DNA of 64,000 nucleotides. Origin: Constantimarinum furrinae. Its GTDB lineage: Bacteria; Bacteroidota; Bacteroidia; Flavobacteriales; Flavobacteriaceae. A program made the translations under genes and the position numbers. Within the stretch, counting starts at the first letter, position 1; every line of letters begins with the position of its first letter. The notes below the pieces were generated by a model. It did not search any database. It was not told where the DNA came from and was given only the letters and a program-made list of their open reading frames with translations. Positions 1 to 64,000 of the stretch are shown here, in pieces. Where the stretch lies: assembly GCF_014295415.1 (NCBI RefSeq), contig NZ_CP052909.1, positions 2,294,001 through 2,358,000 on the forward strand. Direction: 5' to 3'.

Positions 1-575
1 GCACCTTGCTGCTGAAAATCTGAAATATAAATAAGCCGCTTATCGCTATCGGGTTTCTTTGTAAACAACTGATTGGCTTTCAGAAGGACTTCTTCAGCAG
101 TGAGTTGTTTTGAAGTATAATCGACAGCTAGCAACTCATTTTTAAACGATTGCATGGAGCTATTTTTTCTACTGAAATCGTTAGTAAACCAGCTTATCTT
201 CTCACTGCCAGGATGCTGTTCAAAAATTTCCTGAACTGCACGCTGCTTCAAAGGTCCATTAGCCCCTTTTGCCTGCATACTGAAAGAATTATCGAGATAA
301 AGAACGATCTCCTTGTCTGAATTAAGTGCTGTATCTGAAGCCGTAAAGGGTTGTGCGAAAGCAATAATGATACAGGTAAGTGCCAGCAAACGCATCAGTA
401 ATGTGAGCCATTTTTTAAGTTGCGAACTTTTTCTGGTCTGGATACTGACTTTTTTCAGAAAGGCAACATTGGTAAACGCTACTTTTTGAAAACGCCTAAG
501 CTGAAAAAGATGAATTAAAATCGGGATAAGCAGTAAAAAAAGGGCGTAAAGAATTTCGGGGTGTTTAAACTGCAT
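1..575 (-). CDS. BatA-like membrane protein, N-terminal part (partial)
   Basis: This gene runs off the left edge, so only about 191 N-terminal residues are visible. The ATG at 573-575 opens a frame reading MQFKHPEILYALFLLLIPIL. A first membrane segment at residues 8-20 is followed by a short basic stretch and a second segment near residues 55-75. This is the usual layout of the N-terminal BatA domain (PF07584) of Bacteroidota. A von Willebrand A-like fold then begins with a D-N-S-F-S metal-site motif. Such proteins sit in the inner membrane with the VWA-like part outside; their role is not well defined. It starts 45 bases after the histidine kinase gene on the same strand. A related architecture recurs at 54652-56685. 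Confidence 0.75.
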   Translation of the reverse strand, partial: MQFKHPEILYALFLLLIPILIHLFQLRRFQKVAFTNVAFLKKVSIQTRKSSQLKKWLTLLMRLLALTCIIIAFAQPFTASDTALNSDKEIVLYLDNSFSMQAKGANGPLKQRAVQEIFEQHPGSEKISWFTNDFSRKNSSMQSFKNELLAVDYTSKQLTAEEVLLKANQLFTKKPDSDKRLIYISDFQQQG

Positions 576-620
576 TCCAAAAAATATTTGTCAAAGATAT
601 AAAACGGACATCAATTATTA

Positions 621-1826
621 CTACTTCTTTATACTAAAGGTAAAACAGCTTCCTTTTCCGAGATCGGAATTAACTCGAATGCGACCCCCAAGTTTTTTCA
701 CAAGTTGCTGTACTGTTGCCAGGCCAATTCCGGTTCCAAAATTACCGTCCTTATCCTTGATCCCCGTAGTTTTAAACATATCGAATATTTCCTCCTGTAC
801 CGATTTTTCGATTCCTATTCCGTTATCTTCAATACTTATGGTGTAAAAGTCTTCGTCTTCCGAAAATGAAACATCAACGTGTAACTTTTCGATATCATTG
901 TATTTAAACGCATTATCCACAAGATTCAATATAATTTGCGTAACTGCCGGTTTGTTTACATTTAATAGCATCCCGTATTTTGGAAAGCTGAACTCTTTAT
1001 CGTTTAGAATAAGCATTTCTTTTACTTCCGAACAGATTTCATAAATCGAAACGTCTTCATTTTGCTCTTCGAGTAATTCTTCCGATTTGTAAAATTTCAG
1101 AATACCGTTAATATAGTTTTTAAGCGTTTCGGAAGATTCTTCTATCAGGTCGAAATTGCTGAGCGCTTCTTGATTAAGATTTTCCTTGTTTTCATCCCGA
1201 ATAAGTCTGGAGAGCATGGTAATATTTGCCAATGGTGACTTCAGATCATGAGAAACGACGTTGGCAAAGGAATTCAGGTTTCGGTTTCGCATAGCCATTT
1301 GTTCCTGCATTTCGTGCAGCGAATCATTGGTTCGGTGTAATTCAAAAAGTTTTATAACCTGTTTAGAAAGGAGCAGAAGTGCATTTTTTTGAATGGTTGA
1401 AAGAACTCTTGGTTTGACATCGTAAATGCATAACGACCCTAGCGCATAGCCATTACTGTTAATTAAGGGGGCTCCGGCATAAAATACCGTACCGTGCTCT
1501 TTTATTAACGGGTTGTCCTTAAAACGTATATCCTTTCTGGCGTCTTCTACAATAAACAGATCTGTATCTTCATATATGGCATGTCCACAAAAAGAAAGCT
1601 CTCTCGGCGACTCTGAAATGGTAACTCCATATCTGGATTTAAGATAGTTCCTGTCTTTATCCAGCAAAGTGATCAAAGCGATGGGAGTATCACAAATAGT
1701 TGCCAATAAGGTCGTAATATTGTCATAGTCCTCCTCGGGAGGAGTATCTAATAATTTATACTTTTTTACTTCAGCCAGACGTCTGACTTCATTATGGGGG
1801 AGATTGGGGGAGATCATATAAAGCAT
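621..1826 (-). CDS. GAF-domain sensor histidine kinase
   Basis: Probable cytoplasmic sensor kinase of 401 residues with no membrane segment. A GAF domain spans roughly residues 32-160. A HisKA domain follows with the phosphorylatable His193 in the SHDLKSP motif. The HATPase domain shows an N-box (N301 to N309), DNGIG at 334-338 and GTGIGLA at 364-370. There is no receiver domain, so phosphotransfer must go to a separate partner, which is not adjacent. It lies 84 bases downstream of a paralogous kinase of nearly equal length and probably arose by tandem duplication. Met1 and Met4 are both possible starts. The GAF ligand is unknown. Confidence 0.9.
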   Translation of the reverse strand: MLYMISPNLPHNEVRRLAEVKKYKLLDTPPEEDYDNITTLLATICDTPIALITLLDKDRNYLKSRYGVTISESPRELSFCGHAIYEDTDLFIVEDARKDIRFKDNPLIKEHGTVFYAGAPLINSNGYALGSLCIYDVKPRVLSTIQKNALLLLSKQVIKLFELHRTNDSLHEMQEQMAMRNRNLNSFANVVSHDLKSPLANITMLSRLIRDENKENLNQEALSNFDLIEESSETLKNYINGILKFYKSEELLEEQNEDVSIYEICSEVKEMLILNDKEFSFPKYGMLLNVNKPAVTQIILNLVDNAFKYNDIEKLHVDVSFSEDEDFYTISIEDNGIGIEKSVQEEIFDMFKTTGIKDKDGNFGTGIGLATVQQLVKKLGGRIRVNSDLGKGSCFTFSIKK

Positions 1827-1910
1827 ACTTACGAATAACGTAAGCGTTGGGATTTTTTTTAGTCAGGATTTTTACAATGTAACAGCTAAATAATAAGCGT
1901 ACAGAGGTAA

Positions 1911-3110
1911 TTAGTTCGCAATAGTAAATTCAAAAACTGTGCCTTCATTTACTTTCGAGGAAACTTTAATATCACCGCCTAACCCAGTTATAAGCTTCTT
2001 TACGGTAGAAAGTCCGATGCCGTTGCCTTTTTTTCCATTGCGATCCAGATTACCCACGATAGTAAACAGATCGAAGATCTCTTTTTGTTTGTTTTTTGGG
2101 ATCCCAATTCCATTATCTGAAAGTTTGAAATAATAAAAATCTTTGTCTTTCCAACAATCAATATCTATAACAATTTTTTCCTTATCGTTATACTTTAAAC
2201 TATTCCCTATAAGATTTAGAAGAATTTGTTCTAAGGCCGCACGGCTACAATGTAGTTCAACATTGTTTTCGGGAAGATTAATTTCACAATCCACATTTAT
2301 ATTCAACAGGTCAACGATTTCTTCGAGCAAATGGTGAATATCAAAACGTTCGGAATTTGCTGACACCAGTTTTTCACTTTCATAATGCTCCAAAAGGCCT
2401 GTGATATACTCACTAAGGGTAAAGGATGATTGTTTTAAATAATCGAGATATTTTCGGCCCTGAAAATCCAACTGCTTCCCATATTTCACTTTTAAAATAT
2501 CGGAAGTCACAATCATGTTTGCCAGAGGCATTTTCATATCGTGTGAGACGATTCCGGCAAAATTCTTTAATTCCAGATTTTGGGCCTCTAGCGCTTGCCT
2601 TACTTTTCTTAGTTCATTATTTCGCTTTCGCGCTTCGAACAGGTTGATCACCTGATAAGCTAGAGCGTGCAATGCCGATTTCTGAGTTTCATCTAGAGTG
2701 CGGGGCTTGGTATCAAAAATACATAAGGTGCCCAATGGATAACCCTCTTCATTCCGAAGCGGAACACCTGCATAAAAAATTGCCTGATGTTCTAAAACGA
2801 GCGGATTGTCATGAAAACGCTCGTCCTTTCGGGCATCTTCAACTATAAAAATATCAGAATCGTCCAAAATGGCATGGCCACAGAATGAAATATCTCTAGG
2901 AGATTCATTAAAGGGGATTCCGTGATGAGATTTTAAAAAGTTTGTGTCCGAATCCAGTAAAGTAACCAGTGAAATTGGTACCTTACAAATGCTAGCTGTA
3001 AGTTTGGTAATAACGTCAAAATCTTTTTCGGGGAGGGTATTTAGTAAATTGTATTCTTTTACAGCTGCCAAACGATCTTTTTCGTTAACAGGTAAGGGTG
3101 GTGTAATCAA
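1911..3110 (-). CDS. GAF-domain sensor histidine kinase (tandem paralog)
   Basis: A 399-residue soluble kinase, colinear with the downstream kinase at 621-1826: GAF at roughly residues 28-160, HisKA with His190 in SHDMKMP, and HATPase with NLIGNSLKYN, DNGIGIP and GNGIGLS motifs. The GAF blocks share long identical stretches (for example SFCGHAI, FIVEDARKD and the YAG-P-L segment), so the ligand is likely similar. The helices between GAF and kinase and the dimerization helix are less alike, which would allow different partners. The start at 3110 follows about 110 A+T-rich bases that separate it from the DUF2400 gene. Confidence 0.9.
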   Translation of the reverse strand: MITPPLPVNEKDRLAAVKEYNLLNTLPEKDFDVITKLTASICKVPISLVTLLDSDTNFLKSHHGIPFNESPRDISFCGHAILDDSDIFIVEDARKDERFHDNPLVLEHQAIFYAGVPLRNEEGYPLGTLCIFDTKPRTLDETQKSALHALAYQVINLFEARKRNNELRKVRQALEAQNLELKNFAGIVSHDMKMPLANMIVTSDILKVKYGKQLDFQGRKYLDYLKQSSFTLSEYITGLLEHYESEKLVSANSERFDIHHLLEEIVDLLNINVDCEINLPENNVELHCSRAALEQILLNLIGNSLKYNDKEKIVIDIDCWKDKDFYYFKLSDNGIGIPKNKQKEIFDLFTIVGNLDRNGKKGNGIGLSTVKKLITGLGGDIKVSSKVNEGTVFEFTIAN

Positions 3111-3219
3111 GTTGTAGTCTCCTTTTAGTTTATGTTAGGTTTTTCCTACAGTTTTAGTAGGATATAAAGTAAAGATACATCTTTTTGCTATAAATCTTAA
3201 TAAAATGTTAATTGGCAAA

Positions 3220-3984
3220 TTAAAATTTTTCAAATACGCCTAGACCAAATAAAGCGAAATCGTATTTCACCGGATCGGCACGGTCGAGTGTTCTTAAATT
3301 ATTATCCAATTGCAACAGCGCTTTTGCATCATTCTGTTTTCTGTGAATGAGTCCCAGTTTACGAGCAACAGTGCCACTGTGCACATCTAACGGACAAGAA
3401 AGCTGGGACGGTGATATTGATTTCCAGATACCAAGATCAACTCCTGCAGCATCATGACGAACCATCCAGCGCAAGTACATATTAATTCTTTTGGCTGCAG
3501 AATTTTTAAAGGGATCGCTAATGTGTTTTTGGGTTCGCAGAGGATGAGGAAGGCTGAAAAAAACTTTCTTAAAGTGATGTATAGCGGGTTGCAGTGTAGT
3601 TTCTTCGGCATTAGCTTTAAAGACAGCCTCAAGACCATCATGAGTTTCATATATATTTCGCAGGGATTGAAGGAAATAATCCAGATCGGTTTCATTAAAA
3701 GTACGATGTACAAAACCATTAAGGTGGTGCCGGTTATTTTCGCTATAACTCATCACAAAATCGAAAGGTGAGTTTCCCATTAGATCTTGTAGTCGTAACG
3801 CATTCGTAATAATACTTTTTCGGTTTCCCCAGGCAATGATAGCGGTAAGAAATCCTGCAATCTCTATATCTTCCTTTTTTGTATATCGGTGTGGGATTTG
3901 AATGGGATCACTTTCAATAAAATTAGAGTTGTTATACAGTGAAACCTTCTCGTCAAGAAATTCTTTTAAGTCAGTGAAATGCAT
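3220..3984 (-). CDS. TIGR02757 (DUF2400) family protein
   Basis: A 254-residue soluble protein that I assign to the DUF2400/TIGR02757 family from its conserved blocks DPIQIPHRY near residue 26, FLTAIIAWGNRKSI near 45 and CPLDVHSGTVARKLGL near 197. The family is widespread in Bacteroidota and is predicted to have a helix-hairpin-helix DNA-glycosylase-like fold. The biochemical role is not established. The start ATG (3982-3984) immediately abuts the stop codon of the ABC ATPase gene, so the two are likely co-transcribed, with the ATPase first. Confidence 0.85.
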   Translation of the reverse strand: MHFTDLKEFLDEKVSLYNNSNFIESDPIQIPHRYTKKEDIEIAGFLTAIIAWGNRKSIITNALRLQDLMGNSPFDFVMSYSENNRHHLNGFVHRTFNETDLDYFLQSLRNIYETHDGLEAVFKANAEETTLQPAIHHFKKVFFSLPHPLRTQKHISDPFKNSAAKRINMYLRWMVRHDAAGVDLGIWKSISPSQLSCPLDVHSGTVARKLGLIHRKQNDAKALLQLDNNLRTLDRADPVKYDFALFGLGVFEKF

Positions 3985-4644
3985 CTATTTGATGATTTTT
4001 CCGTCCTGCATGGTAAGTTTTCGATCGGCCATTTCGGCCAGCTCTTCATTATGAGTAACGATCACGAAGGTTTGTCCAAATTCGTCCCGAAGTTTAAAGA
4101 ACAGATTGTGCAGGTTTTCGGCACTTTCGGTATCGAGATTGCCACTGGGTTCATCGGCCAGAATAATAGAAGGGTTGTTGATCAAGGCTCTTGCAACCGC
4201 TACTCGCTGCTGTTCACCACCCGATAATTCGTTTGGTTTGTGTGTTTCCCTGTGTGATAATCCAAGAAAGGTCAACAATTCTTTTGCCCTTTTTTCGGCT
4301 TCAGACTTGGAAACTCCTTTTATGAATGCCGGGATGCAAATGTTTTCGAGCGCGGTAAACTCAGGTAATAGTTGATGAAACTGAAATATAAAACCCAAAT
4401 TCTCATTTCTGAATTTAGCTAGTTCTTTCCGTTTTAAACGTGCAATTTTGGTATTGTTAATTTGTAAGGAACCTTTATCCTCGTCAAAAGTATCCAGTGT
4501 GCCAATAATTTGGAGTAACGTAGTTTTTCCTGCTCCTGAAGCCCCGACTATAGATACGATCTCACTTTTTATTATATGCAGATCAACTCCCTTTAACACA
4601 TGAAGGTCGTCATAAAATTTGTGAATATTTTTTGCTTCTATCAT
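3985..4644 (-). CDS. ABC transporter ATP-binding protein, LolD/MacB type
   Basis: A 219-residue ATPase subunit. Walker A (GASGAGKT) is at residues 34-41, the signature LSGGEQQ near 140-146, Walker B ending LADEP near 162-166, and the H-loop in IVTHNEE. Length and sequence fit the LolD/MacB/FtsE class, whose members power mechanotransmission ABC systems such as lipoprotein release from the inner membrane. No permease gene is adjacent, as is often seen for LolD in Bacteroidota, so the LolD assignment is an inference. It is followed without a gap by the DUF2400 gene. Confidence 0.88.
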
Positions 4645-4687
4645 AAAAAATGAACTGATAGCGAAAGTACTATTTTTATCACAATTA

Positions 4688-7114
4688 TTATGAATCCTTT
4701 TTAAACAATGACTTCACATTATTATAGTCGATGAAGTACACCAATCTCAATGAAAATACATGCTCTATGGGCTGTTTAAAAAGTGTTTCAACACTGTTAA
4801 AGTAAGTTTCTGTTGATGCGGTTGAAGAATTAAATAAGGAGTTTCGGTATAATGCGCTCAACTGACTTCCGGGAGCGAATTGCCATGAATATCTGAAATC
4901 GAAATTCCAGGTATTAAAATTTACGTTTGGATCATCAACATCGGCCAGCGTATAATTGTCCTCCCTGGACAGGGTACCGTCTTCCTGAAGTGCAAAAAGC
5001 CCATTGTCATAAGTTACCGTTGCCCAATAATTTCTGAATGTAAGATTAAGCGAATGAAAAGAATTAAAATTATAACTTCCCGATAAACTGTTTACAATGG
5101 TATTTTGTGCGCGTTCCCCAAAAATGATGTCATCCCCAATATTGGTCACAAACCCGCGACTCCCAGTCCCGTCTTCATAGTTAAACGAATAGCTTAATGA
5201 GAACTTATCATTAAAACGCATTCGGGGTCCCATACCAATCCAATAACTAAATAGATCCCTTTCTTTATCGAATAAGGTAACGAATCCGGCATTTCCGAAC
5301 ATAGCGAAGCGTTTCGCATTGTTAGAATTAAACCAAATATTATTGTTGTAAATATTTTGAAATGTAAAGAACCGCCCTTCGGTTCTGGGCTCAAAATAAT
5401 CGTGTTGCTTACCTATATCGAAGTTAATATTTCCACCAAACTCCCAGAGCTTTTTGGTTTGCGCATAAACGCTTATACCCGTTTGTTTTCCGGTATATGT
5501 ATTCGGTTTGAAGAGCATATCATAATTAAAATACATATAGATATCGAAGTTGTTCAGCTTTTCAGTTGGTTCAAAGATCCTGTAGGAGCCAAAGGCTCTG
5601 AAATTGTTATAATTATTTCTGAAAAGGATTCCCATATCATTAATGTCATACTCCTTATCGGCTATTGAATTTTCAATTCCATAGCGATATTTTCCGCTAA
5701 CTTTTTCTACTTCCAGTGAAGAACTGAATCCGGTTTTTGTTCCTTCCTCCAAATTGAGGTTACTCACCTTTAACGCACCATCTACATTCCATTTGTTCGT
5801 TTTGTTGGTTATATCGAACACCGCAGCGGTAACATTGGCATCCCTGAAATTTCCATCCCGAATTACACTAGTATTAATTAGGCTTACTGAAGAATTTCGG
5901 TTAAATTGTTGGTCGACCACGAGTATGTTGTAATTGGCCAAAGGTTCCACCAATTCTTCCCGTGTATTTCCAGTATTTAGGTTTCTTACTTTTGCATATG
6001 TCTTTTCGGTTATCGCATTAAAAAAACCAATTCCAAGGCCGTTTTTTGTTCGCCCTGAAACTTTCACCGCATTCAACAGGTTGACCTTTTTGGGGTATTC
6101 GCTAACTTCTTCAATCGAGTCGTTCACTTGGGGAAAGGTAGAAGGTCTTCCTCCAACTCGTCTCGAGTAAAAGAGGTTCGCTTTGGTAAAAAGATCGACT
6201 CCTTCCTTAAAGAACTGGCGTTGTTCAGAAAATTGCTGTTCAAACGGACCTAGGTTTAATCGTACATTGTCGAATCCCGCCTGACTAAAATCGGGAATGA
6301 GGGTAGCGTCCAGTGTAAAATTTTCAGTGATCCCGTATTTCACATCAAGTCCAAGGCTAAAATCGTTGGTGGTTTCACCATCAAAAGTCTTTACAAGACC
6401 GGAAGCAAACGGATAAAGGAATAGGCGAGTAGGGGGAGAAATGTTCTCAATGCCAACCAATTCGCCGTGATACAGGCCAATATTACCCTTCGTTCTATCT
6501 ATTGGGTTCCAGGAATATTGAGTGTTATTTCTGCGGTATCTTCTGTGAAACTGTATTCCCCAGGTTTGAACTTCGTTGTTCGAAAAACGCAATACTGCAT
6601 ATGGCACTTTCATTTCTACGATCCAACCGTCGTCAACGATCTTCACTGCGCTGTCCCATACTGCATCCCAGCCAAAATCTTCACCGGTACTGGGCGAAGC
6701 GATCGCATCTGCCTGTGTACCTGAACTAAAAACGAATAGCTCTGTATCATTTTGAGCATCATTATTGGGATTGATTGCTACCAAAAAGAAATCTGCCTGA
6801 CCAAAATTATCACGACTTGTAAATTGCTTCATGATGTTATCGGGCTTATCATGCAGGTAAGCCGAAATGAATATGGCATTATCGGTATACACCATTTTTA
6901 CAACGGTCTTCTGGTGATCCAATTCTTTTACGCCCATTTCTGGTCTGAATTGCGTAAAGTCGGTTGCCTCATCGACACCTTCCCATGCCGGGTCATCTAA
7001 TACCCCATCAATCTTTGGAGCCTCAGTAACCCGTTTTATTTGTAAGGTTTTCTTTTCCTGGGCGATTAAATTGCCCGATACAGCGATAAGTATAGACAGA
7101 ACAATATATTTCAT
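4688..7114 (-). CDS. CBM9/DUF5916 family outer-membrane protein
   Basis: I set the start at the ATG at 7112-7114, which gives 808 residues beginning with a clear signal peptide ([19 protein letters not shown]). The frame stays open for 76 more codons upstream, but that stretch is Lys- and Phe-rich and would bury the signal. Residues about 30-190 match the carbohydrate-binding family 9-like domain ([15 protein letters not shown]). The rest matches DUF5916, which is predicted to be a beta barrel and has alternating aromatic strands and a terminal F at [11 protein letters not shown]. Similar proteins are common in Flavobacteriia; substrate and function are unknown. It is a single-gene unit, divergent from msrA. 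Confidence 0.85.
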
Positions 7115-7473
7115 TGAGGTTGTACTAATAGTGTTTTTATAAGGACACTGAAAATTTTTAATTGTTACAGAGGATAAAAAATGTTTGTGCCTAAAGAGTA
7201 ATGCAAACCTTAAGACTTCGTCTAAGTAACGGGTTGTCTTCTGAAAGATTATATAAATCAATAACCTTTTTTTCGCATTGTATTTATAGGCATTGCCTAT
7301 GGATTTAAAATTCGAAAAGGATATGATATTACCGAAGGGCATTTCGATGATTGATGATTGATGATGAATGTAAAGACAAAACTAAGATTCTATTACCGCG
7401 CTGTTCTTAATAAAAAGTTAAAACCAACACAAAGTCAGGTGACTTTTAATTTAATTGTAATTTCGTTTTAAAC
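7115..7473. other. Divergent intergenic region between DUF5916 gene and msrA
   Basis: The 359 bases hold no credible gene. They contain an open continuation of the DUF5916 frame, rejected as coding, and a short tandem repeat of GATGATT units at 7346-7369. A TAATTTCG at 7458-7465 resembles the TAnnTTTG -7 element but lies only 8 bases before the msrA ATG. Both neighbouring promoters must lie here. Confidence 0.5.
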
Positions 7474-8016
7474 ATGAGCACTAAACAAAAAGCCATATTC
7501 GCCGGAGGCTGTTTCTGGTGTACCGAAGCTGTTTTTCAACAAATTGACGGGGTTGAAGAGGTAATCTCCGGATACACCGGCGGACACATAAAGAACCCTG
7601 CTTATCGGGAGGTATGTTCAGGACGTACCGGACATGCTGAAGCAATTATGATCACTTACGACAGTGATCGGGTTTCTTATGAAACACTTTTAGAAATATT
7701 TTTTGCTACGCATGATCCTACCACACTTAATCGGCAAGGCAATGATATAGGTACTCAGTACCGAAGTTCGGTTTTTTATACTTCCAAAGCGCAAAAAGAA
7801 AAGGCTTCGGCTTTTATAAAATTGCTAGAAGAAAAGAAGGTATTTTCCCAACCTATAGTAACGCAACTTGAGTCATTTGATGTGTTCTATGAGGCTGAAG
7901 AGAATCATCAAAACTATTACAACGATAATCGAGAACAACCGTATTGTCAATTTCTAATTAGTCCGAAGCTCGAAAAAGTAAAAAAATATTATTCAGAAAA
8001 ACTTAAAACAACCTAA
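7474..8016 (+). CDS. msrA: peptide-methionine (S)-S-oxide reductase MsrA
   Basis: This enzyme reduces the S-epimer of methionine sulfoxide in proteins and as free amino acid, using thioredoxin. The 180-residue protein has the catalytic GCFWC motif at residues 12-16 (Cys13 nucleophile), the GYTGGH loop, [19 protein letters not shown] near residues 80-98, and the C-terminal YHNN-type region (ENHQNYY). Length matches single-domain MsrA with no fused MsrB. There is no signal peptide, so it is cytoplasmic. Its TAA overlaps the ATG of folE by one base (TAATG), indicating translational coupling. Confidence 0.96.
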
Positions 8017-8615
8017 TGGCATCATATAAATTTTTTGAAGAATACGATCACCACGTTACAGATGATCTGAAAAAGAACTACGCCGATATCCTTGAACGAG
8101 TTGGCGAAGATATAAGTCGTGAAGGAATATTAAAAACTCCTGAACGCGCTGCTAAAGCAATTCAGTTTTTAACTTCCGGACATTGTCAGGATCCTGAACA
8201 AATACTCAAAAGTGCCATGTTCGCTGAAGATTACAACGACATGGTGATCATCAAAGATGTGGAATTATACTCTCTTTGCGAACATCATATGTTGCCTTTC
8301 TTTGGAAAGGCTCATATCGCATACATTCCTAACGGACATATCGTTGGTTTGAGTAAGATCCCGCGAGTGGTCGATGTATTTGCACGCAGATTACAGGTGC
8401 AGGAGCGACTCACACACGATATTCTGGAGTGCATAAACCATACGTTAAAGCCAAAAGGCGTAGCAGTAGTGATTGAAGCAGCGCATATGTGTATGATGAT
8501 GCGTGGGGTACAGAAACAAAACAGTTTAACGACCACCTCAGGCTTTAGAGGACAATTTGAAAAGATCGAAACGAGAAATGAATTTCTCAAGCTTATTAGT
8601 AGTGACTTGTCATAA
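8016..8615 (+). CDS. folE: GTP cyclohydrolase I FolE
   Basis: Type I GTP cyclohydrolase converts GTP to 7,8-dihydroneopterin triphosphate, the first step to tetrahydrofolate. The 199-residue protein carries the zinc-site motif [12 protein letters not shown] (Cys and His ligands), the second Cys in [10 protein letters not shown], and the [10 protein letters not shown] and VQERLT blocks typical of the family. It is translationally coupled to msrA. No riboswitch is visible, and the zinc-independent FolE2 form is excluded by the CEHH motif. Confidence 0.97.
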
Positions 8616-8665
8616 TTTTTGGCAGGTTTTTTGCGTTACACAAAGTATAATGTAAAGCGAACGAT

Positions 8666-8974
8666 ATGACAACTTCAAAATATACACTGCTCCGAAAAGG
8701 AATTTTATATGACCTTGTAGGTATGGCCACAATGGCAATTCCGGTAATTGGTCCTTTTTTAGATCTAATATGGGCACCCATTGCAGCAAAAAAAATGAGC
8801 GAAATGTACAAAGGAACGAATGGTAAGATCGCCTCAGTGATCGTTTTTATAGAAGAATTGATCCCGATGACCGATTTCATCCCAACGTTTACCCTTATGT
8901 GGGTTTACACCTATGTATTCTCGAGCCAAAAGGCACCGAAGCCACAGACCATTGAAGTAGAAGTAGTAAAATGA
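8666..8974 (+). CDS. small membrane protein of unknown function
   Basis: A 102-residue protein with two likely membrane segments, at roughly residues 15-40 (containing the GMATMAIPVIGPFLDLIWAP stretch) and 62-88, and a short hydrophilic C-terminal tail. The segment FLDLIWAPIAAKKMSEMYKG looks conserved in type, but I do not recognise a named domain. It starts 50 bases after folE on the same strand and is closed by a strong terminator, so it may be the last gene of the msrA-folE unit. Confidence 0.75.
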   Translation: MTTSKYTLLRKGILYDLVGMATMAIPVIGPFLDLIWAPIAAKKMSEMYKGTNGKIASVIVFIEELIPMTDFIPTFTLMWVYTYVFSSQKAPKPQTIEVEVVK

Positions 8975-8975
8975 T

Positions 8976-9001
8976 AAAAGCCCCTGAAAAGGGGCTTTTT
9001 T
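8976..9001. terminator. bidirectional rho-independent terminator
   Basis: AAAAGCCCC-tgaa-AAGGGGCTTTTTT: a GC-rich stem with A and T tracts on either side, between the convergent small membrane protein gene and the TonB receptor gene. Confidence 0.85.
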
Positions 9002-11214
9002 TATATGGTTGCTTTAAGTCTTAACAGCACATTCCGCCCAATATTAGGGACACCGTCTGCTTTTAATCGCGACAGATGGGCCACATAAGTCTCATTCAAA
9101 AGATTTGAAACTGTGACTCCCAGATCGAGTTCAATGGATCCAAGAAGAAGCGTACCATTTGCTCCTGCACTTAGTAAGTTGTAAGAGCCGGTTGGTGTTT
9201 CAAATAGACCTGTACGAGATTGTTTAAAGACGTTTTCATAACTTAAAAATGCCGAACTGTTGGTAAATACTTTTCCTCTTTCAAATTCAGTTCTAATGGT
9301 GTTTTTCAATGAATTTGCCGGTATTAGTGGTAAGGGATCATCATTGCGCAATGTGCCCGTTACTGTTTCAAAAGTGGATTCCAAATGCAGCCAATCTAAA
9401 GGGTGAGGGTGTAAATGAAGTCCGACTTCCCCACCATATAAAACCGCATCCTGCTGGACATATCTGAAAACATTCGTATTGTCGATGATCTCATCGGTTG
9501 GAGAGACAAAAATATAATCACTAACCACATTATAGAAACCATTAGCAAATAATTCAAAATGTTCGTTTCCGTATTCAATAGAAAGATCGGTCTGGAAATT
9601 CTGTTCGTTCTTGAGATCGGGATTCCCAATTTCGTACCGATTGGTACCTTCATGAACACCATTTGATGTGAGTTCGGCAAGATTAGGAGCTCTAAAACCA
9701 CTTGCAAAATTTAATCGTATTAATGTATTCTCATCAACATCCCATTTTGCACCCAGAGCCGCATTAAAGCTATTGAAGGTTCTCGATATTCCCTCAATAA
9801 GATCTCCTTCTGCAGCCGTTCCCATGGTTTCACTGTCTATTTTTCTGAAATCATACCGCAATCCGGCCTGTAGATCAATCGTTTCAAAATGTAAGTGGGT
9901 AGTTCCAAATAGTCCGAAATCGGTTGTGGTAGCATCCGGAATAAGCACTTCCTCACCAAAATTCTTATTTTCCTGAAACAAGCCCTGGATTCCGGCTATG
10001 GTTTCAAATTTTCCCAGATCGGGAAGGTTGTATTTAAGATCATAATTGAAGGTGTTCAGCTGCAGGCGGAGTTCGGCATCTTCATCCAAAGCCTCAAACT
10101 CTTTCCTGTCATTAAACAGATACCCCACCTTTAGATCCAGACTGGAATTATTCAGAAAGATATTGTTCTCCAAACTCAACACATGATTGTCAATCTCCTG
10201 AAATGGACCGGCTTTATCTTTGGAAGTAGTCTGAATGCCTATTTCTTCCGGAATCCCAATAGTCGCACTGTTAAGATTATACCGTAGCGTTGACCGAACT
10301 ATATCGCCCTGATACTGCAAGCCCGATTTTAAGTCGTATTCTTGAAAACGGCTATTGGTCACCCTTTGGTCATCGCCGGTCTTATAATCACTTTGAGTAC
10401 TGTACGAACCGCGAACTAAAAACTTGAATTTTTCCGATGAGGTTCGCAATCCTACAGAACTGCTACTGCCGAGAGTGTTTGTGAAATAACGTGTTTCGGC
10501 ATCTGCATTGGTTGAGTTGGCGGCGGCAAAACTTTCAGGATTTAGATAAAGCACTCCTCCAAGGGCATCGCTTCCGTAAAGCAGGGAGGCCGGACCTTTT
10601 ATGACTTCCACACTTTCTATTCCGAAGCCATTAAGACCCAATCCGTGTTCATCTCCAAATTGTTGATTCTCCAGGCGCACTCCTTGGGTATAAGTAAGCA
10701 CCCTGTTACTGCTAAGCCCTCTAATAACGGGCTTATTGATACCCGTTCCGGTGCTAATGGCAGAGACCCCGGGAATATTCGATATGCCTTCAGAAATTGT
10801 TATAGCCCCCGATCGGTTGAGCATTTCGGTCGATACGCGTTCGACCTTCATGACATTGTCACGCTGAAGTTTGTGAAAAGGGGTCGAGATGATCACTGCA
10901 TCCATTTCTACAGCGCTTTCGGCCAGCACCATATTCAGTTGTATCGTGTTTCCTTCTGAAAAACTGATCTTGCGAGAAACCGTTTCAAAACCCAGCGCAC
11001 TGAATATGACAGTATAATTTCCGTTTGGAATATTTGTAATGGTATATCCACCGTCTAAGTTTGAAACCGTGCCTTTTTCCAAAGATGGCAAATAAACGGT
11101 AGCCATTAAGGCTTCATTGGTTTCAGCATTTGTTATCGTACCTGTTAAAGAATTTTGTGCATGTACAATTGGGATACAGATAAGTCCCAAGAGCATGAAT
11201 TTAAAAAGTTTCAT
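9001..11214 (-). CDS. TonB-dependent receptor, putative metal uptake
   Basis: An outer-membrane receptor of 737 residues. Residues 1-19 form a signal peptide, residues about 22-105 a carboxypeptidase-regulatory-like domain (TGTITNAETNEALMATVYLP), residues about 115-225 the plug (IPGVSAIS, IRGLSSNRVL, VIKGPASLLYGSDALGGV), and the rest a 22-strand-type barrel with a C-terminal ending LLRLKATI. No SusD partner is adjacent, which argues against glycan uptake. The gene 43 bases upstream encodes a His/Cys-rich exported protein, so a metal or metal chelate is a reasonable but unproven substrate. It is the last gene of a four-gene unit. Confidence 0.92.
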   Translation of the reverse strand: MKLFKFMLLGLICIPIVHAQNSLTGTITNAETNEALMATVYLPSLEKGTVSNLDGGYTITNIPNGNYTVIFSALGFETVSRKISFSEGNTIQLNMVLAESAVEMDAVIISTPFHKLQRDNVMKVERVSTEMLNRSGAITISEGISNIPGVSAISTGTGINKPVIRGLSSNRVLTYTQGVRLENQQFGDEHGLGLNGFGIESVEVIKGPASLLYGSDALGGVLYLNPESFAAANSTNADAETRYFTNTLGSSSSVGLRTSSEKFKFLVRGSYSTQSDYKTGDDQRVTNSRFQEYDLKSGLQYQGDIVRSTLRYNLNSATIGIPEEIGIQTTSKDKAGPFQEIDNHVLSLENNIFLNNSSLDLKVGYLFNDRKEFEALDEDAELRLQLNTFNYDLKYNLPDLGKFETIAGIQGLFQENKNFGEEVLIPDATTTDFGLFGTTHLHFETIDLQAGLRYDFRKIDSETMGTAAEGDLIEGISRTFNSFNAALGAKWDVDENTLIRLNFASGFRAPNLAELTSNGVHEGTNRYEIGNPDLKNEQNFQTDLSIEYGNEHFELFANGFYNVVSDYIFVSPTDEIIDNTNVFRYVQQDAVLYGGEVGLHLHPHPLDWLHLESTFETVTGTLRNDDPLPLIPANSLKNTIRTEFERGKVFTNSSAFLSYENVFKQSRTGLFETPTGSYNLLSAGANGTLLLGSIELDLGVTVSNLLNETYVAHLSRLKADGVPNIGRNVLLRLKATI

Positions 11215-11257
11215 ACTTTCCTGATTTTTTTAAGTTAAATAATATGTGTTCCGGGGA

Positions 11258-11584
11258 TCAGGAAAGAACCGGAGGACCCCGCAACGGGGTATTGGGAGCT
11301 GTGAAGTTACCGGAAAGGAATTGGTAATTGCTGTCTAAAGCCGTTATAGTGAATATCTCAACACCTTCGGTAATAGCAGAAAAACGGTATTCAAAAGGAG
11401 CATAGTGAAAATGACAAAGCTCACAATCTGTTTTATTTTCGTGTACGTGCGTAGAAAAATCGGAACAAACATTGTGCTCATGGCCTTCAACACTGTGAAT
11501 AACCTGAACTGCAGAAGGGAACAGCAGTATTCCGATCAGGAAAAAAGTAATAAATAGCTTATTTATTTTCTCGTTTTGCGTCAT
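11258..11584 (-). CDS. His/Cys-rich exported protein, putative metal-binding
   Basis: A 108-residue protein with an N-terminal hydrophobic signal (ITFFLIGILLFPSAVQVIHS) followed by a dense set of possible metal ligands at residues about 33-62: GHEH, C, H-V-H, then DCELCHFHY. No named domain is recognised. Its ATG overlaps the stop of the upstream gene by one base (TAATG), and the TonB-dependent receptor follows 43 bases later. Known flavobacterial metal receptors can be accompanied by such small His-rich proteins, so a role as periplasmic metal chaperone or sensor is inferred. The C-terminus ends APNTPLRGPPVLS. Confidence 0.75.
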   Translation of the reverse strand: MTQNEKINKLFITFFLIGILLFPSAVQVIHSVEGHEHNVCSDFSTHVHENKTDCELCHFHYAPFEYRFSAITEGVEIFTITALDSNYQFLSGNFTAPNTPLRGPPVLS

Positions 11585-11886
11585 TAATTTTTAATTAGAA
11601 ATCCTAATTTCATTGCTCTAAGCATTTTCTTTTCAAAGTTCCAAAAAAAATCATATTGTCCGTACAACCATCCAAAAAATACCAGCAAAACCTGATATAA
11701 AGGAAAAATGACAAGTATCCTAAACGGCCAATAAATATACCAGCCCATTTCTTTAGTGATGCCGAAGAAATCTGTAGTCGGACCTGCGAATTTGGCCGAT
11801 GTACTGCCGGTAACGGCGAACACCACAAAAATAATCATTAATTGCCAGTTAGTCTCGATGTTCCAGCGTTCTTTTAATTTTTTCAA
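11584..11886 (-). CDS. DUF6787-like small membrane protein
   Basis: A 100-residue protein with two membrane segments (about residues 15-33 and 48-73) and basic ends. The motif GSTSAKFAGP followed by GWYIYWPFRI suggests the DUF6787 family of Bacteroidota, but I recall this only from memory. The start is a TTG at 11884-11886 that overlaps the TGA of the upstream lipoprotein gene (TTGA). The next in-frame Met lies inside the first membrane segment. The gene is coupled on both sides, so it belongs to the receptor unit. Confidence 0.75.
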   Translation of the reverse strand: MKKLKERWNIETNWQLMIIFVVFAVTGSTSAKFAGPTTDFFGITKEMGWYIYWPFRILVIFPLYQVLLVFFGWLYGQYDFFWNFEKKMLRAMKLGFLIKN

Positions 11887-12290
11887 AGGAGTCGTTGTTT
11901 GTATTTAGTTTCAAAAAACTGAAAATAGTGATATAGAAGATAATTAACTTCCAGACCGTATCGGATATTCGGATTGTATTCTATAGTTTGAGGGTATAAA
12001 ATTCGGCTGTATTTTATATCCTGAACACGGCGGTTGTATTCCATCACATAAAACTGATTCTTACGTTCTAAGAAGGTCACAGAATAATAGCTCTCCGGTG
12101 GCTGTGTGCTCATGTAGCGATCGAAACCCTGTTCTAAAATTATGATCTCGTACTCCAGTTCTTCGTTAGCAATACGTATAGTGTCATTTTTCATTTCACT
12201 CATATCTTCGGCCGAGCTCATCGTTGCTTTTCCTGAGTTACAGCTGTAAATGCCGAGTGAAATTCCTAAAACAAAAATTAAATATTTCAT
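11883..12290 (-). CDS. DUF6146-like lipoprotein
   Basis: A 135-residue predicted lipoprotein: residues 1-16 are hydrophobic and the lipobox LGIYSC places the lipidated cysteine at residue 17. The mature part is mostly charged and aromatic, with SYYSVTFLERKNQFYVMEYNRR. I associate it with DUF6146, which often accompanies DUF6787 in Flavobacteriia. It is the first gene of the four-gene unit that ends with the TonB receptor. Function unknown. Confidence 0.75.
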   Translation of the reverse strand: MKYLIFVLGISLGIYSCNSGKATMSSAEDMSEMKNDTIRIANEELEYEIIILEQGFDRYMSTQPPESYYSVTFLERKNQFYVMEYNRRVQDIKYSRILYPQTIEYNPNIRYGLEVNYLLYHYFQFFETKYKQRLL

Positions 12291-12411
12291 TGCGTGCTGT
12301 TTTCCATAAATTTACAAAATAGAACAACCAAAACATATCATTTTCAGCAGCTTTAACAAAAAAACCACCCGATAGTTCAGATGGTTTATAAATCACGACT
12401 TCATTTTTAAA

Positions 12412-13044
12412 CTATCGGCCAAAAAGTCCTCCCAACAGTCCGCCTTTCTTAGAGCCTCCACCCAACACCATTCCGGCGATATCATCCACAACACTACCGT
12501 CACCATCACCATCGAGTAAGCTTTCAATTAGCGATTGTTGTTTTTGTTGTGATGTACTACCACCACCTAGCATCCCCCCAAGAAGGCCATCTAAAGCACC
12601 TTGAGATTTTATACTTTTTTGACGTTGTTGTTTTCCAAGATATCCAAGAACAATAGGAGCCAGTACGGTTAGGATCTGCATTACTGAGTTGCTATCCATA
12701 CCCGATTTTTTAGATAAAGCGCCCACAACATTATCCTGTGAACCTCCCAGAACATGGCCAAGGATTCCCAAACCATCGATCTTCACATCCTCATTAACAC
12801 CTCCGCCAAAAAGTCCGCCAAGATTATCCAGTATGCTTCCGTCGTGTTTATTATTTAAAGCGTTCATTAAACCTTGGGCACCTTGAGGAGTATTGGCATT
12901 TCGTTTCATGGCTCCCATTAAAAGCGGTATTGCCATTGCGACAACCGAAGCGGTTTTATCCTCCGGCTGACGAGTTTCGTTACTTACTCCGCTAACGATC
13001 TGTCTTCCCAGATCACTATTTAATAAATCCATTATACCTGCCAT
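12412..13044 (-). CDS. DUF937 domain-containing protein
   Basis: A 210-residue Gly-rich soluble protein beginning MAGIMDLLNSDLGRQIVSGVS. Residues about 1-145 match the DUF937 (YidB-like) family, with the repeated helical motif ILGHVLGG and VLAPIVLGYLGKQ. The C-terminal 60 residues are low-complexity Gly/Asp/Ser (GDGDGSVVDDIAGMVLGG) and end GGLFGR. There is no signal peptide. Function is unknown. It starts 43 bases after serA on the same strand. A 9-bp inverted repeat spans its stop codon (12369-12377 with 12410-12418). Confidence 0.85.
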   Translation of the reverse strand: MAGIMDLLNSDLGRQIVSGVSNETRQPEDKTASVVAMAIPLLMGAMKRNANTPQGAQGLMNALNNKHDGSILDNLGGLFGGGVNEDVKIDGLGILGHVLGGSQDNVVGALSKKSGMDSNSVMQILTVLAPIVLGYLGKQQRQKSIKSQGALDGLLGGMLGGGSTSQQKQQSLIESLLDGDGDGSVVDDIAGMVLGGGSKKGGLLGGLFGR

Positions 13045-13087
13045 CTTGTTATCTTTTTGGTTCGACTTTTCAATTTACTAAACGCTA

Positions 13088-14044
13088 TTATACTTTTTCC
13101 AGGATATTAATGATCTGCTCTGCGAGCTCGGTTCCAATTCTATCCTGAGCCTCCGCAGTAGCAGCTCCAATATGAGGACTTAACGAAATGTTTCCGTTCA
13201 TAAGGACTTTGAGCGCCGGGGTGGGTTCTTCTTCAAAAGTATCCAGGGCAGCAAAAGATAACTTTCCGCTTTCCAAAGCTTCTATTAGTGCTTTTTCATC
13301 GATTACCCCACCACGGGCAGCATTTATGATAGCTGCACCATCCTTCATTTGTTCTATTTGGGTCTTTCCGATGATATAATCCTTCTGTGCTGGAACATGA
13401 AGCGTAATAAAATCACTGTGTTTGATCAATTCTGAAACAGGCTCTGTTTTTATTTTTAATGTGATCTCCTGTCCGTCGTAAAAATCGAGGGTGATGTCTG
13501 CTTCACCTACGTGATTATCACTCGCGATAACTTTCATACCACAGCCCAGAGCGATCTTAGCCACTTCGCGACCAATTCTTCCGAAACCAATAATACCAAT
13601 GGTTTTACCTCTTAATTCTCTTCCCGAAGCATAGCTTTTCTTTAACTCTTTAAACTTGGTGTCTCCTTCCAACGGCATATTACGGTTTGCATCAAAGAGG
13701 AAGCGAACGCCACCAAATAGATGTGCGAAAACCAGTTCAGCTACAGAAGCAGACGAGGCTGCCGGTGTATTGATCACTTTCAATCCCTTTTCACGAGCGT
13801 ATTCCACGTCAATATTGTCCATTCCCACGCCTCCGCGACCAATGATCTTAAGACCTGGACATGCATCGATTATGTTCTTTCTAACCTGTGTCGCGCTACG
13901 AACCAAAATAACGTCTATATTGTTCTCATTTATATAATTGATAAGCTGTTCTTGTGCAACACTTACTGTGATAACTTCAAAACCTGCATTTTCAAGAGCT
14001 TCAATTCCACTTTTTGAGATTCCGTCGTTGGCTAATACTTTCAT
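13088..14044 (-). CDS. serA: D-3-phosphoglycerate dehydrogenase (D-2-hydroxyacid dehydrogenase family)
   Basis: A 318-residue NAD-dependent D-2-hydroxyacid dehydrogenase. The nucleotide-binding motif GIIGFGRIGRE lies near residues 148-158. The catalytic Arg, Glu and His appear in NAARGGVID, FEEEP and SPHIGAAT. It lacks the C-terminal ACT domain of E. coli SerA, so serine feedback by that route is not expected. Because serC lies just upstream on the same strand, the role as phosphoglycerate dehydrogenase (3-phosphoglycerate to 3-phosphohydroxypyruvate) in serine biosynthesis is well supported. Confidence 0.9.
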   Translation of the reverse strand: MKVLANDGISKSGIEALENAGFEVITVSVAQEQLINYINENNIDVILVRSATQVRKNIIDACPGLKIIGRGGVGMDNIDVEYAREKGLKVINTPAASSASVAELVFAHLFGGVRFLFDANRNMPLEGDTKFKELKKSYASGRELRGKTIGIIGFGRIGREVAKIALGCGMKVIASDNHVGEADITLDFYDGQEITLKIKTEPVSELIKHSDFITLHVPAQKDYIIGKTQIEQMKDGAAIINAARGGVIDEKALIEALESGKLSFAALDTFEEEPTPALKVLMNGNISLSPHIGAATAEAQDRIGTELAEQIINILEKV

Positions 14045-14102
14045 GTTCAGATAAAATTTTTATGTTCTTTTTTATTTCTTATTCCTATTAATTTGTGGGT
14101 AC

Positions 14103-15170
14103 CTATGACTTGCGCTCTAATTCTTTCATCACATCTACCAATACCTGAACACTTTCCAGCGGTAAGGCATTGTACATCGAAGCCCGGTATCCGCCTACGC
14201 TTCTGTGTCCGTTAAGACCGTTGATGCCTGCTTCCTTCCACATCGCATCAAATGAATCTTTTACGGCTTCATTGGTAAGATTAAAGGTGGCATTCATATT
14301 AGACCGGTCTTGGTTCTCGGTGACAAATCCTTTAAATAAAGGGTTTCTGTCTATTTCAGAATACAAGAGATCGGCTTTTTGGTTGTTAATTTTTTCAATG
14401 GCAGGAATTCCCCCCATATCTTTGAGCCACTGAAGGGTAAGCATAGAAACATAGACCGGAAAAACTGCCGGAGTATTAAACATACTTTCTTTCGCTATAT
14501 GTACCTTATAATCCAGCATAGATGGGATTGCTCTGGAAACCCTACCGAGGATAGATTCTTTAATAACAACCAGCGTTGTTCCGGCCGGTCCCATGTTTTT
14601 CTGAGCACCTGCGTAGATAAGATCGAATTTAGAGAAGTCCAACACCCTTGAAAATATATCACTACTCATATCGCACACCAATGTGGCATCGGTTTCAGGA
14701 AACCGTTTTAACTGAGTTCCGAAGATGGTGTTATTGCTCGTACAATGAAAATAATCAGCATCTGCAGGAATAGAATAATTTTTAGGTATATAATTGAAGT
14801 TTTGATCTTTAGATGATGCTACTTCAACTATCTCTCCAAATAACTTTGCTTCCTTGATAGCCTTGTCGGCCCATGTTCCGGTATTTAAATATGCTGCCTT
14901 TTTTTCAAGCAGATTGTAAGCAACCATTAAGAATTCCATACTGGCTCCTCCTTGCAGAAACAGTGCTTGATACCCTTTATTATGAAGTCCTAAATGCTCC
15001 AGTGCCAGCGCTCTAGCCGAATCCATAACTTCGACGAAATCTTTACTTCGATGAGAGATCTCGATCAACGAAAGATCCAGACCGTTAAAATTAATTACCG
15101 CTTCAGAAGCTTTTTTCAGAACGGATTGAGGCAGGATACAAGGCCCGGCGCTAAAATTATGCTTTTTCAT
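14103..15170 (-). CDS. serC: phosphoserine aminotransferase SerC
   Basis: A PLP enzyme that converts 3-phosphohydroxypyruvate and glutamate to phosphoserine; it also acts in pyridoxal phosphate synthesis. The 355-residue protein begins KKHNFSAGPCILPQSVL, with the family's N-terminal block EISHRSKDF near residue 38. The PLP lysine is in YAGAQKNMGPAGTT near residue 190, and the C-terminal GHRSVGGYRASMYNALP block is intact. The next gene, 58 bases on, is serA, so the two form a serine pathway unit. Confidence 0.96.
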   Translation of the reverse strand: MKKHNFSAGPCILPQSVLKKASEAVINFNGLDLSLIEISHRSKDFVEVMDSARALALEHLGLHNKGYQALFLQGGASMEFLMVAYNLLEKKAAYLNTGTWADKAIKEAKLFGEIVEVASSKDQNFNYIPKNYSIPADADYFHCTSNNTIFGTQLKRFPETDATLVCDMSSDIFSRVLDFSKFDLIYAGAQKNMGPAGTTLVVIKESILGRVSRAIPSMLDYKVHIAKESMFNTPAVFPVYVSMLTLQWLKDMGGIPAIEKINNQKADLLYSEIDRNPLFKGFVTENQDRSNMNATFNLTNEAVKDSFDAMWKEAGINGLNGHRSVGGYRASMYNALPLESVQVLVDVMKELERKS

Positions 15171-15239
15171 AAATAGGAAATTTCAAGTTGCAAAGATGTA
15201 AAATATGACAGGAATTAGGGTTAATTAAATGATAATTTA

Positions 15240-16301
15240 TCAAGATAGTTTCAACAAAAAGTCCAGAGTATCAACACCATCGGCATAATCCCACAACTGT
15301 GGCGTTTGCGCTTTGCCGAAGTTAATTTCGTTCGATATTCCAGAATCTGATACAATACATTGTATCCTTTCAGAATTCGCGGCAAGCTTGTCACGTAGCG
15401 ACTTCGTATCGCTGTAATATTCATAAAAGACAACAGAAATAGGCGAGGAGTAGCTCGCATCTTCCTTCAGTAACAGAAATTCATTATCCAGCAATTGGAT
15501 CCCACTCATGAGGTATACGGCCTTGTTGTAATCGTAATTATTGATGTATTTATTATGCTGAATAATGTCCTTTTTCTCAAATACGGCATTAAAGAAATCA
15601 TCAAAATTATAGTCTTCCGGGACAAACAATTTAGAAACGTTTCTACAACCGAGTCCGAAGTACGTAAAAATATCATCGGCCAGAGCTTGCAGTTGTGCCG
15701 GGGTCTCACCACCTGTTAATACAGCAACCGAATTACGGTTTTTCCTAATGATATGCGGATATCTCGAAAAATAATGATCAAAATATCTTGCGGTATTGTT
15801 GCTTCCTGTCGCGATCACCGCGTCAAAATCACTCAATTTATCTTTAGTGATCGTTATCCTACCCTGAAATTGGGGTTCAATAATTTGCAGATATTCTGAA
15901 AGCAGTGGTAGTATCTGATCGTCGTTGGATGATTGTTTTATAAGGATTTGATTGCCGGAGATGAGGACCGATATAAAATCGTGAAAGCCCACCAAAGGAA
16001 TATTCCCCGCCATGATCACGGCTATCGTCTTTGGGGCACCATTCTTAAAATTGTACTTCGAGGTCCACTTTTTCAAGTTTTCTTCGGAAAGGGCTTCAGA
16101 CCAGGATGCACACGCAAAGCGCAGATTGTCCCGAGTAAACCAGCCGTTGTGATCTTTTGCCGATTGCAATTGCTGAAGCATACGTTCAAAATATGACTCA
16201 TTTGCAGGAATTTGCGGATTTTTAATAGCGCCTTCCGAAGCAAATTGTCCTAAAAATGAACCCAAGGTAGCAAATGCGTTAATTCTTTGTTGTAATTGCA
16301 T
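15240..16301 (-). CDS. acyl-CoA reductase, LuxC family
   Basis: I place the start at the ATG at 16299-16301 ([14 protein letters not shown], 353 residues); the frame is open for 43 more codons, but these overlap the divergent ferredoxin promoter. The protein matches the LuxC acyl-CoA reductase family (PF05893), an aldehyde-dehydrogenase-like fold that reduces acyl groups to aldehydes with NADPH. Visible blocks include [29 protein letters not shown] and [15 protein letters not shown] with the likely catalytic Cys. No lux genes are nearby, so it is not a bioluminescence gene. It lies 69 bases upstream of serC. Confidence 0.85.
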
Positions 16302-16307
16302 ACTTAG

Positions 16308-16339
16308 TTTGGAGTTGCCCTTTATAGGCATTAAATTTG
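16308..16339 (+). promoter_or_regulatory. Bacteroidota-type promoter of the ferredoxin gene
   Basis: TTTG at 16308-16311, 20 bases, then TAAATTTG at 16332-16339 matches the -33/-7 consensus TTTG-N(17-23)-TAnnTTTG. The ATG of the ferredoxin gene follows 26 bases later. This is the best full promoter match in the window. Confidence 0.7.
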
Positions 16340-16365
16340 CGGCAAAGTTAGAAAAAGAAAAACCT

Positions 16366-16716
16366 ATGGCAATCATAATAACAGATGAATGTATCAATTG
16401 CGGAGCCTGTGAACCCGAATGCCCTAACACGGCAATCTACGAAGGTGCCGATGATTGGCGTTATGCAGATGGAACAGATCTGGAGGGAACTGTAGTACTT
16501 CCGAATGGAAAACAGGTAGATGCCAATGAGACTCAGGAGCCTGTAAGTGATGAAATTTATTATATAGTTCCCGATAAGTGTACCGAATGTAAAGGCTTCC
16601 ATGAAGAGCCTCAATGTGCTGCTGTTTGTCCGGTAGATTGCTGTGTCCCGGATGAGGATCACGTAGAAAGTGAAGAAACCTTATTGGCTAAACAGTCCTT
16701 TATGCATAAAGAATAA
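16366..16716 (+). CDS. 4Fe-4S dicluster ferredoxin
   Basis: A 116-residue ferredoxin. The first cluster motif [12 protein letters not shown] (C-x2-C-x2-C-x3-C) starts near residue 9, and the second set [18 protein letters not shown] is in the C-terminal half, so two [4Fe-4S] clusters are expected, with an unusually long acidic insert between them. The ATG at 16366 is preceded by a purine-rich GAAAAAGAAAAA stretch and by a good promoter. The frame is open for 19 codons upstream, but these cover the promoter. The acyl-CoA reductase is divergent. The partner enzyme is unknown. Confidence 0.93.
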
Positions 16717-16730
16717 CACCATAAAGCATA

Positions 16731-16780
16731 AAAAAGAACCCTCCGATTTTCAATTGAAAATACCGGAGGGTTTCTTTTTT
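16731..16780 (+). terminator. rho-independent terminator after ferredoxin gene
   Basis: AACCCTCCG (16737-16745) pairs with CGGAGGGTT (16764-16772), with an inner TTTTCAATTGAAAA palindrome and a following T tract. An upstream A tract suggests it also serves the convergent gene at 16798. Confidence 0.8.
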
Positions 16781-16797
16781 GTGGGGATTAAGATCTA

Positions 16798-17337
16798 TTA
16801 CATCTTATTCTTTTTGATGGTCGTTTTAGTCTTCACATCAAGCGTATATAGCGTAGTTACAATACTATCGCTTTCCGGATCGTAACTCTCTACCACAAAG
16901 TTTCCATTTTGATTAAAGTATCCAAATGAACTTACACCATCCTGAGTTAATATATAATATCCTGCCTGAGACGAAGGACGCAGGGTAGCATAAGGCGTCA
17001 TTACATCGTTTTCGGCATAGGTCATTAAATTATAACCGCTGGTTTCTCTTGGAGCAAATCTATATGTCACCCCGTCGTTACTAAAGTCTACATCGGTGTT
17101 TACTTTGGTAGGCAGCATTTGAGTATCAAAATTATGCGTTCCGTCGAAGTTCTTTAATGCCATATCCTGGGTCTCTGTCTTAGTGACCTCTTTGGTCTGA
17201 ACATCCACACCTTTACTATCTTTTACGGTAGTTTTGGTGACCGTTGTTTCCTTTTTCTCGTTCTCTGTTTGAGTTTCCTGCGCAAATAGCATACTTCCCG
17301 AAGCAAGTAACAGCGCTGTTAAAATTAATTTTCTCAT
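16798..17337 (-). CDS. secreted protein of unknown function (paralog pair, member 1)
   Basis: A 179-residue exported protein: signal peptide of 19 residues ending LFAQ, then a Thr/Lys/Glu-rich segment (KKETTVTKTTVKDSKG), then a folded domain with SSQAGYYILTQDGVSSFGYF and NFVVESYDPESDS. It is clearly homologous to the upstream neighbour at 17410-17946 over its full length. I do not recognise a named family. The YDP-x-D segments resemble calcium-binding loops, but no full EF-hand is present. Lone membrane segments are absent, so it is likely periplasmic or surface exposed. Confidence 0.8.
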   Translation of the reverse strand: MRKLILTALLLASGSMLFAQETQTENEKKETTVTKTTVKDSKGVDVQTKEVTKTETQDMALKNFDGTHNFDTQMLPTKVNTDVDFSNDGVTYRFAPRETSGYNLMTYAENDVMTPYATLRPSSQAGYYILTQDGVSSFGYFNQNGNFVVESYDPESDSIVTTLYTLDVKTKTTIKKNKM

Positions 17338-17409
17338 AATTAGATGTTTTTAAAGTTAAGATTATTAGACTATTTATTGAAAGACAACCAATAAGGTTGC
17401 CTTTTGGGT

Positions 17410-17946
17410 TTATTTATTGTTCTTATTCATTTTATCCAGTTTCTTTTTAAGATTAGGATCCTTGATGTCGATCTTGTATACATAATTCATTACCCCGTCA
17501 TTGTCGGGATCATAAGCTTCTACCACAAAATCTCCATCCTGATTAAAATATCCGAATGAGTTTTTCCCATTTCTGGTATAGATATAATATCCCGGCTGAC
17601 TGGACGGATAAATTCTCGCATACTCATCATTTCCATCTAAATTTACAATGGCATATCCTGGTTTTACAGGCTTAAAGCGATACACTACACCGTCGTAATC
17701 GTAGTCCACATCTGTATTTACCTTTGTGGGAAGCATTACCGTGTTAAAATCGTGCTTACCATCATAGTTAGTGAGCGCCTTGTCCTGAACTTCAGTTCTG
17801 GTAACCTCTTTTATTTTAACAGATTTTCCCTTGTCATCACTAGAGGTAGTTTTGGTAACTACTGTTTCTTTTTTCTCGTTTTCTACTTGTGCAAAACCAG
17901 CCGTTGTAAAGGCTGTTAACGCAAAAATTAAAAGTATCCTTTTCAT
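17410..17946 (-). CDS. secreted protein of unknown function (paralog pair, member 2)
   Basis: A 178-residue exported protein with a signal peptide ending TAGFAQ. It shares with its neighbour 72 bases downstream the KKETVVTKTTS repeat-like stretch, TEVQDKALTNYDGKHDFN, VMLPTKVNTDVDYDYDGV and the C-terminal SSQPGYYIYTRNGKNSFGYF block. A Ca-loop-like YDPDNDGVMNYVY sits near residue 150. The C-terminus is highly basic (KKKLDKMNKNNK). The pair probably arose by tandem duplication. Function unknown. Confidence 0.8.
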   Translation of the reverse strand: MKRILLIFALTAFTTAGFAQVENEKKETVVTKTTSSDDKGKSVKIKEVTRTEVQDKALTNYDGKHDFNTVMLPTKVNTDVDYDYDGVVYRFKPVKPGYAIVNLDGNDEYARIYPSSQPGYYIYTRNGKNSFGYFNQDGDFVVEAYDPDNDGVMNYVYKIDIKDPNLKKKLDKMNKNNK

Positions 17947-18129
17947 AATATCTAGGTTTAAATGCTTGGTTTAAAATTTAATACGATCAAATGTACCCAG
18001 AGACTGAGTTAAATTGTTTTAAGACAGTTATAAGTCTTTATTAATCTTTTCTCTGATTAACACTTTTTAACATAATTACTCTTAAAAGCGGGTAGTATAG
18101 GATCAATATGCTGCAGAAGCGCCTTTATT

Positions 18130-18137
18130 TATTTTTG
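18130..18137 (+). promoter_or_regulatory. -7 element candidate upstream of hydrolase pair
   Basis: TATTTTTG matches TAnnTTTG, 26 bases before the ATG at 18164. No clear -33 element is visible. Confidence 0.4.
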
Positions 18138-18163
18138 TACATTTAGATCAAATCCCGTATGAC

Positions 18164-19024
18164 ATGCCTACTTGGTTACACATAGTTATTTGGATACTCG
18201 TGGTATATATTGTAATAAGCATAGTCTTGTATTATGTACAGGATTATTTTTTGTTTAAACCTGAAAAATTACCTCGAGATTATGAGTTCTATTATGAAAA
18301 TCAAGTAGTTAAAGAATACAACCTCGAAACCCGAGATGGGGCAGTGATAAACGGACTTCACTTTTGTGTGAAACATCCCAAAGGCGTTGTGTTATATTTA
18401 AAGGGAAATTCTAAGAGTATTAAAGGGTGGGGCAAATTTGCTGTTGATTTCACCAGACATGGCTACGATGTGATCATGGTCGATTACCGGGGCTTTGGTA
18501 AAAGTAGTGGAAAGCGTTCCCAAAAAGCGATTAAAAGAGATCTTCAATATGTATATGACAAGATACGGGAGCAGGTGGCCGAAAAGTATATTATTCTTTA
18601 TGGTCGTTCATTGGGTTCAGGATTTGCAACCAAACTCGCTTCAATGAACAATCCCAAAATGCTTATTCTGGATGCTCCTTATTACAGCCTTACCAAAGTT
18701 ACCGGCAGATACATGCCATTTATGCCACTTTCTATCATTATGCGCTACCCCATGCCTACATATAAATGGCTGAAATATGTAAACTGCCCGGTTCATATCA
18801 TACATGGAACGAAGGATAATCTTATTCCCTTTAAAACCAGTGTAAAATTATCTCAGATTAAACCGAAGCTCACTCGATTATATCCCATTATCGGCGGCGG
18901 TCATAAAAATTTAAACAATTTTGAATCCTATCACAGAATGTTGGGCGAGATCATCACTTCAGAGCCACAGAAGATCGATCTTGAATCCACAAGTCTAGGA
19001 GTAAAACATTCGGCAGGAAATTAG
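18164..19024 (+). CDS. alpha/beta hydrolase, membrane-anchored (paralog 1)
   Basis: A 286-residue serine hydrolase-type protein with one N-terminal membrane segment (residues about 5-24). The catalytic triad can be read as Ser149 in GRSLGSG, Asp218 in GTKDNLIP and His247 in GGGHKNL. The usual HGN oxyanion motif is replaced: the segment reads YLKGNSKS with Lys80 where the paralog has His79, so activity may be altered. It is followed one base later by a full-length paralog. The family (YqkD/Bem46-like) acts on unknown esters or amides; the substrate is unknown. Confidence 0.88.
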   Translation: MPTWLHIVIWILVVYIVISIVLYYVQDYFLFKPEKLPRDYEFYYENQVVKEYNLETRDGAVINGLHFCVKHPKGVVLYLKGNSKSIKGWGKFAVDFTRHGYDVIMVDYRGFGKSSGKRSQKAIKRDLQYVYDKIREQVAEKYIILYGRSLGSGFATKLASMNNPKMLILDAPYYSLTKVTGRYMPFMPLSIIMRYPMPTYKWLKYVNCPVHIIHGTKDNLIPFKTSVKLSQIKPKLTRLYPIIGGGHKNLNNFESYHRMLGEIITSEPQKIDLESTSLGVKHSAGN

Positions 19025-19025
19025 A

Positions 19026-19823
19026 ATGAAAAGCGTTATAAAACTTGTACTTTTTATATTTTCGGCCGCCTTACTTTTTATTATGGGAATATACCTGCTT
19101 CAGGAAAAGATCATTTTTCAGCCTACACCCTTGCCTCAGGACCATCAATATGTTCTGGATGTTCCATTTACTGAATTCTTCATAGAATCTAACGATGGAG
19201 CCCGGCTAAACGGCCTGCATTTAAAGGTCGAAGATCCAAAGGGTATGATCGTATACTATCACGGAAATGCCGGCGACCTGCAACGATGGGGCGAGATTTG
19301 TTCTTTTTTTCTTCAATTTCATTATGACGTACTAGTAATGGATTACCGGACCTATGGCAAGAGTACAGGGAAGTTAACCGAAAAGAATCTTTATAGCGAT
19401 GCGCAATTATTCTATGATAAGGCAAAAGAAGATTTTTCTGAAGAAAATATTGTCATTTACGGTCGCTCTCTGGGCGCTTCCATAGCCACTAAGATCGCTT
19501 CTGAGAATGAACCTTCTCAATTGATCCTGGAAACACCGTTTTATTCGCTTACCGATCTGGTAAAGGACAAATTTAAGATCCTTCCGGTGAGTAAGTTGTT
19601 AAAATATCGTTTTCCATCCTCGACTTTTATTAAGAGTGTTTCATGCCCTGTTACGATTTTACACGGTACAGCCGACGGTGTAGTTCCTTACGAGTCGGGT
19701 TTAAAATTATTCAATTCCATTTCGAATAAACCCCGGACTTTAGTCACCATTGAAGGAGGCGGACATAATGATCTTATAAATTTTGATACCTATAGCACGG
19801 CAATTCAAAATGCATTGCAATAA
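19026..19823 (+). CDS. alpha/beta hydrolase, membrane-anchored (paralog 2)
   Basis: A 265-residue hydrolase with one N-terminal membrane segment (residues about 6-25), a classical YYHGNAGD oxyanion motif at residues 77-84, and the triad Ser148 (GRSLGAS), Asp217 (GTADGVV) and His247 (GGGHNDL). It is colinear with paralog 1, which ends one base upstream, so both are one transcription unit closed by the terminator after 19823. It resembles Bem46/ABHD13-like hydrolases; the substrate is unknown. Confidence 0.9.
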   Translation: MKSVIKLVLFIFSAALLFIMGIYLLQEKIIFQPTPLPQDHQYVLDVPFTEFFIESNDGARLNGLHLKVEDPKGMIVYYHGNAGDLQRWGEICSFFLQFHYDVLVMDYRTYGKSTGKLTEKNLYSDAQLFYDKAKEDFSEENIVIYGRSLGASIATKIASENEPSQLILETPFYSLTDLVKDKFKILPVSKLLKYRFPSSTFIKSVSCPVTILHGTADGVVPYESGLKLFNSISNKPRTLVTIEGGGHNDLINFDTYSTAIQNALQ

Positions 19824-19850
19824 AAAACCCGGCATTTGCCGGGTGATTTT
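19822..19850 (+). terminator. rho-independent terminator after hydrolase pair
   Basis: CCCGGC (19828-19833), loop ATTT, GCCGGG (19838-19843), then TGATTTT. An A tract precedes it, so it may also serve the convergent gene at 19868. Confidence 0.75.
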
Positions 19851-19867
19851 ATAAAAAGCTGTTGCGG

Positions 19868-20350
19868 TTAATTTCCGTCGTCACCTTTCTTTAATTTTGC
19901 CATTCCTTTTGGACGGTGTTCCAGTTTTTTCCGTTGTTCTTCCAACTGCCGCTCCATTTCCTTCTTCTTTTCGAGAAGTATTTGCCGTTCTCTTTCTGCT
20001 TTGGCTTTTTCTGCTTTGATTGAAGCTTCCAGTTGTGCCTGTTTTTCGGCTTCTATAGCCTTCATTTTTGCTTCATTCTCGGCATCGATATTGGTAGAAT
20101 TATCAACAACTTCAACTTTGTCTTTCTTATTGACCTTTACATCCGAATTCTGATCTTGTTCGTCGGTACCCTCAACTTCAATGATACCTTCTTCGGTTTC
20201 GGTCTCGGCAACCACCACGGTTTCTACTTTAGTATCCTTTTTGGTTACCTTCTTTACCGTTGTCGTTTCGTTTATATCTTTATTCACCTGAGCATTGACT
20301 GCAGCTAAACTAAATAATACTGCACATGCGGTTAACATTAAATTTTTCAT
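19868..20350 (-). CDS. secreted coiled-coil protein of unknown function
   Basis: A 160-residue protein with a signal peptide of about 20 residues (ending AAVNAQ). An acidic/Thr-rich stretch with TTTVKKVTKKDTKVETVVV follows, then a long charged helix from about residue 85 (AENEAKMKAIEAEKQAQLEA), predicted to be a coiled coil, and a basic tail. The Thr/Lys/Val stretch after the signal resembles that of the two secreted paralogs at 16798 and 17410. No domain is recognised. Confidence 0.75.
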   Translation of the reverse strand: MKNLMLTACAVLFSLAAVNAQVNKDINETTTVKKVTKKDTKVETVVVAETETEEGIIEVEGTDEQDQNSDVKVNKKDKVEVVDNSTNIDAENEAKMKAIEAEKQAQLEASIKAEKAKAERERQILLEKKKEMERQLEEQRKKLEHRPKGMAKLKKGDDGN

Positions 20351-20487
20351 ACGTATTGGTTCTTTAGATTATTAAGTATAAACCTACGGATTTTGTTGTT
20401 AATCTATTGCCAATACAGTGCAAATGTTTTCCTATTTTTTCTGAAAAATCACTCGATTCATATTCTGTTTTTTCTATTCTGAAAATG

Positions 20488-20495
20488 TATATTTG
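20488..20495 (+). promoter_or_regulatory. -7 element candidate upstream of ychF
   Basis: TATATTTG matches TAnnTTTG and lies 53 bases before the ychF ATG. Confidence 0.5.
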
Positions 20496-20548
20496 CAGCC
20501 TTAATATCTGAAGCAAAATAAAACGGAAGCTTCGTTAAAAACCCGAAT

Positions 20549-21643
20549 ATGAAAGCCGGAATAGTAGGATTACCAAATGTAGGGAAATCTACCCTGTTTA
20601 ATTGTCTGTCTAATGCAAAAGCGCAAAGTGCAAACTTTCCCTTTTGTACCATAGAGCCGAACATAGGAGTAGTTAATGTTCCCGATGAACGCCTGGTGAA
20701 ACTTGAAGAATTGGTAAATCCGGAGCGAGTTGTTCCCGCTACAGTAGAGATCGTCGATATTGCCGGACTCGTAAAGGGAGCGAGTAAGGGCGAAGGTCTT
20801 GGAAATCAGTTTCTGGGCAATATTCGTGAAACCGATGCCATTCTCCATGTACTCCGGTGTTTTGATAATGATAATATAGTTCATGTAGACGGAAGTGTGG
20901 ATCCTGTTCGTGATAAGGAAACCATCGATATAGAACTACAGTTAAAAGACCTTGAAACCACCGAAAAAAAGCTTGAAAAAGTAAAACGCGCTGCTCGAAC
21001 CGGTAATAAGGAGGCTCAAAAAGAAGAAGCAGCACTTCAAAAAGTGCTCAAGGGACTTGAATCCGGAATTTCTGTGAGAGCTATAGAGCTAACTCCTTCT
21101 GAGCGGGAAGACTATATCGATCAGATGCAGTTTATAACCGATAAGCCTGTGATGTATGTGTGTAATGTTGATGAAAGTGCTGCTGCTACCGGAAATGCCT
21201 ATGTAGATAAGGTAAAAGAGGCTGTAGCCCATGAAAATGCCGAAGTTCTGGTGCTCGCTGTTGGAACTGAAGCCGATATCACCGAACTGGAAACTTTCGA
21301 AGAACGTCAGTTATTTTTGGAAGATCTAGGACTGGAAGAGCCCGGTTCGGCAAAACTTATCCGAGGAGCCTATCGATTATTAAATCTTCAAACCTATTTT
21401 ACCGCAGGAGTAAAAGAAGTTCGCGCATGGACCATTCCTGTGGGGTCTACTGCGCCTCAGGCCGCAGGTGTGATTCACACCGATTTTGAAAAAGGTTTTA
21501 TTAGGGCAGAGGTTATAAAGTACTCCGATTTCGAAACTCTGGGTAGTGAAGCCAAGGTTAAGGAAGCCGGAAAGTTAAGCGTTGAGGGTAAAGAGTATAT
21601 CGTACAGGATGGTGATGTAATGCACTTCCGTTTTAATGTTTAA
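20549..21643 (+). CDS. ychF: redox-regulated ATPase YchF (Obg-family)
   Basis: A 364-residue P-loop protein of the Obg/YchF group, which hydrolyses ATP rather than GTP and binds the ribosome. The P-loop GLPNVGKST is at residues 7-15, DIAGLVKGA near 70, and the specificity motif reads NVDE instead of NKxD, as expected for ATP use. A coiled-coil insertion (about residues 130-170) and the C-terminal TGS domain ([26 protein letters not shown]) are complete. Single gene, with convergent PAP2 downstream. Confidence 0.97.
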
Positions 21644-21670
21644 TAACTAATTGAGAAGTGAGGCGTGAGG

Positions 21671-21692
21671 CATAATTGTAATAACAATTATG
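21671..21692. repeat. hairpin between ychF and PAP2 gene
   Basis: CATAATTGT (21671-21679) and ACAATTATG (21684-21692) form a perfect 9-bp stem with an AATA loop. Flanking GAGGCGTGAGG and TCGCACATCACTC can extend it imperfectly. It lacks a T tract, so it is not a typical terminator, although it lies between convergent genes. Confidence 0.45.
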
Positions 21693-21753
21693 GATCGCAC
21701 ATCACTCCATTGATCCAACAACTTCTGCTTTTATGAAGTTACCATTCAAAGTA

Positions 21754-22575
21754 CTAAAACGTAATCCGCATCGTCATCGCTTTATATCGATCTCCAGTGC
21801 GACTTTCACCGCTAACAGGGTAAATTGAGATATTGTCATTTTTCTTTTTGTGCAGTTCGGGTACGAGTATTCCTGTAGCTGCTCCAAGAACATATCCAAG
21901 CGTTACATCGGTTAAAAAATGTTGTCCAGCTTCTATACGCAGATAGGCTACAACCGCAGGAACTGTGGCAGCTCCTGCCCAGATCCAAGGTTTTGCAGGT
22001 GAATCGGGATTAAAATCGCTGTAAACCTTTGCTGCAAAGAAAGTCGCAGCCGCTGAAGCCGCAACGTGACCGGCATAGAAGGAACGCTGACCGTTATTGG
22101 AAAGTCGTCTTTCTAACGGGGTGTCTCCACTGTCGTCGTAGACATAAGGACGTGAACGGTCTATTAACCCGGCCGTAAGGGTGTACATGGTAGCCGTAGT
22201 ACCCAATGTCTCCAGATACAGGACGGCAATTTGTCCGGTATGGTCATTCATTTTATCATCGAATAGGAATACAAATGGAGTAGCAAAGGAAATTCCAAAT
22301 GGAATATCGCTAAGATTACTGGCACTTTCAGAATGGTTTCCGGCAGCCCAGCGATCAATACCGTTGATATCATCGATATTGAGGTTGTTAAATTCCTCCA
22401 TGGTCATATCATCCTTATTCTGAATAAGAAGCAAACCTCCGGCGCTACCGGCAAGACCAAGGCCGGTCCAGATAGCATCAGTGGTCCAGTCCAGCTGATA
22501 AGGCGAGTCGGATTCCTGAGCGTTCGAACATATAAAGACTAATAAAAAGGCGGGTAGTAGTATGTATTTTTTCAT
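21754..22575 (-). CDS. PAP2 superfamily phosphatase, exported
   Basis: A 273-residue protein with a signal peptide ending CSNAQ. The PAP2 phosphatase motifs can be read as RSRPY (near residue 148), FYAGHVAASA (the PSGH-type motif, with the catalytic His) and R-IEAGQ-H-FLTD (R-x5-H-x3-D). The Lys of the first motif is not obvious. It probably dephosphorylates lipid phosphates at the inner membrane's outer face or in the periplasm. A TATATTTG on the minus strand (22580-22587) lies only 4 bases before the ATG, so the transcript may be nearly leaderless, or the match is chance. Confidence 0.85.
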   Translation of the reverse strand: MKKYILLPAFLLVFICSNAQESDSPYQLDWTTDAIWTGLGLAGSAGGLLLIQNKDDMTMEEFNNLNIDDINGIDRWAAGNHSESASNLSDIPFGISFATPFVFLFDDKMNDHTGQIAVLYLETLGTTATMYTLTAGLIDRSRPYVYDDSGDTPLERRLSNNGQRSFYAGHVAASAAATFFAAKVYSDFNPDSPAKPWIWAGAATVPAVVAYLRIEAGQHFLTDVTLGYVLGAATGILVPELHKKKNDNISIYPVSGESRTGDRYKAMTMRITF

Positions 22576-22793
22576 AACCCAAATATAGATGAAGAGATTT
22601 CAGTTACATTTTCATTTAACGTTTTCTTAATTGAATTTTAAGGAAGAATTTTGAATCCAATTTAACGTTTTACTGAAGAAATTTTCCGAATCTTACTAAC
22701 AATTAGCGGCTTCCAATTGTTAATTACTTTAGGCGTTCGGGGTTTCAATTTTGTACTCGAAATTCTATATTTATCCACTATTCACAAGACTTT

Positions 22794-24644
22794 ATGGCTC
22801 AAACAGAATATACCGAAGATAATATACGCTCACTCGATTGGAAAGAACATATTCGAATGCGACCCGGGATGTATATCGGGAAGTTGGGTGATGGCTCTTC
22901 ACCGGATGATGGAATTTATATTTTGCTTAAAGAAGTGATCGATAACTGTATTGACGAATTTGTCATGGGAGCAGGTAAGACCATTGAGATCCGAATTAAG
23001 GATAAAGAAGTGAAGGTAAGGGACTACGGACGCGGGATACCGCTAGGTAAGGTAGTGGATGTGGTTTCAAAAATGAATACTGGTGGAAAATATGACACCA
23101 GAGCCTTTAAGAAGTCGGTTGGACTTAACGGGGTAGGTACGAAAGCGGTAAATGCACTTTCGGCTTATTTTAAAGTAGAATCGGTAAGGGACAACCAAAT
23201 GAAAACCGCCGAATTCGAGCTGGGAGAATTAAAAAATAGTCCCGATATAGAAGACACTACGAAGCGAAAGGGAACCAAGGTTGTCTTTATTCCGGATGAA
23301 AGTATTTTTAAGAATTATAAGTACCGAACCGAATATGTTTCAAAGATGTTGATGAACTACGTCTATCTCAATCCGGGATTGACCATCGACTTCAACGGAG
23401 AAAAATTTGTTTCAGAAAACGGATTGAAAGACCTCCTGGAAGACAATATGTCTAAAGAGGACATGCTTTACCCCGTCATTCACCTTAGGGGTGAGGATAT
23501 TGAGATAGCCATGACCCACAGCAAAACGCAGTACAGCGAGGAATACCACAGTTTTGTGAACGGGCAGCACACCACTCAGGGTGGAACGCATCAGGCGGCA
23601 TTCAGAGAGAGTCTTGTGAAGACGATTAGAGAATTCTACGGAAAGAATTACGAAGCGAGCGATATTCGAAAATCCATTGTTTCGGCCATTAGTATAAAGG
23701 TGATGGAGCCCGTCTTCGAGAGTCAGACGAAAACCAAATTGGGTTCTACCGATATGGGTGGGAAATTACCCACGGTACGAACGTTTATCAATGATTTTGT
23801 AAAAACGAACCTAGATAATTACCTGCATAAGAATCCGGAGACGGCTGAAAAGATACAGCGTAAGATCATGCAGGCAGAGCGGGAGCGCAAGGAGCTTTCG
23901 GGAATTCGAAAGCTGGCCAAGGAACGCGCTAAAAAGGCGAGCTTACACAACAAGAAATTACGCGATTGCAGGGTGCATCTGGGTGATATGAAAAACGATC
24001 GCAGGTTAGAAAGCACGTTGTTTATCACAGAGGGAGACTCGGCAAGTGGAAGTATTACCAAAAGCAGGGATGTGAACACCCAAGCGGTTTTTTCCTTGCG
24101 GGGAAAACCGTTGAACAGCTACGGGATGAGCAAGAAGATTGTGTATGAAAACGAAGAATTCAATTTGCTACAGGCGGCGCTCGACATCGAGGAGACCATG
24201 GAAGATCTTCGATACAACAATATAGTGATCGCTACGGATGCCGATGTCGACGGGATGCACATTCGGTTATTATTAATCACCTTTTTCCTTCAGTTCTTTC
24301 CCGAACTCATTAAAGAAGGACATCTCTATATACTGCAAACGCCATTATTTCGAGTAAGAAATAAAAAAGAAACGATCTATTGCTATTCCGAAGAAGAAAG
24401 ATTAGCGGCAATTGAAAAATTAAAACCAAAGCCTGAGATCACCCGCTTTAAAGGATTGGGTGAGATTTCGCCGGATGAGTTTCAGCATTTTATAGGTCGT
24501 GATATGCGATTGGACCCGGTTATGCTGGACAAAGCGTTAAGCATAGAAGAGCTACTTTCTTTTTATATGGGTAAGAACACACCCGATCGTCAGGAATTTA
24601 TAATTGAAAACCTTAAAGTTGAACTGGATAAAGTTGAAGATTGA
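22794..24644 (+). CDS. parE: DNA topoisomerase IV subunit B
   Basis: ATPase subunit of a type II topoisomerase, which with ParC unlinks daughter chromosomes. The 616-residue protein has the GHKL ATPase domain (EVIDNCIDE near residue 48, [21 protein letters not shown]), the transducer QTK motif ([11 protein letters not shown] near 312), and the TOPRIM domain with EGDSASGS near 411 and DADVDGMH near 482. It ends with the conserved RFKGLGE block and is short, as in Bacteroidota ParE. The TGA overlaps the TTG start of the GNAT gene; parC follows that gene. Confidence 0.95.
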
Positions 24645-25261
24645 TCGCCTTGGAAAACAGTATATGCTCATTCGATTTTGATGCAGACTATGTTCTTGAG
24701 AACAAGAATGTGTTGCTTCGCCCTTTGGTGGCAGAAGACATGGAGCATTTACTTGTCTTTTCTGAAAATGAGCCGGAATTATGGCGCTATTCGCTAATTC
24801 AGGGTGGAGGAAAAGAAAACCTGAAAAAGTACTTGAAACTTGCAATTTCGGGAAGAAAGAATAAGAAGGAATATCCCTTTATTGTTTTTGATAAAATAGC
24901 CAATGCATATGCCGGGAGCACCCGTTTTTATGATATCGATCTGTATCACAAAACCCTTAGTCTGGGATATACTTGGTATGGGAAAGACTTTCAGGGAACC
25001 GGATTAAACAAGAATTGTAAATACCTGTTGTTGGAGTTTGCGTTTAACACCAGAGGTTTTGAGCGTATAGAATTTAGAGCAGACAATTTGAATATACGAA
25101 GTATCGCCGCTATGAAAAGCATAGGATGCAAGGAAGAGGGTGTTTTGCGAAGTAATTGTGTAAGTCCAGGAGGAAGACGAGACAGTATTGTACTAAGTAT
25201 TTTACGAAACGAATGGGAAGGTAATGTAGCCGATATGTTGCTTGATAAAATAAAAGAATAA
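24641..25261 (+). CDS. GNAT family N-acetyltransferase (RimJ/RimL type)
   Basis: A 206-residue acetyltransferase. The RimL-like layout shows [11 protein letters not shown] near residue 26, [19 protein letters not shown] (the acetyl-CoA binding loop region) near 110-128, and [23 protein letters not shown] near 150. The target is unknown. No ATG is in frame before residue 40, so the start is a TTG, either at 24641 overlapping the parE TGA (TTGA) or at 24650 three codons later. The gene is locked between parE and parC with 22 bases to parC, so it must be co-transcribed with them. Confidence 0.85.
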
Positions 25262-25283
25262 TTCCATAAATTGATTAGTAAGG

Positions 25284-27971
25284 ATGAGTGATGAACTCAA
25301 CAGTGAAGACGAATTAAAGCCGGAAAACGAATTGAATGCCAATGGGCAAGGGAATGATGAAGATTCCGGGGAAACCATAACCAAGATCACGGGAATGTAC
25401 CGTGACTGGTTTCTGGACTACGCCAGCTATGTGATCCTCGAACGTGCGGTACCGGCTATAGAGGACGGATTTAAGCCTGTTCAGCGTCGTATCATGCAAT
25501 CGATGAAAGATCTGGACGACGGACGCTATAATAAAGTAGCGAACATTGTAGGTCATACCATGCAATATCACCCCCACGGGGATGCCAGTATTGGCGATGC
25601 CATGGTGCAAATAGGTCAGAAGGACCTGCTTATAGATACCCAGGGAAACTGGGGTAATATACTTACCGGAGATAGAGCGGCGGCTTCGCGATATATTGAG
25701 GCCCGCTTATCTAAATTTGCGTTAGACGTAGTGTACAATCCCAAGATCACGGAGTGGCAGGCTTCTTACGACGGACGCAAAAAGGAGCCAATAAATTTAC
25801 CGGTAATGTTTCCGTTGCTGTTAACACAGGGAGCCGAAGGGATCGCTGTAGGACTTTCCACCAAGATACTGCCACACAATTTTATAGAACTCATCGATGC
25901 TTCCGTAAAACACCTTCAGAATAAAAGATTTCAATTGCTTCCCGATTTCCCAACCGGGGGGATCATGGATGCGACAAATTATAACGACGGACTCAGGGGC
26001 GGAAAAGTGCGCAGTAGAGCAAGGATTCTTCAGCATGACAAAAATACTTTGGTAATACGTGAAATTCCTTTCGGAACAACCACATCATCACTTATCGATT
26101 CTATTCTGAAAGCAAACGACAAGGGTAAGATAAAGATCAAAAAAATAGAAGATAACACTGCGGCCGAAGTAGAGATCTTAATTCATTTGCCCGGAGGAAT
26201 ATCTCCGGACAAGACCATTGACGCCTTGTACGCCTTTACCAATTGTGAAACGTCCATTTCGCCATTGGGTTGTGTTATTGAAGATAACAGGCCCTTGTTT
26301 ATCGGTGTTTCTGAAATGTTGAGACGTTCTACAGATCGCACAGTCGAGCTACTGAAAAGTGAGCTGGAAATTCAGCTGAATGAATTTGAGAATCAGTGGC
26401 ACTACGCCTCACTGGAACGTATTTTCATTGAAAACAGGATCTATAGGGATATAGAGGAAGAGGAAACCTGGGAAGGTGTGATCGAGGCGATCGATAACGG
26501 ACTCAAGCCACATATCAAACATCTGAAGCGTCCTGTAGTGGAAGAGGATATAGTACGGCTTACGGAGATACGAATTAAGCGAATTTCTAAGTTCGATATA
26601 GAAAAAGCTCAGCAAAAGATCGATGCATTAGAGGAGCAGATCGCGCAGGTGAAATATCATCTGGAGCATTTAATTCCTTATGCAATAGATTATTTTAAAA
26701 GACTGAAGAAGGATTATGGTGAAGGGAAGGAGCGATTGACCGAAATACGCGTCTTTGATGATATTGAAGCGACCAAGGTAGTGATTCGAAATACCAAGCT
26801 CTTTGTAAACCGGGAAGAAGGCTTTGTAGGTACAAGCCTTAAGAAAGACGAATATGTGACTGATTGTAGTGATATAGACGACATCATTGTGTTTACGCAG
26901 GATGGGGTGATGATGGTGACTAAGGTAGATGCCAAGACTTTTGTTGGAAAAGGGATTATTCATGTGGCCGTTTTCAAGAAAAAGGATAAGCGAACGATTT
27001 ATAACATGATCTATAAGGATGGTCCTCGTGGAGCCACCTATGTAAAAAGATTTGCCGTGACCTCCATCACACGGGATAAAGAGTACGATCTAACCGCAGG
27101 AACAAAAGGATCTAAAGTGTATTATTTTACAGCTAACCCTAACGGAGAAGCCGAAGTCGTAAATGTATTACTCCGCCAAACGGGTAGCATTAAAAAGTTG
27201 AAATTCGAATTGGACTTCGCAGATCAATTAGTAAAGGGACGTGCCTCCAAAGGGAATATTGTGACCAAACACCCTGTGAAGCGAATTGAATTGAAGGAAA
27301 AAGGATTATCGACTTTAAAACCTAGAAAGATTTGGTTTGATGATACGGTTCAACGATTAAATGTCGATGCAAGAGGAGAATTAAAAGGAGAATTCAGGAA
27401 AGAAGACCGTTTATTGATCATTAATCAGAATGGTATCGTAAAAACTGTAGTTCCCGAACTTACGCTGCGCTTTGACGACGATATGATCGTACTTGAAAAA
27501 TGGGAGCCTAAAAAACCAATTTCGGCCATTTATTGGGAAGGTGAAAAGGAATTGTTCTATGTAAAGCGTTTTCTCATTGAAAACCCGGATAAGGAAGAAA
27601 GTATCATAACAGATCACCCTAAATCATATCTAGAGCGGGTATTTACAGACCACCGCCCTGTGGCTGAGGTGGTATTTGCTAAAGAACGAGGGAAGGAGCG
27701 GAAGGAAAACCTCATTATTGAATTAGAAGATTTTATAGCCGTTAAAGGGATTACCGCTATGGGAAATCAATTGACCAAAGATAAAGTACTGGAAATAGAT
27801 GCCTTGTCTCCGTTACCTTATGAAGAACCGGAATCTACTTCGGCAGAAGATATGGAGGTGATTGATGAAGAGGATGTTTCTCAAGAAGGAACGACTGGAC
27901 AAAAAGAATCTATGGAAGACAAAGAAGACAAGCCTTCGACCGATGATGAAGGTCAGACGTTGTTGTTTTAG
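25284..27971 (+). CDS. parC: DNA topoisomerase IV subunit A
   Basis: An 895-residue DNA-cleaving subunit. The catalytic tyrosine is Tyr137 in AAASRYIEARL, and the quinolone-target region GDASIGDAMVQIGQ lies about 30 residues earlier. DGFKPVQRRI and HPHGD motifs are intact. The C-terminal half has GyrA-like blades (FTQDGVMMVTKVD, GYVK-like repeats) but no GyrA-box, which supports ParC over GyrA, as does the linked parE. The N-terminal 30 and C-terminal 60 residues are acidic low-complexity extensions. Confidence 0.95.
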   Translation: MSDELNSEDELKPENELNANGQGNDEDSGETITKITGMYRDWFLDYASYVILERAVPAIEDGFKPVQRRIMQSMKDLDDGRYNKVANIVGHTMQYHPHGDASIGDAMVQIGQKDLLIDTQGNWGNILTGDRAAASRYIEARLSKFALDVVYNPKITEWQASYDGRKKEPINLPVMFPLLLTQGAEGIAVGLSTKILPHNFIELIDASVKHLQNKRFQLLPDFPTGGIMDATNYNDGLRGGKVRSRARILQHDKNTLVIREIPFGTTTSSLIDSILKANDKGKIKIKKIEDNTAAEVEILIHLPGGISPDKTIDALYAFTNCETSISPLGCVIEDNRPLFIGVSEMLRRSTDRTVELLKSELEIQLNEFENQWHYASLERIFIENRIYRDIEEEETWEGVIEAIDNGLKPHIKHLKRPVVEEDIVRLTEIRIKRISKFDIEKAQQKIDALEEQIAQVKYHLEHLIPYAIDYFKRLKKDYGEGKERLTEIRVFDDIEATKVVIRNTKLFVNREEGFVGTSLKKDEYVTDCSDIDDIIVFTQDGVMMVTKVDAKTFVGKGIIHVAVFKKKDKRTIYNMIYKDGPRGATYVKRFAVTSITRDKEYDLTAGTKGSKVYYFTANPNGEAEVVNVLLRQTGSIKKLKFELDFADQLVKGRASKGNIVTKHPVKRIELKEKGLSTLKPRKIWFDDTVQRLNVDARGELKGEFRKEDRLLIINQNGIVKTVVPELTLRFDDDMIVLEKWEPKKPISAIYWEGEKELFYVKRFLIENPDKEESIITDHPKSYLERVFTDHRPVAEVVFAKERGKERKENLIIELEDFIAVKGITAMGNQLTKDKVLEIDALSPLPYEEPESTSAEDMEVIDEEDVSQEGTTGQKESMEDKEDKPSTDDEGQTLLF

Positions 27972-28015
27972 AAATTTTAATCATTGACCATAATTCTTCA
28001 AAATAGAAAGCCCAA

Positions 28016-28456
28016 ATGAGAAGTTTTATTCAGGAGTTTAAGGATTTTGCCGTTAAAGGGAATATGATCGACATGGCCGTTGGAATCATTATTGGTACGG
28101 CTTTCAATAGTGTTGTAAATGTTTTGGTTAAAAAGGTAGTAATGCCTCCCTTATCCATGTTAACTGATGATGTAAATCTGGCCAATCGCAAATACGTTTT
28201 GCGCGAGGCGAGTGATACCGCAGAAGAGGTTGCCATTGGTTATGGGGAACTCATAGAAGTGCTTATTGATTTTCTTATTATTGCTCTAACTATTTTTGTG
28301 GTGATCAAATTTATCAACCGGTTTAAGAAAAAGGCCGAAGACCCTAAAAATAAAGCCGTTGAAACCCCTAAAAACATTGAATTGTTGTCCAATATTGAAA
28401 AACTTCTGGACGAGCAAAATAAATTACTGTCTAAAAATGAGTACAATAGAAAATAA
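28016..28456 (+). CDS. mscL: large-conductance mechanosensitive channel MscL
   Basis: A 146-residue channel of the inner membrane that opens under hypo-osmotic tension. The N-terminal helix FIQEFKDFAVKGNMIDMAVG and pore helix GIIIGTAFNSVVN are typical. The second membrane helix spans about residues 82-102, and the C-terminal charged helix KLLDEQNKLL forms the cytoplasmic bundle. It starts 44 bases after parC and may be read from the same transcript. There is no sign of truncation. Confidence 0.96.
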   Translation: MRSFIQEFKDFAVKGNMIDMAVGIIIGTAFNSVVNVLVKKVVMPPLSMLTDDVNLANRKYVLREASDTAEEVAIGYGELIEVLIDFLIIALTIFVVIKFINRFKKKAEDPKNKAVETPKNIELLSNIEKLLDEQNKLLSKNEYNRK

Positions 28457-28548
28457 ATAAATCTTATTCTTCAGTTTTTTTAGGACTATTTGTAAGAATT
28501 TTCTAATATTAGCGCCAGAATTATAAACCCTTATAGGAGAACAAATTA

Positions 28549-30591
28549 ATGTCTTTACTTATCCCCAGACGCTTTTACTGGATATCAGTTATGATATTTC
28601 TTGTGATGAGTCTTTTGTGTACTTTCCTATTTCTTCGCGCTCGGGATAATCTGCAAAAGGTCTATTATAATCAGATCAAAACTTCCGGAAGCCTTGCTTC
28701 GCATGATTTTGAGAGAACTATAAGAAATAATATTATTTCCCTCTCAAACCTCAAGGCCCGTCTGGAGGAAAGTGATGGTGCTTTTCAACAGTATTTGTTT
28801 AGTGATGCCGAGAGACTCATAGGGCAGAATGAAGCGTTACAGTTTGTAGAATGGATAAATAAGGATGGCATTATAACAGATATTGTTCCTCTTGAGCCCA
28901 ATAAGACCGTTATTGGACTTGATATTTCAAAAATTGAATATCGATATACGAATTGGAGAGAAAAAAGTCTTAGCGGTATTACTAATATAACACCTTGGGT
29001 GAAATTAACGCAAGGTGGAAAAGCGTTTTTAGTCGATGTTCCGGTATTTTATAAGGAGGAATTTCAGGGAACCATTACGGCCGGAATGGATTTTAAAAAG
29101 CAATTCGATAATATTGGAAGAAATCTAGAAGAGCATGCCATTCTTATAAAAGATGATGTCGGAAATGTATTTTATAGTTTCAATGATCCGCAACCGGCTA
29201 ATTTTCCCGATTCTCGAGTTTTTACAACTCAGTTAAAACCGAATCCGGCAAGTAATGAGAACTGGACCTTTTATTTTCTATATAGGGACAATGCTGTATA
29301 TAAGGAGCGGACTAGGGTTCAGAATTCCGCGTTAGGGGTAGGACTCATATTTTCGGCATTGCTAAGTCTCCTTTCTTATTTTTTCCTCGCAGCGCGGTTT
29401 AAGGCCAAAAAATTTGAAAGTCTCAACTTCAGCCTTAATCAATTAAATAACGAACTGGAATTAGAAAAGGAAAAAGCGTTTAAAGCTTCACAGGCTAAAA
29501 CACAATTTCTATCTAACATGAGTCATGAAATAAGAACTCCTTTAAATGCTATCCTTGGATTTGCAAATATTCTGAAGGATCGTGATATCAGTAAAACGGA
29601 AGGTGTTTATGTAAAGCTCATGCACAATTCGGCTAATGCGCTGCTCTCACTCGTTAATGATATACTGGATATCGACAAAATTGAGTCGGGTGAAATTAAG
29701 ATCGATCACGATGAGTTTAGTCCGTCTAAACGTATTAAAAAGATAGTTGATACTTACACTCCTGAAATTTATAATAAAGGTCTTGTAGTAGAAACCAACA
29801 TTGAAGCCGTTTATAAAAAGAAAGTGATCGGTGACAGGTCTAAGTTCGATCAAATATTCACTAATTTAATAAACAATGCTATTAAATTTACCCCAGAAGG
29901 GCGGATCAAAGTGCATTACAGTGACGAGATACAGGACGGGAATCTTATAGTCACAGTTTTTATAGAGGATACCGGGGTTGGAATATCGCAATCTAAACTT
30001 GACTATATCTACGATCGATTTGTTCAAGCTGAAGATGGGATACGGAAACGACACGCCGGGGGTGGCTTGGGACTGTCAATTACAAAGGAATTAGTTTCTT
30101 TATTAGACGGTACAATTGAAGTTGAGAGTAAGGAAAACGAGGGTACAAAATTCACTGTTACGCTTCCTTTTTTACTATCATCGGGCACTATTACGGATGA
30201 GAATAACGATTTAGACTTTACGGGGACTAAAGCGCTTGTGGTAGACGATAATCGGCTCAATCGGATCATTTTAATGAATTATCTCAACGCTATTCATGTG
30301 AAATCGGTTGGGGCCGCCAATGGAAAAGAGGCATTGAGGTGTTTAGAAATGGAGGATTTTGATTTGATACTAATGGACATTCATATGCCGCAAATGGATG
30401 GTTTTGAGACGGTCTCTCATATTAGAAGCGGAATGATAGAAACGCTGATCATTGGGGTGTCTGCAGATGTGACACGGCAAGCTATAGAAAAAGGAATGCG
30501 AGTAGGTATGGATGATTATTTGCTCAAGCCTATTAATAAAAGTGATCTGTATGCAATACTCCAAAAGCACTTTCGGCATAACAAGGTGTAA
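28549..30591 (+). CDS. hybrid sensor histidine kinase/response regulator
   Basis: A 680-residue membrane sensor. Membrane segment 1 is at residues about 12-28, followed by a periplasmic CHASE-like sensor domain (about 60-240, with FVEWINKDGIITDIVPLEPN), segment 2 at about 264-284, a coiled coil to 320, HisKA with His326 (SHEIRTPLN), HATPase with DTGVG and GGLGLS motifs, and a C-terminal receiver whose phospho-acceptor Asp610 lies in ILMDIHMPQMDG. No HPt domain is present and no partner is adjacent. The CHASE assignment rests on position and residues, so it is tentative; ligand unknown. Confidence 0.9.
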   Translation: MSLLIPRRFYWISVMIFLVMSLLCTFLFLRARDNLQKVYYNQIKTSGSLASHDFERTIRNNIISLSNLKARLEESDGAFQQYLFSDAERLIGQNEALQFVEWINKDGIITDIVPLEPNKTVIGLDISKIEYRYTNWREKSLSGITNITPWVKLTQGGKAFLVDVPVFYKEEFQGTITAGMDFKKQFDNIGRNLEEHAILIKDDVGNVFYSFNDPQPANFPDSRVFTTQLKPNPASNENWTFYFLYRDNAVYKERTRVQNSALGVGLIFSALLSLLSYFFLAARFKAKKFESLNFSLNQLNNELELEKEKAFKASQAKTQFLSNMSHEIRTPLNAILGFANILKDRDISKTEGVYVKLMHNSANALLSLVNDILDIDKIESGEIKIDHDEFSPSKRIKKIVDTYTPEIYNKGLVVETNIEAVYKKKVIGDRSKFDQIFTNLINNAIKFTPEGRIKVHYSDEIQDGNLIVTVFIEDTGVGISQSKLDYIYDRFVQAEDGIRKRHAGGGLGLSITKELVSLLDGTIEVESKENEGTKFTVTLPFLLSSGTITDENNDLDFTGTKALVVDDNRLNRIILMNYLNAIHVKSVGAANGKEALRCLEMEDFDLILMDIHMPQMDGFETVSHIRSGMIETLIIGVSADVTRQAIEKGMRVGMDDYLLKPINKSDLYAILQKHFRHNKV

Positions 30592-30605
30592 GAACAGATT
30601 AAAGA

Positions 30606-30983
30606 TTAGTTTCTTTTTGTGGCTGTAGCTTTCTTTTTTACAGATTGCCCTACTTCATTGAATTCGAAAGTATAAGTATTTCCTTCGGTATACAGAATTT
30701 TAATATGAATGGCTTTTTTTTCTGAAATGCTATTCGGGTTTAATTTTTTCAGAATATACTCGCAGTCATTGATCCAACGAACCGATGCAGTATCGATCTT
30801 TCCGTTAAAGTATTCAACTTCAATGGAATCATTTCGTTCAATTCTTGTGGTAAAAAGTTCAGTTCCTACTAAGGCCTCAAACTCGAAAGTTCCCGTTTTA
30901 AAGGCAGTGCAATTGCGTTCAGGTTCATAGCAACCCGTAACAAATATAAAAACCAGAAATAGTGCAGAAAATCGCATAGACAA
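30606..30983 (-). CDS. small lipoprotein of unknown function
   Basis: A 125-residue predicted lipoprotein: the lipobox FVTGC puts the lipidated cysteine at residue 18. The mature part starts CYEPERNCTAFKTGTFEFE and is mostly beta-prone. The start may be Met1 or Met3 (MRFSALF). I do not recognise a named domain. It is convergent with the hybrid kinase gene, with only 14 bases between stops. Confidence 0.75.
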   Translation of the reverse strand: MSMRFSALFLVFIFVTGCYEPERNCTAFKTGTFEFEALVGTELFTTRIERNDSIEVEYFNGKIDTASVRWINDCEYILKKLNPNSISEKKAIHIKILYTEGNTYTFEFNEVGQSVKKKATATKRN

Positions 30984-31020
30984 CGTTTTTGCAAATTTCA
31001 GAATTTAAATTTGAAATCCC

Positions 31021-31428
31021 TCAATTTTCGTAGGCTTTGAAGCTTCCGTCCTTATAGAAAATAATCACTCTGTCAATTTCCTTTTCTGAATTACCTGTCA
31101 CTGGTATCGAAGCTGATGCTGATCGAGATGCAGGTTTTGACTCGTTTTTAGGCAAAGGTTCGTTATGCTCTGAAGACGAAGTTTCCTGAATGGTTTTAGA
31201 TTGAGCAGGGAAGGAGCCCTTTCCATTGAGCAACCAGTACAATTCCACTTCAGGAAATTTTTGGATCACCTTCATAATAAAATCCAAACTGGGTTTATTC
31301 CGACCCGAAAGGAGGTGTGACATCGTGGAGCGATTGAAGTCGATCTCTTCCGAAAATGCAGCCGCCGACAACCCGTAGAAAGCGAGTATTTTTTCGAGCC
31401 TTTTTGCAAAATCGGTGCTGTTTACCAT
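31021..31428 (-). CDS. XRE-family helix-turn-helix regulator
   Basis: A 135-residue regulator. The HTH_3/XRE domain spans residues about 7-65, with AAAFSEEIDFNRSTMSHLLSGR as the helix-turn-helix. The region after residue 75 is Ser/Pro-rich, then a short tail FYKDGSFKAYEN. Beside its start at 31428 is a GTTTACAAATGTAAAT site (31455-31470) that covers its own -7 element, suggesting autorepression. A matching site lies before the divergent peptidase gene. No phage genes are near, so it is not a prophage repressor. Confidence 0.88.
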   Translation of the reverse strand: MVNSTDFAKRLEKILAFYGLSAAAFSEEIDFNRSTMSHLLSGRNKPSLDFIMKVIQKFPEVELYWLLNGKGSFPAQSKTIQETSSSEHNEPLPKNESKPASRSASASIPVTGNSEKEIDRVIIFYKDGSFKAYEN

Positions 31429-31454
31429 TGTAATATGCTTTCTGTGATCTAAAC

Positions 31455-31470
31455 GTTTACAAATGTAAAT
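31455..31470. promoter_or_regulatory. operator overlapping -7 element of the XRE gene
   Basis: GTTTAC-AAAT-GTAAAT is a near-perfect inverted repeat. On the minus strand it contains TACATTTG (31460-31467), a TAnnTTTG -7 element 31 bases before the XRE start. A protein bound here would block the XRE promoter. Confidence 0.6.
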
Positions 31471-31668
31471 TATTATATTCGTATTCTATATAAAACAGTT
31501 AAAATACCTATAATATAATTAATTAAATACTTTAATTAAAGATATATAAAGCGTTGAAAATAAATCTATTATATTGTGTAATAATGAACATGTTAAAATT
31601 TCTATTCATTTTTTAGAATAGGAGGTCAAGAGTTGGTTACAACAGTATACAGATTAGCGATATTCACT

Positions 31669-31684
31669 GTTTACAATTGTAAAC
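31669..31684. promoter_or_regulatory. operator upstream of M14 peptidase gene
   Basis: GTTTACAATTGTAAAC is a perfect 16-bp palindrome of the same type as the site at 31455-31470. It ends 11 bases before the -7 element TACCTTTG (31696-31703) of the peptidase gene and so covers the -33 region. A degenerate third copy, GTTTACCTTTGTCTAC, spans 31693-31708, over that -7 element. Confidence 0.6.
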
Positions 31685-31695
31685 AAGGCAATGTT

Positions 31696-31703
31696 TACCT
31701 TTG
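31696..31703 (+). promoter_or_regulatory. -7 element of the M14 peptidase gene
   Basis: TACCTTTG matches TAnnTTTG and lies 18 bases before the ATG at 31722, leaving a short untranslated leader. Confidence 0.55.
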
Positions 31704-31721
31704 TCTACCAAGATGTAACCT

Positions 31722-32888
31722 ATGAGATTCGAGACATGGTATAAACACAATTTTGAGGATCGATTATCGGGTAGATATATTACGCTAGATCACATCGATC
31801 CTATCCTTAAATCTTACTCCCGAGATTTTGAAGTTTCTTCAATAGGAATTTCAGAAGAAGGAAAAAATATTTCTATGTTGAGAATCGGGACCGGTTCAAA
31901 AAAAGCATTAGCCTGGTCTCAAATGCACGGAAATGAATCAACGACGACAAAAGCTTGTTTCGATTTTTTAAAGTTTATTACCCAAAACGAGCAATTTTCA
32001 GAAGAAATAAGCGCATTTCTCAATTCGTACAGTTTCTACCTTATTCCGATGTTAAATCCGGACGGAGCCAAGCGCTATACGCGTGAAAATTCAAATATGG
32101 TCGATCTCAACCGTGATGCACAAGATCTAAGTCAGAATGAAAGTAAAATACTGCGCCAGGCTTTCCATGATATCGAACCCGACCTGTGCCTCAATCTACA
32201 CGATCAGCGAACTATTTATGGCTTACGAACCGGTTTACCGGCAACAGTTTCATTTCTGGCGCCTTCGGCAGATGAGCAACGGAGCATCACTGCGTCCAGA
32301 GAAGTCGCTATGAACCATATCGTGCGAATGTACAATAGATTAGAAAAGTTAATTCCCGGGCAGATTGGAAGGTACGACGACGCTTTCAATATAAACTGTG
32401 TAGGAGATACTTTTCAGATGCTTGGTGTCCCAACAATTTTGTTTGAAGCAGGTCACTTTCAGAATGATTATCTGCGAGAACAAACAAGAATGTATATTTT
32501 CTTCGCATTGTTGGAATTATTTTCAATATCACAAGAATCCAACCGTCAGGCCGTTACATCAGCTTACGAGAAGATTCCGGAGAATATGGTAAACTTTAAA
32601 GATATTATCATCAGCAATATACGTCTGGAGGATAGTGAGAACAGCACTTCTCTGGCAATTCAATATCGGGAAATTGTGCGCAACGGGGAGATTCAGTTTA
32701 TACCTCAACTTGATTTTATCGGAGATCTTTCAACTTTTAACGCCCACAAACATATTGATGCTCAGCACAAAACCGTTTTAGTGAATTCTCAAGAAAACAT
32801 AAAAATTGGTGAGAAAATTATAACGATTCAGGATAAATACGACAGAAACAATGTGATTTATTCAAATAATGATCCATTTTCTTTATAA
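31722..32888 (+). CDS. M14-family metallocarboxypeptidase
   Basis: A 388-residue protein with the zinc-site motif H-x2-E in QMHGNESTTTK near residues 68-71, PMLNPDGAKRY, NLNRDAQDLS-type residues, and the third His ligand in LCLNLHDQRT. The catalytic Glu is likely in TILFEAGHFQND. There is no signal peptide, so it acts in the cytoplasm or is exported by another route. It is divergent from the XRE regulator and has the linked operators, so it is probably controlled by that regulator. Substrate unknown. Confidence 0.88.
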   Translation: MRFETWYKHNFEDRLSGRYITLDHIDPILKSYSRDFEVSSIGISEEGKNISMLRIGTGSKKALAWSQMHGNESTTTKACFDFLKFITQNEQFSEEISAFLNSYSFYLIPMLNPDGAKRYTRENSNMVDLNRDAQDLSQNESKILRQAFHDIEPDLCLNLHDQRTIYGLRTGLPATVSFLAPSADEQRSITASREVAMNHIVRMYNRLEKLIPGQIGRYDDAFNINCVGDTFQMLGVPTILFEAGHFQNDYLREQTRMYIFFALLELFSISQESNRQAVTSAYEKIPENMVNFKDIIISNIRLEDSENSTSLAIQYREIVRNGEIQFIPQLDFIGDLSTFNAHKHIDAQHKTVLVNSQENIKIGEKIITIQDKYDRNNVIYSNNDPFSL

Positions 32889-32922
32889 AAAGCGTTATTT
32901 TTGTCTTTTTAACACCTCCTCC

Positions 32923-33402
32923 ATGGCTAAATTCAAATTAGATGATACCGATCATCAGATTCTCGACATGTTAATCGAGAATACGCGTACTCCTTTTACC
33001 GATATTGCTAAAAAACTACAGATCTCTGCAGGAACCGTGCACGTTCGTGTACGTAAGATGGAAGAAGCAGGAATTATTACAGGTTCTTCACTTACGCTAG
33101 ACTATAAAAAACTGGGTTATTCTTTTATCGCCTATGTGGGGGTTTTTCTCAATAAAACTTCTCAAACTCAATTTGTGTTGGAACGTATCAATGATATACC
33201 TTATGTAACGGTTGCCCACGTGACTACCGGAAAGTTCAATATCTTTTGTAAGATACGCGCAAAGGATACTTCTCATGCCAAGGATATTATATATCAGATC
33301 GATGATATTGAAGGCGTTACCCGTACAGAAACGATGATCTCGCTAGAGGAAAGCATCAATGACAAAAAGCGATTGATGCATTCAGTATTTAAGAATATTT
33401 AA
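32923..33402 (+). CDS. Lrp/AsnC family transcriptional regulator
   Basis: I start it at the ATG at 32923 (MAKFKLDDTDHQILDML, 159 residues), since the 18 extra upstream codons overlap the peptidase gene. Residues about 7-60 form the AsnC-type HTH (TPFTDIAKKLQISAGTVHVRVRKMEEAGIITG), followed by the RAM/ActL ligand domain with the GKFNIFCKIRA block. Family members sense amino acids or act constitutively. It starts 34 bases after the peptidase gene, so they may be co-transcribed; targets are unknown. Confidence 0.92.
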   Translation: MAKFKLDDTDHQILDMLIENTRTPFTDIAKKLQISAGTVHVRVRKMEEAGIITGSSLTLDYKKLGYSFIAYVGVFLNKTSQTQFVLERINDIPYVTVAHVTTGKFNIFCKIRAKDTSHAKDIIYQIDDIEGVTRTETMISLEESINDKKRLMHSVFKNI

Positions 33403-33601
33403 ACAATTTGCTTCTCTCATCCCAATGTATCACCTACAGGATGTGTTCTATTTTCCGTTTAAATTCTAAGCCTGAAATTCACTTACCATAGTTTTAACAA
33501 AGTTTAATAAAAGATTAGCAGCAAATCTTTGTTAAGCCCTGTGTTTATTGGTATTATTGATATAGAAGAAAATTATTAATAACAAAAAACTAAATACTAT
33601 T

Positions 33602-34150
33602 ATGGAAAAGAGAATTGCAATATTAGCGACCAACGGATTTGAAGAATCTGAACTTAAATCTCCTAAAGAAGCAATGGAAGCTGAGGGATTTAAAGTGGAT
33701 ATCGTAAGTGAGGAAAAGGGTACCATCAAGGGATGGGCCGATGGCAACTGGAGTAACGCTTACACCGTTGATAAAACCTTATCTGAAGTAAATTCGAAGC
33801 AATACAATGCACTGGTTCTTCCCGGCGGTGTTATAAATCCTGATAAACTGAGAAGAAACGAAGATGCCCTGATGTTTGTTCGTGATTTCTTTAAAGAGAA
33901 AAAGCCTGTGGCTGCAATTTGTCATGCCCCATGGACCCTTATCTCTGCCGATGTTGTAAAAGGCCGAAAAATGACTTCCTTCTCGTCAATTAAGGATGAT
34001 CTTGTGAACGCAGGAGCAAATTGGGTAGATGAAGAAGTAGTTGTGGACGAAGGATTTGTCACCAGTAGAAATCCGGATGATCTTCCTGCCTTTAATTCTA
34101 AACTGATTGAAGAGATCAAAGAAGGAAAACATGAATTACAACATGCATAA
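33602..34150 (+). CDS. PfpI/DJ-1 family protein (type 1 glutamine amidotransferase-like)
   Basis: A 182-residue protein beginning MEKRIAILATNGFEESEL. The nucleophile elbow reads AAICHAPWTLI near residue 106, with the Cys-His pair, and the conserved Glu of the FEE motif is at residue 15. This is the YhbO/PfpI subgroup of DJ-1 proteins, involved in stress resistance and reported to act as a glyoxalase or protein deglycase in some members. Strong terminator after it. Single-gene unit with a 199-bp upstream region. Confidence 0.92.
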   Translation: MEKRIAILATNGFEESELKSPKEAMEAEGFKVDIVSEEKGTIKGWADGNWSNAYTVDKTLSEVNSKQYNALVLPGGVINPDKLRRNEDALMFVRDFFKEKKPVAAICHAPWTLISADVVKGRKMTSFSSIKDDLVNAGANWVDEEVVVDEGFVTSRNPDDLPAFNSKLIEEIKEGKHELQHA

Positions 34151-34170
34151 CATATATAATGCTATAAATA

Positions 34171-34201
34171 AAAAAGAGGCGGTTTTTCCGCCTCTTTTTT
34201 T
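34171..34201. terminator. bidirectional rho-independent terminator
   Basis: GAGGCGG (34176-34182), loop TTTTT, CCGCCTC (34188-34194), flanked by an A tract and a T tract. Lies between the convergent PfpI and 97-residue protein genes. Confidence 0.85.
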
Positions 34202-34494
34202 TATTCTTCTTCGTCTAAAGTCTTTTTATCGGGTATCTCGCTAATAGGTTCATTGAAATCGGCATCCTCATAATCATCTTCATCGAAGTTGGCCATTGAA
34301 TTTTCCAGACGAGAGCTTACTTTAACGAGGTAAACGGTATCTTCGGTACGTACCTCGACAGCCTCTACGGTTTCGTTCTGGGCATTTTTAAAAGTGATCA
34401 CATGATCGTCGTCGTAGCCGTCGGGATACTTATCTACTAAAAGGGATAGGATTTCCGGGGTTAATTTTTTAAAGTCAACAATTATTCTTTTCAT
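34201..34494 (-). CDS. conserved acidic protein of unknown function
   Basis: I start it at the ATG at 34492-34494 (MKRIIVDFKKLTPEILSLLV, 97 residues), because the 19 upstream codons give a hydrophobic, non-conserved-looking extension. The first 65 residues look folded (DKYPDGYDDDHVITFKNAQNE), and the last 30 are strongly acidic (NFDEDDYEDADFNE). No domain is recognised. It lies 78 bases after aroB on the same strand and ends at a terminator. Confidence 0.7.
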   Translation of the reverse strand: MKRIIVDFKKLTPEILSLLVDKYPDGYDDDHVITFKNAQNETVEAVEVRTEDTVYLVKVSSRLENSMANFDEDDYEDADFNEPISEIPDKKTLDEEE

Positions 34495-34572
34495 AAGTGG
34501 TTCTCCGTAGATGGTTTGTCGTTTTAAAACTACTAAAAAATAGAAAACCACAAATTATCTCACCATAAATTT

Positions 34573-35646
34573 TCAAAAATTTTCGTAGTACTCAAAAGCA
34601 CTGTAAATTAGACTGTTAGGAACTTCACAATTTATTTTATGACTGCCAATCGCTTCCAGAAGTACGAAATGAACCTTGCCATTGGTGTTCTTTTTGTCGT
34701 AGATGAGTAGTTTAATTACGTTTTCAATATCAGATCGATTGAATTCCTGCTTCGGAAAATAGTTAAAGATCACCCTTGATATTTCTTCCAGTTTTTTCTT
34801 CGGAAACGACAATAACACAGATGAAATGAAGGTCGCTAAGATCATGCCTATCGCAATGGCTTCTCCGTGCAGTAAGGCTCGTCTTTCAGAATGATCGAGA
34901 CAATAAGACTCTATAGCATGCCCCAGCGTATGTCCGTAATTTAAAGTTTTTCTTAGGTTTTCTTCATTCGGGTCTGCAGAGACGACACTGTGCTTTATTA
35001 GAATAGACTCGAGAATTAGCGTATCCAAATCATCCCCGGTATGTTTATCGTAATTTGAAACCTTCTGCCAATAGGCTTCAGAATGGATCAAACCGTGTTT
35101 TAGCATTTCGGCCAGACCCGAAATAAAATGATCTTCGGGCAGGGTTTTTAAGAATTCAGTAGTCACCAGCACAAGATCCGGCTGTTTGATCACACCGATC
35201 TGATTTTTTAAACTACCCAAATCCACTCCGTTCTTTCCACCCACAGAGGCATCTACCATAGCCAGCAAGGAGGTAGGAATATGTATACAATGTATTCCAC
35301 GCTTGAATGTGGCTGCTACAAATCCACCCAGATCGGTAACCACACCACCGCCAAGATTGATTAATAAGCTCTTCCGGTCGGCTCCTTTTTCAGAAAGTTG
35401 CTGCCAAAGGGTTACGCAGCTGTCAATGGTCTTGTGAGATTCTCCCGCCTTCATGCTGAGCACCTCAAAATTTTTAAGAGTACAATTTCTTTGAAAAATG
35501 GGTAAACAATGGGTGTTTGTATTCTCGTCGGTTAGGACAAACACTTTCGAAAACCCTGAAGTAGAAAGATATGTATTTAGTGCCTCCCAGCTGCCGGAAT
35601 TAAAATGAATGGAGTGGGGGAGTTTGACATTTTTGCGATTTGGCAT
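34573..35646 (-). CDS. aroB: 3-dehydroquinate synthase AroB
   Basis: Converts 3-deoxy-D-arabino-heptulosonate 7-phosphate to 3-dehydroquinate in the shikimate pathway, with NAD and a divalent metal. The 357-residue protein shows the NAD loop LINLGGGVVTDLGGFVA near residue 101, PTSLLAMVDASVGGKNGVDLG near 125, and the metal-ligand region NYGHTLGHAIES. Complete length. Its promoter overlaps that of the divergent proline dehydrogenase gene. No other aro gene is adjacent. Confidence 0.96.
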   Translation of the reverse strand: MPNRKNVKLPHSIHFNSGSWEALNTYLSTSGFSKVFVLTDENTNTHCLPIFQRNCTLKNFEVLSMKAGESHKTIDSCVTLWQQLSEKGADRKSLLINLGGGVVTDLGGFVAATFKRGIHCIHIPTSLLAMVDASVGGKNGVDLGSLKNQIGVIKQPDLVLVTTEFLKTLPEDHFISGLAEMLKHGLIHSEAYWQKVSNYDKHTGDDLDTLILESILIKHSVVSADPNEENLRKTLNYGHTLGHAIESYCLDHSERRALLHGEAIAIGMILATFISSVLLSFPKKKLEEISRVIFNYFPKQEFNRSDIENVIKLLIYDKKNTNGKVHFVLLEAIGSHKINCEVPNSLIYSAFEYYENF

Positions 35647-35659
35647 GAAACGAAATTAG

Positions 35660-35693
35660 TTGTTTAAAGAGATATCAAATCTAACTATATTTG
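35660..35693 (+). promoter_or_regulatory. promoter of proline dehydrogenase gene, overlapping the aroB promoter
   Basis: TTG at 35660-35662 and TATATTTG at 35686-35693 (23 bases apart) fit the plus-strand promoter. On the minus strand TAGATTTG at 35676-35683 fits the aroB -7 element. The two -7 elements are separated by two bases, so both promoters cannot be occupied together. Confidence 0.55.
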
Positions 35694-35712
35694 TGAACTT
35701 TACTGAATTTAT

Positions 35713-36885
35713 ATGACGTCAAAATCTCTTTTTGATAATACCGAAACGGCTTTTTCCCTTAAAAGCGACTCGGAGCTGGAACGCGCCTATTTCCTGTTTA
35801 AAATGATCGCCAACGAACCTTTGGTCCGTATAGGCACTGCCGTCACCAAATTTGCCATCAGTGCGCATTTGCCTGTGGAAGGACTCATTCGCTCTACGGT
35901 CTTTGATCATTTTTGTGGCGGGGTAAACGAAAAGGATTGTCAGCCTACTGTAGATAGCTTACAAAGTGCCGGGGTGTACTCGGTATTGGATTACTCGGTA
36001 GAAGGGAAGGAGGAAGAAGAGCAATTTGATGCCACAATGGAAAAGGTCGTCGAACTCACACGATTTGCAGAAAAAAGGGGGGCGATGCCATTTTCGGTCT
36101 TTAAACCCACGGGGTTCGGCCGATTTAAGATCTGGCAAAAGATCACAGAGAAAACACCCCTTTCGGAAAGTGAACATCAGGAGTGGGAACGTATAAAAAC
36201 CCGATATGACCGGGTGTGTGAGGTGGCGCAGGAATGCCATATTTCCCTGCTTATAGATGGGGAGGAATCCTGGATGCAGGATGCTGCCGACGAGCTTTGT
36301 GAAGCCATGATGGAAAAGTACAATACCCAACGTCCTGTGGTTTTTAATACACTACAGTGTTATCGCTGGGACCGACTGGACTATTTAAAGGCAATACACC
36401 AAAGAGCTAAGGAAAAAGGGTATAAGTTGGGCTTTAAGGTAGTGCGTGGGGCTTATATGGAAAAAGAAAATGACAGGGCAGAGGAGCAGGGGTATCCCAC
36501 GCCTATATGTGAGAGCAAGAAGGCTACCGATGATAATTTTAATGCCGTAATGCGGTATATTTTCGACAATCTGGAGGATATTTCCCTGTTTTTAGGGACG
36601 CATAACGAGGCCAGCAGTTATCTGGCCCTGGATATTATAGCGGCCAAAGGACTGGCAAAGGACGATAAACGCATCTGGTTTGGTCAATTGTACGGAATGA
36701 GCGACCATATAAGTTATAATTTGGCCAAAGAAGGTTATAATGTGGCCAAATACATTCCCTTCGGACCGGTACGCGATGTGATGCCGTATTTAATACGACG
36801 GGCCGAAGAAAATACCTCCGTAAGCGGCCAGACCAGCCGGGAACTTACCCTGTTAAAGAAGGAAAAGGAGCGGAGGAGGATCTAA
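35713..36885 (+). CDS. proline dehydrogenase
   Basis: A flavoenzyme that oxidises proline to delta-1-pyrroline-5-carboxylate. The 390-residue monofunctional protein contains the barrel blocks VFKPTGFGRF, FKVVRGAYMEKE near residue 242, LGTHNEASS near 296, WFGQLYGMSD near 326 and the FGPVRDVMPYLIRRAEEN substrate-contact block near 352. There is no P5C dehydrogenase domain, so a separate enzyme is needed. Its last four bases overlap the convergent gene at 36882. Confidence 0.94.
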   Translation: MTSKSLFDNTETAFSLKSDSELERAYFLFKMIANEPLVRIGTAVTKFAISAHLPVEGLIRSTVFDHFCGGVNEKDCQPTVDSLQSAGVYSVLDYSVEGKEEEEQFDATMEKVVELTRFAEKRGAMPFSVFKPTGFGRFKIWQKITEKTPLSESEHQEWERIKTRYDRVCEVAQECHISLLIDGEESWMQDAADELCEAMMEKYNTQRPVVFNTLQCYRWDRLDYLKAIHQRAKEKGYKLGFKVVRGAYMEKENDRAEEQGYPTPICESKKATDDNFNAVMRYIFDNLEDISLFLGTHNEASSYLALDIIAAKGLAKDDKRIWFGQLYGMSDHISYNLAKEGYNVAKYIPFGPVRDVMPYLIRRAEENTSVSGQTSRELTLLKKEKERRRI

Positions 36886-38057
36886 TCGTATTCACTTATG
36901 CCATATAGTGCCTGCTTAAGTTTACTCCCATTGATCTCGATGGGCTTATAGGCGGTGTTAAACTTTTCAATTGTTTCAGAAATATTTTCCTGAAGTCTCA
37001 GATATTCTGAAGGTATGCTTTTAGCACAGCGATCTTCATTCTCATAGCTGTTTAGCATAATTCCAAATTTTTCGTAAAACTTAGTACTCTGACTAATAAA
37101 AATATTATATCGATTAATGAATTGAAGGAGTCGATCTACCGGGAATTTTATATCAATTTGCATGATGTTGACCTTACTGTTATAAATATTCTCTTTTGTA
37201 AGCATTTCAATGTTGTTTACATAAACATTTAAATTGTCAACAATAGTAGCCCAGTCATCATTTTTTCTACAGTCTGAAAGCGAAGTTTTATATCCAATTG
37301 GTGCAGTATACTCTTTAAAAAGCTTTTCGAGATCCAATGTCATTTCTTCATTGTTACGTTTTAAAAAAATGGATTCGAAATAAATAATATCCAGATCATT
37401 GTTCATGCGAAAAGTAAAATCAAGGATGCATTCTATCTTTTCCAGTTCCTCTTTTTTCTTTATTCCTTTTATTTTTTCATTATTAAATAGGGAAATAAAT
37501 GTATGAATTACTGAGGTATATAAATTGTCGTTCATTAGGTCTGATAACAGAAATCCTCTTCGGCCTTCACGACTTTCAGTTAGTAAGTTCTTGGTTTTCG
37601 CAAACTCAGGATAGTGGTTAGGATTTGCCATATTATTGATCTCACTCAGGCTGTTCATTGATGTAAAATGATGATCAAGAGCTAAGTTTTTTTCATATAG
37701 AATTTTAAGGATCTGGAGCCCTTTGATATAGCGAATTTTCGATATTTCTGTTTCTTGATTGGAGTCTAAATATTTTAAAGAGTCTTTAAGTATGTCTTTT
37801 TCAATTAAGAGGGCAACTTTTTCTTGAGTATCGGAGCTATTTAAAAATATTCTATTTACATACTTCAATTTATTTGCTATAGTGTTTCTTGATGTTTCGA
37901 ATTTAATTAGGATCGCTTTTGTTTCTATAATCAATGAATCAATGCACTCATTTATAGATAGATTTGGATTTAATACAGCAGAATAAGTCTTTGTTTTAGT
38001 TATTATAAAACAAAAACTTATAGTAAATAATAAGGTCTTAATCCTAAACGTATTCAT
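36882..38057 (-). CDS. exported helical protein of unknown function
   Basis: A 391-residue protein with an N-terminal signal (about residues 1-27, ending TYSA). The rest is predicted mostly alpha-helical, Lys/Ile/Asn-rich, with only a few cysteines (C38, C208 region, C263 region, C342 region). I recognise no domain. It is the last gene of a minus-strand group that contains two cysteine-rich secreted proteins and a small membrane peptide. A+T content is higher than in the flanking proline dehydrogenase and alanine dehydrogenase genes. It may be an accessory or scaffold component, but this is a guess. Confidence 0.7.
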   Translation of the reverse strand: MNTFRIKTLLFTISFCFIITKTKTYSAVLNPNLSINECIDSLIIETKAILIKFETSRNTIANKLKYVNRIFLNSSDTQEKVALLIEKDILKDSLKYLDSNQETEISKIRYIKGLQILKILYEKNLALDHHFTSMNSLSEINNMANPNHYPEFAKTKNLLTESREGRRGFLLSDLMNDNLYTSVIHTFISLFNNEKIKGIKKKEELEKIECILDFTFRMNNDLDIIYFESIFLKRNNEEMTLDLEKLFKEYTAPIGYKTSLSDCRKNDDWATIVDNLNVYVNNIEMLTKENIYNSKVNIMQIDIKFPVDRLLQFINRYNIFISQSTKFYEKFGIMLNSYENEDRCAKSIPSEYLRLQENISETIEKFNTAYKPIEINGSKLKQALYGISEYD

Positions 38058-38180
38058 AAGAATTTTTTAAGGGAGGGAAGAAATTAATTGAACATTTTCA
38101 CCTGCTATAATAAGGAAGCACCTTACCCAGTTAATTATGAAATTTCCTAATCTTTTGTAAGGCACTTCCTGTAATTATAT

Positions 38181-38573
38181 TTAATCATCACCGAATAAAG
38201 CATCAAATATGCAGACTAATACACATGCTTTATTTTCGTGATACGGAAGGCAGTGTGGGCAAGGCACAACGCCGCTATCCTGGTTGCCTATTAAAATGTT
38301 TTGATCAATTGAATTGGGCCCGGTAATTTTTAAGATTAACCCATTTGAATCTGTAACAATGTTTACATACCCGTTTAAACTCTCTATAAACTGACTGTGA
38401 TATGTTAATGATCGGTCTAAATTACTAAATTCAATATTTGATTTTAGTTCATTAGGAATGAATATGGTCTTATTTCCAACTTCCTCAGGGTTTGATATTT
38501 GACAAAACCCAGAATTTGATACCGTAACTAGAAATAAGAAAACATAGAAATTGATTATCGTTTTTGTTTTCAT
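38181..38573 (-). CDS. small secreted protein with cysteine-rich tail (member 1)
   Basis: A 130-residue exported protein. The signal ends near GFCQ (residue 25). The core shares two motifs, at the same spacing, with the protein at 38909-39322: IPNELK at 39-44 and LNGYV at 66-70. The C-terminal 30 residues hold four cysteines, C105-x2-C108-x8-C117-x3-C121, and end FDALFGDD. No named family is recognised. The likely fold is a beta-rich core with a disulfide- or metal-stabilised tail. Located 123 bases upstream of the helical protein gene on the same strand. Confidence 0.7.
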   Translation of the reverse strand: MKTKTIINFYVFLFLVTVSNSGFCQISNPEEVGNKTIFIPNELKSNIEFSNLDRSLTYHSQFIESLNGYVNIVTDSNGLILKITGPNSIDQNILIGNQDSGVVPCPHCLPYHENKACVLVCIFDALFGDD

Positions 38574-38737
38574 CTTGAAATTTTACAAAGATCAAGTATG
38601 AACAAACGTTGATTTAGAAAATCGAATTGCCTTGCTCTAATTTTTGAAAGAAAATGAGAGTTTTTTTAGCACAACTATAAACACCTTAGAGGAGAATATT
38701 AGAAGCTGTTCGAATTGAAATAAATTAGAGTGTTTTC

Positions 38738-38866
38738 CTACGAATTACCCCACCCGGCAAAATAATAAACTAAAATAAAAATTAATATTACTACTGCAAG
38801 AGCAATTAAAAGGAGTTTAATAATGCCCCATAATTTATTCATATTTTGATTTTCCTGCTTACTCAT
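38738..38866 (-). CDS. 42-residue single-pass membrane peptide
   Basis: A 42-codon frame from ATG 38864-38866 to TAG 38738-38740. Residues 1-13 are hydrophilic, residues about 14-36 form one hydrophobic helix (IIKLLLIALAVVILIFILVY) and the tail reads YFAGWGNS. It lies between the two cysteine-rich secreted protein genes on the same strand, 42 bases after one stop and 164 bases before the next start. Its position and clean single-pass layout support it as real; conservation was not tested. Confidence 0.6.
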   Translation of the reverse strand: MSKQENQNMNKLWGIIKLLLIALAVVILIFILVYYFAGWGNS

Positions 38867-38908
38867 AACTTGATCATTTTTAGTTAGTAAATAATTATTT
38901 TAAAAATA

Positions 38909-39322
38909 TTATTCTTCAAAAATTATGCAATCTATAAAGCAATAACCGGTGCAAAGAATAATACCATAAGTATTGGATCGTTTTGTACAATCTCTTGCAC
39001 ATGCATTATAATTACCTCCTGTACACCCAGGGCTACGTTGATATGAAACTGGTCTTTTAGGAGTCTGGACGGAATATAATTTAGCCTCTTTATTGGAGTT
39101 TATAATCCCCTTGATATATACATATCCGTTTAAATTTTGATCGTAGTGACTTACTGAAATTAATTCATGAACGTTTAATTCAGCTTCAGTTGCCTTTAAT
39201 TCCGTTGGTATTTGAAGTGAATACCCGTCGGATGGTTGATTTGTACTTCCTTGCCCATATATGGAAGAATGTGAAAACATAATTAAGGAAATGACAGTAA
39301 TTAATAATTTTAAATTTTTCAT
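38909..39322 (-). CDS. small secreted protein with cysteine-rich tail (member 2)
   Basis: A 137-residue exported protein with a signal of about 24 residues (ending SIYGQ). The core carries IPTELK at 38-43 and LNGYV at 64-68, colinear with member 1. The tail from residue 99 contains six cysteines (C100, C108, C112, C124, C128, C132) in the sequence GCTGGNYNACARDC and ILCTGYCFIDC, and ends IIFEE. It is the first gene of the minus-strand group and probably read from a promoter in the 575-bp region shared with the divergent regulator. No family recognised. Confidence 0.7.
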   Translation of the reverse strand: MKNLKLLITVISLIMFSHSSIYGQGSTNQPSDGYSLQIPTELKATEAELNVHELISVSHYDQNLNGYVYIKGIINSNKEAKLYSVQTPKRPVSYQRSPGCTGGNYNACARDCTKRSNTYGIILCTGYCFIDCIIFEE

Positions 39323-39455
39323 AATACTTATATTAATTTTTACCTACTCATACGCTTTTCGGTTTACGCGGCTCATTTTAAGTGTTTTAGCGTCACACTT
39401 TTAAAATAAACAGTGGTGCTTTTTAGTATTAGAAAATTTATTACCTTAGCAAATA

Positions 39456-39530
39456 GAATTAAACACGTGTTTATTTCAAAACGTCAAATCTGTGGAAGCC
39501 GCTACCTTGTAGTGGCTTTCCTTTTTTGTT
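39456..39530 (+). ncRNA. candidate small RNA with terminator
   Basis: A TACCTTAG (39442-39449, one mismatch to TAnnTTTG) could start a transcript near 39456. A hairpin GGAAGCCGCTAC / GTAGTGGCTTTCC (39494-39521) followed by TTTTTTG ends it at about 39528. There is no ATG inside, so it would be noncoding, about 70-75 bases. The promoter match is imperfect. Confidence 0.35.
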
Positions 39531-39732
39531 TTCTTACTTTCTTTGGCTGATTTAATTTTTGATTAGACTTACTTTAAAAAAAAAATCAACCTGAAGTTTT
39601 GCAGCACTAACTCCCCAGTTAATATTAAAAAACAAAAGCTTCAGGCTGATAGAACTAGTTTATGAATTCCAAATTTTAGATGAAAAATTGGCATTTGCAA
39701 AGGAAGCATATCTCAATTCAAGAATAATAAAC

Positions 39733-39752
39733 ACTCAATTCATGAATTGAGT
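39733..39752. promoter_or_regulatory. perfect 20-bp palindrome upstream of regulator
   Basis: A-CTCAATTCATGAATTGA-GT reads the same on both strands (39733-39752). It lies 145 bases before the ATG of the AraC-type regulator and about 410 bases before the divergent secreted-protein gene, so it is a plausible binding site for either unit. Confidence 0.5.
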
Positions 39753-39897
39753 TAAATCGAAATATATTTATAGTCCTGATACACAGGTAGTTAATTAGCA
39801 GCTGAAATTTAAATTCTTAAAAAATTTCATATTAGAAACACAAAATGTTAAATTGTTACATATTCCTTACAATAACTCCTCAATAGTTTAAAATTGT

Positions 39898-41631
39898 ATG
39901 AGAATTTTCGTGTTTACATATCTTGTTATCATATCTGCTTCCCTTAATGGCCAGGAACTGCAGCAACAGTACCTTAATTCACTAAAATATGAAGAGCTTC
40001 TTACGCTCTTTAATGAATATGATAGAGATTCCATAAATCAGGAAAAAATTGCACGAACTTATCTCAACCGTGCCAGAATAGAACTGGATACGATTAAAAT
40101 GGCGAGGGGTTACGATCGTCTTGCCCGTATTTTTCATCCCGAAAAGAATATTGCCTTTGCAGATAGTGTGATTGCGCTTACAAAGAGTATGAAACATATT
40201 ACTTATCCGGCTATGGGGTATACTCTAAAAGCATATTATTATTGGGTAATAAATAATTTACCATATGCAACTGAAAATTATTTAATAGCCATGAATATTG
40301 CTGAAATCACAGGGAACCTACAGCAGCAAGTCTACTGTATGGATATGTTAATCAATTTAAAAGCTACTTGGGGAGACAAACGGGAGGCACTGGATTTACA
40401 GCATATTAGAAATAAGATTATCCAAAAAGAAAACTATAAGTTGGAGCTTAAAAATTCAACGAGAAATAGTGCTAATATCGATATAGACCAACTCTATTTA
40501 GCGGAATTAATATTTTCCTATGAAAATTATGTTTATTGCTATGTTCAGTTAAAAAATATAGACTCAGCGAAATACTATATTGACCAAACATTTTCAATTT
40601 TAGGAGATTATCATTGGATAGATAAATTAGAGCACCATACTTGGTTATCCGAAATAGAATTAGAAGTATCCTATTTAGAAGGTAATTTTGAAAGAGTTAT
40701 TTTGGAGGCTGACAGCCTCTTAGATAAATATTATAAAATTTTAAGTCCAAGTTCATTAGTGAATATATATTTATATAAAGGACTTTCTTTAATAGAACTT
40801 AAACAAAAGGAAAGTGGAATCTATTGGGTGCAAAAATCCGATTCTGTTTATGATTCTGGAAATATAATTATCAATTATGATGATCGAATGATATTTGAAA
40901 TTCTTTATGGTTATTACGCCTCAAATGAAAATCCAGAAAAACAAATTGAGTATCTAAATAAGTTAATAAAAGTTGATAGTATCTTTAAAATAAACTACCA
41001 GTATTTCGATGCCGAGTTAATACAGAAATATGAAACCCCCAAACTAATCGAGGAGAAGGAGGCGCTTATTGCGGGGCTTACAGCCAAGAATCAACGTTCT
41101 AAAATGGCGAACTGGTGGATTGCCTCGGGCTTAATTATAACTTTGGGAATGTTGATCTTTTATGTCAATCAACAGATGATCTATAAAAAAAGATTTAAAA
41201 TCTTAATGGCAGAACATTCTACTTATGATTCAAGTCAGGACACTTCCAATACCTATAAGAATGATATCTCGACTGAGGTTGTTGACTCTATTTTAAAGAA
41301 GTTAGATGTTTTTGAATCGGATAAGGGTTTTCTTTCATCGGAACTATCCTTGATGACAATGGCGAGAGATTTTGAAACCAACTCGAATTACCTTTCACGG
41401 GTGATCAACCTTAAAATGGAAAAGAATTTTTCTAAGTACATAAATGACCTTAGAATTGACTTTGCTGTGAAGGAACTTAGGTCTAATCCAAAATTCCGAA
41501 GGTATACCATAAAGGCAATTGCGATGGAAAGCGGATTTAGCAGTACAGAATCTTTCAGAAGGGCTTTTTACAATCGAAATAAGATCTACCCTTCCTTTTT
41601 CATAAAAAGATTAGAAAAATCAGGGGCTTAA
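39898..41631 (+). CDS. TPR-transmembrane-AraC-type HTH regulator
   Basis: A 577-residue one-component regulator typical of Flavobacteriia. The signal peptide (residues 1-18) precedes a helical, TPR-like region (about 30-395, including YLNRARIELDTIKMARGYDR), a membrane helix near residues 402-422 (WWIASGLIITLGMLIFYV) and a cytoplasmic AraC/HTH_18 domain (about 470-575) with IKAIAMESGFSSTESFRRAFY. It would sense a signal in the periplasm and act on DNA. It is divergent from the cysteine-rich secreted protein group and its 3' end overlaps the DUF4258 gene by four bases. Its target is not known, but the divergent group is the obvious candidate. Confidence 0.88.
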   Translation: MRIFVFTYLVIISASLNGQELQQQYLNSLKYEELLTLFNEYDRDSINQEKIARTYLNRARIELDTIKMARGYDRLARIFHPEKNIAFADSVIALTKSMKHITYPAMGYTLKAYYYWVINNLPYATENYLIAMNIAEITGNLQQQVYCMDMLINLKATWGDKREALDLQHIRNKIIQKENYKLELKNSTRNSANIDIDQLYLAELIFSYENYVYCYVQLKNIDSAKYYIDQTFSILGDYHWIDKLEHHTWLSEIELEVSYLEGNFERVILEADSLLDKYYKILSPSSLVNIYLYKGLSLIELKQKESGIYWVQKSDSVYDSGNIIINYDDRMIFEILYGYYASNENPEKQIEYLNKLIKVDSIFKINYQYFDAELIQKYETPKLIEEKEALIAGLTAKNQRSKMANWWIASGLIITLGMLIFYVNQQMIYKKRFKILMAEHSTYDSSQDTSNTYKNDISTEVVDSILKKLDVFESDKGFLSSELSLMTMARDFETNSNYLSRVINLKMEKNFSKYINDLRIDFAVKELRSNPKFRRYTIKAIAMESGFSSTESFRRAFYNRNKIYPSFFIKRLEKSGA

Positions 41632-42005
41632 TCAACCTCTAAATGTGCGGATAAGATCTTTGCTGTTCGATCACAGTTTTCAATTCGAAGCTTGATTATT
41701 CGATTCTTTTCCACTCCTTCTATGACGTATTGTTTACAGGAATCCAAGTTGGTGCTACTCTCTGAAAATAACACTGATCCATTTTTCAATAACAGCGACA
41801 CCACGGAGGTGTCCAGGTTGTTTTCTTTCAGCTCTAAAAGAGCTTCCTTGGTAAATACCCGTTCCTTGATTCTAATGTTTTTTAAAGTTCTCGCATTAGG
41901 CGAATAGTCACAAGAGGCGCGTTTCCCACTTAAAAAAAAGAGTAAAATGACTATACCAATGGTAAAACCGCCCAGGTAATATGCAACACGATGAATGAGT
42001 TTCAT
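41628..42005 (-). CDS. DUF4258-like membrane protein
   Basis: A 125-residue protein with one N-terminal membrane helix (about residues 9-27), then GKRASCDYSPNARTLKNIR, which I recall as typical of DUF4258 proteins in Flavobacteriia. The remaining part resembles a small alpha/beta fold with Cys89 and Cys109. The ATG overlaps the stop of alanine dehydrogenase by one base (TAATG), so it is coupled to it. Function unknown. Confidence 0.75.
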   Translation of the reverse strand: MKLIHRVAYYLGGFTIGIVILLFFLSGKRASCDYSPNARTLKNIRIKERVFTKEALLELKENNLDTSVVSLLLKNGSVLFSESSTNLDSCKQYVIEGVEKNRIIKLRIENCDRTAKILSAHLEVD

Positions 42006-43204
42006 TAAAAGATCAACAGGTTAATTTCGCTGTACGACATATCGAACCAATCGGCCACAGCTTTGTTCGTTAGTATTCCCCGGTAAAAATACAAACCGTT
42101 TCTTAAACCACTGTCAAATCGCACCGCATTTTCAAGTCCGCCGCATTCCGCAATCTCAAGAAGGTATGGGGTGAATATATTACTGATAGAGATGGAGGCC
42201 GTTTTTGGATAGCGTGCCGGAATATTCGGAACTCCGTAGTGGATCACATCATACTTAATTAGAGTGGGGTTGTCATGTGAGGTCATTTCGGTTGTTTCAA
42301 AACAACCTCCCATATCGACACTCACATCTATGATCACAGCGCCCTTTTTCATATTCTCCACCATGGTCTGTGAAACCACGATTGGAGAGCGATTGCTTCC
42401 GCGTACCGCCCCAATAGCAACATCACATCTTCTAAGCGCCTTTAACAGATTTTTAGGCTGAATCGTGGAAGTGTATAAAGTGCAGCCTACATTGGTTTGC
42501 AACTGACGCAGTCTTGTAATGGAGCTGTCAAATACCTTAACATTGGCGCCCAGTCCCAGAGCTGATCGTACCGCAAATTGTCCAACTGTTCCGGCACCAA
42601 TTACAACAACTTCCACAGGAGGAACTCCACTGATATTTCCGAAAAGCAATCCATTTCCCTTTTTTGCATTAACCATTAATTCTGCAGCTATTAAGACGGA
42701 AGCTGTTCCGGCAATTTCACTGAGTGCTTTTACTGCTGGATAACTGTGATCTTCATCTTTTATAAATTCGAAAGCAAGTGCGGTGATCTTTTTCTTTGAA
42801 AGCAGATCGAAATATGATTTTTTTCTTGTTTTTAATTGAAGGGCGGATATAAGTACCGACTTAGGTTTAATTAATTCTAGTTCTTCAAGGGTAGGCGGTT
42901 CAACCTTCAAAATGATAGGACATCCAAAGACTTTTCGCGTATCTTTAGTTAATAAAGCTCCCGCTTCACTATAATCACGATCTGAAAATCCGGCTTCATC
43001 TCCGGCTCCATTTTCGATTAATACTTTATGGCCATTGGACACTATTGCAGCCACAGCATCAGGGGTAAGACAGATTCGTCTCTCTTGAAAATACACTTCT
43101 TTGGGGATGCCGATAAAAAGATCTCCTTTTTGGCGCTGAATTTCCAGCATTTCTTCCTGGGGAAGCAATTGGGACCGGGTAAAAGGGGATTTAGGCTGTG
43201 ACAT
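42005..43204 (-). CDS. ald: alanine dehydrogenase
   Basis: A 399-residue NAD-dependent enzyme that interconverts alanine and pyruvate plus ammonium. The N-terminal domain has IGIPKEVYFQERRICLTPDAV near residue 32 with the pyruvate-contact Arg, and NAD binding uses VVIGAGTVGQFAVRSALGLGA near 200. The C-terminal block DVSVDMGGCFETTEMTSHDNP is also family-typical. About 30 residues precede the usual N-terminus. It is followed by the DUF4258 gene in a coupled unit. Confidence 0.9.
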   Translation of the reverse strand: MSQPKSPFTRSQLLPQEEMLEIQRQKGDLFIGIPKEVYFQERRICLTPDAVAAIVSNGHKVLIENGAGDEAGFSDRDYSEAGALLTKDTRKVFGCPIILKVEPPTLEELELIKPKSVLISALQLKTRKKSYFDLLSKKKITALAFEFIKDEDHSYPAVKALSEIAGTASVLIAAELMVNAKKGNGLLFGNISGVPPVEVVVIGAGTVGQFAVRSALGLGANVKVFDSSITRLRQLQTNVGCTLYTSTIQPKNLLKALRRCDVAIGAVRGSNRSPIVVSQTMVENMKKGAVIIDVSVDMGGCFETTEMTSHDNPTLIKYDVIHYGVPNIPARYPKTASISISNIFTPYLLEIAECGGLENAVRFDSGLRNGLYFYRGILTNKAVADWFDMSYSEINLLIF

Positions 43205-43263
43205 GACGGCTTGGTTATTCGTACCAAGTTACATATTTAATTCTAAATTGTGAAGTGAAAATG

Positions 43264-43791
43264 TTAACGAAAAAGGTCCTTTATTTGCTGCCAGGTTGAT
43301 TTTTTAACCATTAATTCCTCTTCAAATGAATCTAAATCTTTTCCTCGCACCTCGTTAAAAAGCTTAGCTCTAATAAGATAAACAGCCGGAACAATTATAA
43401 GCATTAATGGAACAATGTAAACTAATTCTAATTCATCCAGATTATTACTTTCATTTACTACACCCCAAAGTTGAAAGGCATACATTGTTATTGGAACTAA
43501 AATAATCCAATGCCACCAATGTTTACAGGTGAAAAACCAAAGCAACAAAAGATACAGTGGTACAAATTTGTTTATAAAATACCAAGCTGCAGAAAGCCAA
43601 TCTGGAAAACTTGTGGTAGCCTTAAATAGGCTAGTCTCCCAGATTTGAGTTTCTGGGAGACTTTTATATGAATAGAACACAAAGGGTGTAATGGCTATCA
43701 GTAGCACAATTATACCACCAAGAAACAAAGATTTTTTACCCGTTTTGGAGGGGTTTAAGGGTTTTGTCAACTTGTTGTTCGGTTTGTCCAT
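43264..43791 (-). CDS. integral membrane protein of unknown function
   Basis: A 175-residue protein with four likely membrane segments (about residues 23-42, 66-86, 90-108 and 126-146), a basic N-terminus (NKLTKPLNPSKTGKKS) and a charged C-terminal tail (LDSFEEELMVKKSTWQQIKD). I recognise no domain. Its start codon lies inside the 3' end of the 45-residue lipoprotein frame, in another reading frame, so the two are coupled by overlap. Confidence 0.75.
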   Translation of the reverse strand: MDKPNNKLTKPLNPSKTGKKSLFLGGIIVLLIAITPFVFYSYKSLPETQIWETSLFKATTSFPDWLSAAWYFINKFVPLYLLLLWFFTCKHWWHWIILVPITMYAFQLWGVVNESNNLDELELVYIVPLMLIIVPAVYLIRAKLFNEVRGKDLDSFEEELMVKKSTWQQIKDLFR

Positions 43792-43873
43792 CTTCTATGC
43801 TTTCCGGAGTGCAGGACATAAATAATCCGGCTCCAAAAATTGCAACGATCAAAAGGGTTTTAGTCAATTTCAT
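43736..43873 (-). CDS. 45-residue lipoprotein
   Basis: A 45-codon frame from the ATG at 43871-43873 to a TAA at 43736-43738. The signal MKLTKTLLIVAIFGAGLF is followed by a lipobox LFMSC with the lipidated cysteine at residue 21, then TPESIEDGQTEQQ. Its last 56 bases overlap the start of the membrane protein gene in a different frame. It is too short for usual gene cut-offs, but the complete lipoprotein signal makes it credible. Confidence 0.65.
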   Translation of the reverse strand: MKLTKTLLIVAIFGAGLFMSCTPESIEDGQTEQQVDKTLKPLQNG

Positions 43874-44048
43874 AATACTAGTTTTTGTGAGGTTTATATT
43901 ACAAACGTATCACGAAAAAAAACAAGTATTTCAATAATGTTCACCGTATCTTTATAAGTTCGGCTTTTTCAAAAAAAAGCTGCTTAAAAATTATGCGATT
44001 TGGGGCCAAAATTTAAAAGTACGATTATCCTTTATGTCTCATTGTCAA

Positions 44049-44462
44049 TTAGTTCACTGGCAAAATATTTATAGTTCTACTTCCGTTTTGGTTTTTTGTT
44101 AGTTGTATTCTTGTATTCGCTTCAGGGAGTAAATGCGGTATTTTTTCGGGCCACTCAATAAAATTCCAATGCCCGGATTCAAAATAATCTTCTACTCCTA
44201 TATCCATTGCTTCTTCCTCAGTTTCTAATCTGTAAAAGTCGAAATGAAATAATTTGTCTTCTTCAAGTAAGTATTCATTTACTATGGAGAAGGTTGGACT
44301 GTTTAATACATCCTTCACACCAAGTTCTTTAGCTATTTCCTTAATAAGTGTGGTTTTGCCTACCCCCATTTCACCATAAAACAATAGTGTCTTAGTAGGG
44401 GAGCTCTTTAGTACCTTACCGGCAATTTCCGGCAATTCACACAATGTATATGTTAATTCCAT
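44049..44462 (-). CDS. tsaE: tRNA threonylcarbamoyladenosine biosynthesis protein TsaE
   Basis: An ATPase needed, with TsaB, TsaC and TsaD, for t6A37 formation in ANN-decoding tRNAs. I use the ATG at 44460-44462 (MELTYTLCELPEIAGKV, 137 residues), as the 15 codons before it do not belong to the family. Walker A is GEMGVGKTTL near residue 33, LNSPTFSIVNEY follows near 60 and FHFDFYRLE near 75, and the Trp-Pro-Glu motif is in FIEWPEK. Complete. It lies 89 bases after porX on the same strand. Confidence 0.95.
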   Translation of the reverse strand: MELTYTLCELPEIAGKVLKSSPTKTLLFYGEMGVGKTTLIKEIAKELGVKDVLNSPTFSIVNEYLLEEDKLFHFDFYRLETEEEAMDIGVEDYFESGHWNFIEWPEKIPHLLPEANTRIQLTKNQNGSRTINILPVN

Positions 44463-44551
44463 AACTTGGATTGCTAGCAAATATATACAAATATATCGAT
44501 TATTCACATATTATACCGATAATCTGCATTTTTGAAGAAAATACCTACAAA

Positions 44552-46102
44552 TTATCTAGGTTCCAGCACAGCAAAGGGAATGATCATTTCTTCAAGGGAT
44601 ACACCACCATGCTGATAGGTATTCCGATAATACCCAACATAATGATTATAATTATTCGGGTAAGCAAAAAACAAATCTCCTTTAGCGAAAATAAAAGAAC
44701 TGCTCATATTTATCGATGGAAGATGAATCTTCTTTGGATCCTTAGCTGCCAAAACATCCTTGTCCTCGAAGGTAAGACTTTTACCCGTTTTGTATCTCAA
44801 GTTTAAACTGGTGTTCTTATCACCAATTACTTTAGACGGATTCTTAACATTAATAGTTCCGTGATCTGTGGTGAGTAAAAGTTTAAAACCAAGCTGAGCC
44901 GCTTGCTGAATGATCTCCATTAAAGGAGAATTTTTAAACCAGCTTTGAGTTAAAGATCTGTAGGACTTGTCGGTAGACGCCAATTCCTTTATAACTTCCA
45001 TTTCGGTTTTGGAATGAGAAAGCATGTCTACAAAGTTGTAAACTACAACAGTTAGGTCTTCCTCCTTATGGCTTTTAAAATTATCTACCAATCGCTTTCC
45101 CTGCTTTAAACTGGAAATCTTATGATAACTCCAGTTTATATATAACCCAAGTCTTTTAAGCTGAGCCTCTAAAAACTCCGCTTCATACATATTCTTACCT
45201 CCCTCTTCGGTATCATTTAACCAGTAATTGGGATGAAGTTTTTCCATTTCACTTGGCATTAAGCCCGAAAAAATAGCATTACGGGCATATTGAGTAGCAG
45301 TGGGAAGAATACTGCAAAACAATTCTTCTTTGGTCTTTTTATAATTGTTCGATAATAGCGGTTCGAAGGCTTTCCATTGATCATATCTCAAATTATCAAT
45401 AACTACCAGCAAGGTAGGTTGTGAGTCCTTCAGTTGTGGTGCTACCTTTTCTTTAAATAGGGTGTGAGACATTACCGGCGCATCATTTCCGTTTTCAAAC
45501 CAGGATGCATAGGTTTTGTCAATGTATTTACAAAACTGATTATTTGCTTCTGTTTTTTGTGATTCTAGGATCTCAAACATTCCGGTATCTTCAATATCTT
45601 CCAATTCCAGTTCCCAGTACACTAATTTCTGGTACAATTCACACCAGCCTTCGTATGTATTTATCATCGACATGTCCATAGCAATCTTTCGGAACTCCTG
45701 CTGATAATTCGAGGTGGTTTTTTCTGAAATTAATCGGGAATGATCCAGATTCTTCTTTAAACTTAATAAGATCTGGTGCGGATTAACGGGTTTTATCAAA
45801 TAATCGGCGATCTTCGAACCTATTGCCTCCTCCATAATATATTCTTCTTCACTCTTTGTAATCATGACCACAGGAAGTGTGGCTTGGTGCTCTTTTATTT
45901 CAGCTAGTGTTTCCAATCCTGTGAGTCCCGGCATATTTTCATCGAGAAAGACAATGTCGAAATTTTCATTTTTTATTTCTTCCAAAGCTTCAGTACCGCT
46001 TTGCGCTGTAGTAACATGATAATTTTTATTTTCCAGAAAGAGGATGTGAGGCTTTAATAAGTCAATTTCGTCGTCCACCCAAAGTACTTTTATGTCGCTC
46101 AT
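44552..46102 (-). CDS. porX: PorX, response regulator with PglZ domain
   Basis: A 516-residue regulator of the type IX secretion system. Residues 1-120 are a receiver domain with acceptor Asp54 (VFLDENMPG) and the KP dipeptide at DYLIKPVNP. A helical linker follows, and residues about 200-516 are the PglZ-type, alkaline-phosphatase-fold domain with metal-site residues in VVIDNLRYDQW and LLTTDHGTINVK. In Porphyromonas and Flavobacterium, PorX acts with the sensor PorY and the sigma factor SigP; the PglZ domain has phosphodiesterase activity. PorY is not in this window. Confidence 0.93.
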   Translation of the reverse strand: MSDIKVLWVDDEIDLLKPHILFLENKNYHVTTAQSGTEALEEIKNENFDIVFLDENMPGLTGLETLAEIKEHQATLPVVMITKSEEEYIMEEAIGSKIADYLIKPVNPHQILLSLKKNLDHSRLISEKTTSNYQQEFRKIAMDMSMINTYEGWCELYQKLVYWELELEDIEDTGMFEILESQKTEANNQFCKYIDKTYASWFENGNDAPVMSHTLFKEKVAPQLKDSQPTLLVVIDNLRYDQWKAFEPLLSNNYKKTKEELFCSILPTATQYARNAIFSGLMPSEMEKLHPNYWLNDTEEGGKNMYEAEFLEAQLKRLGLYINWSYHKISSLKQGKRLVDNFKSHKEEDLTVVVYNFVDMLSHSKTEMEVIKELASTDKSYRSLTQSWFKNSPLMEIIQQAAQLGFKLLLTTDHGTINVKNPSKVIGDKNTSLNLRYKTGKSLTFEDKDVLAAKDPKKIHLPSINMSSSFIFAKGDLFFAYPNNYNHYVGYYRNTYQHGGVSLEEMIIPFAVLEPR

Positions 46103-46225
46103 ATATGTATATTTGTTAATCTAAATTTTTGAAGAATATGTTGAGATTCCTTTTCTTGAATCCCTCAAAATTAATTCCGAAGTTCTTCAATAAAATATTT
46201 GTCAGTATTAATTTAAAGTTAAAGT

Positions 46226-47455
46226 TTGAAATCGAATAACAAACTCAAAATAGTAAACGATCCCGTCTATGGTTTTATTACCATTCCCAATGAGCTCATA
46301 TTCGATCTCATAGAGCATCCTTACTTTCAGAGATTGAGAAGAATATCACAGATGGGTATGTCTTATTTGGTATACCCCGGAGCACATCACACTCGATTTC
46401 ATCATGCGCTGGGAGCAATGTTTCTAATGCAAAAAGCAGTTCAAACCCTTACGTTTAAAGGAGTTGAGATTTCTTCCCAAGAAGAAGAAGCTCTCTGTAT
46501 TGCTATCTTGCTACATGATATAGGTCACGGACCCTTCTCTCATGCCATGGAAAACAGCATCGTAGATAATGTGGATCACGAGTATATTTCCCTGTTGTTT
46601 ATGCAGGAACTTAATGCAAATTTTAACAACAGATTAACGCTGGCCATTCAAATCTTTAAGAACGAATATCCCCGTAAATTCCTACATCAACTCATTTCAA
46701 GTCAGTTGGACATGGACCGTCTCGATTATTTAAGAAGGGATAGTTTTTATACAGGTGTTGCTGAAGGAAACATAAATTCGCAGCGGCTCATTGCTATGCT
46801 CAACGTGAGAGCGGACAAACTTGTCGTTGAAGAAAAAGGGGTTTATTCGGTAGAGAAATTTCTTATCGCCAGGCGGTTTATGTACTGGCAGGTTTATTTA
46901 CATAAAACCGGAATCGTAGCAGAACAACTGCTCGTAAGACTTCTTCAGAGGGCAAAAGAACTTACAGGCTCCGGAGTTTCTCTGCCCGCCAGCGACTCTT
47001 TGCGGTACTTTATGAAAAATCAAATATCGAAAGCAGATTTTTCAAAGGAGACGTTAAAGAAATTTGCGAAACTCGATGACTACGACATCATTTCGGCTAT
47101 GAAAGCATGGGAAAATGTCGATGATTTTGTACTTCAGCATATGTCAAAAATGCTACTCAACAGGGACCTACTCAAGATAAAAATGAAGAATGAACCTTTT
47201 CCGAAGAGAAAAATAAAGGAGAAGATGGAGCAACTAAAGTCGAAATACGGCATCAGTACTAAGGAGGCATCTTACTTTGTTTTTGAAGGAGAAATTAGCA
47301 ATCAGGCATACAGTATGGAAAAGGAAACCATTAATCTGCTTACGAAATCGGGAAAGATCGTAGATGTTGCCAGTGCAAACGATCAATTAAACCTCGAAGC
47401 TCTATCTAAAACAGTTGTGAAATATTATCTGTGCTTCCCTAAATCTATTTACTAA
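46226..47455 (+). CDS. HD-domain hydrolase (dGTPase-like)
   Basis: A 409-residue HD-superfamily protein. The metal-ligand set is HHTRFHHALGAMF near residues 52-64, ILLHDIGHGPFSHAME near 88-103 and LDMDRLDYLRRDS near 165. It resembles SAMHD1/dGTPase-like HD proteins and the YdhJ-type group, which is widespread in Bacteroidota. The substrate is unknown and may be a nucleotide. The start is a TTG at 46226 (TTG AAA TCG), since no ATG begins the conserved N-terminus. lpxD follows after 37 bases. Confidence 0.88.
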   Translation: MKSNNKLKIVNDPVYGFITIPNELIFDLIEHPYFQRLRRISQMGMSYLVYPGAHHTRFHHALGAMFLMQKAVQTLTFKGVEISSQEEEALCIAILLHDIGHGPFSHAMENSIVDNVDHEYISLLFMQELNANFNNRLTLAIQIFKNEYPRKFLHQLISSQLDMDRLDYLRRDSFYTGVAEGNINSQRLIAMLNVRADKLVVEEKGVYSVEKFLIARRFMYWQVYLHKTGIVAEQLLVRLLQRAKELTGSGVSLPASDSLRYFMKNQISKADFSKETLKKFAKLDDYDIISAMKAWENVDDFVLQHMSKMLLNRDLLKIKMKNEPFPKRKIKEKMEQLKSKYGISTKEASYFVFEGEISNQAYSMEKETINLLTKSGKIVDVASANDQLNLEALSKTVVKYYLCFPKSIY

Positions 47456-47466
47456 TCCTTTTTTTC

Positions 47467-47474
47467 TATTTTTG
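47467..47474 (+). promoter_or_regulatory. -7 element candidate of the lpxD unit
   Basis: TATTTTTG matches TAnnTTTG, 18 bases before the lpxD ATG, between the HD gene and lpxD. Confidence 0.5.
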
Positions 47475-47492
47475 CATGACTGAAATCTACAG

Positions 47493-48518
47493 ATGAAATT
47501 TACAGCAAACCAGATAGCAGGAATTTTAAACGGTGAGGTGGATGGTGATGCAGACGTTGAAGTTTCGAAATTAGCAAAAATTGAAGAGGGTTCTCAAGGC
47601 AGCCTAACATTCCTGGCAAACCCCAAGTATACTCATTTTATATACACTACTGAAGCCTCTATTACTATTGTAGATAAGGATTTTATTGCCGAAAATAATA
47701 TTTCTACCACACTAATTCGGGTTGAAAATGCTTATAAAGCCTTTTCGCAATTGCTGGAATATTACAATCAGGTGAAAATGAACAAAACAGGAATAGAACA
47801 ACCTGTTTTTGTTTCTGATACGGCTTCCTATGGCGATAACCTATATATGGGTGCCTTTTCATATTTGGGCGACAATGTTAAAATAGGCGACAATGTAAAG
47901 ATCTATCCCAATGTATATATAGGAGATAATGTGACTATTGGAGATAATGTTATTGTTTTTGCGGGTGCTAAGATATATTCTGAGTCTTCAATTGGAAACA
48001 ATTGCGTTATTCACAGCGGTGTAATAGTAGGAGCAGACGGATTCGGATTTACGCCAAATGAAAAAGGAGAATATACCAAGGTGCCTCAAACAGGCAATGT
48101 GATCATAGAAGACTTTGTAGACGTGGGTGCCGGAACAACGATCGATAGAGCCACATTAGGCTCAACGGTAATAAAAAGAGGAGTGAAGCTTGACAATCAG
48201 ATCCAGATCGCTCACAACGTCGAGATTGGCGAAAACACCGTGATCGCCGCTCAAACAGGAATTGCCGGTTCTACCAAAATAGGGAAGAACTGTATGATAG
48301 GAGGTCAGGTTGGTATTGTAGGTCATATAGTGATAGGCGATAATGTACGGATTCAGGCACAAAGTGGAATAGGTAGGAATGTGAAGGATAACGAGACGTT
48401 GCAGGGATCTCCGGCATTAAATTATGGTGATTATAACAAGAGCTATGTTCACTTCAAGAATTTACCCAGAATAATAGAACGATTTAATACTTTTGAAAAA
48501 AACCAAAAGAATGAGTAA
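47493..48518 (+). CDS. lpxD: UDP-3-O-acylglucosamine N-acyltransferase LpxD
   Basis: Third enzyme of lipid A synthesis; it N-acylates UDP-3-O-acyl-glucosamine. The 341-residue protein has the N-terminal uridine-binding region ([17 protein letters not shown]) and a left-handed beta-helix of hexapeptide repeats (GDNVKIG, GDNVTIG). The catalytic His is in [12 protein letters not shown] near residue 246, and [13 protein letters not shown] lies near 174. The stop overlaps the lpxC/fabZ start region by eight bases. A second LpxD-like gene occurs at 51312. Confidence 0.95.
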
Positions 48519-49917
48519 TTGTATGGAAAAACAGCGAACTATAGGTAAGGAAGTTTCCTTGACCGGGGTTGGATTGCATACAGGAAAACAGGTTACTATA
48601 ACCTTTAAACCTGCTCCAGAAAACAGCGGATATGCCTTTGTGCGGGTAGATCTTGAAGGGAGTCCGGTTATTGAAGCCGACGCGAATTACGTAATAAATA
48701 CACAGCGTGGCACAAACCTGGAAAAACTTGGAGTTAAAATTCAGACTTCAGAGCATGTATTGGCCGCCCTGGTTGGAATGGAAGTAGACAATTGCATCAT
48801 TGAATTAAATGCTTCAGAACCGCCCATTATGGACGGCTCTTCTAAATTTTTTGTTGAAGCGATCGCCAAAGCAGGAATCGTAGAGCAAGAAGCAGACCGT
48901 GAAGAATATATTGTTAAGGAAGTGATTTCCTATGTCGATGAGGAATCGGGGAGTGAGATCACGGTATTGCCTGCAGACGAATACCAGGTGACTACTATGG
49001 TTGATTTTGGCACTAAAGTGTTAGGAACTCAAAATGCTTCCTTAAAGCATATATCCGATTTTAAAGATGAAATTGCCGATGCCAGAACTTTCAGCTTTCT
49101 ACATGAAATTGAAATGTTACTCGAACACGGCTTAATCAAAGGTGGAGATCTTAATAATGCCATTGTTTATGTAGACAAAGAATTGTCTCCAAAAACCATG
49201 GAAAAGCTTAGAGTGGCCTTCGGAAAAGATCAGATTTCAGTAAAACCGAATGGAATACTCGACAATCTGACACTTCATTATCCAAATGAGGCAGCCCGTC
49301 ACAAATTACTGGATGTTGTTGGAGACCTGGCCCTGGTTGGGACAAGAATACGTGGTAAAGTGATCGCTAATAAGCCCGGCCACCATGTAAACACACAGTT
49401 TGCTAAAAAACTCTCCAAGATTATAAAACTGGAAAGCCGGAATAAGATCCCTACATTCGATATTACTCAAACCCCTGTAAAGGATGTTAATCAGATTATG
49501 GAAATGTTGCCGCACAGGCCTCCGTTCTTACTGGTTGATAAGATCCTTGAGCTGTCAGATACCCATGTAGTTGGCTTAAAAAACGTAACAATGAACGAGC
49601 CCTTCTTTGTGGGTCATTTCCCGGGTGCTCCCGTAATGCCCGGTGTTCTTATAGTTGAAGCCATGGCGCAAACCGGAGGGATACTGGCTTTAAGCACGGT
49701 TCCCGATCCCGAGAATTATCTAACCTTTTTTATGAAGATCAACAACGTAAAATTCAAGCAACAGGTAAATCCGGGAGATACCCTTATTTTTAATCTGGAA
49801 TTGATTACTCCTATACGCCGCGGAATAGTGCATATGAAAGGTAATGCTTATGCAAATAATAAGTTGGTGACAGAAGCCGAGTTAATGGCACAAATTGTTA
49901 AAACAAAAAATAATTAA
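48511..49917 (+). CDS. lpxC: bifunctional LpxC/FabZ
   Basis: A fusion that deacetylates UDP-3-O-acyl-GlcNAc (the committed lipid A step) and dehydrates beta-hydroxyacyl-ACP. I use the ATG at 48511 (468 residues); an ATG four codons later at 48523 gives MEKQRTIG, which matches other LpxC N-termini, and a TTG at 48493 is also open. LpxC occupies residues about 8-305 with [12 protein letters not shown] and the zinc block [15 protein letters not shown]. FabZ occupies about 325-468 with [14 protein letters not shown] and [20 protein letters not shown]. The fusion is known in Bacteroidota. lpxA starts at the next base after its stop. Confidence 0.96.
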
Positions 49918-50703
49918 ATGAATCAACCTTTAGCATATGTCCATCCGGGCGCGAAAATCGCTAAAAATGTGGTGATCGAACCATTTACAACCATCCACAA
50001 CAATGTCGTAATTGGTGAGGGCACCTGGATTGGTTCTAATGTTACGATCATGGAGGGAGCCCGAATAGGAAAGAACTGTAACATTTTTCCCGGAGCTGTG
50101 ATCTCTGCGATTCCTCAGGATCTTAAATTCAAGGATGAAGACACCACGGCCGAAATCGGAGATGGTACCACAATAAGAGAGTATGTAACGATTAACCGTG
50201 GAACGGTAGATCGCGGCAAAACTGTGATTGGTAAGAATTGCTGGATCATGGCGTATTGTCATATAGCTCATGATTGTATCGTGGGCGATAACTGTATCTT
50301 TTCCAATAACAGTACACTAGCCGGGCATATTACTGTAGGGGATTATGTGGTTTTGGCGGGAATGACAGCAGTACATCAGTTTTGTATGATTGGAAATCAC
50401 GCTTTTGTGACAGGAGGGTCTTTAGTGAGAAAGGATGTGCCGCCTTTTGTTAAGGCCGCTCGCGAACCCTTATCCTACGTAGGCATAAATTCTATTGGCT
50501 TGCGCCGAAGAGGTTTTAGCCCGGATAAGATCAGGGAAATTCAGAATATTTACCGTATACTGTACCAAAGAAACTACAACAATACTCAGGCTTCAGAAAT
50601 TATTGAAGCCGAAATGGAAGCAACTCCGGAGCGCGATGAGATCCTTCAGTTTATAAAAAATTCCAAACGAGGAATAATGAAAGGATATTTCAGCTCTAAT
50701 TAA
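49918..50703 (+). CDS. lpxA: acyl-ACP:UDP-GlcNAc O-acyltransferase LpxA
   Basis: First enzyme of lipid A synthesis; transfers an acyl chain to UDP-GlcNAc. The 261-residue beta-helix protein starts MNQPLAYVHPGAKIAKNVVIEPF. The catalytic His is in MAYCHIAHDC near residue 125, and the IRG/GGSLVRKDVPPFVKAA block near 190 is typical. The C-terminal helices (GFSPDKIREIQNIYRIL) are complete. It begins at the base after the lpxC/fabZ stop codon and is followed by efp after 33 bases. Confidence 0.96.
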   Translation: MNQPLAYVHPGAKIAKNVVIEPFTTIHNNVVIGEGTWIGSNVTIMEGARIGKNCNIFPGAVISAIPQDLKFKDEDTTAEIGDGTTIREYVTINRGTVDRGKTVIGKNCWIMAYCHIAHDCIVGDNCIFSNNSTLAGHITVGDYVVLAGMTAVHQFCMIGNHAFVTGGSLVRKDVPPFVKAAREPLSYVGINSIGLRRRGFSPDKIREIQNIYRILYQRNYNNTQASEIIEAEMEATPERDEILQFIKNSKRGIMKGYFSSN

Positions 50704-50736
50704 TTTCAGAAAAAATAAAAATACAAGTAAAAAACT

Positions 50737-51303
50737 ATGGCTAATACGTCAGATATACGAAAAGGATTGTGCATACGCTACAACCACGACATTTATAAGA
50801 TCATCGAATTCCTTCATGTAAAGCCGGGAAAGGGCCCTGCCTTTGTAAGAACAAAACTCAAAAGTGTTACCACGGGTAAAGTGATCGACAATACTTTTTC
50901 TGCCGGACATAAGATCGATGATGTTCGCGTTGAAACCCATAAATTTCAGTTTTTATACAACGAAGGCGACTTCTATCATTTCATGAACACCGAAGATTAT
51001 ACACAGATACGACTGGCTAAGGATGCATTGGATACTCCCGAGTTAATGAAAGAAGGTGAGATCGTAACTGTGATCATCAATTCGGAAGATAATGCACCTT
51101 TATCGGTTGAAATGCCCCCACATGTAATTCTGGAAGTGACGGCAACCGAACCGGGTGTAAAAGGGAATACAGCAACAAACGCTACGAAACCTGCAACCGT
51201 AGAAACCGGAGCTTCTGTGAACGTACCCTTATTTATTAATGAAGGTGACAAGATCAGGATCGATACTGAAAAGGGTCAGTATCAGGAACGAATTAAAGAA
51301 TAA
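50737..51303 (+). CDS. efp: translation elongation factor P
   Basis: Relieves ribosome stalling at polyproline stretches. The 188-residue protein has the three-domain layout of EF-P. Domain I ends in the loop VKPGKGPAFVRTKL near residues 31-44, where Lys34 is in the position of the modified lysine in other species. The end reads FINEGDKIRIDTEKGQYQERI. No modification enzyme is in this window. The gene sits inside the lipid A block, as is common in Flavobacteriia. Confidence 0.96.
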   Translation: MANTSDIRKGLCIRYNHDIYKIIEFLHVKPGKGPAFVRTKLKSVTTGKVIDNTFSAGHKIDDVRVETHKFQFLYNEGDFYHFMNTEDYTQIRLAKDALDTPELMKEGEIVTVIINSEDNAPLSVEMPPHVILEVTATEPGVKGNTATNATKPATVETGASVNVPLFINEGDKIRIDTEKGQYQERIKE

Positions 51304-51311
51304 TTTTAGTC

Positions 51312-52250
51312 ATGAAATTTCCAATCCCATTAACTTTACAGGACATTGCCACTATCATAGACTGCGATTTTGTTGGTAATGCAGACTTCCCTGTATTGGG
51401 GATGAATGAAATTCATGTGGTTCAGCCGGGGGATATCGTCTTTGTCGATCACCCCAAATATTATGACAAGGCATTACAATCTCAGGCAACGGTGATCCTA
51501 ATTAATAAAGTTGTGGACTGCCCGCCAGGAAAAGCACTGTTAATTTCTGAAGATCCTTTTAAGGACTTTAATACCTTAACACGACATTTCAGGCCTTTTA
51601 CGCCTTCGGAGACGGCAATATCGCATACTGCTGTAATTGGTGAGGGCACCGTGATACAACCCAACGCATTTGTTGGAAATAATGTTAGGATTGGAGAGAA
51701 TTGTGTTATTCATGCTAATGTATGCATTTACGACAATGCGGTAATCGGTAACAATGTGACTATCCATTCCGGAACGGTTTTAGGAGCCGATGCGTTTTAT
51801 TATAAGAATCGTCCTGAAAAATTTGACAAATTATTGAGTGGAGGAAACGTGGTTATTCAGGATAATGTTGATATTGGAGCGCTGTGTACCATAGACAACG
51901 GTGTAAGTGCGTCTACAGTTATCGGCGAGGGTACAAAGTTGGATAATCAGGTGCATGTAGGGCATGATACTGTTATTGGAAGCCGATGTCTTATAGCTTC
52001 GCAAGTTGGTATTGCCGGTTGTGTCCTTATTGAGGACTTTGTTACGATCTGGGGGCAGGTGGGAATTACAAGTGGAATTACTATAGGCGAAAAGGCCGTT
52101 ATATCTGCTCAAAGTGGTGTAAGTAAATCACTGCCCGGTCACAAGTCTTATTTTGGGACTCCGGCAGATGAATTCAGAAAAAAATACAAGGAGTTGGCTT
52201 CTATTCGTTTAATTCCCGATATAATTGAAAAACTTGATAAATTACAATGA
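51312..52250 (+). CDS. second LpxD-like hexapeptide acyltransferase
   Basis: A 312-residue protein of the LpxD type. The N-terminal uridine-binding region is recognisable (TLQDIATIIDCDFVGNADFP), and hexapeptide repeats (ENCVIHANVCIYDN, GEKAVISAQSGV) form the beta-helix with the His in VHVGHDTVIGSRC. It lies 8 bases after efp and overlaps the NTF2 gene by four bases (ATGA). With a complete lpxD in the same block, it may act on another substrate, such as a sugar of the O-antigen or a surface glycan. The assignment of substrate is unknown. Confidence 0.85.
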   Translation: MKFPIPLTLQDIATIIDCDFVGNADFPVLGMNEIHVVQPGDIVFVDHPKYYDKALQSQATVILINKVVDCPPGKALLISEDPFKDFNTLTRHFRPFTPSETAISHTAVIGEGTVIQPNAFVGNNVRIGENCVIHANVCIYDNAVIGNNVTIHSGTVLGADAFYYKNRPEKFDKLLSGGNVVIQDNVDIGALCTIDNGVSASTVIGEGTKLDNQVHVGHDTVIGSRCLIASQVGIAGCVLIEDFVTIWGQVGITSGITIGEKAVISAQSGVSKSLPGHKSYFGTPADEFRKKYKELASIRLIPDIIEKLDKLQ

Positions 52251-52660
52251 GTACTTCAGCAAAACAGGTAGTTAGAGAATTTTACAGATCGAATATTTTA
52301 AAGGATGAATCGGTCTTAAATAAATACATTCATCCCGAACTGGTACTTATATGGAATAGTTCTAACGGACTAACCATTATGAATTACGACGACATCGTCG
52401 CATTTTTTAATGAGATACGTCGTACGTACGCCGATTTGCGAATTGAAGTAAGTCATCTTTTGGAAGACAGTGGTCACGTAACAATACGATATAAATATTA
52501 TATCAGGACGATCGAAAACCCCGATGAAGAGTTAGGAATTGCTCATTTTATCGCCATATGGGAAATTAAAGACGGAAAATTATATCGCGGGCATCAAGTA
52601 AGTCAGCCGGTCACAGACCGAGATGATACCTCTGAATCCTATCATAGGGTAAAAGTTTAG
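52247..52660 (+). CDS. NTF2-like (SnoaL) family protein
   Basis: A 137-residue NTF2-fold protein: an N-terminal helix AKQVVREFYRSNILKDES, IHPELVLIWNSSNGLTIM, then HVTIRYKYYIRTIENPDE and IAHFIAIWEIKDGKLYRGHQVS as the curved beta sheet. Family members bind small ligands or act as isomerases or hydrolases; nothing here predicts a substrate. The ATGA overlap with the LpxD-like gene suggests co-translation. Confidence 0.85.
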   Translation: MSTSAKQVVREFYRSNILKDESVLNKYIHPELVLIWNSSNGLTIMNYDDIVAFFNEIRRTYADLRIEVSHLLEDSGHVTIRYKYYIRTIENPDEELGIAHFIAIWEIKDGKLYRGHQVSQPVTDRDDTSESYHRVKV

Positions 52661-52689
52661 ATTCCTTTTAAAATCGATAGGATTTAAAG

Positions 52690-52697
52690 TATATTTG
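52690..52697 (+). promoter_or_regulatory. -7 element candidate of sucD
   Basis: TATATTTG matches TAnnTTTG and lies 68 bases before the ATG at 52766. Confidence 0.5.
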
Positions 52698-52765
52698 CCG
52701 CGTCTTAATGGCAATCACCAAAAGTTTTTTTACACATCACAAATTCAGCTTAAATAGATCAAAAC

Positions 52766-53638
52766 ATGAGTGTTTTAGTAAATAAGAATTCAAAAATTAT
52801 TGTCCAGGGATTTACAGGTAGTGAAGGTACGTTTCACGCCGAACAAATGATCGAATACGGAACCAATGTAGTAGGAGGGGTCACCCCGGGAAAAGGAGGA
52901 CAGAAGCATTTGGATAAACCTGTTTTTAATACTGTGGAAGAAGCTGTAAAAGAAACCGGTGCCGATACTACCATAATTTTCGTTCCTCCTGCATTTGCAG
53001 CCGATGCCATTATGGAAGCAGCCGATGCCGGAATTAAAGTGATCATAACCATTACTGAAGGAATACCTGTAGCAGATATGATCAAAGCTGCTAGCTATAT
53101 CAAAGACAGAGATTGCCGCCTTGTTGGACCTAATTGTCCGGGGGTGATAACACCGGAAGAGGCGAAGGTTGGGATCATGCCGGGATTTGTATTTAAAAAA
53201 GGGAAAGTTGGTATCGTTTCCAAGTCGGGAACACTCACCTATGAAGCAGCAGATCAGGTTGTAAAGCAGGGATTGGGAATAACTACAGCCATTGGTATTG
53301 GTGGAGATCCAATTATTGGGACTACTACAAAAGAAGCGGTTGAAATGCTTATCAATGATGAGGAGACCGAAGCGGTTGTGATGATCGGTGAAATTGGAGG
53401 TCAACTGGAAGCCGATGCAGCAAAATGGTATAAGAACAGTGGCAGCAAAAAACCTGTTGTCGGATTTATAGCCGGAGAAACTGCGCCAGCAGGACGTACT
53501 ATGGGTCATGCCGGAGCGATTGTTGGAGGAAGTGATGATACGGCTCAGGCTAAAAAGAAGATCATGAGAGAATGTGGAATTCATGTAGTGGATTCACCGG
53601 CCGAAATAGGCAAGAAAGTGGCCGAAGTTTTAAATTAA
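52766..53638 (+). CDS. sucD: succinyl-CoA ligase, alpha subunit
   Basis: ADP/GDP-forming succinate-CoA ligase alpha subunit of the citric acid cycle. The 290-residue protein starts with [19 protein letters not shown] and binds CoA via the Rossmann domain. The phosphorylated His is in [11 protein letters not shown] near residue 248, and [20 protein letters not shown] near 121 is diagnostic. sucC is not in the window; in Bacteroidota it is often unlinked. A terminator follows. Confidence 0.97.
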
Positions 53639-53659
53639 AGATATTTTGAATATACAGGA

Positions 53660-53690
53660 AGAAGCCTTGCTAAATAGCAGGGCTTTTTTT
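53660..53690 (+). terminator. rho-independent terminator after sucD
   Basis: AAGCCTTGC (53662-53670), loop TAAATA, GCAGGGCTT (53677-53685) with one G-T pair, followed by seven T. Confidence 0.8.
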
Positions 53691-53713
53691 ATGGCAAAGC
53701 CGAAGTGATTTCC

Positions 53714-53721
53714 TATATTTG
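53714..53721 (+). promoter_or_regulatory. -7 element candidate of fabG
   Basis: TATATTTG matches TAnnTTTG, 81 bases before the fabG ATG, immediately downstream of the sucD terminator. Confidence 0.5.
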
Positions 53722-53802
53722 AAACACAGGGATTCACGGGCTTTTCAGCTTTTTTTATCTCTTAGAAACGAATAATCAACTCACTATTTATAACTTCAGA
53801 AT

Positions 53803-54549
53803 ATGAAACTATTAGAAGGAAAAACAGCGATCATTACCGGAGGAAGCCGGGGTATTGGAAAGGGTATTGTAGAAGTCTTTGTGGATCATGGTGCCAATGT
53901 GGCCTTTACATATAATTCATCTGCTGAAGCTGCCGAAGCTTTGGCCGACGATCTTTCCTCCAAAGGTGTGAAAGTAAAGGCTTATAAGAGTAATGCCGCC
54001 AACTACGATGAATCTCAACAATTAGCGGCAGATGTGTTAGAAGAATTTGGAAGTATCGATATATTAATCAACAATGCCGGAATTACGAAGGATAATCTTT
54101 TAATGCGTATTTCTGAAGAAGATTTCGATCAGGTGATCGAAGTCAACCTCAAGTCGGTTTTTAATATGACTAAAGCTGTGCAGCGAGCTATGTTAAAGCA
54201 ACGAAAGGGTTCTATCATTAATATGAGCTCTGTAGTAGGAGTGAAGGGTAATGCCGGTCAAACGAACTACGCCGCCTCAAAAGCAGGAATACTCGGTTTT
54301 ACCAAATCGGTAGCTCTCGAACTCGGGTCACGTGATATTCGCTGTAACGCAATTGCTCCCGGCTTTATTGAAACCGAAATGACCGGAAAATTAGATGAAG
54401 CCACAGTGCAAAGCTGGAGAGATGCCATTCCTCTGAAGCGTGGGGGTTCTCCCGAAGATATTGCCAATGCCTGTGTTTTTCTTGCCAGTGACCTATCTTC
54501 TTATGTTACAGGGCAAGTGCTGAATGTTGACGGTGGAATGTTAACCTAA
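53803..54549 (+). CDS. fabG: 3-oxoacyl-ACP reductase FabG
   Basis: Short-chain dehydrogenase of fatty acid elongation, NADPH-dependent. The 248-residue protein has the cofactor motif GGSRGIGKG near residue 13, INNAGIT near 88, and the catalytic triad Ser (NMSSVVG), Tyr and Lys (NYAASKAG, residue about 151-158). It ends with the FabG-typical VTGQVLNVDGGM. Other fab genes are not adjacent, so the role in fatty acid synthesis is inferred from close FabG-type motifs. Confidence 0.93.
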   Translation: MKLLEGKTAIITGGSRGIGKGIVEVFVDHGANVAFTYNSSAEAAEALADDLSSKGVKVKAYKSNAANYDESQQLAADVLEEFGSIDILINNAGITKDNLLMRISEEDFDQVIEVNLKSVFNMTKAVQRAMLKQRKGSIINMSSVVGVKGNAGQTNYAASKAGILGFTKSVALELGSRDIRCNAIAPGFIETEMTGKLDEATVQSWRDAIPLKRGGSPEDIANACVFLASDLSSYVTGQVLNVDGGMLT

Positions 54550-54651
54550 ATTATATTCAGAAAAGACGCATAGGTTTACAATTATCTGTGGAAATTCATG
54601 TTTAAAGAATGCTGCAACAACGTAATCCACTAAATAGCACATCACCTATTA

Positions 54652-56685
54652 ATGACGGCCGAAACCATTTTGTACATTGTAATTGCAATAGTGATCTCCC
54701 TGGGAGTCACGGTGTTTATGTATGGTTATAAATCGAAACACAGCAATGGGCTTCGATGGACGTTCGGGATATTGCGTTTTATTACTATTTTTTCTATTCT
54801 CTTATTGCTTATCAATCCTAAATTTAGAAGTGAAACCTATACCATAGAGAAACCAAAGCTTCCGGTGATCATCGATAATTCGGCTTCGGTTAGGGAATTA
54901 GGTCAGGATGAAAATGTGCAACAGCTTATAGAACGGTTAATGTCTAATTCGGCTTTAAGTGATAAATTCGATATTTCGTATTATTCCTTCGGAAGTGGTT
55001 TTGCTGAAAATGATTCGCTTTCATTTAATGAACGAAACACCAAAATTTCTGAAGCGCTAAGATCGGTAGATGAAATATTCGATAGCGAGATCGCGCCTAC
55101 TATTCTTATCACAGATGGGAATCAGACATTGGGGACCGACTATCAATTTAGTGTAAGCACGTTTAGAAACCCCGTGTTTCCCGTAATTTTGGGGGATTCA
55201 ACAACCTATACCGACTTAAAGATAGAACAGCTCAACACCAACCGTTATGCTTTTCTGAAGAATCAATTTCCGGTTGAGGTGATTTTGGTATATAGCGGTA
55301 ACGGAACAGCAACCTCCCAATTTTCGATCTCACAAGGCGCAGCGACATTGTTCAGGGAAACGATCTCATTCAGCGAAACTGAGAATACAAAGACGCTGTC
55401 CTTTACGTTACCGGCTACCGCAGTTGGACTTCAAAAATATACGGCTCAAATCGCGCCACTTGAGGACGAAAAGAATACGGTAAATAACTTTAAATTATTT
55501 GCAGTTGAAGTGATCGATCAGGCAACCAATGTGCTTGTTGTGAGCGATATGATCCATCCCGATCTGGGGTCTTTAGGCAAGTCTATTAGCAGCAATGAAC
55601 AGAGAACTGTAAGTTTCAAAAAACCTTCGGAAGCAATTCCTCTGCTTAACGATCATCAGCTTATTGTACTTTATCAGCCGGATCGGAGCTTTTCTTCGGT
55701 CTTTTCAGAAATAGAAAAACTCAAGAAAAATGTAATGTTTATCACCGGATTGCAAACCGATTGGAATTTTTTAAATAGCGTTCAGGAAAATTTCAACAAA
55801 GAAGTAAGTGGTCAAACAGAAGATGTTACAGCTCGCATCAATTTAAACTATGGAACATTTGCCATAGAGGATATAGGTTTTAACGACCTTCCTCCGCTAC
55901 AAACGCGTTTTGGAGGGCTTAATGTTACAGTTCCGCATGAAATCATCCTGGAGCAGGAGATCAACGGCTTTTCCAGTGAAAGCCCCATGATGGCCACTAT
56001 GGAGATCGATAACCGACGGTTTGCCATTCTGGATGGAGAAGGACTTTGGAAATGGCGGGCTCAATCATTTTTATTAACCGAGGGTTTTCAGGAATTTGAC
56101 AATTTTATTGGGAAAACAGTTCAGTATCTTGCATCCAACAAACGTAGAAGCCGATTAGAAGTTAGTAGTGAGACTTTTTATTACAACAACAATCCAATAC
56201 GGATCTCGGCTCAGTATTTTGACAAGAATTTCGTATTCGACCCGCGTGCATCCTTGACTATTTCTGTGGTGAATACAGAAACCGAGGCTCGTACTGTTTT
56301 TCCACTTTTGCTAAAGAACAATTATTACGATGTCGATCTAAACACCCTTCCGGCGGGAGAATATCGTTATACGATTTCAGTTCAGGATGAAGCGGTAGCA
56401 CGAAGTGGTAACTTTACCATACTTGATTTTAATGTAGAACAACAGTTCTTAAACGCCGATGTAACAAAACTTCAAAGTATTGCGACCAATACGGGAGGAA
56501 GTTCTTATTTTATTACCGAAACCGATGATCTCATAGCAGATCTGTTGGCTAACGATCAATTCACTGCAGTGCAGAAAAGCGAACAAAAAACTGTACCTTT
56601 GATCGATTGGAAATATCTTCTTGCGCTTATCGTTCTGTCACTTGCTTCAGAATGGTTTATTAGAAAATACAACGGACTTATTTAA
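54652..56685 (+). CDS. Bat-like membrane protein with VWA-like domain
   Basis: A 677-residue inner-membrane protein with two N-terminal membrane segments (about residues 5-25 and 40-60), a VWA-like domain starting at VIIDNSASV (DxSxS metal site) and LITDGNQTLG, a beta-rich middle, and one C-terminal segment (WKYLLALIVLSLASEWFI). It resembles the VWA-containing proteins related to BatA, of which the start is seen at 1-575. Function is unknown; members may act in cell-envelope stress or aerotolerance. It begins 102 bases after fabG, and the SPFH gene follows 16 bases later. Confidence 0.75.
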   Translation: MTAETILYIVIAIVISLGVTVFMYGYKSKHSNGLRWTFGILRFITIFSILLLLINPKFRSETYTIEKPKLPVIIDNSASVRELGQDENVQQLIERLMSNSALSDKFDISYYSFGSGFAENDSLSFNERNTKISEALRSVDEIFDSEIAPTILITDGNQTLGTDYQFSVSTFRNPVFPVILGDSTTYTDLKIEQLNTNRYAFLKNQFPVEVILVYSGNGTATSQFSISQGAATLFRETISFSETENTKTLSFTLPATAVGLQKYTAQIAPLEDEKNTVNNFKLFAVEVIDQATNVLVVSDMIHPDLGSLGKSISSNEQRTVSFKKPSEAIPLLNDHQLIVLYQPDRSFSSVFSEIEKLKKNVMFITGLQTDWNFLNSVQENFNKEVSGQTEDVTARINLNYGTFAIEDIGFNDLPPLQTRFGGLNVTVPHEIILEQEINGFSSESPMMATMEIDNRRFAILDGEGLWKWRAQSFLLTEGFQEFDNFIGKTVQYLASNKRRSRLEVSSETFYYNNNPIRISAQYFDKNFVFDPRASLTISVVNTETEARTVFPLLLKNNYYDVDLNTLPAGEYRYTISVQDEAVARSGNFTILDFNVEQQFLNADVTKLQSIATNTGGSSYFITETDDLIADLLANDQFTAVQKSEQKTVPLIDWKYLLALIVLSLASEWFIRKYNGLI

Positions 56686-56701
56686 CTAAATAATATTAAA
56701 C

Positions 56702-57517
56702 ATGGATAAATTACCAAAAATCGGGATTCCCGTAATTATTGTTATAATCATATTGATCATTTTAATCGCAAAATCTGCGGTGACCATTGGTTCCGGAGAA
56801 GCCGGAGTACTATATAAGACTTTTGATGATGGTGTTGTTACCGACAAGCCTCCCTTAGGCGAGGGCTTTCATCTGGTAGCACCCTGGAATAAAGTGTTCA
56901 TTTATGAGGTAAGACAACAAGAAATTCTTGAGAAGATGAATGTTCTTTCATCTAATGGATTGGATATAAAATTAGAAGCATCGGTTTGGTTCCAGCCAGA
57001 CTTTACAAGCTTGGGAAAATTACATCAAGAAAAAAGTGAAATGTATAAAGAGCGTGTTTTACTTCCGGCTATTCGGTCGGCTGCCCGAAGTGTAGTAGGA
57101 CGCTATACCCCCGAACAATTATATTCAAGTAAACGTGATGCCATCCAACAGGAAATTTTTGAAGAAACAAAAAAGATCGTGGAAGACCAATACATTCAAT
57201 TAAATGAAGTGTTGGTTCGTGATGTTACATTACCTCCAACCATTAAAGATGCGATTGAACGTAAATTAAAGCAGGAACAAGAGTCTCTGGAATATGAATT
57301 CCGTTTAGTTACTGCTGCCAAGGAAGCAGAAAAAGTGATCATTGAGGCCCAAGGTAAAGCCGATGCAAACCGTATCCTAAGTGCGTCTTTAACCGACAAG
57401 ATCCTTCAGGATAAGGGTATTGAAGCCACTCTGGAGCTGTCTAAATCTCCTAACTCGAAAGTTGTGGTGATAGGCTCCGGAGACAGTGGATTGCCGCTTA
57501 TACTGGGCGATAATTAA
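56702..57517 (+). CDS. SPFH/prohibitin family protein
   Basis: A 271-residue membrane-associated protein with one N-terminal membrane helix (about residues 8-24, IPVIIVIIILIILIAKS) and an SPFH domain (about 28-215) with GEAGVLYKTFDDG, EGFHLVAPWNKV and the coiled-coil-forming EAEKVIIEAQGKADANR. Members form large rings or scaffolds in the membrane and affect proteases. It begins 16 bases after the Bat-like gene, so the two are likely one unit. A terminator follows. Confidence 0.92.
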   Translation: MDKLPKIGIPVIIVIIILIILIAKSAVTIGSGEAGVLYKTFDDGVVTDKPPLGEGFHLVAPWNKVFIYEVRQQEILEKMNVLSSNGLDIKLEASVWFQPDFTSLGKLHQEKSEMYKERVLLPAIRSAARSVVGRYTPEQLYSSKRDAIQQEIFEETKKIVEDQYIQLNEVLVRDVTLPPTIKDAIERKLKQEQESLEYEFRLVTAAKEAEKVIIEAQGKADANRILSASLTDKILQDKGIEATLELSKSPNSKVVVIGSGDSGLPLILGDN

Positions 57518-57537
57518 TGTTACGTATAACAAATAAT

Positions 57538-57568
57538 TTAGCCGCTTCAGCAATGAGGCGGCTTTTTT
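57538..57568. terminator. rho-independent terminator after SPFH gene
   Basis: AGCCGC (57540-57545) pairs with GCGGCT (57558-57563), loop TTCAGCAATGAG, then TTTTTT. It lies between convergent genes. Confidence 0.7.
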
Positions 57569-59318
57569 ATTTGCGTTTCCAGAGTTTAAAGATCAGTATC
57601 GCCGATAGAATCGCTATACCTAATAAAATGGCTGCTCCGGTGTAATTTCCGTAGATTATATAACCCGTTCCAAATAGTGAGGTATAAACGAAAAGTATGC
57701 CTAATAACATAGAAGCCAGATCCACGGTAAAAACATCGTGTGTAGTCTTTAAAGAAATGTTCTCGCTTTGAGCCTTTTCCTTAAAGGGTTTCCAGCCCAT
57801 ACCGTAAGGTGTCACCGAATTATAGAAATTTGCCAGAGTCTTTGTGTTGGTAGGCCGTGTTAACAGTGTAACTGCGATCCAACTCACGGTTGTAATGGCA
57901 ACTCCATAAATAAGTTTTTCGTGGCCTTCAAGCCCGAGGTCTGTAAATTCAAACGTTAGCGCCACAATAAAGGAGACGATCATCCCTGCAATTTCACTAT
58001 AAGCGTTTACGCGCCACCAGAACCAGCGCAGGATAAATATCAATCCCGTACCGGCACCAATTTGTAACAATATCTCAAAAGTACTAAGTGCACTGCTAAG
58101 CAATAAGGCCAGGGCCGCAGCAAGGACCATTAGAACTATAGTAGACAACCTGCCTATATGTACCAGCTCCTTTTCGGTAGCTTCAGGTTTTATAAAACGC
58201 TTATAAAAATCGAGTGAAATATAGGAGGAGCCCCAATTGAGATGTGTGGATATGGTACTCATAAAGGCCGCTATGAGCGATGCCACCACCAATCCTAATA
58301 ATCCTGCGGGCAGGTTGGTTAACATAGCCGAATATCCCAGATCATGTCCCAACACGGCATTTGGAAATTCAGCTCCAATATCTGAAAGCTGCGGATAAAG
58401 AACCAAGGAGGCCAGCGCAATAATGATCCAAGGCCAAGGGCGCAGCGCGTAGTGAGCTACATTAAACAGTAGGGTAGCGCCAATGGCGTTTTTTTCGTCC
58501 TTTGCTGAAAGCATTCGCTGTGCAATATAACCACCACCACCGGGTTCCGCTCCGGGATACCAAACGCTCCACCATTGAACCGCAATGGGTATGATCAACA
58601 AGACCATTAGAGACTTAGTGTCGTTGAAATCGGGTAGGAAATTAAGCTTATCGGTCACATTTTCATGAGCGAGAAGATTTTGTAATCCTCCAATTTCGGG
58701 CATATTCACTATGTAATACGCCGCCCATACCGAACCTATCATGGCTACGATAAACTGTAGGAAATCTGTAAAAATAACGCCTCTAAGTCCACCAATTGAA
58801 CTATAGGCCACCGTAATAACCGAAGCGTAAAGAACACATTCCCATGGTGCCAGTCCAAACATAATCCCTCCAATCTTTATGGCAGCCAGACACACGGATG
58901 CCATGATCATCACGTTAAAAAAGACACCGAGATAAATGGCCCGGAATCCCCTCAAAAAAGCAGCCTCCTTACCACTGTAACGCAGTTCATAAAACTGTAG
59001 GTCGGTTAAAACTTTCGATCGTCTCCAAAGCTTTGCATACACAAATACGGTAAGCATCCCTGTGATGAGAAAGGTCCACCATACCCAGTTCCCCGAAACA
59101 CCGTTTTGGCGAACAATATCGGTAACCAGATTAGGGGTGTCGGCAGAAAATGTGGTTGCTACCATCGAAATTCCAAGTAACCACCATGGCATATTTCGTC
59201 CGGAGAGAAAGAATTCACTGGTGTTTTTACCCGAACGTTTTGCAACAACAAGACCTATGATTAAGAATATGACAAAAAAGGAGAGAATGAGGATCCAGTC
59301 CAGCGTATCTAATTTCAT
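57567..59318 (-). CDS. sodium:solute symporter family protein
   Basis: A 583-residue SSS-family transporter with about 14 membrane helices. The first helix follows LDTLDWILILSFFVIFL, then GRNMPWWLLGISMVATTFSADTP as in the family's Na/substrate region, and GGLRGVIFTDFLQF and AAFMSTISTHLNWGSSYISLDFYKRF later. Substrate is unknown; sugars, amino acids or anions are all possible. It follows the helix-hairpin-helix gene after one base and belongs to the unit that starts with the OmpA gene. Confidence 0.92.
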   Translation of the reverse strand: MKLDTLDWILILSFFVIFLIIGLVVAKRSGKNTSEFFLSGRNMPWWLLGISMVATTFSADTPNLVTDIVRQNGVSGNWVWWTFLITGMLTVFVYAKLWRRSKVLTDLQFYELRYSGKEAAFLRGFRAIYLGVFFNVMIMASVCLAAIKIGGIMFGLAPWECVLYASVITVAYSSIGGLRGVIFTDFLQFIVAMIGSVWAAYYIVNMPEIGGLQNLLAHENVTDKLNFLPDFNDTKSLMVLLIIPIAVQWWSVWYPGAEPGGGGYIAQRMLSAKDEKNAIGATLLFNVAHYALRPWPWIIIALASLVLYPQLSDIGAEFPNAVLGHDLGYSAMLTNLPAGLLGLVVASLIAAFMSTISTHLNWGSSYISLDFYKRFIKPEATEKELVHIGRLSTIVLMVLAAALALLLSSALSTFEILLQIGAGTGLIFILRWFWWRVNAYSEIAGMIVSFIVALTFEFTDLGLEGHEKLIYGVAITTVSWIAVTLLTRPTNTKTLANFYNSVTPYGMGWKPFKEKAQSENISLKTTHDVFTVDLASMLLGILFVYTSLFGTGYIIYGNYTGAAILLGIAILSAILIFKLWKRK

Positions 59319-59319
59319 A

Positions 59320-59901
59320 TCAGGAAACTTTTATGGCCTTAGCCTGACCCACCCAATTGTCGCGGTCTATTCGTCCGGGGAAGAAATCGATAAGCTCTGT
59401 GATAGTGCGGATATCCTCATCGGTAAACTGGCTGATCTGATCGTAGGTGTAAATGCCTATCTCATTGAGTTTTTGTTCAATATAGGGCCCAATTCCCATG
59501 ATACGGGTTAAATCGTCTTTTTCAGCAGGACTTGAGTATCCAAAATTGTCAAAATTGAGTTCTGGCTTATTCTTCGTATAGGTAATATAGCTGGTACGCG
59601 TCTTTTCTGCGATTACTTCTTCGGAAGGGGAAACTGTGACTGTTCGCTCTTCTTCTTGTGTTTCCTTTACCATTTCACGGATCTTAGGTTTAATTTCGGT
59701 AAAGATAGTTTCGATGTCATGAACTTTTTTAGGAGTTCGAAGTTTGTTTATTTCACTCTGCAGGGTCTTAATTACCTTTTTTGCTTTTGTTTTCTGCAGT
59801 ATGGATCCTGCAAAATAACCGATCAAGAACGTACTTAACATAAGAGCAAAAATTCCGCCGTAATCTGATATCAATTCTGTTATGTTAATTTGCTCAATCA
59901 T
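59320..59901 (-). CDS. membrane protein with helix-hairpin-helix-like C-terminus
   Basis: A 193-residue protein with an N-terminal membrane helix (about residues 12-32, YGGIFALMLSTFLIGYFAGS), a charged linker and coiled coil (about 40-100), and a C-terminal domain (about 127-190) that contains LTRIMGIGPYIEQKLNEIGIYTYDQIS. This segment resembles the helix-hairpin-helix domain found in many nucleic-acid-binding proteins and in small Rieske/flavin-related proteins. It is placed between OmpA and the symporter genes with 4- and 1-base gaps. Function unknown. Confidence 0.75.
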   Translation of the reverse strand: MIEQINITELISDYGGIFALMLSTFLIGYFAGSILQKTKAKKVIKTLQSEINKLRTPKKVHDIETIFTEIKPKIREMVKETQEEERTVTVSPSEEVIAEKTRTSYITYTKNKPELNFDNFGYSSPAEKDDLTRIMGIGPYIEQKLNEIGIYTYDQISQFTDEDIRTITELIDFFPGRIDRDNWVGQAKAIKVS

Positions 59902-59905
59902 ACAG

Positions 59906-60901
59906 TTAGTAAAATTTTACTTCTATTCTTCGGTTAGCTTCTCTACCGCGCTGCGAGTTATTCGTATCTATAGGATCCGATTCTCCCTTAGAGGAAGCGA
60001 TCACTTGTTTTCTATCCAAATTACCTTTGGTGATAAGATACCAGCGTACTTGTCTGGCATAATCCAGGCCTGCAATATAATTGTCGGTGTCATTCCCTAC
60101 ATTGTCGGTATGTCCCGTAATTTCTATGGTAATATCGGGTTTTTCCTGAACAATTCGAATTACCTGTGCTAAAAGGTTGGTAAGTTCCTCGTTAACAAGG
60201 ATTCCGCTGGATGAATATTTGGGATATATGGTAACGGGCTCAGGGATCCTACTTTTTAAGGTTGCCAGTCTAGCCTGATCCAGAGGTTTAAATAAAAAAG
60301 AAATACTATTCTCATAATTTCCTTTGTGATCAAAATCTATTTCTTTGATAATGGGTTTTACAACGATTTTATTTCTTGGAATACCAATTTCCATTAGCAA
60401 TTGCTTTATTTTATTTCCCCTTTGAATACCGAGATTTGGCGATTGAATATTTTCGGTAGCACTGTAGAGAGAGAGTATATGCAATTCCATATCAGGGTGT
60501 TCGATCAAATAACTATTTAGTCGGTATTTAAAATCTTTTGCAGACTCCGGAACATAGATCTCGGGACTATTTTTATTGATTGAGATTCCTTCAGGGTATA
60601 AAAACAGGATGTCGTCTTCCGCAGTTGTGGCCTTAAGGGCGGTTTTTGAAATGCTTTCTGAAAGTCTTTTTTCGGAACTCAATATCAGGGAATCGCCTTC
60701 CGTTCGAATCATAGAAATAGAATCTTTAGGAATAAGGGTTTTTTCAATTGCTGAAGTATCCACCGAATCTGATTGCACAGCTGCTGTCGTTATTGAAGTG
60801 TCCAGCGCCATTTCTTTTTTAGGCTGGAGAAGGGAATACAACCATAACCCAAAAAAAGACCATACCAAAAAAACGGCGAAGGCTATTAAAAAATTCTTCA
60901 T
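59906..60901 (-). CDS. OmpA-family peptidoglycan-binding protein
   Basis: A 331-residue protein with an N-terminal membrane helix (about residues 4-24, anchoring it in the inner membrane or acting as a signal), a linker region, an OmpA-like part about 95-200, and the classical OmpA C-terminal domain about 215-331 with EITGHTDNVGNDTDN and NSQRGREANRRIEVKF. The C-terminal domain should bind diaminopimelate-containing peptidoglycan. It is the first gene of the unit with the helix-hairpin-helix and symporter genes. The first half may be a second degenerate OmpA domain, with SLYSATENIQSPNLGIQRG in the same order. Confidence 0.85.
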   Translation of the reverse strand: MKNFLIAFAVFLVWSFFGLWLYSLLQPKKEMALDTSITTAAVQSDSVDTSAIEKTLIPKDSISMIRTEGDSLILSSEKRLSESISKTALKATTAEDDILFLYPEGISINKNSPEIYVPESAKDFKYRLNSYLIEHPDMELHILSLYSATENIQSPNLGIQRGNKIKQLLMEIGIPRNKIVVKPIIKEIDFDHKGNYENSISFLFKPLDQARLATLKSRIPEPVTIYPKYSSSGILVNEELTNLLAQVIRIVQEKPDITIEITGHTDNVGNDTDNYIAGLDYARQVRWYLITKGNLDRKQVIASSKGESDPIDTNNSQRGREANRRIEVKFY

Positions 60902-61035
60902 TGCGGGGGTAATAGGTTGTTTGTTACTCCGTTTAGCTCATAAAACACGGGACTCTAACAAATCTATAAAATATATTTTCGATTTGTGAGTAAAATATTA
61001 CTTCTTTTCCACAAAATTTTGAACAATATTTTGTT

Positions 61036-61043
61036 TACATTTG
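61036..61043 (+). promoter_or_regulatory. -7 element of the his operon
   Basis: TACATTTG matches TAnnTTTG, 9 bases before the leader-peptide ATG, so the transcript would start almost at the leader gene. No -33 element is obvious at the usual distance. Confidence 0.55.
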
Positions 61044-61052
61044 TCCCGTACA

Positions 61053-61106
61053 ATGAGAAACACAAATTTACATCATCATATTTCATTCTTCGCTCACGCG
61101 AGGTGA
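61053..61106 (+). CDS. his operon leader peptide
   Basis: A 17-codon frame starting at the ATG at 61053 and ending at TGA 61104-61106. It reads MRNTNLHHHISFFAHAR, with histidine codons 7-9 and 15, a strong enrichment for such a short frame. It lies just after the -7 element and before a terminator that precedes hisG. This is the layout of a ribosome-mediated attenuator, in which stalling at His codons under histidine shortage would favour read-through. It is not of the enterobacterial sequence type. Confidence 0.8.
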   Translation: MRNTNLHHHISFFAHAR

Positions 61107-61137
61107 TGAGGTATTTGTAAATTTTAAAAATATCCGT

Positions 61138-61169
61138 AACCCGTTTGAGCTAATCAAACGGGTTTTTTT
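61138..61169 (+). terminator. attenuator terminator of the his operon
   Basis: AACCCGTTTGA (61138-61148), loop GCTAA, TCAAACGGGTT (61154-61164), a perfect 11-bp stem, then seven T. It ends 18 bases before the hisG ATG. Upstream, AATTTACA (61064-61071, before the His codons) can pair with TGTAAATT (61116-61123), which could be part of the alternative fold. Confidence 0.85.
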
Positions 61170-61186
61170 ATGCCTAAAAATTAACT

Positions 61187-62044
61187 ATGAAAAAATTAAA
61201 AATTGCATTACAAAAATCGGGTCGGCTTCACGATGAGTCTCTTAGGTTGCTGAAAGACTGCGGTATTTCAATAGATAATGGAAGAGATCAACTTAAAGCA
61301 ACTGCGAAAAACTTCCCGATGGAAATCTACTATTTGCGAAATGGCGATATCCCAAAATATCTCATGGATGGCGTCGTGGATTGTGCGATAATTGGAGAAA
61401 ATCTTATCGTGGAAAAAGGGATCGATATCATCGTGAAGGAAAAACTCGGGTTTTCAAAATGCAGGGTATCTATCGCTGTTCCCAGATCATTTGAGTATAG
61501 TGATATTCAAGATCTTCAGAATAAGCGAATTGCCACGTCATATCCCGAAACTACTCGAAAATTCATGGAGTCGCAGGGTCTGGAAGCTGAGTTGCATATT
61601 ATAAACGGGAGCGTTGAGATCGCGCCTAACATCGGACTTTCAGATGCAATTTGTGATATAGTGAGCAGTGGAAGTACCCTGTTTAAAAATAATCTTCAGG
61701 AAGTAGCAGTCATCATGGAAAGTGAAGCTGTTCTTGCTGTCTCACCAAAATTGGAGTCTTCAGCAGACAAACTTTTACAACAATTGGCCTTTAGAATACA
61801 ATCGGTTTTAAAAGGTCGCAGCTATCGATATGTGCTGCTTAATGCTCCAAACAATAAAATCGAGGCCATAGTGGAAATACTTCCGGGGATGAAGAGCCCT
61901 ACCATTCTTCCATTGGCCGAGGCAGGATGGAGCAGTGTTCATTCTGTAGTAAACCGCGATGTGTTTTGGGAAGTGATAGAAGAATTAAAACAACATGGAG
62001 CAGAAGGAATTCTGGTTTGTCCTATTGAAAAAATGGTATTATGA
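61187..62044 (+). CDS. hisG: ATP phosphoribosyltransferase HisG, long form
   Basis: First enzyme of histidine synthesis: joins ATP and PRPP. The 285-residue protein is of the long form with the C-terminal regulatory ACT-like domain (residues about 210-285, VEILPGMKSPTILPLAEAGW), so HisZ is not needed and histidine feedback is expected. The catalytic domain shows IALQKSGRLHDES and the PRPP loop DIVSSGSTLFKNN near residue 160. The stop overlaps the hisD start by four bases (ATGA). It is controlled by the leader/terminator upstream. Confidence 0.95.
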   Translation: MKKLKIALQKSGRLHDESLRLLKDCGISIDNGRDQLKATAKNFPMEIYYLRNGDIPKYLMDGVVDCAIIGENLIVEKGIDIIVKEKLGFSKCRVSIAVPRSFEYSDIQDLQNKRIATSYPETTRKFMESQGLEAELHIINGSVEIAPNIGLSDAICDIVSSGSTLFKNNLQEVAVIMESEAVLAVSPKLESSADKLLQQLAFRIQSVLKGRSYRYVLLNAPNNKIEAIVEILPGMKSPTILPLAEAGWSSVHSVVNRDVFWEVIEELKQHGAEGILVCPIEKMVL

Positions 62045-63336
62045 TGAATATAATAATGGAACCGGAGAAAGCAATATGGGAATCGATAGTGTCTCGTCCG
62101 GAGTATGCGGTCAAAGACCTGGACGATTTGGTAAATGATATGTTTTCTGAAATCCAAAAAAGAGGAGACGATGCAGTTCGAAATTATACAGCCCTGTTCG
62201 ATGGTATTTCAGTAAAGGAAATTCAGGTAACAGAAGCAGAAATTCAAAATGCAGTGTCGCAAGTTCCCGATAAGCTGAAACAGGCAATTCAACAGGCAAA
62301 AATGAATATTGAATCCTTTCACAGCGCACAGCTGTCAAAAAATAGTAGGGTTGAAACCGTTCCTGGAGTGAACTGCTGGACTGAAAGAAGGCCTATAGAA
62401 AAGGTGGGGATCTATATACCTTCAGGGACAGCTCCTTTATTTTCAACAATTCTTATGCTGGCGATTCCTGCAAGACTTGCAGGTTGCGAAACCATAGTTA
62501 TGTGTACTCCTCCTAAAGAAAATAACCTCATTGATCCGGTAATGTTATATGCTGCTAAATTGTGCGGTATCTCAATTATTTGCAAGGTTGGTGGAATTCA
62601 ATCGATTGCGGCTATGGCACTGGGGACGAAATCGGTTCCAAAGGTCTACAAGATCTATGGCCCCGGAAACCAGTTTGTCACCGCTGCGAAACAAATGGCC
62701 ACCCGATATAAAACCGCTATAGATATGCCCGCCGGACCATCAGAGTTGCTGGTCTATGCAGACGACACGGCCAAACCGGCTTTTGTGGCTTCCGATTTGT
62801 TGAGTCAGGCAGAACACGGTGTCGATAGTCAGGTAATCCTGCTTTCTCCATCAAAGAAACTTTTGGATCGCGTTATTATTGAGTTGAGTGCTCAGCTTCA
62901 GTCACTTCCCCGGAAATCGATCGTAGAGAAAGCACTAAATCACTCTAGATTTATTCAGATTAAAAACAGGTCAACAGCAATTGAATTTATTAATGAATAC
63001 GCACCCGAACACTGTATAGTAATTTCTGAAGACGAGCAATTTATATTAGAGAATATACGAAATGCCGGGTCGGTATTTATTGGAAATTACACGCCTGAAA
63101 GTGCTGGAGATTATGCTTCAGGTACAAACCATACCCTACCAACAAATGGATTTGCAAAACAATATTCGGGAGTGAACTTGGATAGTTTTACCAAACAGAT
63201 CACTTTTCAGAAAATTTCCAAATTAGGAATACAGAATATAGGAAATATTGTGGAGCTCATGGCAGAAGCAGAAGGATTGCAAGCACACAAGAATGCAGTG
63301 ACAATTCGATTAAATGATATTAGAAATGAAAGATAA
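62041..63336 (+). CDS. hisD: histidinol dehydrogenase HisD
   Basis: Last enzyme of histidine synthesis: oxidises L-histidinol to L-histidine in two NAD steps, using zinc. The 431-residue protein starts at 62041 in the ATGA overlap; Met2 and Met6 are also possible. IYIPSGTAPLFSTILMLAIPA near residue 120, DMPAGPSELLVYAD near 232 with LLSQAEHGVDSQ near 257 (metal ligands), and NEYAPEHCIV near 320 are all present. hisC follows with an 11-base overlap. Confidence 0.96.
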   Translation: MMNIIMEPEKAIWESIVSRPEYAVKDLDDLVNDMFSEIQKRGDDAVRNYTALFDGISVKEIQVTEAEIQNAVSQVPDKLKQAIQQAKMNIESFHSAQLSKNSRVETVPGVNCWTERRPIEKVGIYIPSGTAPLFSTILMLAIPARLAGCETIVMCTPPKENNLIDPVMLYAAKLCGISIICKVGGIQSIAAMALGTKSVPKVYKIYGPGNQFVTAAKQMATRYKTAIDMPAGPSELLVYADDTAKPAFVASDLLSQAEHGVDSQVILLSPSKKLLDRVIIELSAQLQSLPRKSIVEKALNHSRFIQIKNRSTAIEFINEYAPEHCIVISEDEQFILENIRNAGSVFIGNYTPESAGDYASGTNHTLPTNGFAKQYSGVNLDSFTKQITFQKISKLGIQNIGNIVELMAEAEGLQAHKNAVTIRLNDIRNER

Positions 63337-64000
63337 AAATTCGATTTTAGAACTGGTGAGACCTGCCATTGCAGACTTAATTCCTTACCGCTCGGCGCGT
63401 GAAGAATTCAGCCAAACGACTCGCGAAATGGTTCTTTTGGATGCAAATGAGAGCCCGTATTCGTCGGAGGTAAACCGATATCCCGATCCACAACAACGGG
63501 AGCTTAAGGCATTGATCTCAAAACTTAAAGGGGTAAACCTCAATTCTATTTTGCTAGGCAATGGTAGTGACGAAGTGCTGGATCTGATATTCCGGGTATT
63601 TTGTGAACCCGGAATCGATAATGTGATCACTCTGCCACCCACTTATGGGATGTATAACGTACTGGCTGGAATAAATAATATCGAAAATATTGAGGTTCCG
63701 CTGACATCTAAGTTTGAACCCGATGTTGACAACATTCTGAAGTCACAGAATAGCCAATCGAAGGTACTTTTTCTCTGTTCACCAAATAACCCAACTGGAA
63801 ATCGCTTTCAGGATAAAAATATCATTCGGTTATTAAAACAATTTAGAGGAATTGTCGTGATCGATGAAGCATATATTGACTTTTCTGAACATGACGGATT
63901 TATCAACCAGCTAAGTAAATTCTCTAACCTTATAATAGTTCAAACCTTTTCAAAAGCATTTGGAATGGCCGGAATTCGATTAGGGATGTGTTTTGCTTCG
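63326..64000 (+). CDS. hisC: histidinol-phosphate aminotransferase HisC (partial)
   Basis: PLP enzyme that converts imidazole-acetol phosphate to histidinol phosphate. Only 225 residues are visible, because the gene runs off the right edge. The start ATG 63326-63328 overlaps the hisD stop by 11 bases and begins MKDKNSILELVRPAI. The substrate and PLP blocks seen are LDANESPY near 39, LGNGSDEVLD near 78, SPNNPTGN near 152 and VIDEAYIDF near 177, with the PLP Lys in TFSKAFGMAGIRLG near 211. The rest of the operon is outside the window. Confidence 0.95.
   Translation, partial: MKDKNSILELVRPAIADLIPYRSAREEFSQTTREMVLLDANESPYSSEVNRYPDPQQRELKALISKLKGVNLNSILLGNGSDEVLDLIFRVFCEPGIDNVITLPPTYGMYNVLAGINNIENIEVPLTSKFEPDVDNILKSQNSQSKVLFLCSPNNPTGNRFQDKNIIRLLKQFRGIVVIDEAYIDFSEHDGFINQLSKFSNLIIVQTFSKAFGMAGIRLGMCFAS

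Follow-up and report, generated by a model that had tools for sequence, protein, structure and literature searches.

The window analyzed here is a stretch of 64,000 nucleotides from Constantimarinum furrinae. The beginning of a histidine biosynthetic operon lies near its end in the order hisG, hisD, and hisC, and a promoter box, a His-rich frame, and a hairpin with a T tract are found upstream of hisG (Table 1). The hisG product was identified with TIGR00070 at 183.7 bits (cut-off 75.75), and truncation at the window end brings the score of hisC under the whole-protein cut-off of 276.55. In the genome of origin homoserine dehydrogenase is present, and a PF00800 search of that genome returned no prephenate dehydratase.

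Table 1. Features at the hisG end of the window (positions in the window)
Feature	Position	Strand	Basis or remark
-7 promoter element TACATTTG (exact TAnnTTTG)	61036-61043	+	sequence
His leader frame MRNTNLHHHISFFAHAR, 17 codons, stop included in the interval	61053-61106	+	sequence; putative translation
Regulatory His codons of the leader frame	61071-61079	+	
Fourth (further) His codon of the leader frame	61095-61097	+	
Protector hairpin	61064-61124	+	predicted fold, -20.8 kcal/mol, z -4.15
Protector P1	61064-61072/61116-61124 (9 bp) plus 61078-61087/61105-61114		
Protector P2	61088-61093/61098-61103		hairpin tip carrying the last leader codons
Antiterminator hairpin	61092-61150	+	predicted fold, -21.8 kcal/mol, z -4.30
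Intrinsic terminator, perfect 11-bp stem, loop GCTAA	61138-61148/61154-61164	+	T tract to 61169
hisG, ATP phosphoribosyltransferase, first operon gene	61187-62044	+	TIGR00070 and TIGR03455 above cut-off
hisD, histidinol dehydrogenase	62041-63336	+	TIGR00069, 511 bits
hisC, histidinol-phosphate transaminase, truncated by the window end	63314-64000	+	TIGR01141, 229 bits

The codons of the leader frame are ATG AGA AAC ACA AAT TTA CAT CAT CAT ATT TCA TTC TTC GCT CAC GCG AGG TGA TGA, with the stop at 61104-61106 and a second TGA directly after it. The frame begins nine bases after the promoter element. A sequence-only reading of this DNA had described the -7 element, the nine-base spacing, the 17-codon frame with four His codons (three consecutive), and the perfect 11-bp terminator stem followed by hisG, and all of these are present in the sequence. 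The expectation by chance was estimated by counting, on either strand of the window, the frames of 7-40 codons that open with ATG, each nested start being taken as a separate frame. Three consecutive His residues are encoded by 2 of the 987 short frames, namely the leader and a minus-strand frame at 16391-16501, numbered from the 5' end of the minus strand. When the 285-nt intergenic region was shuffled 5000 times (mononucleotide shuffles), such a frame arose in 6 cases. One terminator-like site was found within 60900-61250, compared with 0.2 expected. The combination of leader and terminator is real and well above chance.

The promoters of Flavobacterium psychrophilum are described as carrying a TAnnTTTG box at -12 to -5 (PMC9723704), and Bacteroidota mRNAs as lacking Shine-Dalgarno sequences (PMC6847099). 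From the position of the box in the window we infer a transcription start at about 61048, approximately 5 nt ahead of the leader AUG, and the leader frame is thus apparently near-leaderless, with hardly any RNA ahead of it. An exact TAnnTTTG box within 45 nt of the leader ATG was found at 35 of 103 Flavobacteriaceae loci (described below), compared with 32 of 515 shuffled upstream windows. The distance from the box to the leader AUG is bimodal, at about 7-8 and 17-19 nt, among the 79 of 183 loci that have an exact box, and part of the leaders would therefore begin almost at the RNA 5' end.

The region upstream of hisG was compared across the phylum and across the family. A HisG scan of named genomes provided 41 loci, and a His-rich frame was found at 40 of these, all from Bacteroidota by title; none was found at the single Chloroflexi locus. 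A phylum-wide draw of 296 genomes, 252 of them with hisG, contributed 90 further loci, which together with the 41 scanned loci, the window, and its duplicate L042 make up 133 phylum-wide rows. Permissive leader criteria (at least three His codons, two of them close together, within 330 nt) were passed by 108 of the 133 rows, several of which (L049, L053, L065, L074, L112, and L120, among others) look spurious, and 25 rows were without a leader. A strong terminator is found in 80 rows, which include the window and L120 and exclude the duplicate L042.

For the family, hisG was detected in 167 of 199 Flavobacteriaceae genomes (one per genus), and 110 of those loci (30 + 80) were used. Three of the family loci are also in the first set (L138 = L096, L162 = L116, and L204 = L038). 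Relatives without the His codons and the terminator had been named in the sequence-only reading as evidence that would speak against attenuation; both elements are present at 103 of the 110 loci, or 103 of the 109 uncut ones. Among the seven exceptions, L220 is cut by a contig end, and L228 (genome G314) has a covariance-model match directly before hisG, which indicates that the frame criteria missed the leader there. A set of 183 loci was also assembled by requiring an ATG start for hisG (12 loci dropped), with L029 in place of L120. At L090 and L093, hisG may start at TTG, beside a His leader and a stable hairpin. The earlier proposal of a lineage-specific attenuator holds for the layout and not for its narrowness, since leaders built on this logic are spread over several families of the phylum.

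Alignment A1 was built from 48 sequences picked for a CCGYYUG-type arm for alignability, a choice that lowers the variation visible in it. Covariance model R1, made from A1, was run on 60 Flavobacteriaceae genomes and matched 51 of them with one strong match each, the match in the window's own genome being given by construction; no second strong copy was detected in any of the 60. By coordinates, 45 of the 51 strong matches lie directly upstream of hisG, the place of hisG is unlisted for 5, and 1 is a relic. Eight of the nine genomes without an R1 match are without a hisG match, and the ninth was outside that hisG search. Three weak extra matches (E 1e-4 to 9e-4) have the terminator and no His frame. 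At L244 (genome G321, contig 11, from about 14524 downward), an intact-looking leader and terminator are followed by approximately 23 hisG codons that run into unrelated sequence. That genome has no hisG match, and L244 is a relic attenuator left by a lost his operon.

The homologues of the terminator stem in A1 are 99.2% paired, and compensatory double changes are seen at 5 of 10 pairs, a count reached by 1 of 500 shuffles. Upstream of the terminator, the leader RNA of the window is predicted to form a protector hairpin, the energy of which was reached by 0 of 200 shuffles, and in the fold of the full RNA this hairpin and the terminator are preferred together. Pairing of the P1 type, between the 5' codons of the leader and the region after the stop, is significant (p ≤ 0.05) at 108 of the 183 loci, with p = 0.06 in the window. 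For P2, 82.5% pairing was found in A1, with 1 of 5 pairs changed on both sides, and the P2 register of the window differs from that of the alignment; P2 is therefore the weaker helix.

The pairing AATTTACA/TGTAAATT had been put forward earlier as the best candidate for the antiterminator. The pairing itself is real, since it is part of the 9-bp stem that closes the protector hairpin at its base, and comparable pairing exceeds shuffles at the 108 loci given above. It contacts neither arm of the terminator, so it would be unable alone to prevent the terminator, and both are predicted together in one fold. This candidate was rejected as the antiterminator, a role that is extremely unlikely for it.

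A different antiterminator was obtained when the 5' part of the leader was removed, which mimics a ribosome on the His codons, and the RNA was folded up to the terminator loop. In the predicted structure, GCUCA-GCG-GGU from the last leader codons and AUG-GGUAUUU after the stop pair with AAAUAUC-CGU-ACC-CGU-UGAGC, and most of the terminator 5' arm is consumed. By this model, the antiterminator is composed of the last leader codons (from 61092) and the terminator 5' arm (to 61150). One C/U mismatch leaves the short core of the window at p = 0.10, and the significance in the window comes from the extended hairpin (Table 1), not from the short duplex.

Complementarity between the terminator 5' arm and the leader region is significant (p ≤ 0.05, dinucleotide shuffles) in 55 of the 80 phylum-wide rows, 20 of them at the floor set by 200 shuffles, and near the leader end at 84 of the 103 family loci. 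The paired leader segment lies mostly at about 14 to 5 nt upstream of the stop codon's end in Flavobacteriaceae and Bacteroidales, and at other places near the stop outside these groups. The pairs differ by lineage with complementarity kept: CUCAAGCG/CGUUUGAG, CAGGCG/CGUCUG, AUCAGGUG/CGCCUGAU, and GUAAGCC/GGCUUAC. Remote lineages have a different terminator arm (such as GGCUUACC), and the end of the leader is altered accordingly.

In alignment A1, the homologue of the 8-bp antiterminator core has 94.6% standard pairs over the 48 sequences, compared with 22-48% in slid registers. Cells changed on both sides number 20, where shuffles give 5.5 and none of 500 comes as high, and the covariation score of the core exceeds that of all shuffles; relatedness among the sequences can inflate the excess in these two measures and in the paired cells. 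The number of double-change pairs (2) and of pair types (8) shows no excess, with 195 and 308 of 500 shuffles as high, respectively, so A1 taken by itself draws on few variable pairs.

The dependence of the fold on translation was simulated by blocking 29 nt around a His codon, around the stop, or not at all, and folding the leader up to the terminator loop; the extent of upstream pairing by the terminator 5' arm was used as the readout. The mean upstream pairing over the 80 rows is 0.71 with the ribosome on the His codons, 0.26 at the stop, and 0.42 without a ribosome. Pairing is greater on the His codons than at the stop by more than 0.2 in 70 of the 80 rows and the reverse is seen in 0; for shuffled leaders the values are 126 of 800 and 95, with real leaders averaged over the His cluster and one His codon used per shuffled leader. 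In the family set, where the identical codon was used for real and shuffled leaders, the corresponding counts are 95 of 103 and 0 for real leaders and 40 of 309 and 34 for shuffles. Pairing with the ribosome on the His codons exceeds ribosome-free pairing in only 50 of the 80 phylum-wide rows. For the window, values of 0.80, 0.13, and 0.79 were obtained on the His codons, at the stop, and without a ribosome, respectively. With 0.79 in the absence of a ribosome, the window RNA favors the antiterminator at equilibrium, and its OFF state would depend on folding order, in which P1/P2 would form ahead of the antiterminator.

The elements of an attenuator are thus found together at this locus. A short frame rich in His codons, with putative translation, precedes a his biosynthetic operon; an intrinsic terminator stands between the leader and the first gene hisG; the antiterminator and the terminator are mutually exclusive, as they share the terminator 5' arm; and the position of the ribosome, on the regulatory codons or at the stop, decides the fold in silico. 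The element is, by this model, a ribosome-mediated transcription attenuator of the his operon, with a probability of approximately 0.92. Ribosome-mediated attenuation, as first suggested from the DNA alone, is strongly supported by the family-wide leader and terminator, by covariation, and by the ribosome-mask folding. What computation shows is that these parts exist and are conserved, that terminator and antiterminator covary, and that the fold changes with the place of the ribosome; translation, stalling, the order of the folding events, and actual termination and read-through are inferred, as set out below.

RNA polymerase would start at the site predicted by the promoter box. On an empty leader, P1/P2 would form first and hide the antiterminator strand, and the terminator could then form. 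When His-tRNA is ample, the ribosome would reach the stop at 61104 and cover the antiterminator strand (61092-61104 and beyond); the terminator 5' arm would then pair only with its 3' arm, and transcription would stop. When His-tRNA is short, the ribosome would stall on the regulatory His codons and cover the 5' side of P1/P2, leaving GCUCACGCGAGGU free. This segment would pair with the emerging terminator 5' arm, no terminator would form, and hisGDC would be transcribed. The fourth His codon is inside the antiterminator strand, and stalling there would therefore not help.

The His-rich frame might alternatively encode a functional small peptide, for instance one that binds metal, with the hairpins incidental. 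The peptides do end alike within Flavobacteriaceae (such as HFHTCTQAS), and the RNA accounts for the conserved QA terminus, since the codons of QA, CUCAAGCG, are the antiterminator strand. Phylum-wide, the peptides have little in common beyond clustered His codons, and a second strong copy is lacking from all 60 genomes searched with R1. A peptide function of this kind has very little probability.

At L045, L047, L048, and L054, leaders of 26-28 codons with 10-11 His codons end 57-71 nt before hisG, and the terminator-like stems there are weak only. These loci are perhaps a translational or Rho-dependent relative of the attenuator.

Many relatives contain a further complementarity in which the six apical bases of the terminator 5' arm, the loop, and the next two bases match a segment before hisG. 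Examples are GUUUGAGUAAAUC/GAUUUACUCAAAC and GUUUGAGACAAUC/GAUUGUUUCAAAC, and the segment is seen at L008, L103, L025, L034, L157, L187, and others. Of 79 phylum-wide rows, 25 show this third pairing at p ≤ 0.05 (10 at the floor), as do 63 of the 93 family loci with a spacer of at least 20 nt (45 at the floor); the spacer was too short for the test at 10 of the 103 family loci. The loci's own pairs average -11.3 kcal/mol, compared with -7.7 kcal/mol for arms with other loops, and are among the best 5% of swaps at 52 of the 93 family loci. The two central loop positions display U-A to A-U and A-U to C-G exchanges in either direction among 42 loci, which were selected for third pairing and arm length. 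The last paired base lies 14-19 nt upstream of the hisG AUG at 34 of these 42 loci and farther away at 8. The distribution is patchy, with at least 21 changes in presence on the HisG tree. Covariation between loop and segment on the tree amounts to only 3 independent pairs, with an average of 2.9 in the same direction, at loci chosen beforehand for pairing.

The third segment is absent from the window's own genome. The segment before hisG in the window gave p = 0.84 against the terminator arm and loop, and the T tract is separated from the hisG AUG by 17 nt; a translational lock in the window itself is unsupported. When 25 relatives were folded at equilibrium, the terminator stem prevailed over the third pairing, which stayed at 0.00-0.10 in each of the three ribosome states, and a simple equilibrium switch in cis is thus unsupported by that calculation. 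When the terminator 3' arm was blocked, third pairing reached 0.85 at L034, 0.84 at L088, and 0.53 at L016, and at most 0.42 in the other 22. A second hairpin between the downstream region and the hisG start codon was significant (p ≤ 0.05) at only 29 of 93 loci and is not claimed.

It is conceivable, at somewhat less than even odds, that in many Flavobacteriaceae and some Bacteroidales the arm and loop are a three-way strand shared by the leader end, the 3' arm, and the segment before hisG, by which translational control of hisG would be added in cis or in trans. The rnTrpL of Sinorhizobium meliloti is an attenuator RNA that acts in trans, and it is a possible parallel for the pairing of the loop with the hisG region. 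In the relatives studied here, by contrast, the complementary sequence is part of the transcript itself, immediately upstream of hisG, and no action in trans is known. The peptide peTrpL is the subject of PMC7298713.

The same pairing bears on the view that a translated leader controls hisG mainly through translation or Rho-dependent termination, with the hairpin an ordinary stem. The extra segment that pairs with the terminator arm in many Flavobacteriaceae agrees with this view, as do the distant relatives L045, L047, and L054, where leaders with 10-11 His codons end 57-60 nt before hisG and stem scores are 12-16 against a threshold of 24. The stem in the window is, however, a typical intrinsic terminator with a T tract and is kept with compensatory changes in the 48 aligned sequences. 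Control of this kind is very unlikely as the main mechanism, and transcription attenuation is the preferred reading.

Amino-acid attenuators have been worked out mainly in Proteobacteria. The enterobacterial his leader has a layout of three hairpins in a row, and is represented in Rfam by RF00514 (His_leader). It has in common with the window the His-codon frame, the terminator, the antiterminator, the hisG-first operon, and the use of ribosome position as the sensor. The window differs in placing the antiterminator strand within the final leader codons and the stop, in having P1 enclose P2 in place of three hairpins in a row, and in combining a Bacteroidota promoter with a near-leaderless start. 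RF00514 had no match in the window even at E ≤ 10, a level at which 16 matches were obtained there, and none in the loci of eight relatives. No Rfam family, the T-box families included, reached its gathering score in the window or in these eight loci. RF00513 (Trp_leader) aligned with 61085-61171 at 25.6 bits, below the gathering score of 41; no Trp codon is present within the window's leader frame, and the resemblance is probably due to a similar layout of hairpins.

Clues for leader-peptide attenuation ahead of amino-acid operons have been described in F. psychrophilum, where hisG and pheA are among the genes with structured 5' elements that are found in other Flavobacteriaceae and have no Rfam hits (PMC9723704). 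From what that paper states of it, the hisG element is very probably the same as that of the window; the main-text parts compared contain no leader sequence, antiterminator, covariation, or distribution beyond the family. In Bacteroides thetaiotaomicron, small frames reminiscent of leader peptides are described in long 5' UTRs (PMC7366714). Histidine leader peptides are described in bacilli ahead of hisZ and hisS* (PMC2965389); as presented there, these resemble the window in that a short frame with a run of His codons lies upstream of the attenuated gene, and differ in the genes and the phylum. According to the same 2010 survey, leader-peptide systems had been known only in Proteobacteria and Actinobacteria, Firmicutes were added, and no similarity was seen between the leaders of Firmicutes and Proteobacteria; words beginning with Bacteroid or Flavobacter do not occur in its main text. 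PMC4833913 deals with leader genes across many phyla, among them Bacteroidetes, and with the attenuation of hisG in gamma-proteobacteria, and it refers to a comparative study published in 2010 by Lopatovskaya and colleagues. The coverage of that 2010 paper apart, the literature searched holds no description of a his attenuator for Bacteroidota beyond the papers cited.

The mechanism is already known in kind. As far as these searches go, there is no earlier description of the layout, of the antiterminator and its covariation, of how widely the element is distributed, or of the extra pairing ahead of hisG. The element provides a precise, testable model of an attenuator for Bacteroidota, and annotators could use it to name a leader frame that is covered by no Rfam family. 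If the third pairing is functional, a single RNA strand would govern both the transcription and the translation of an operon.
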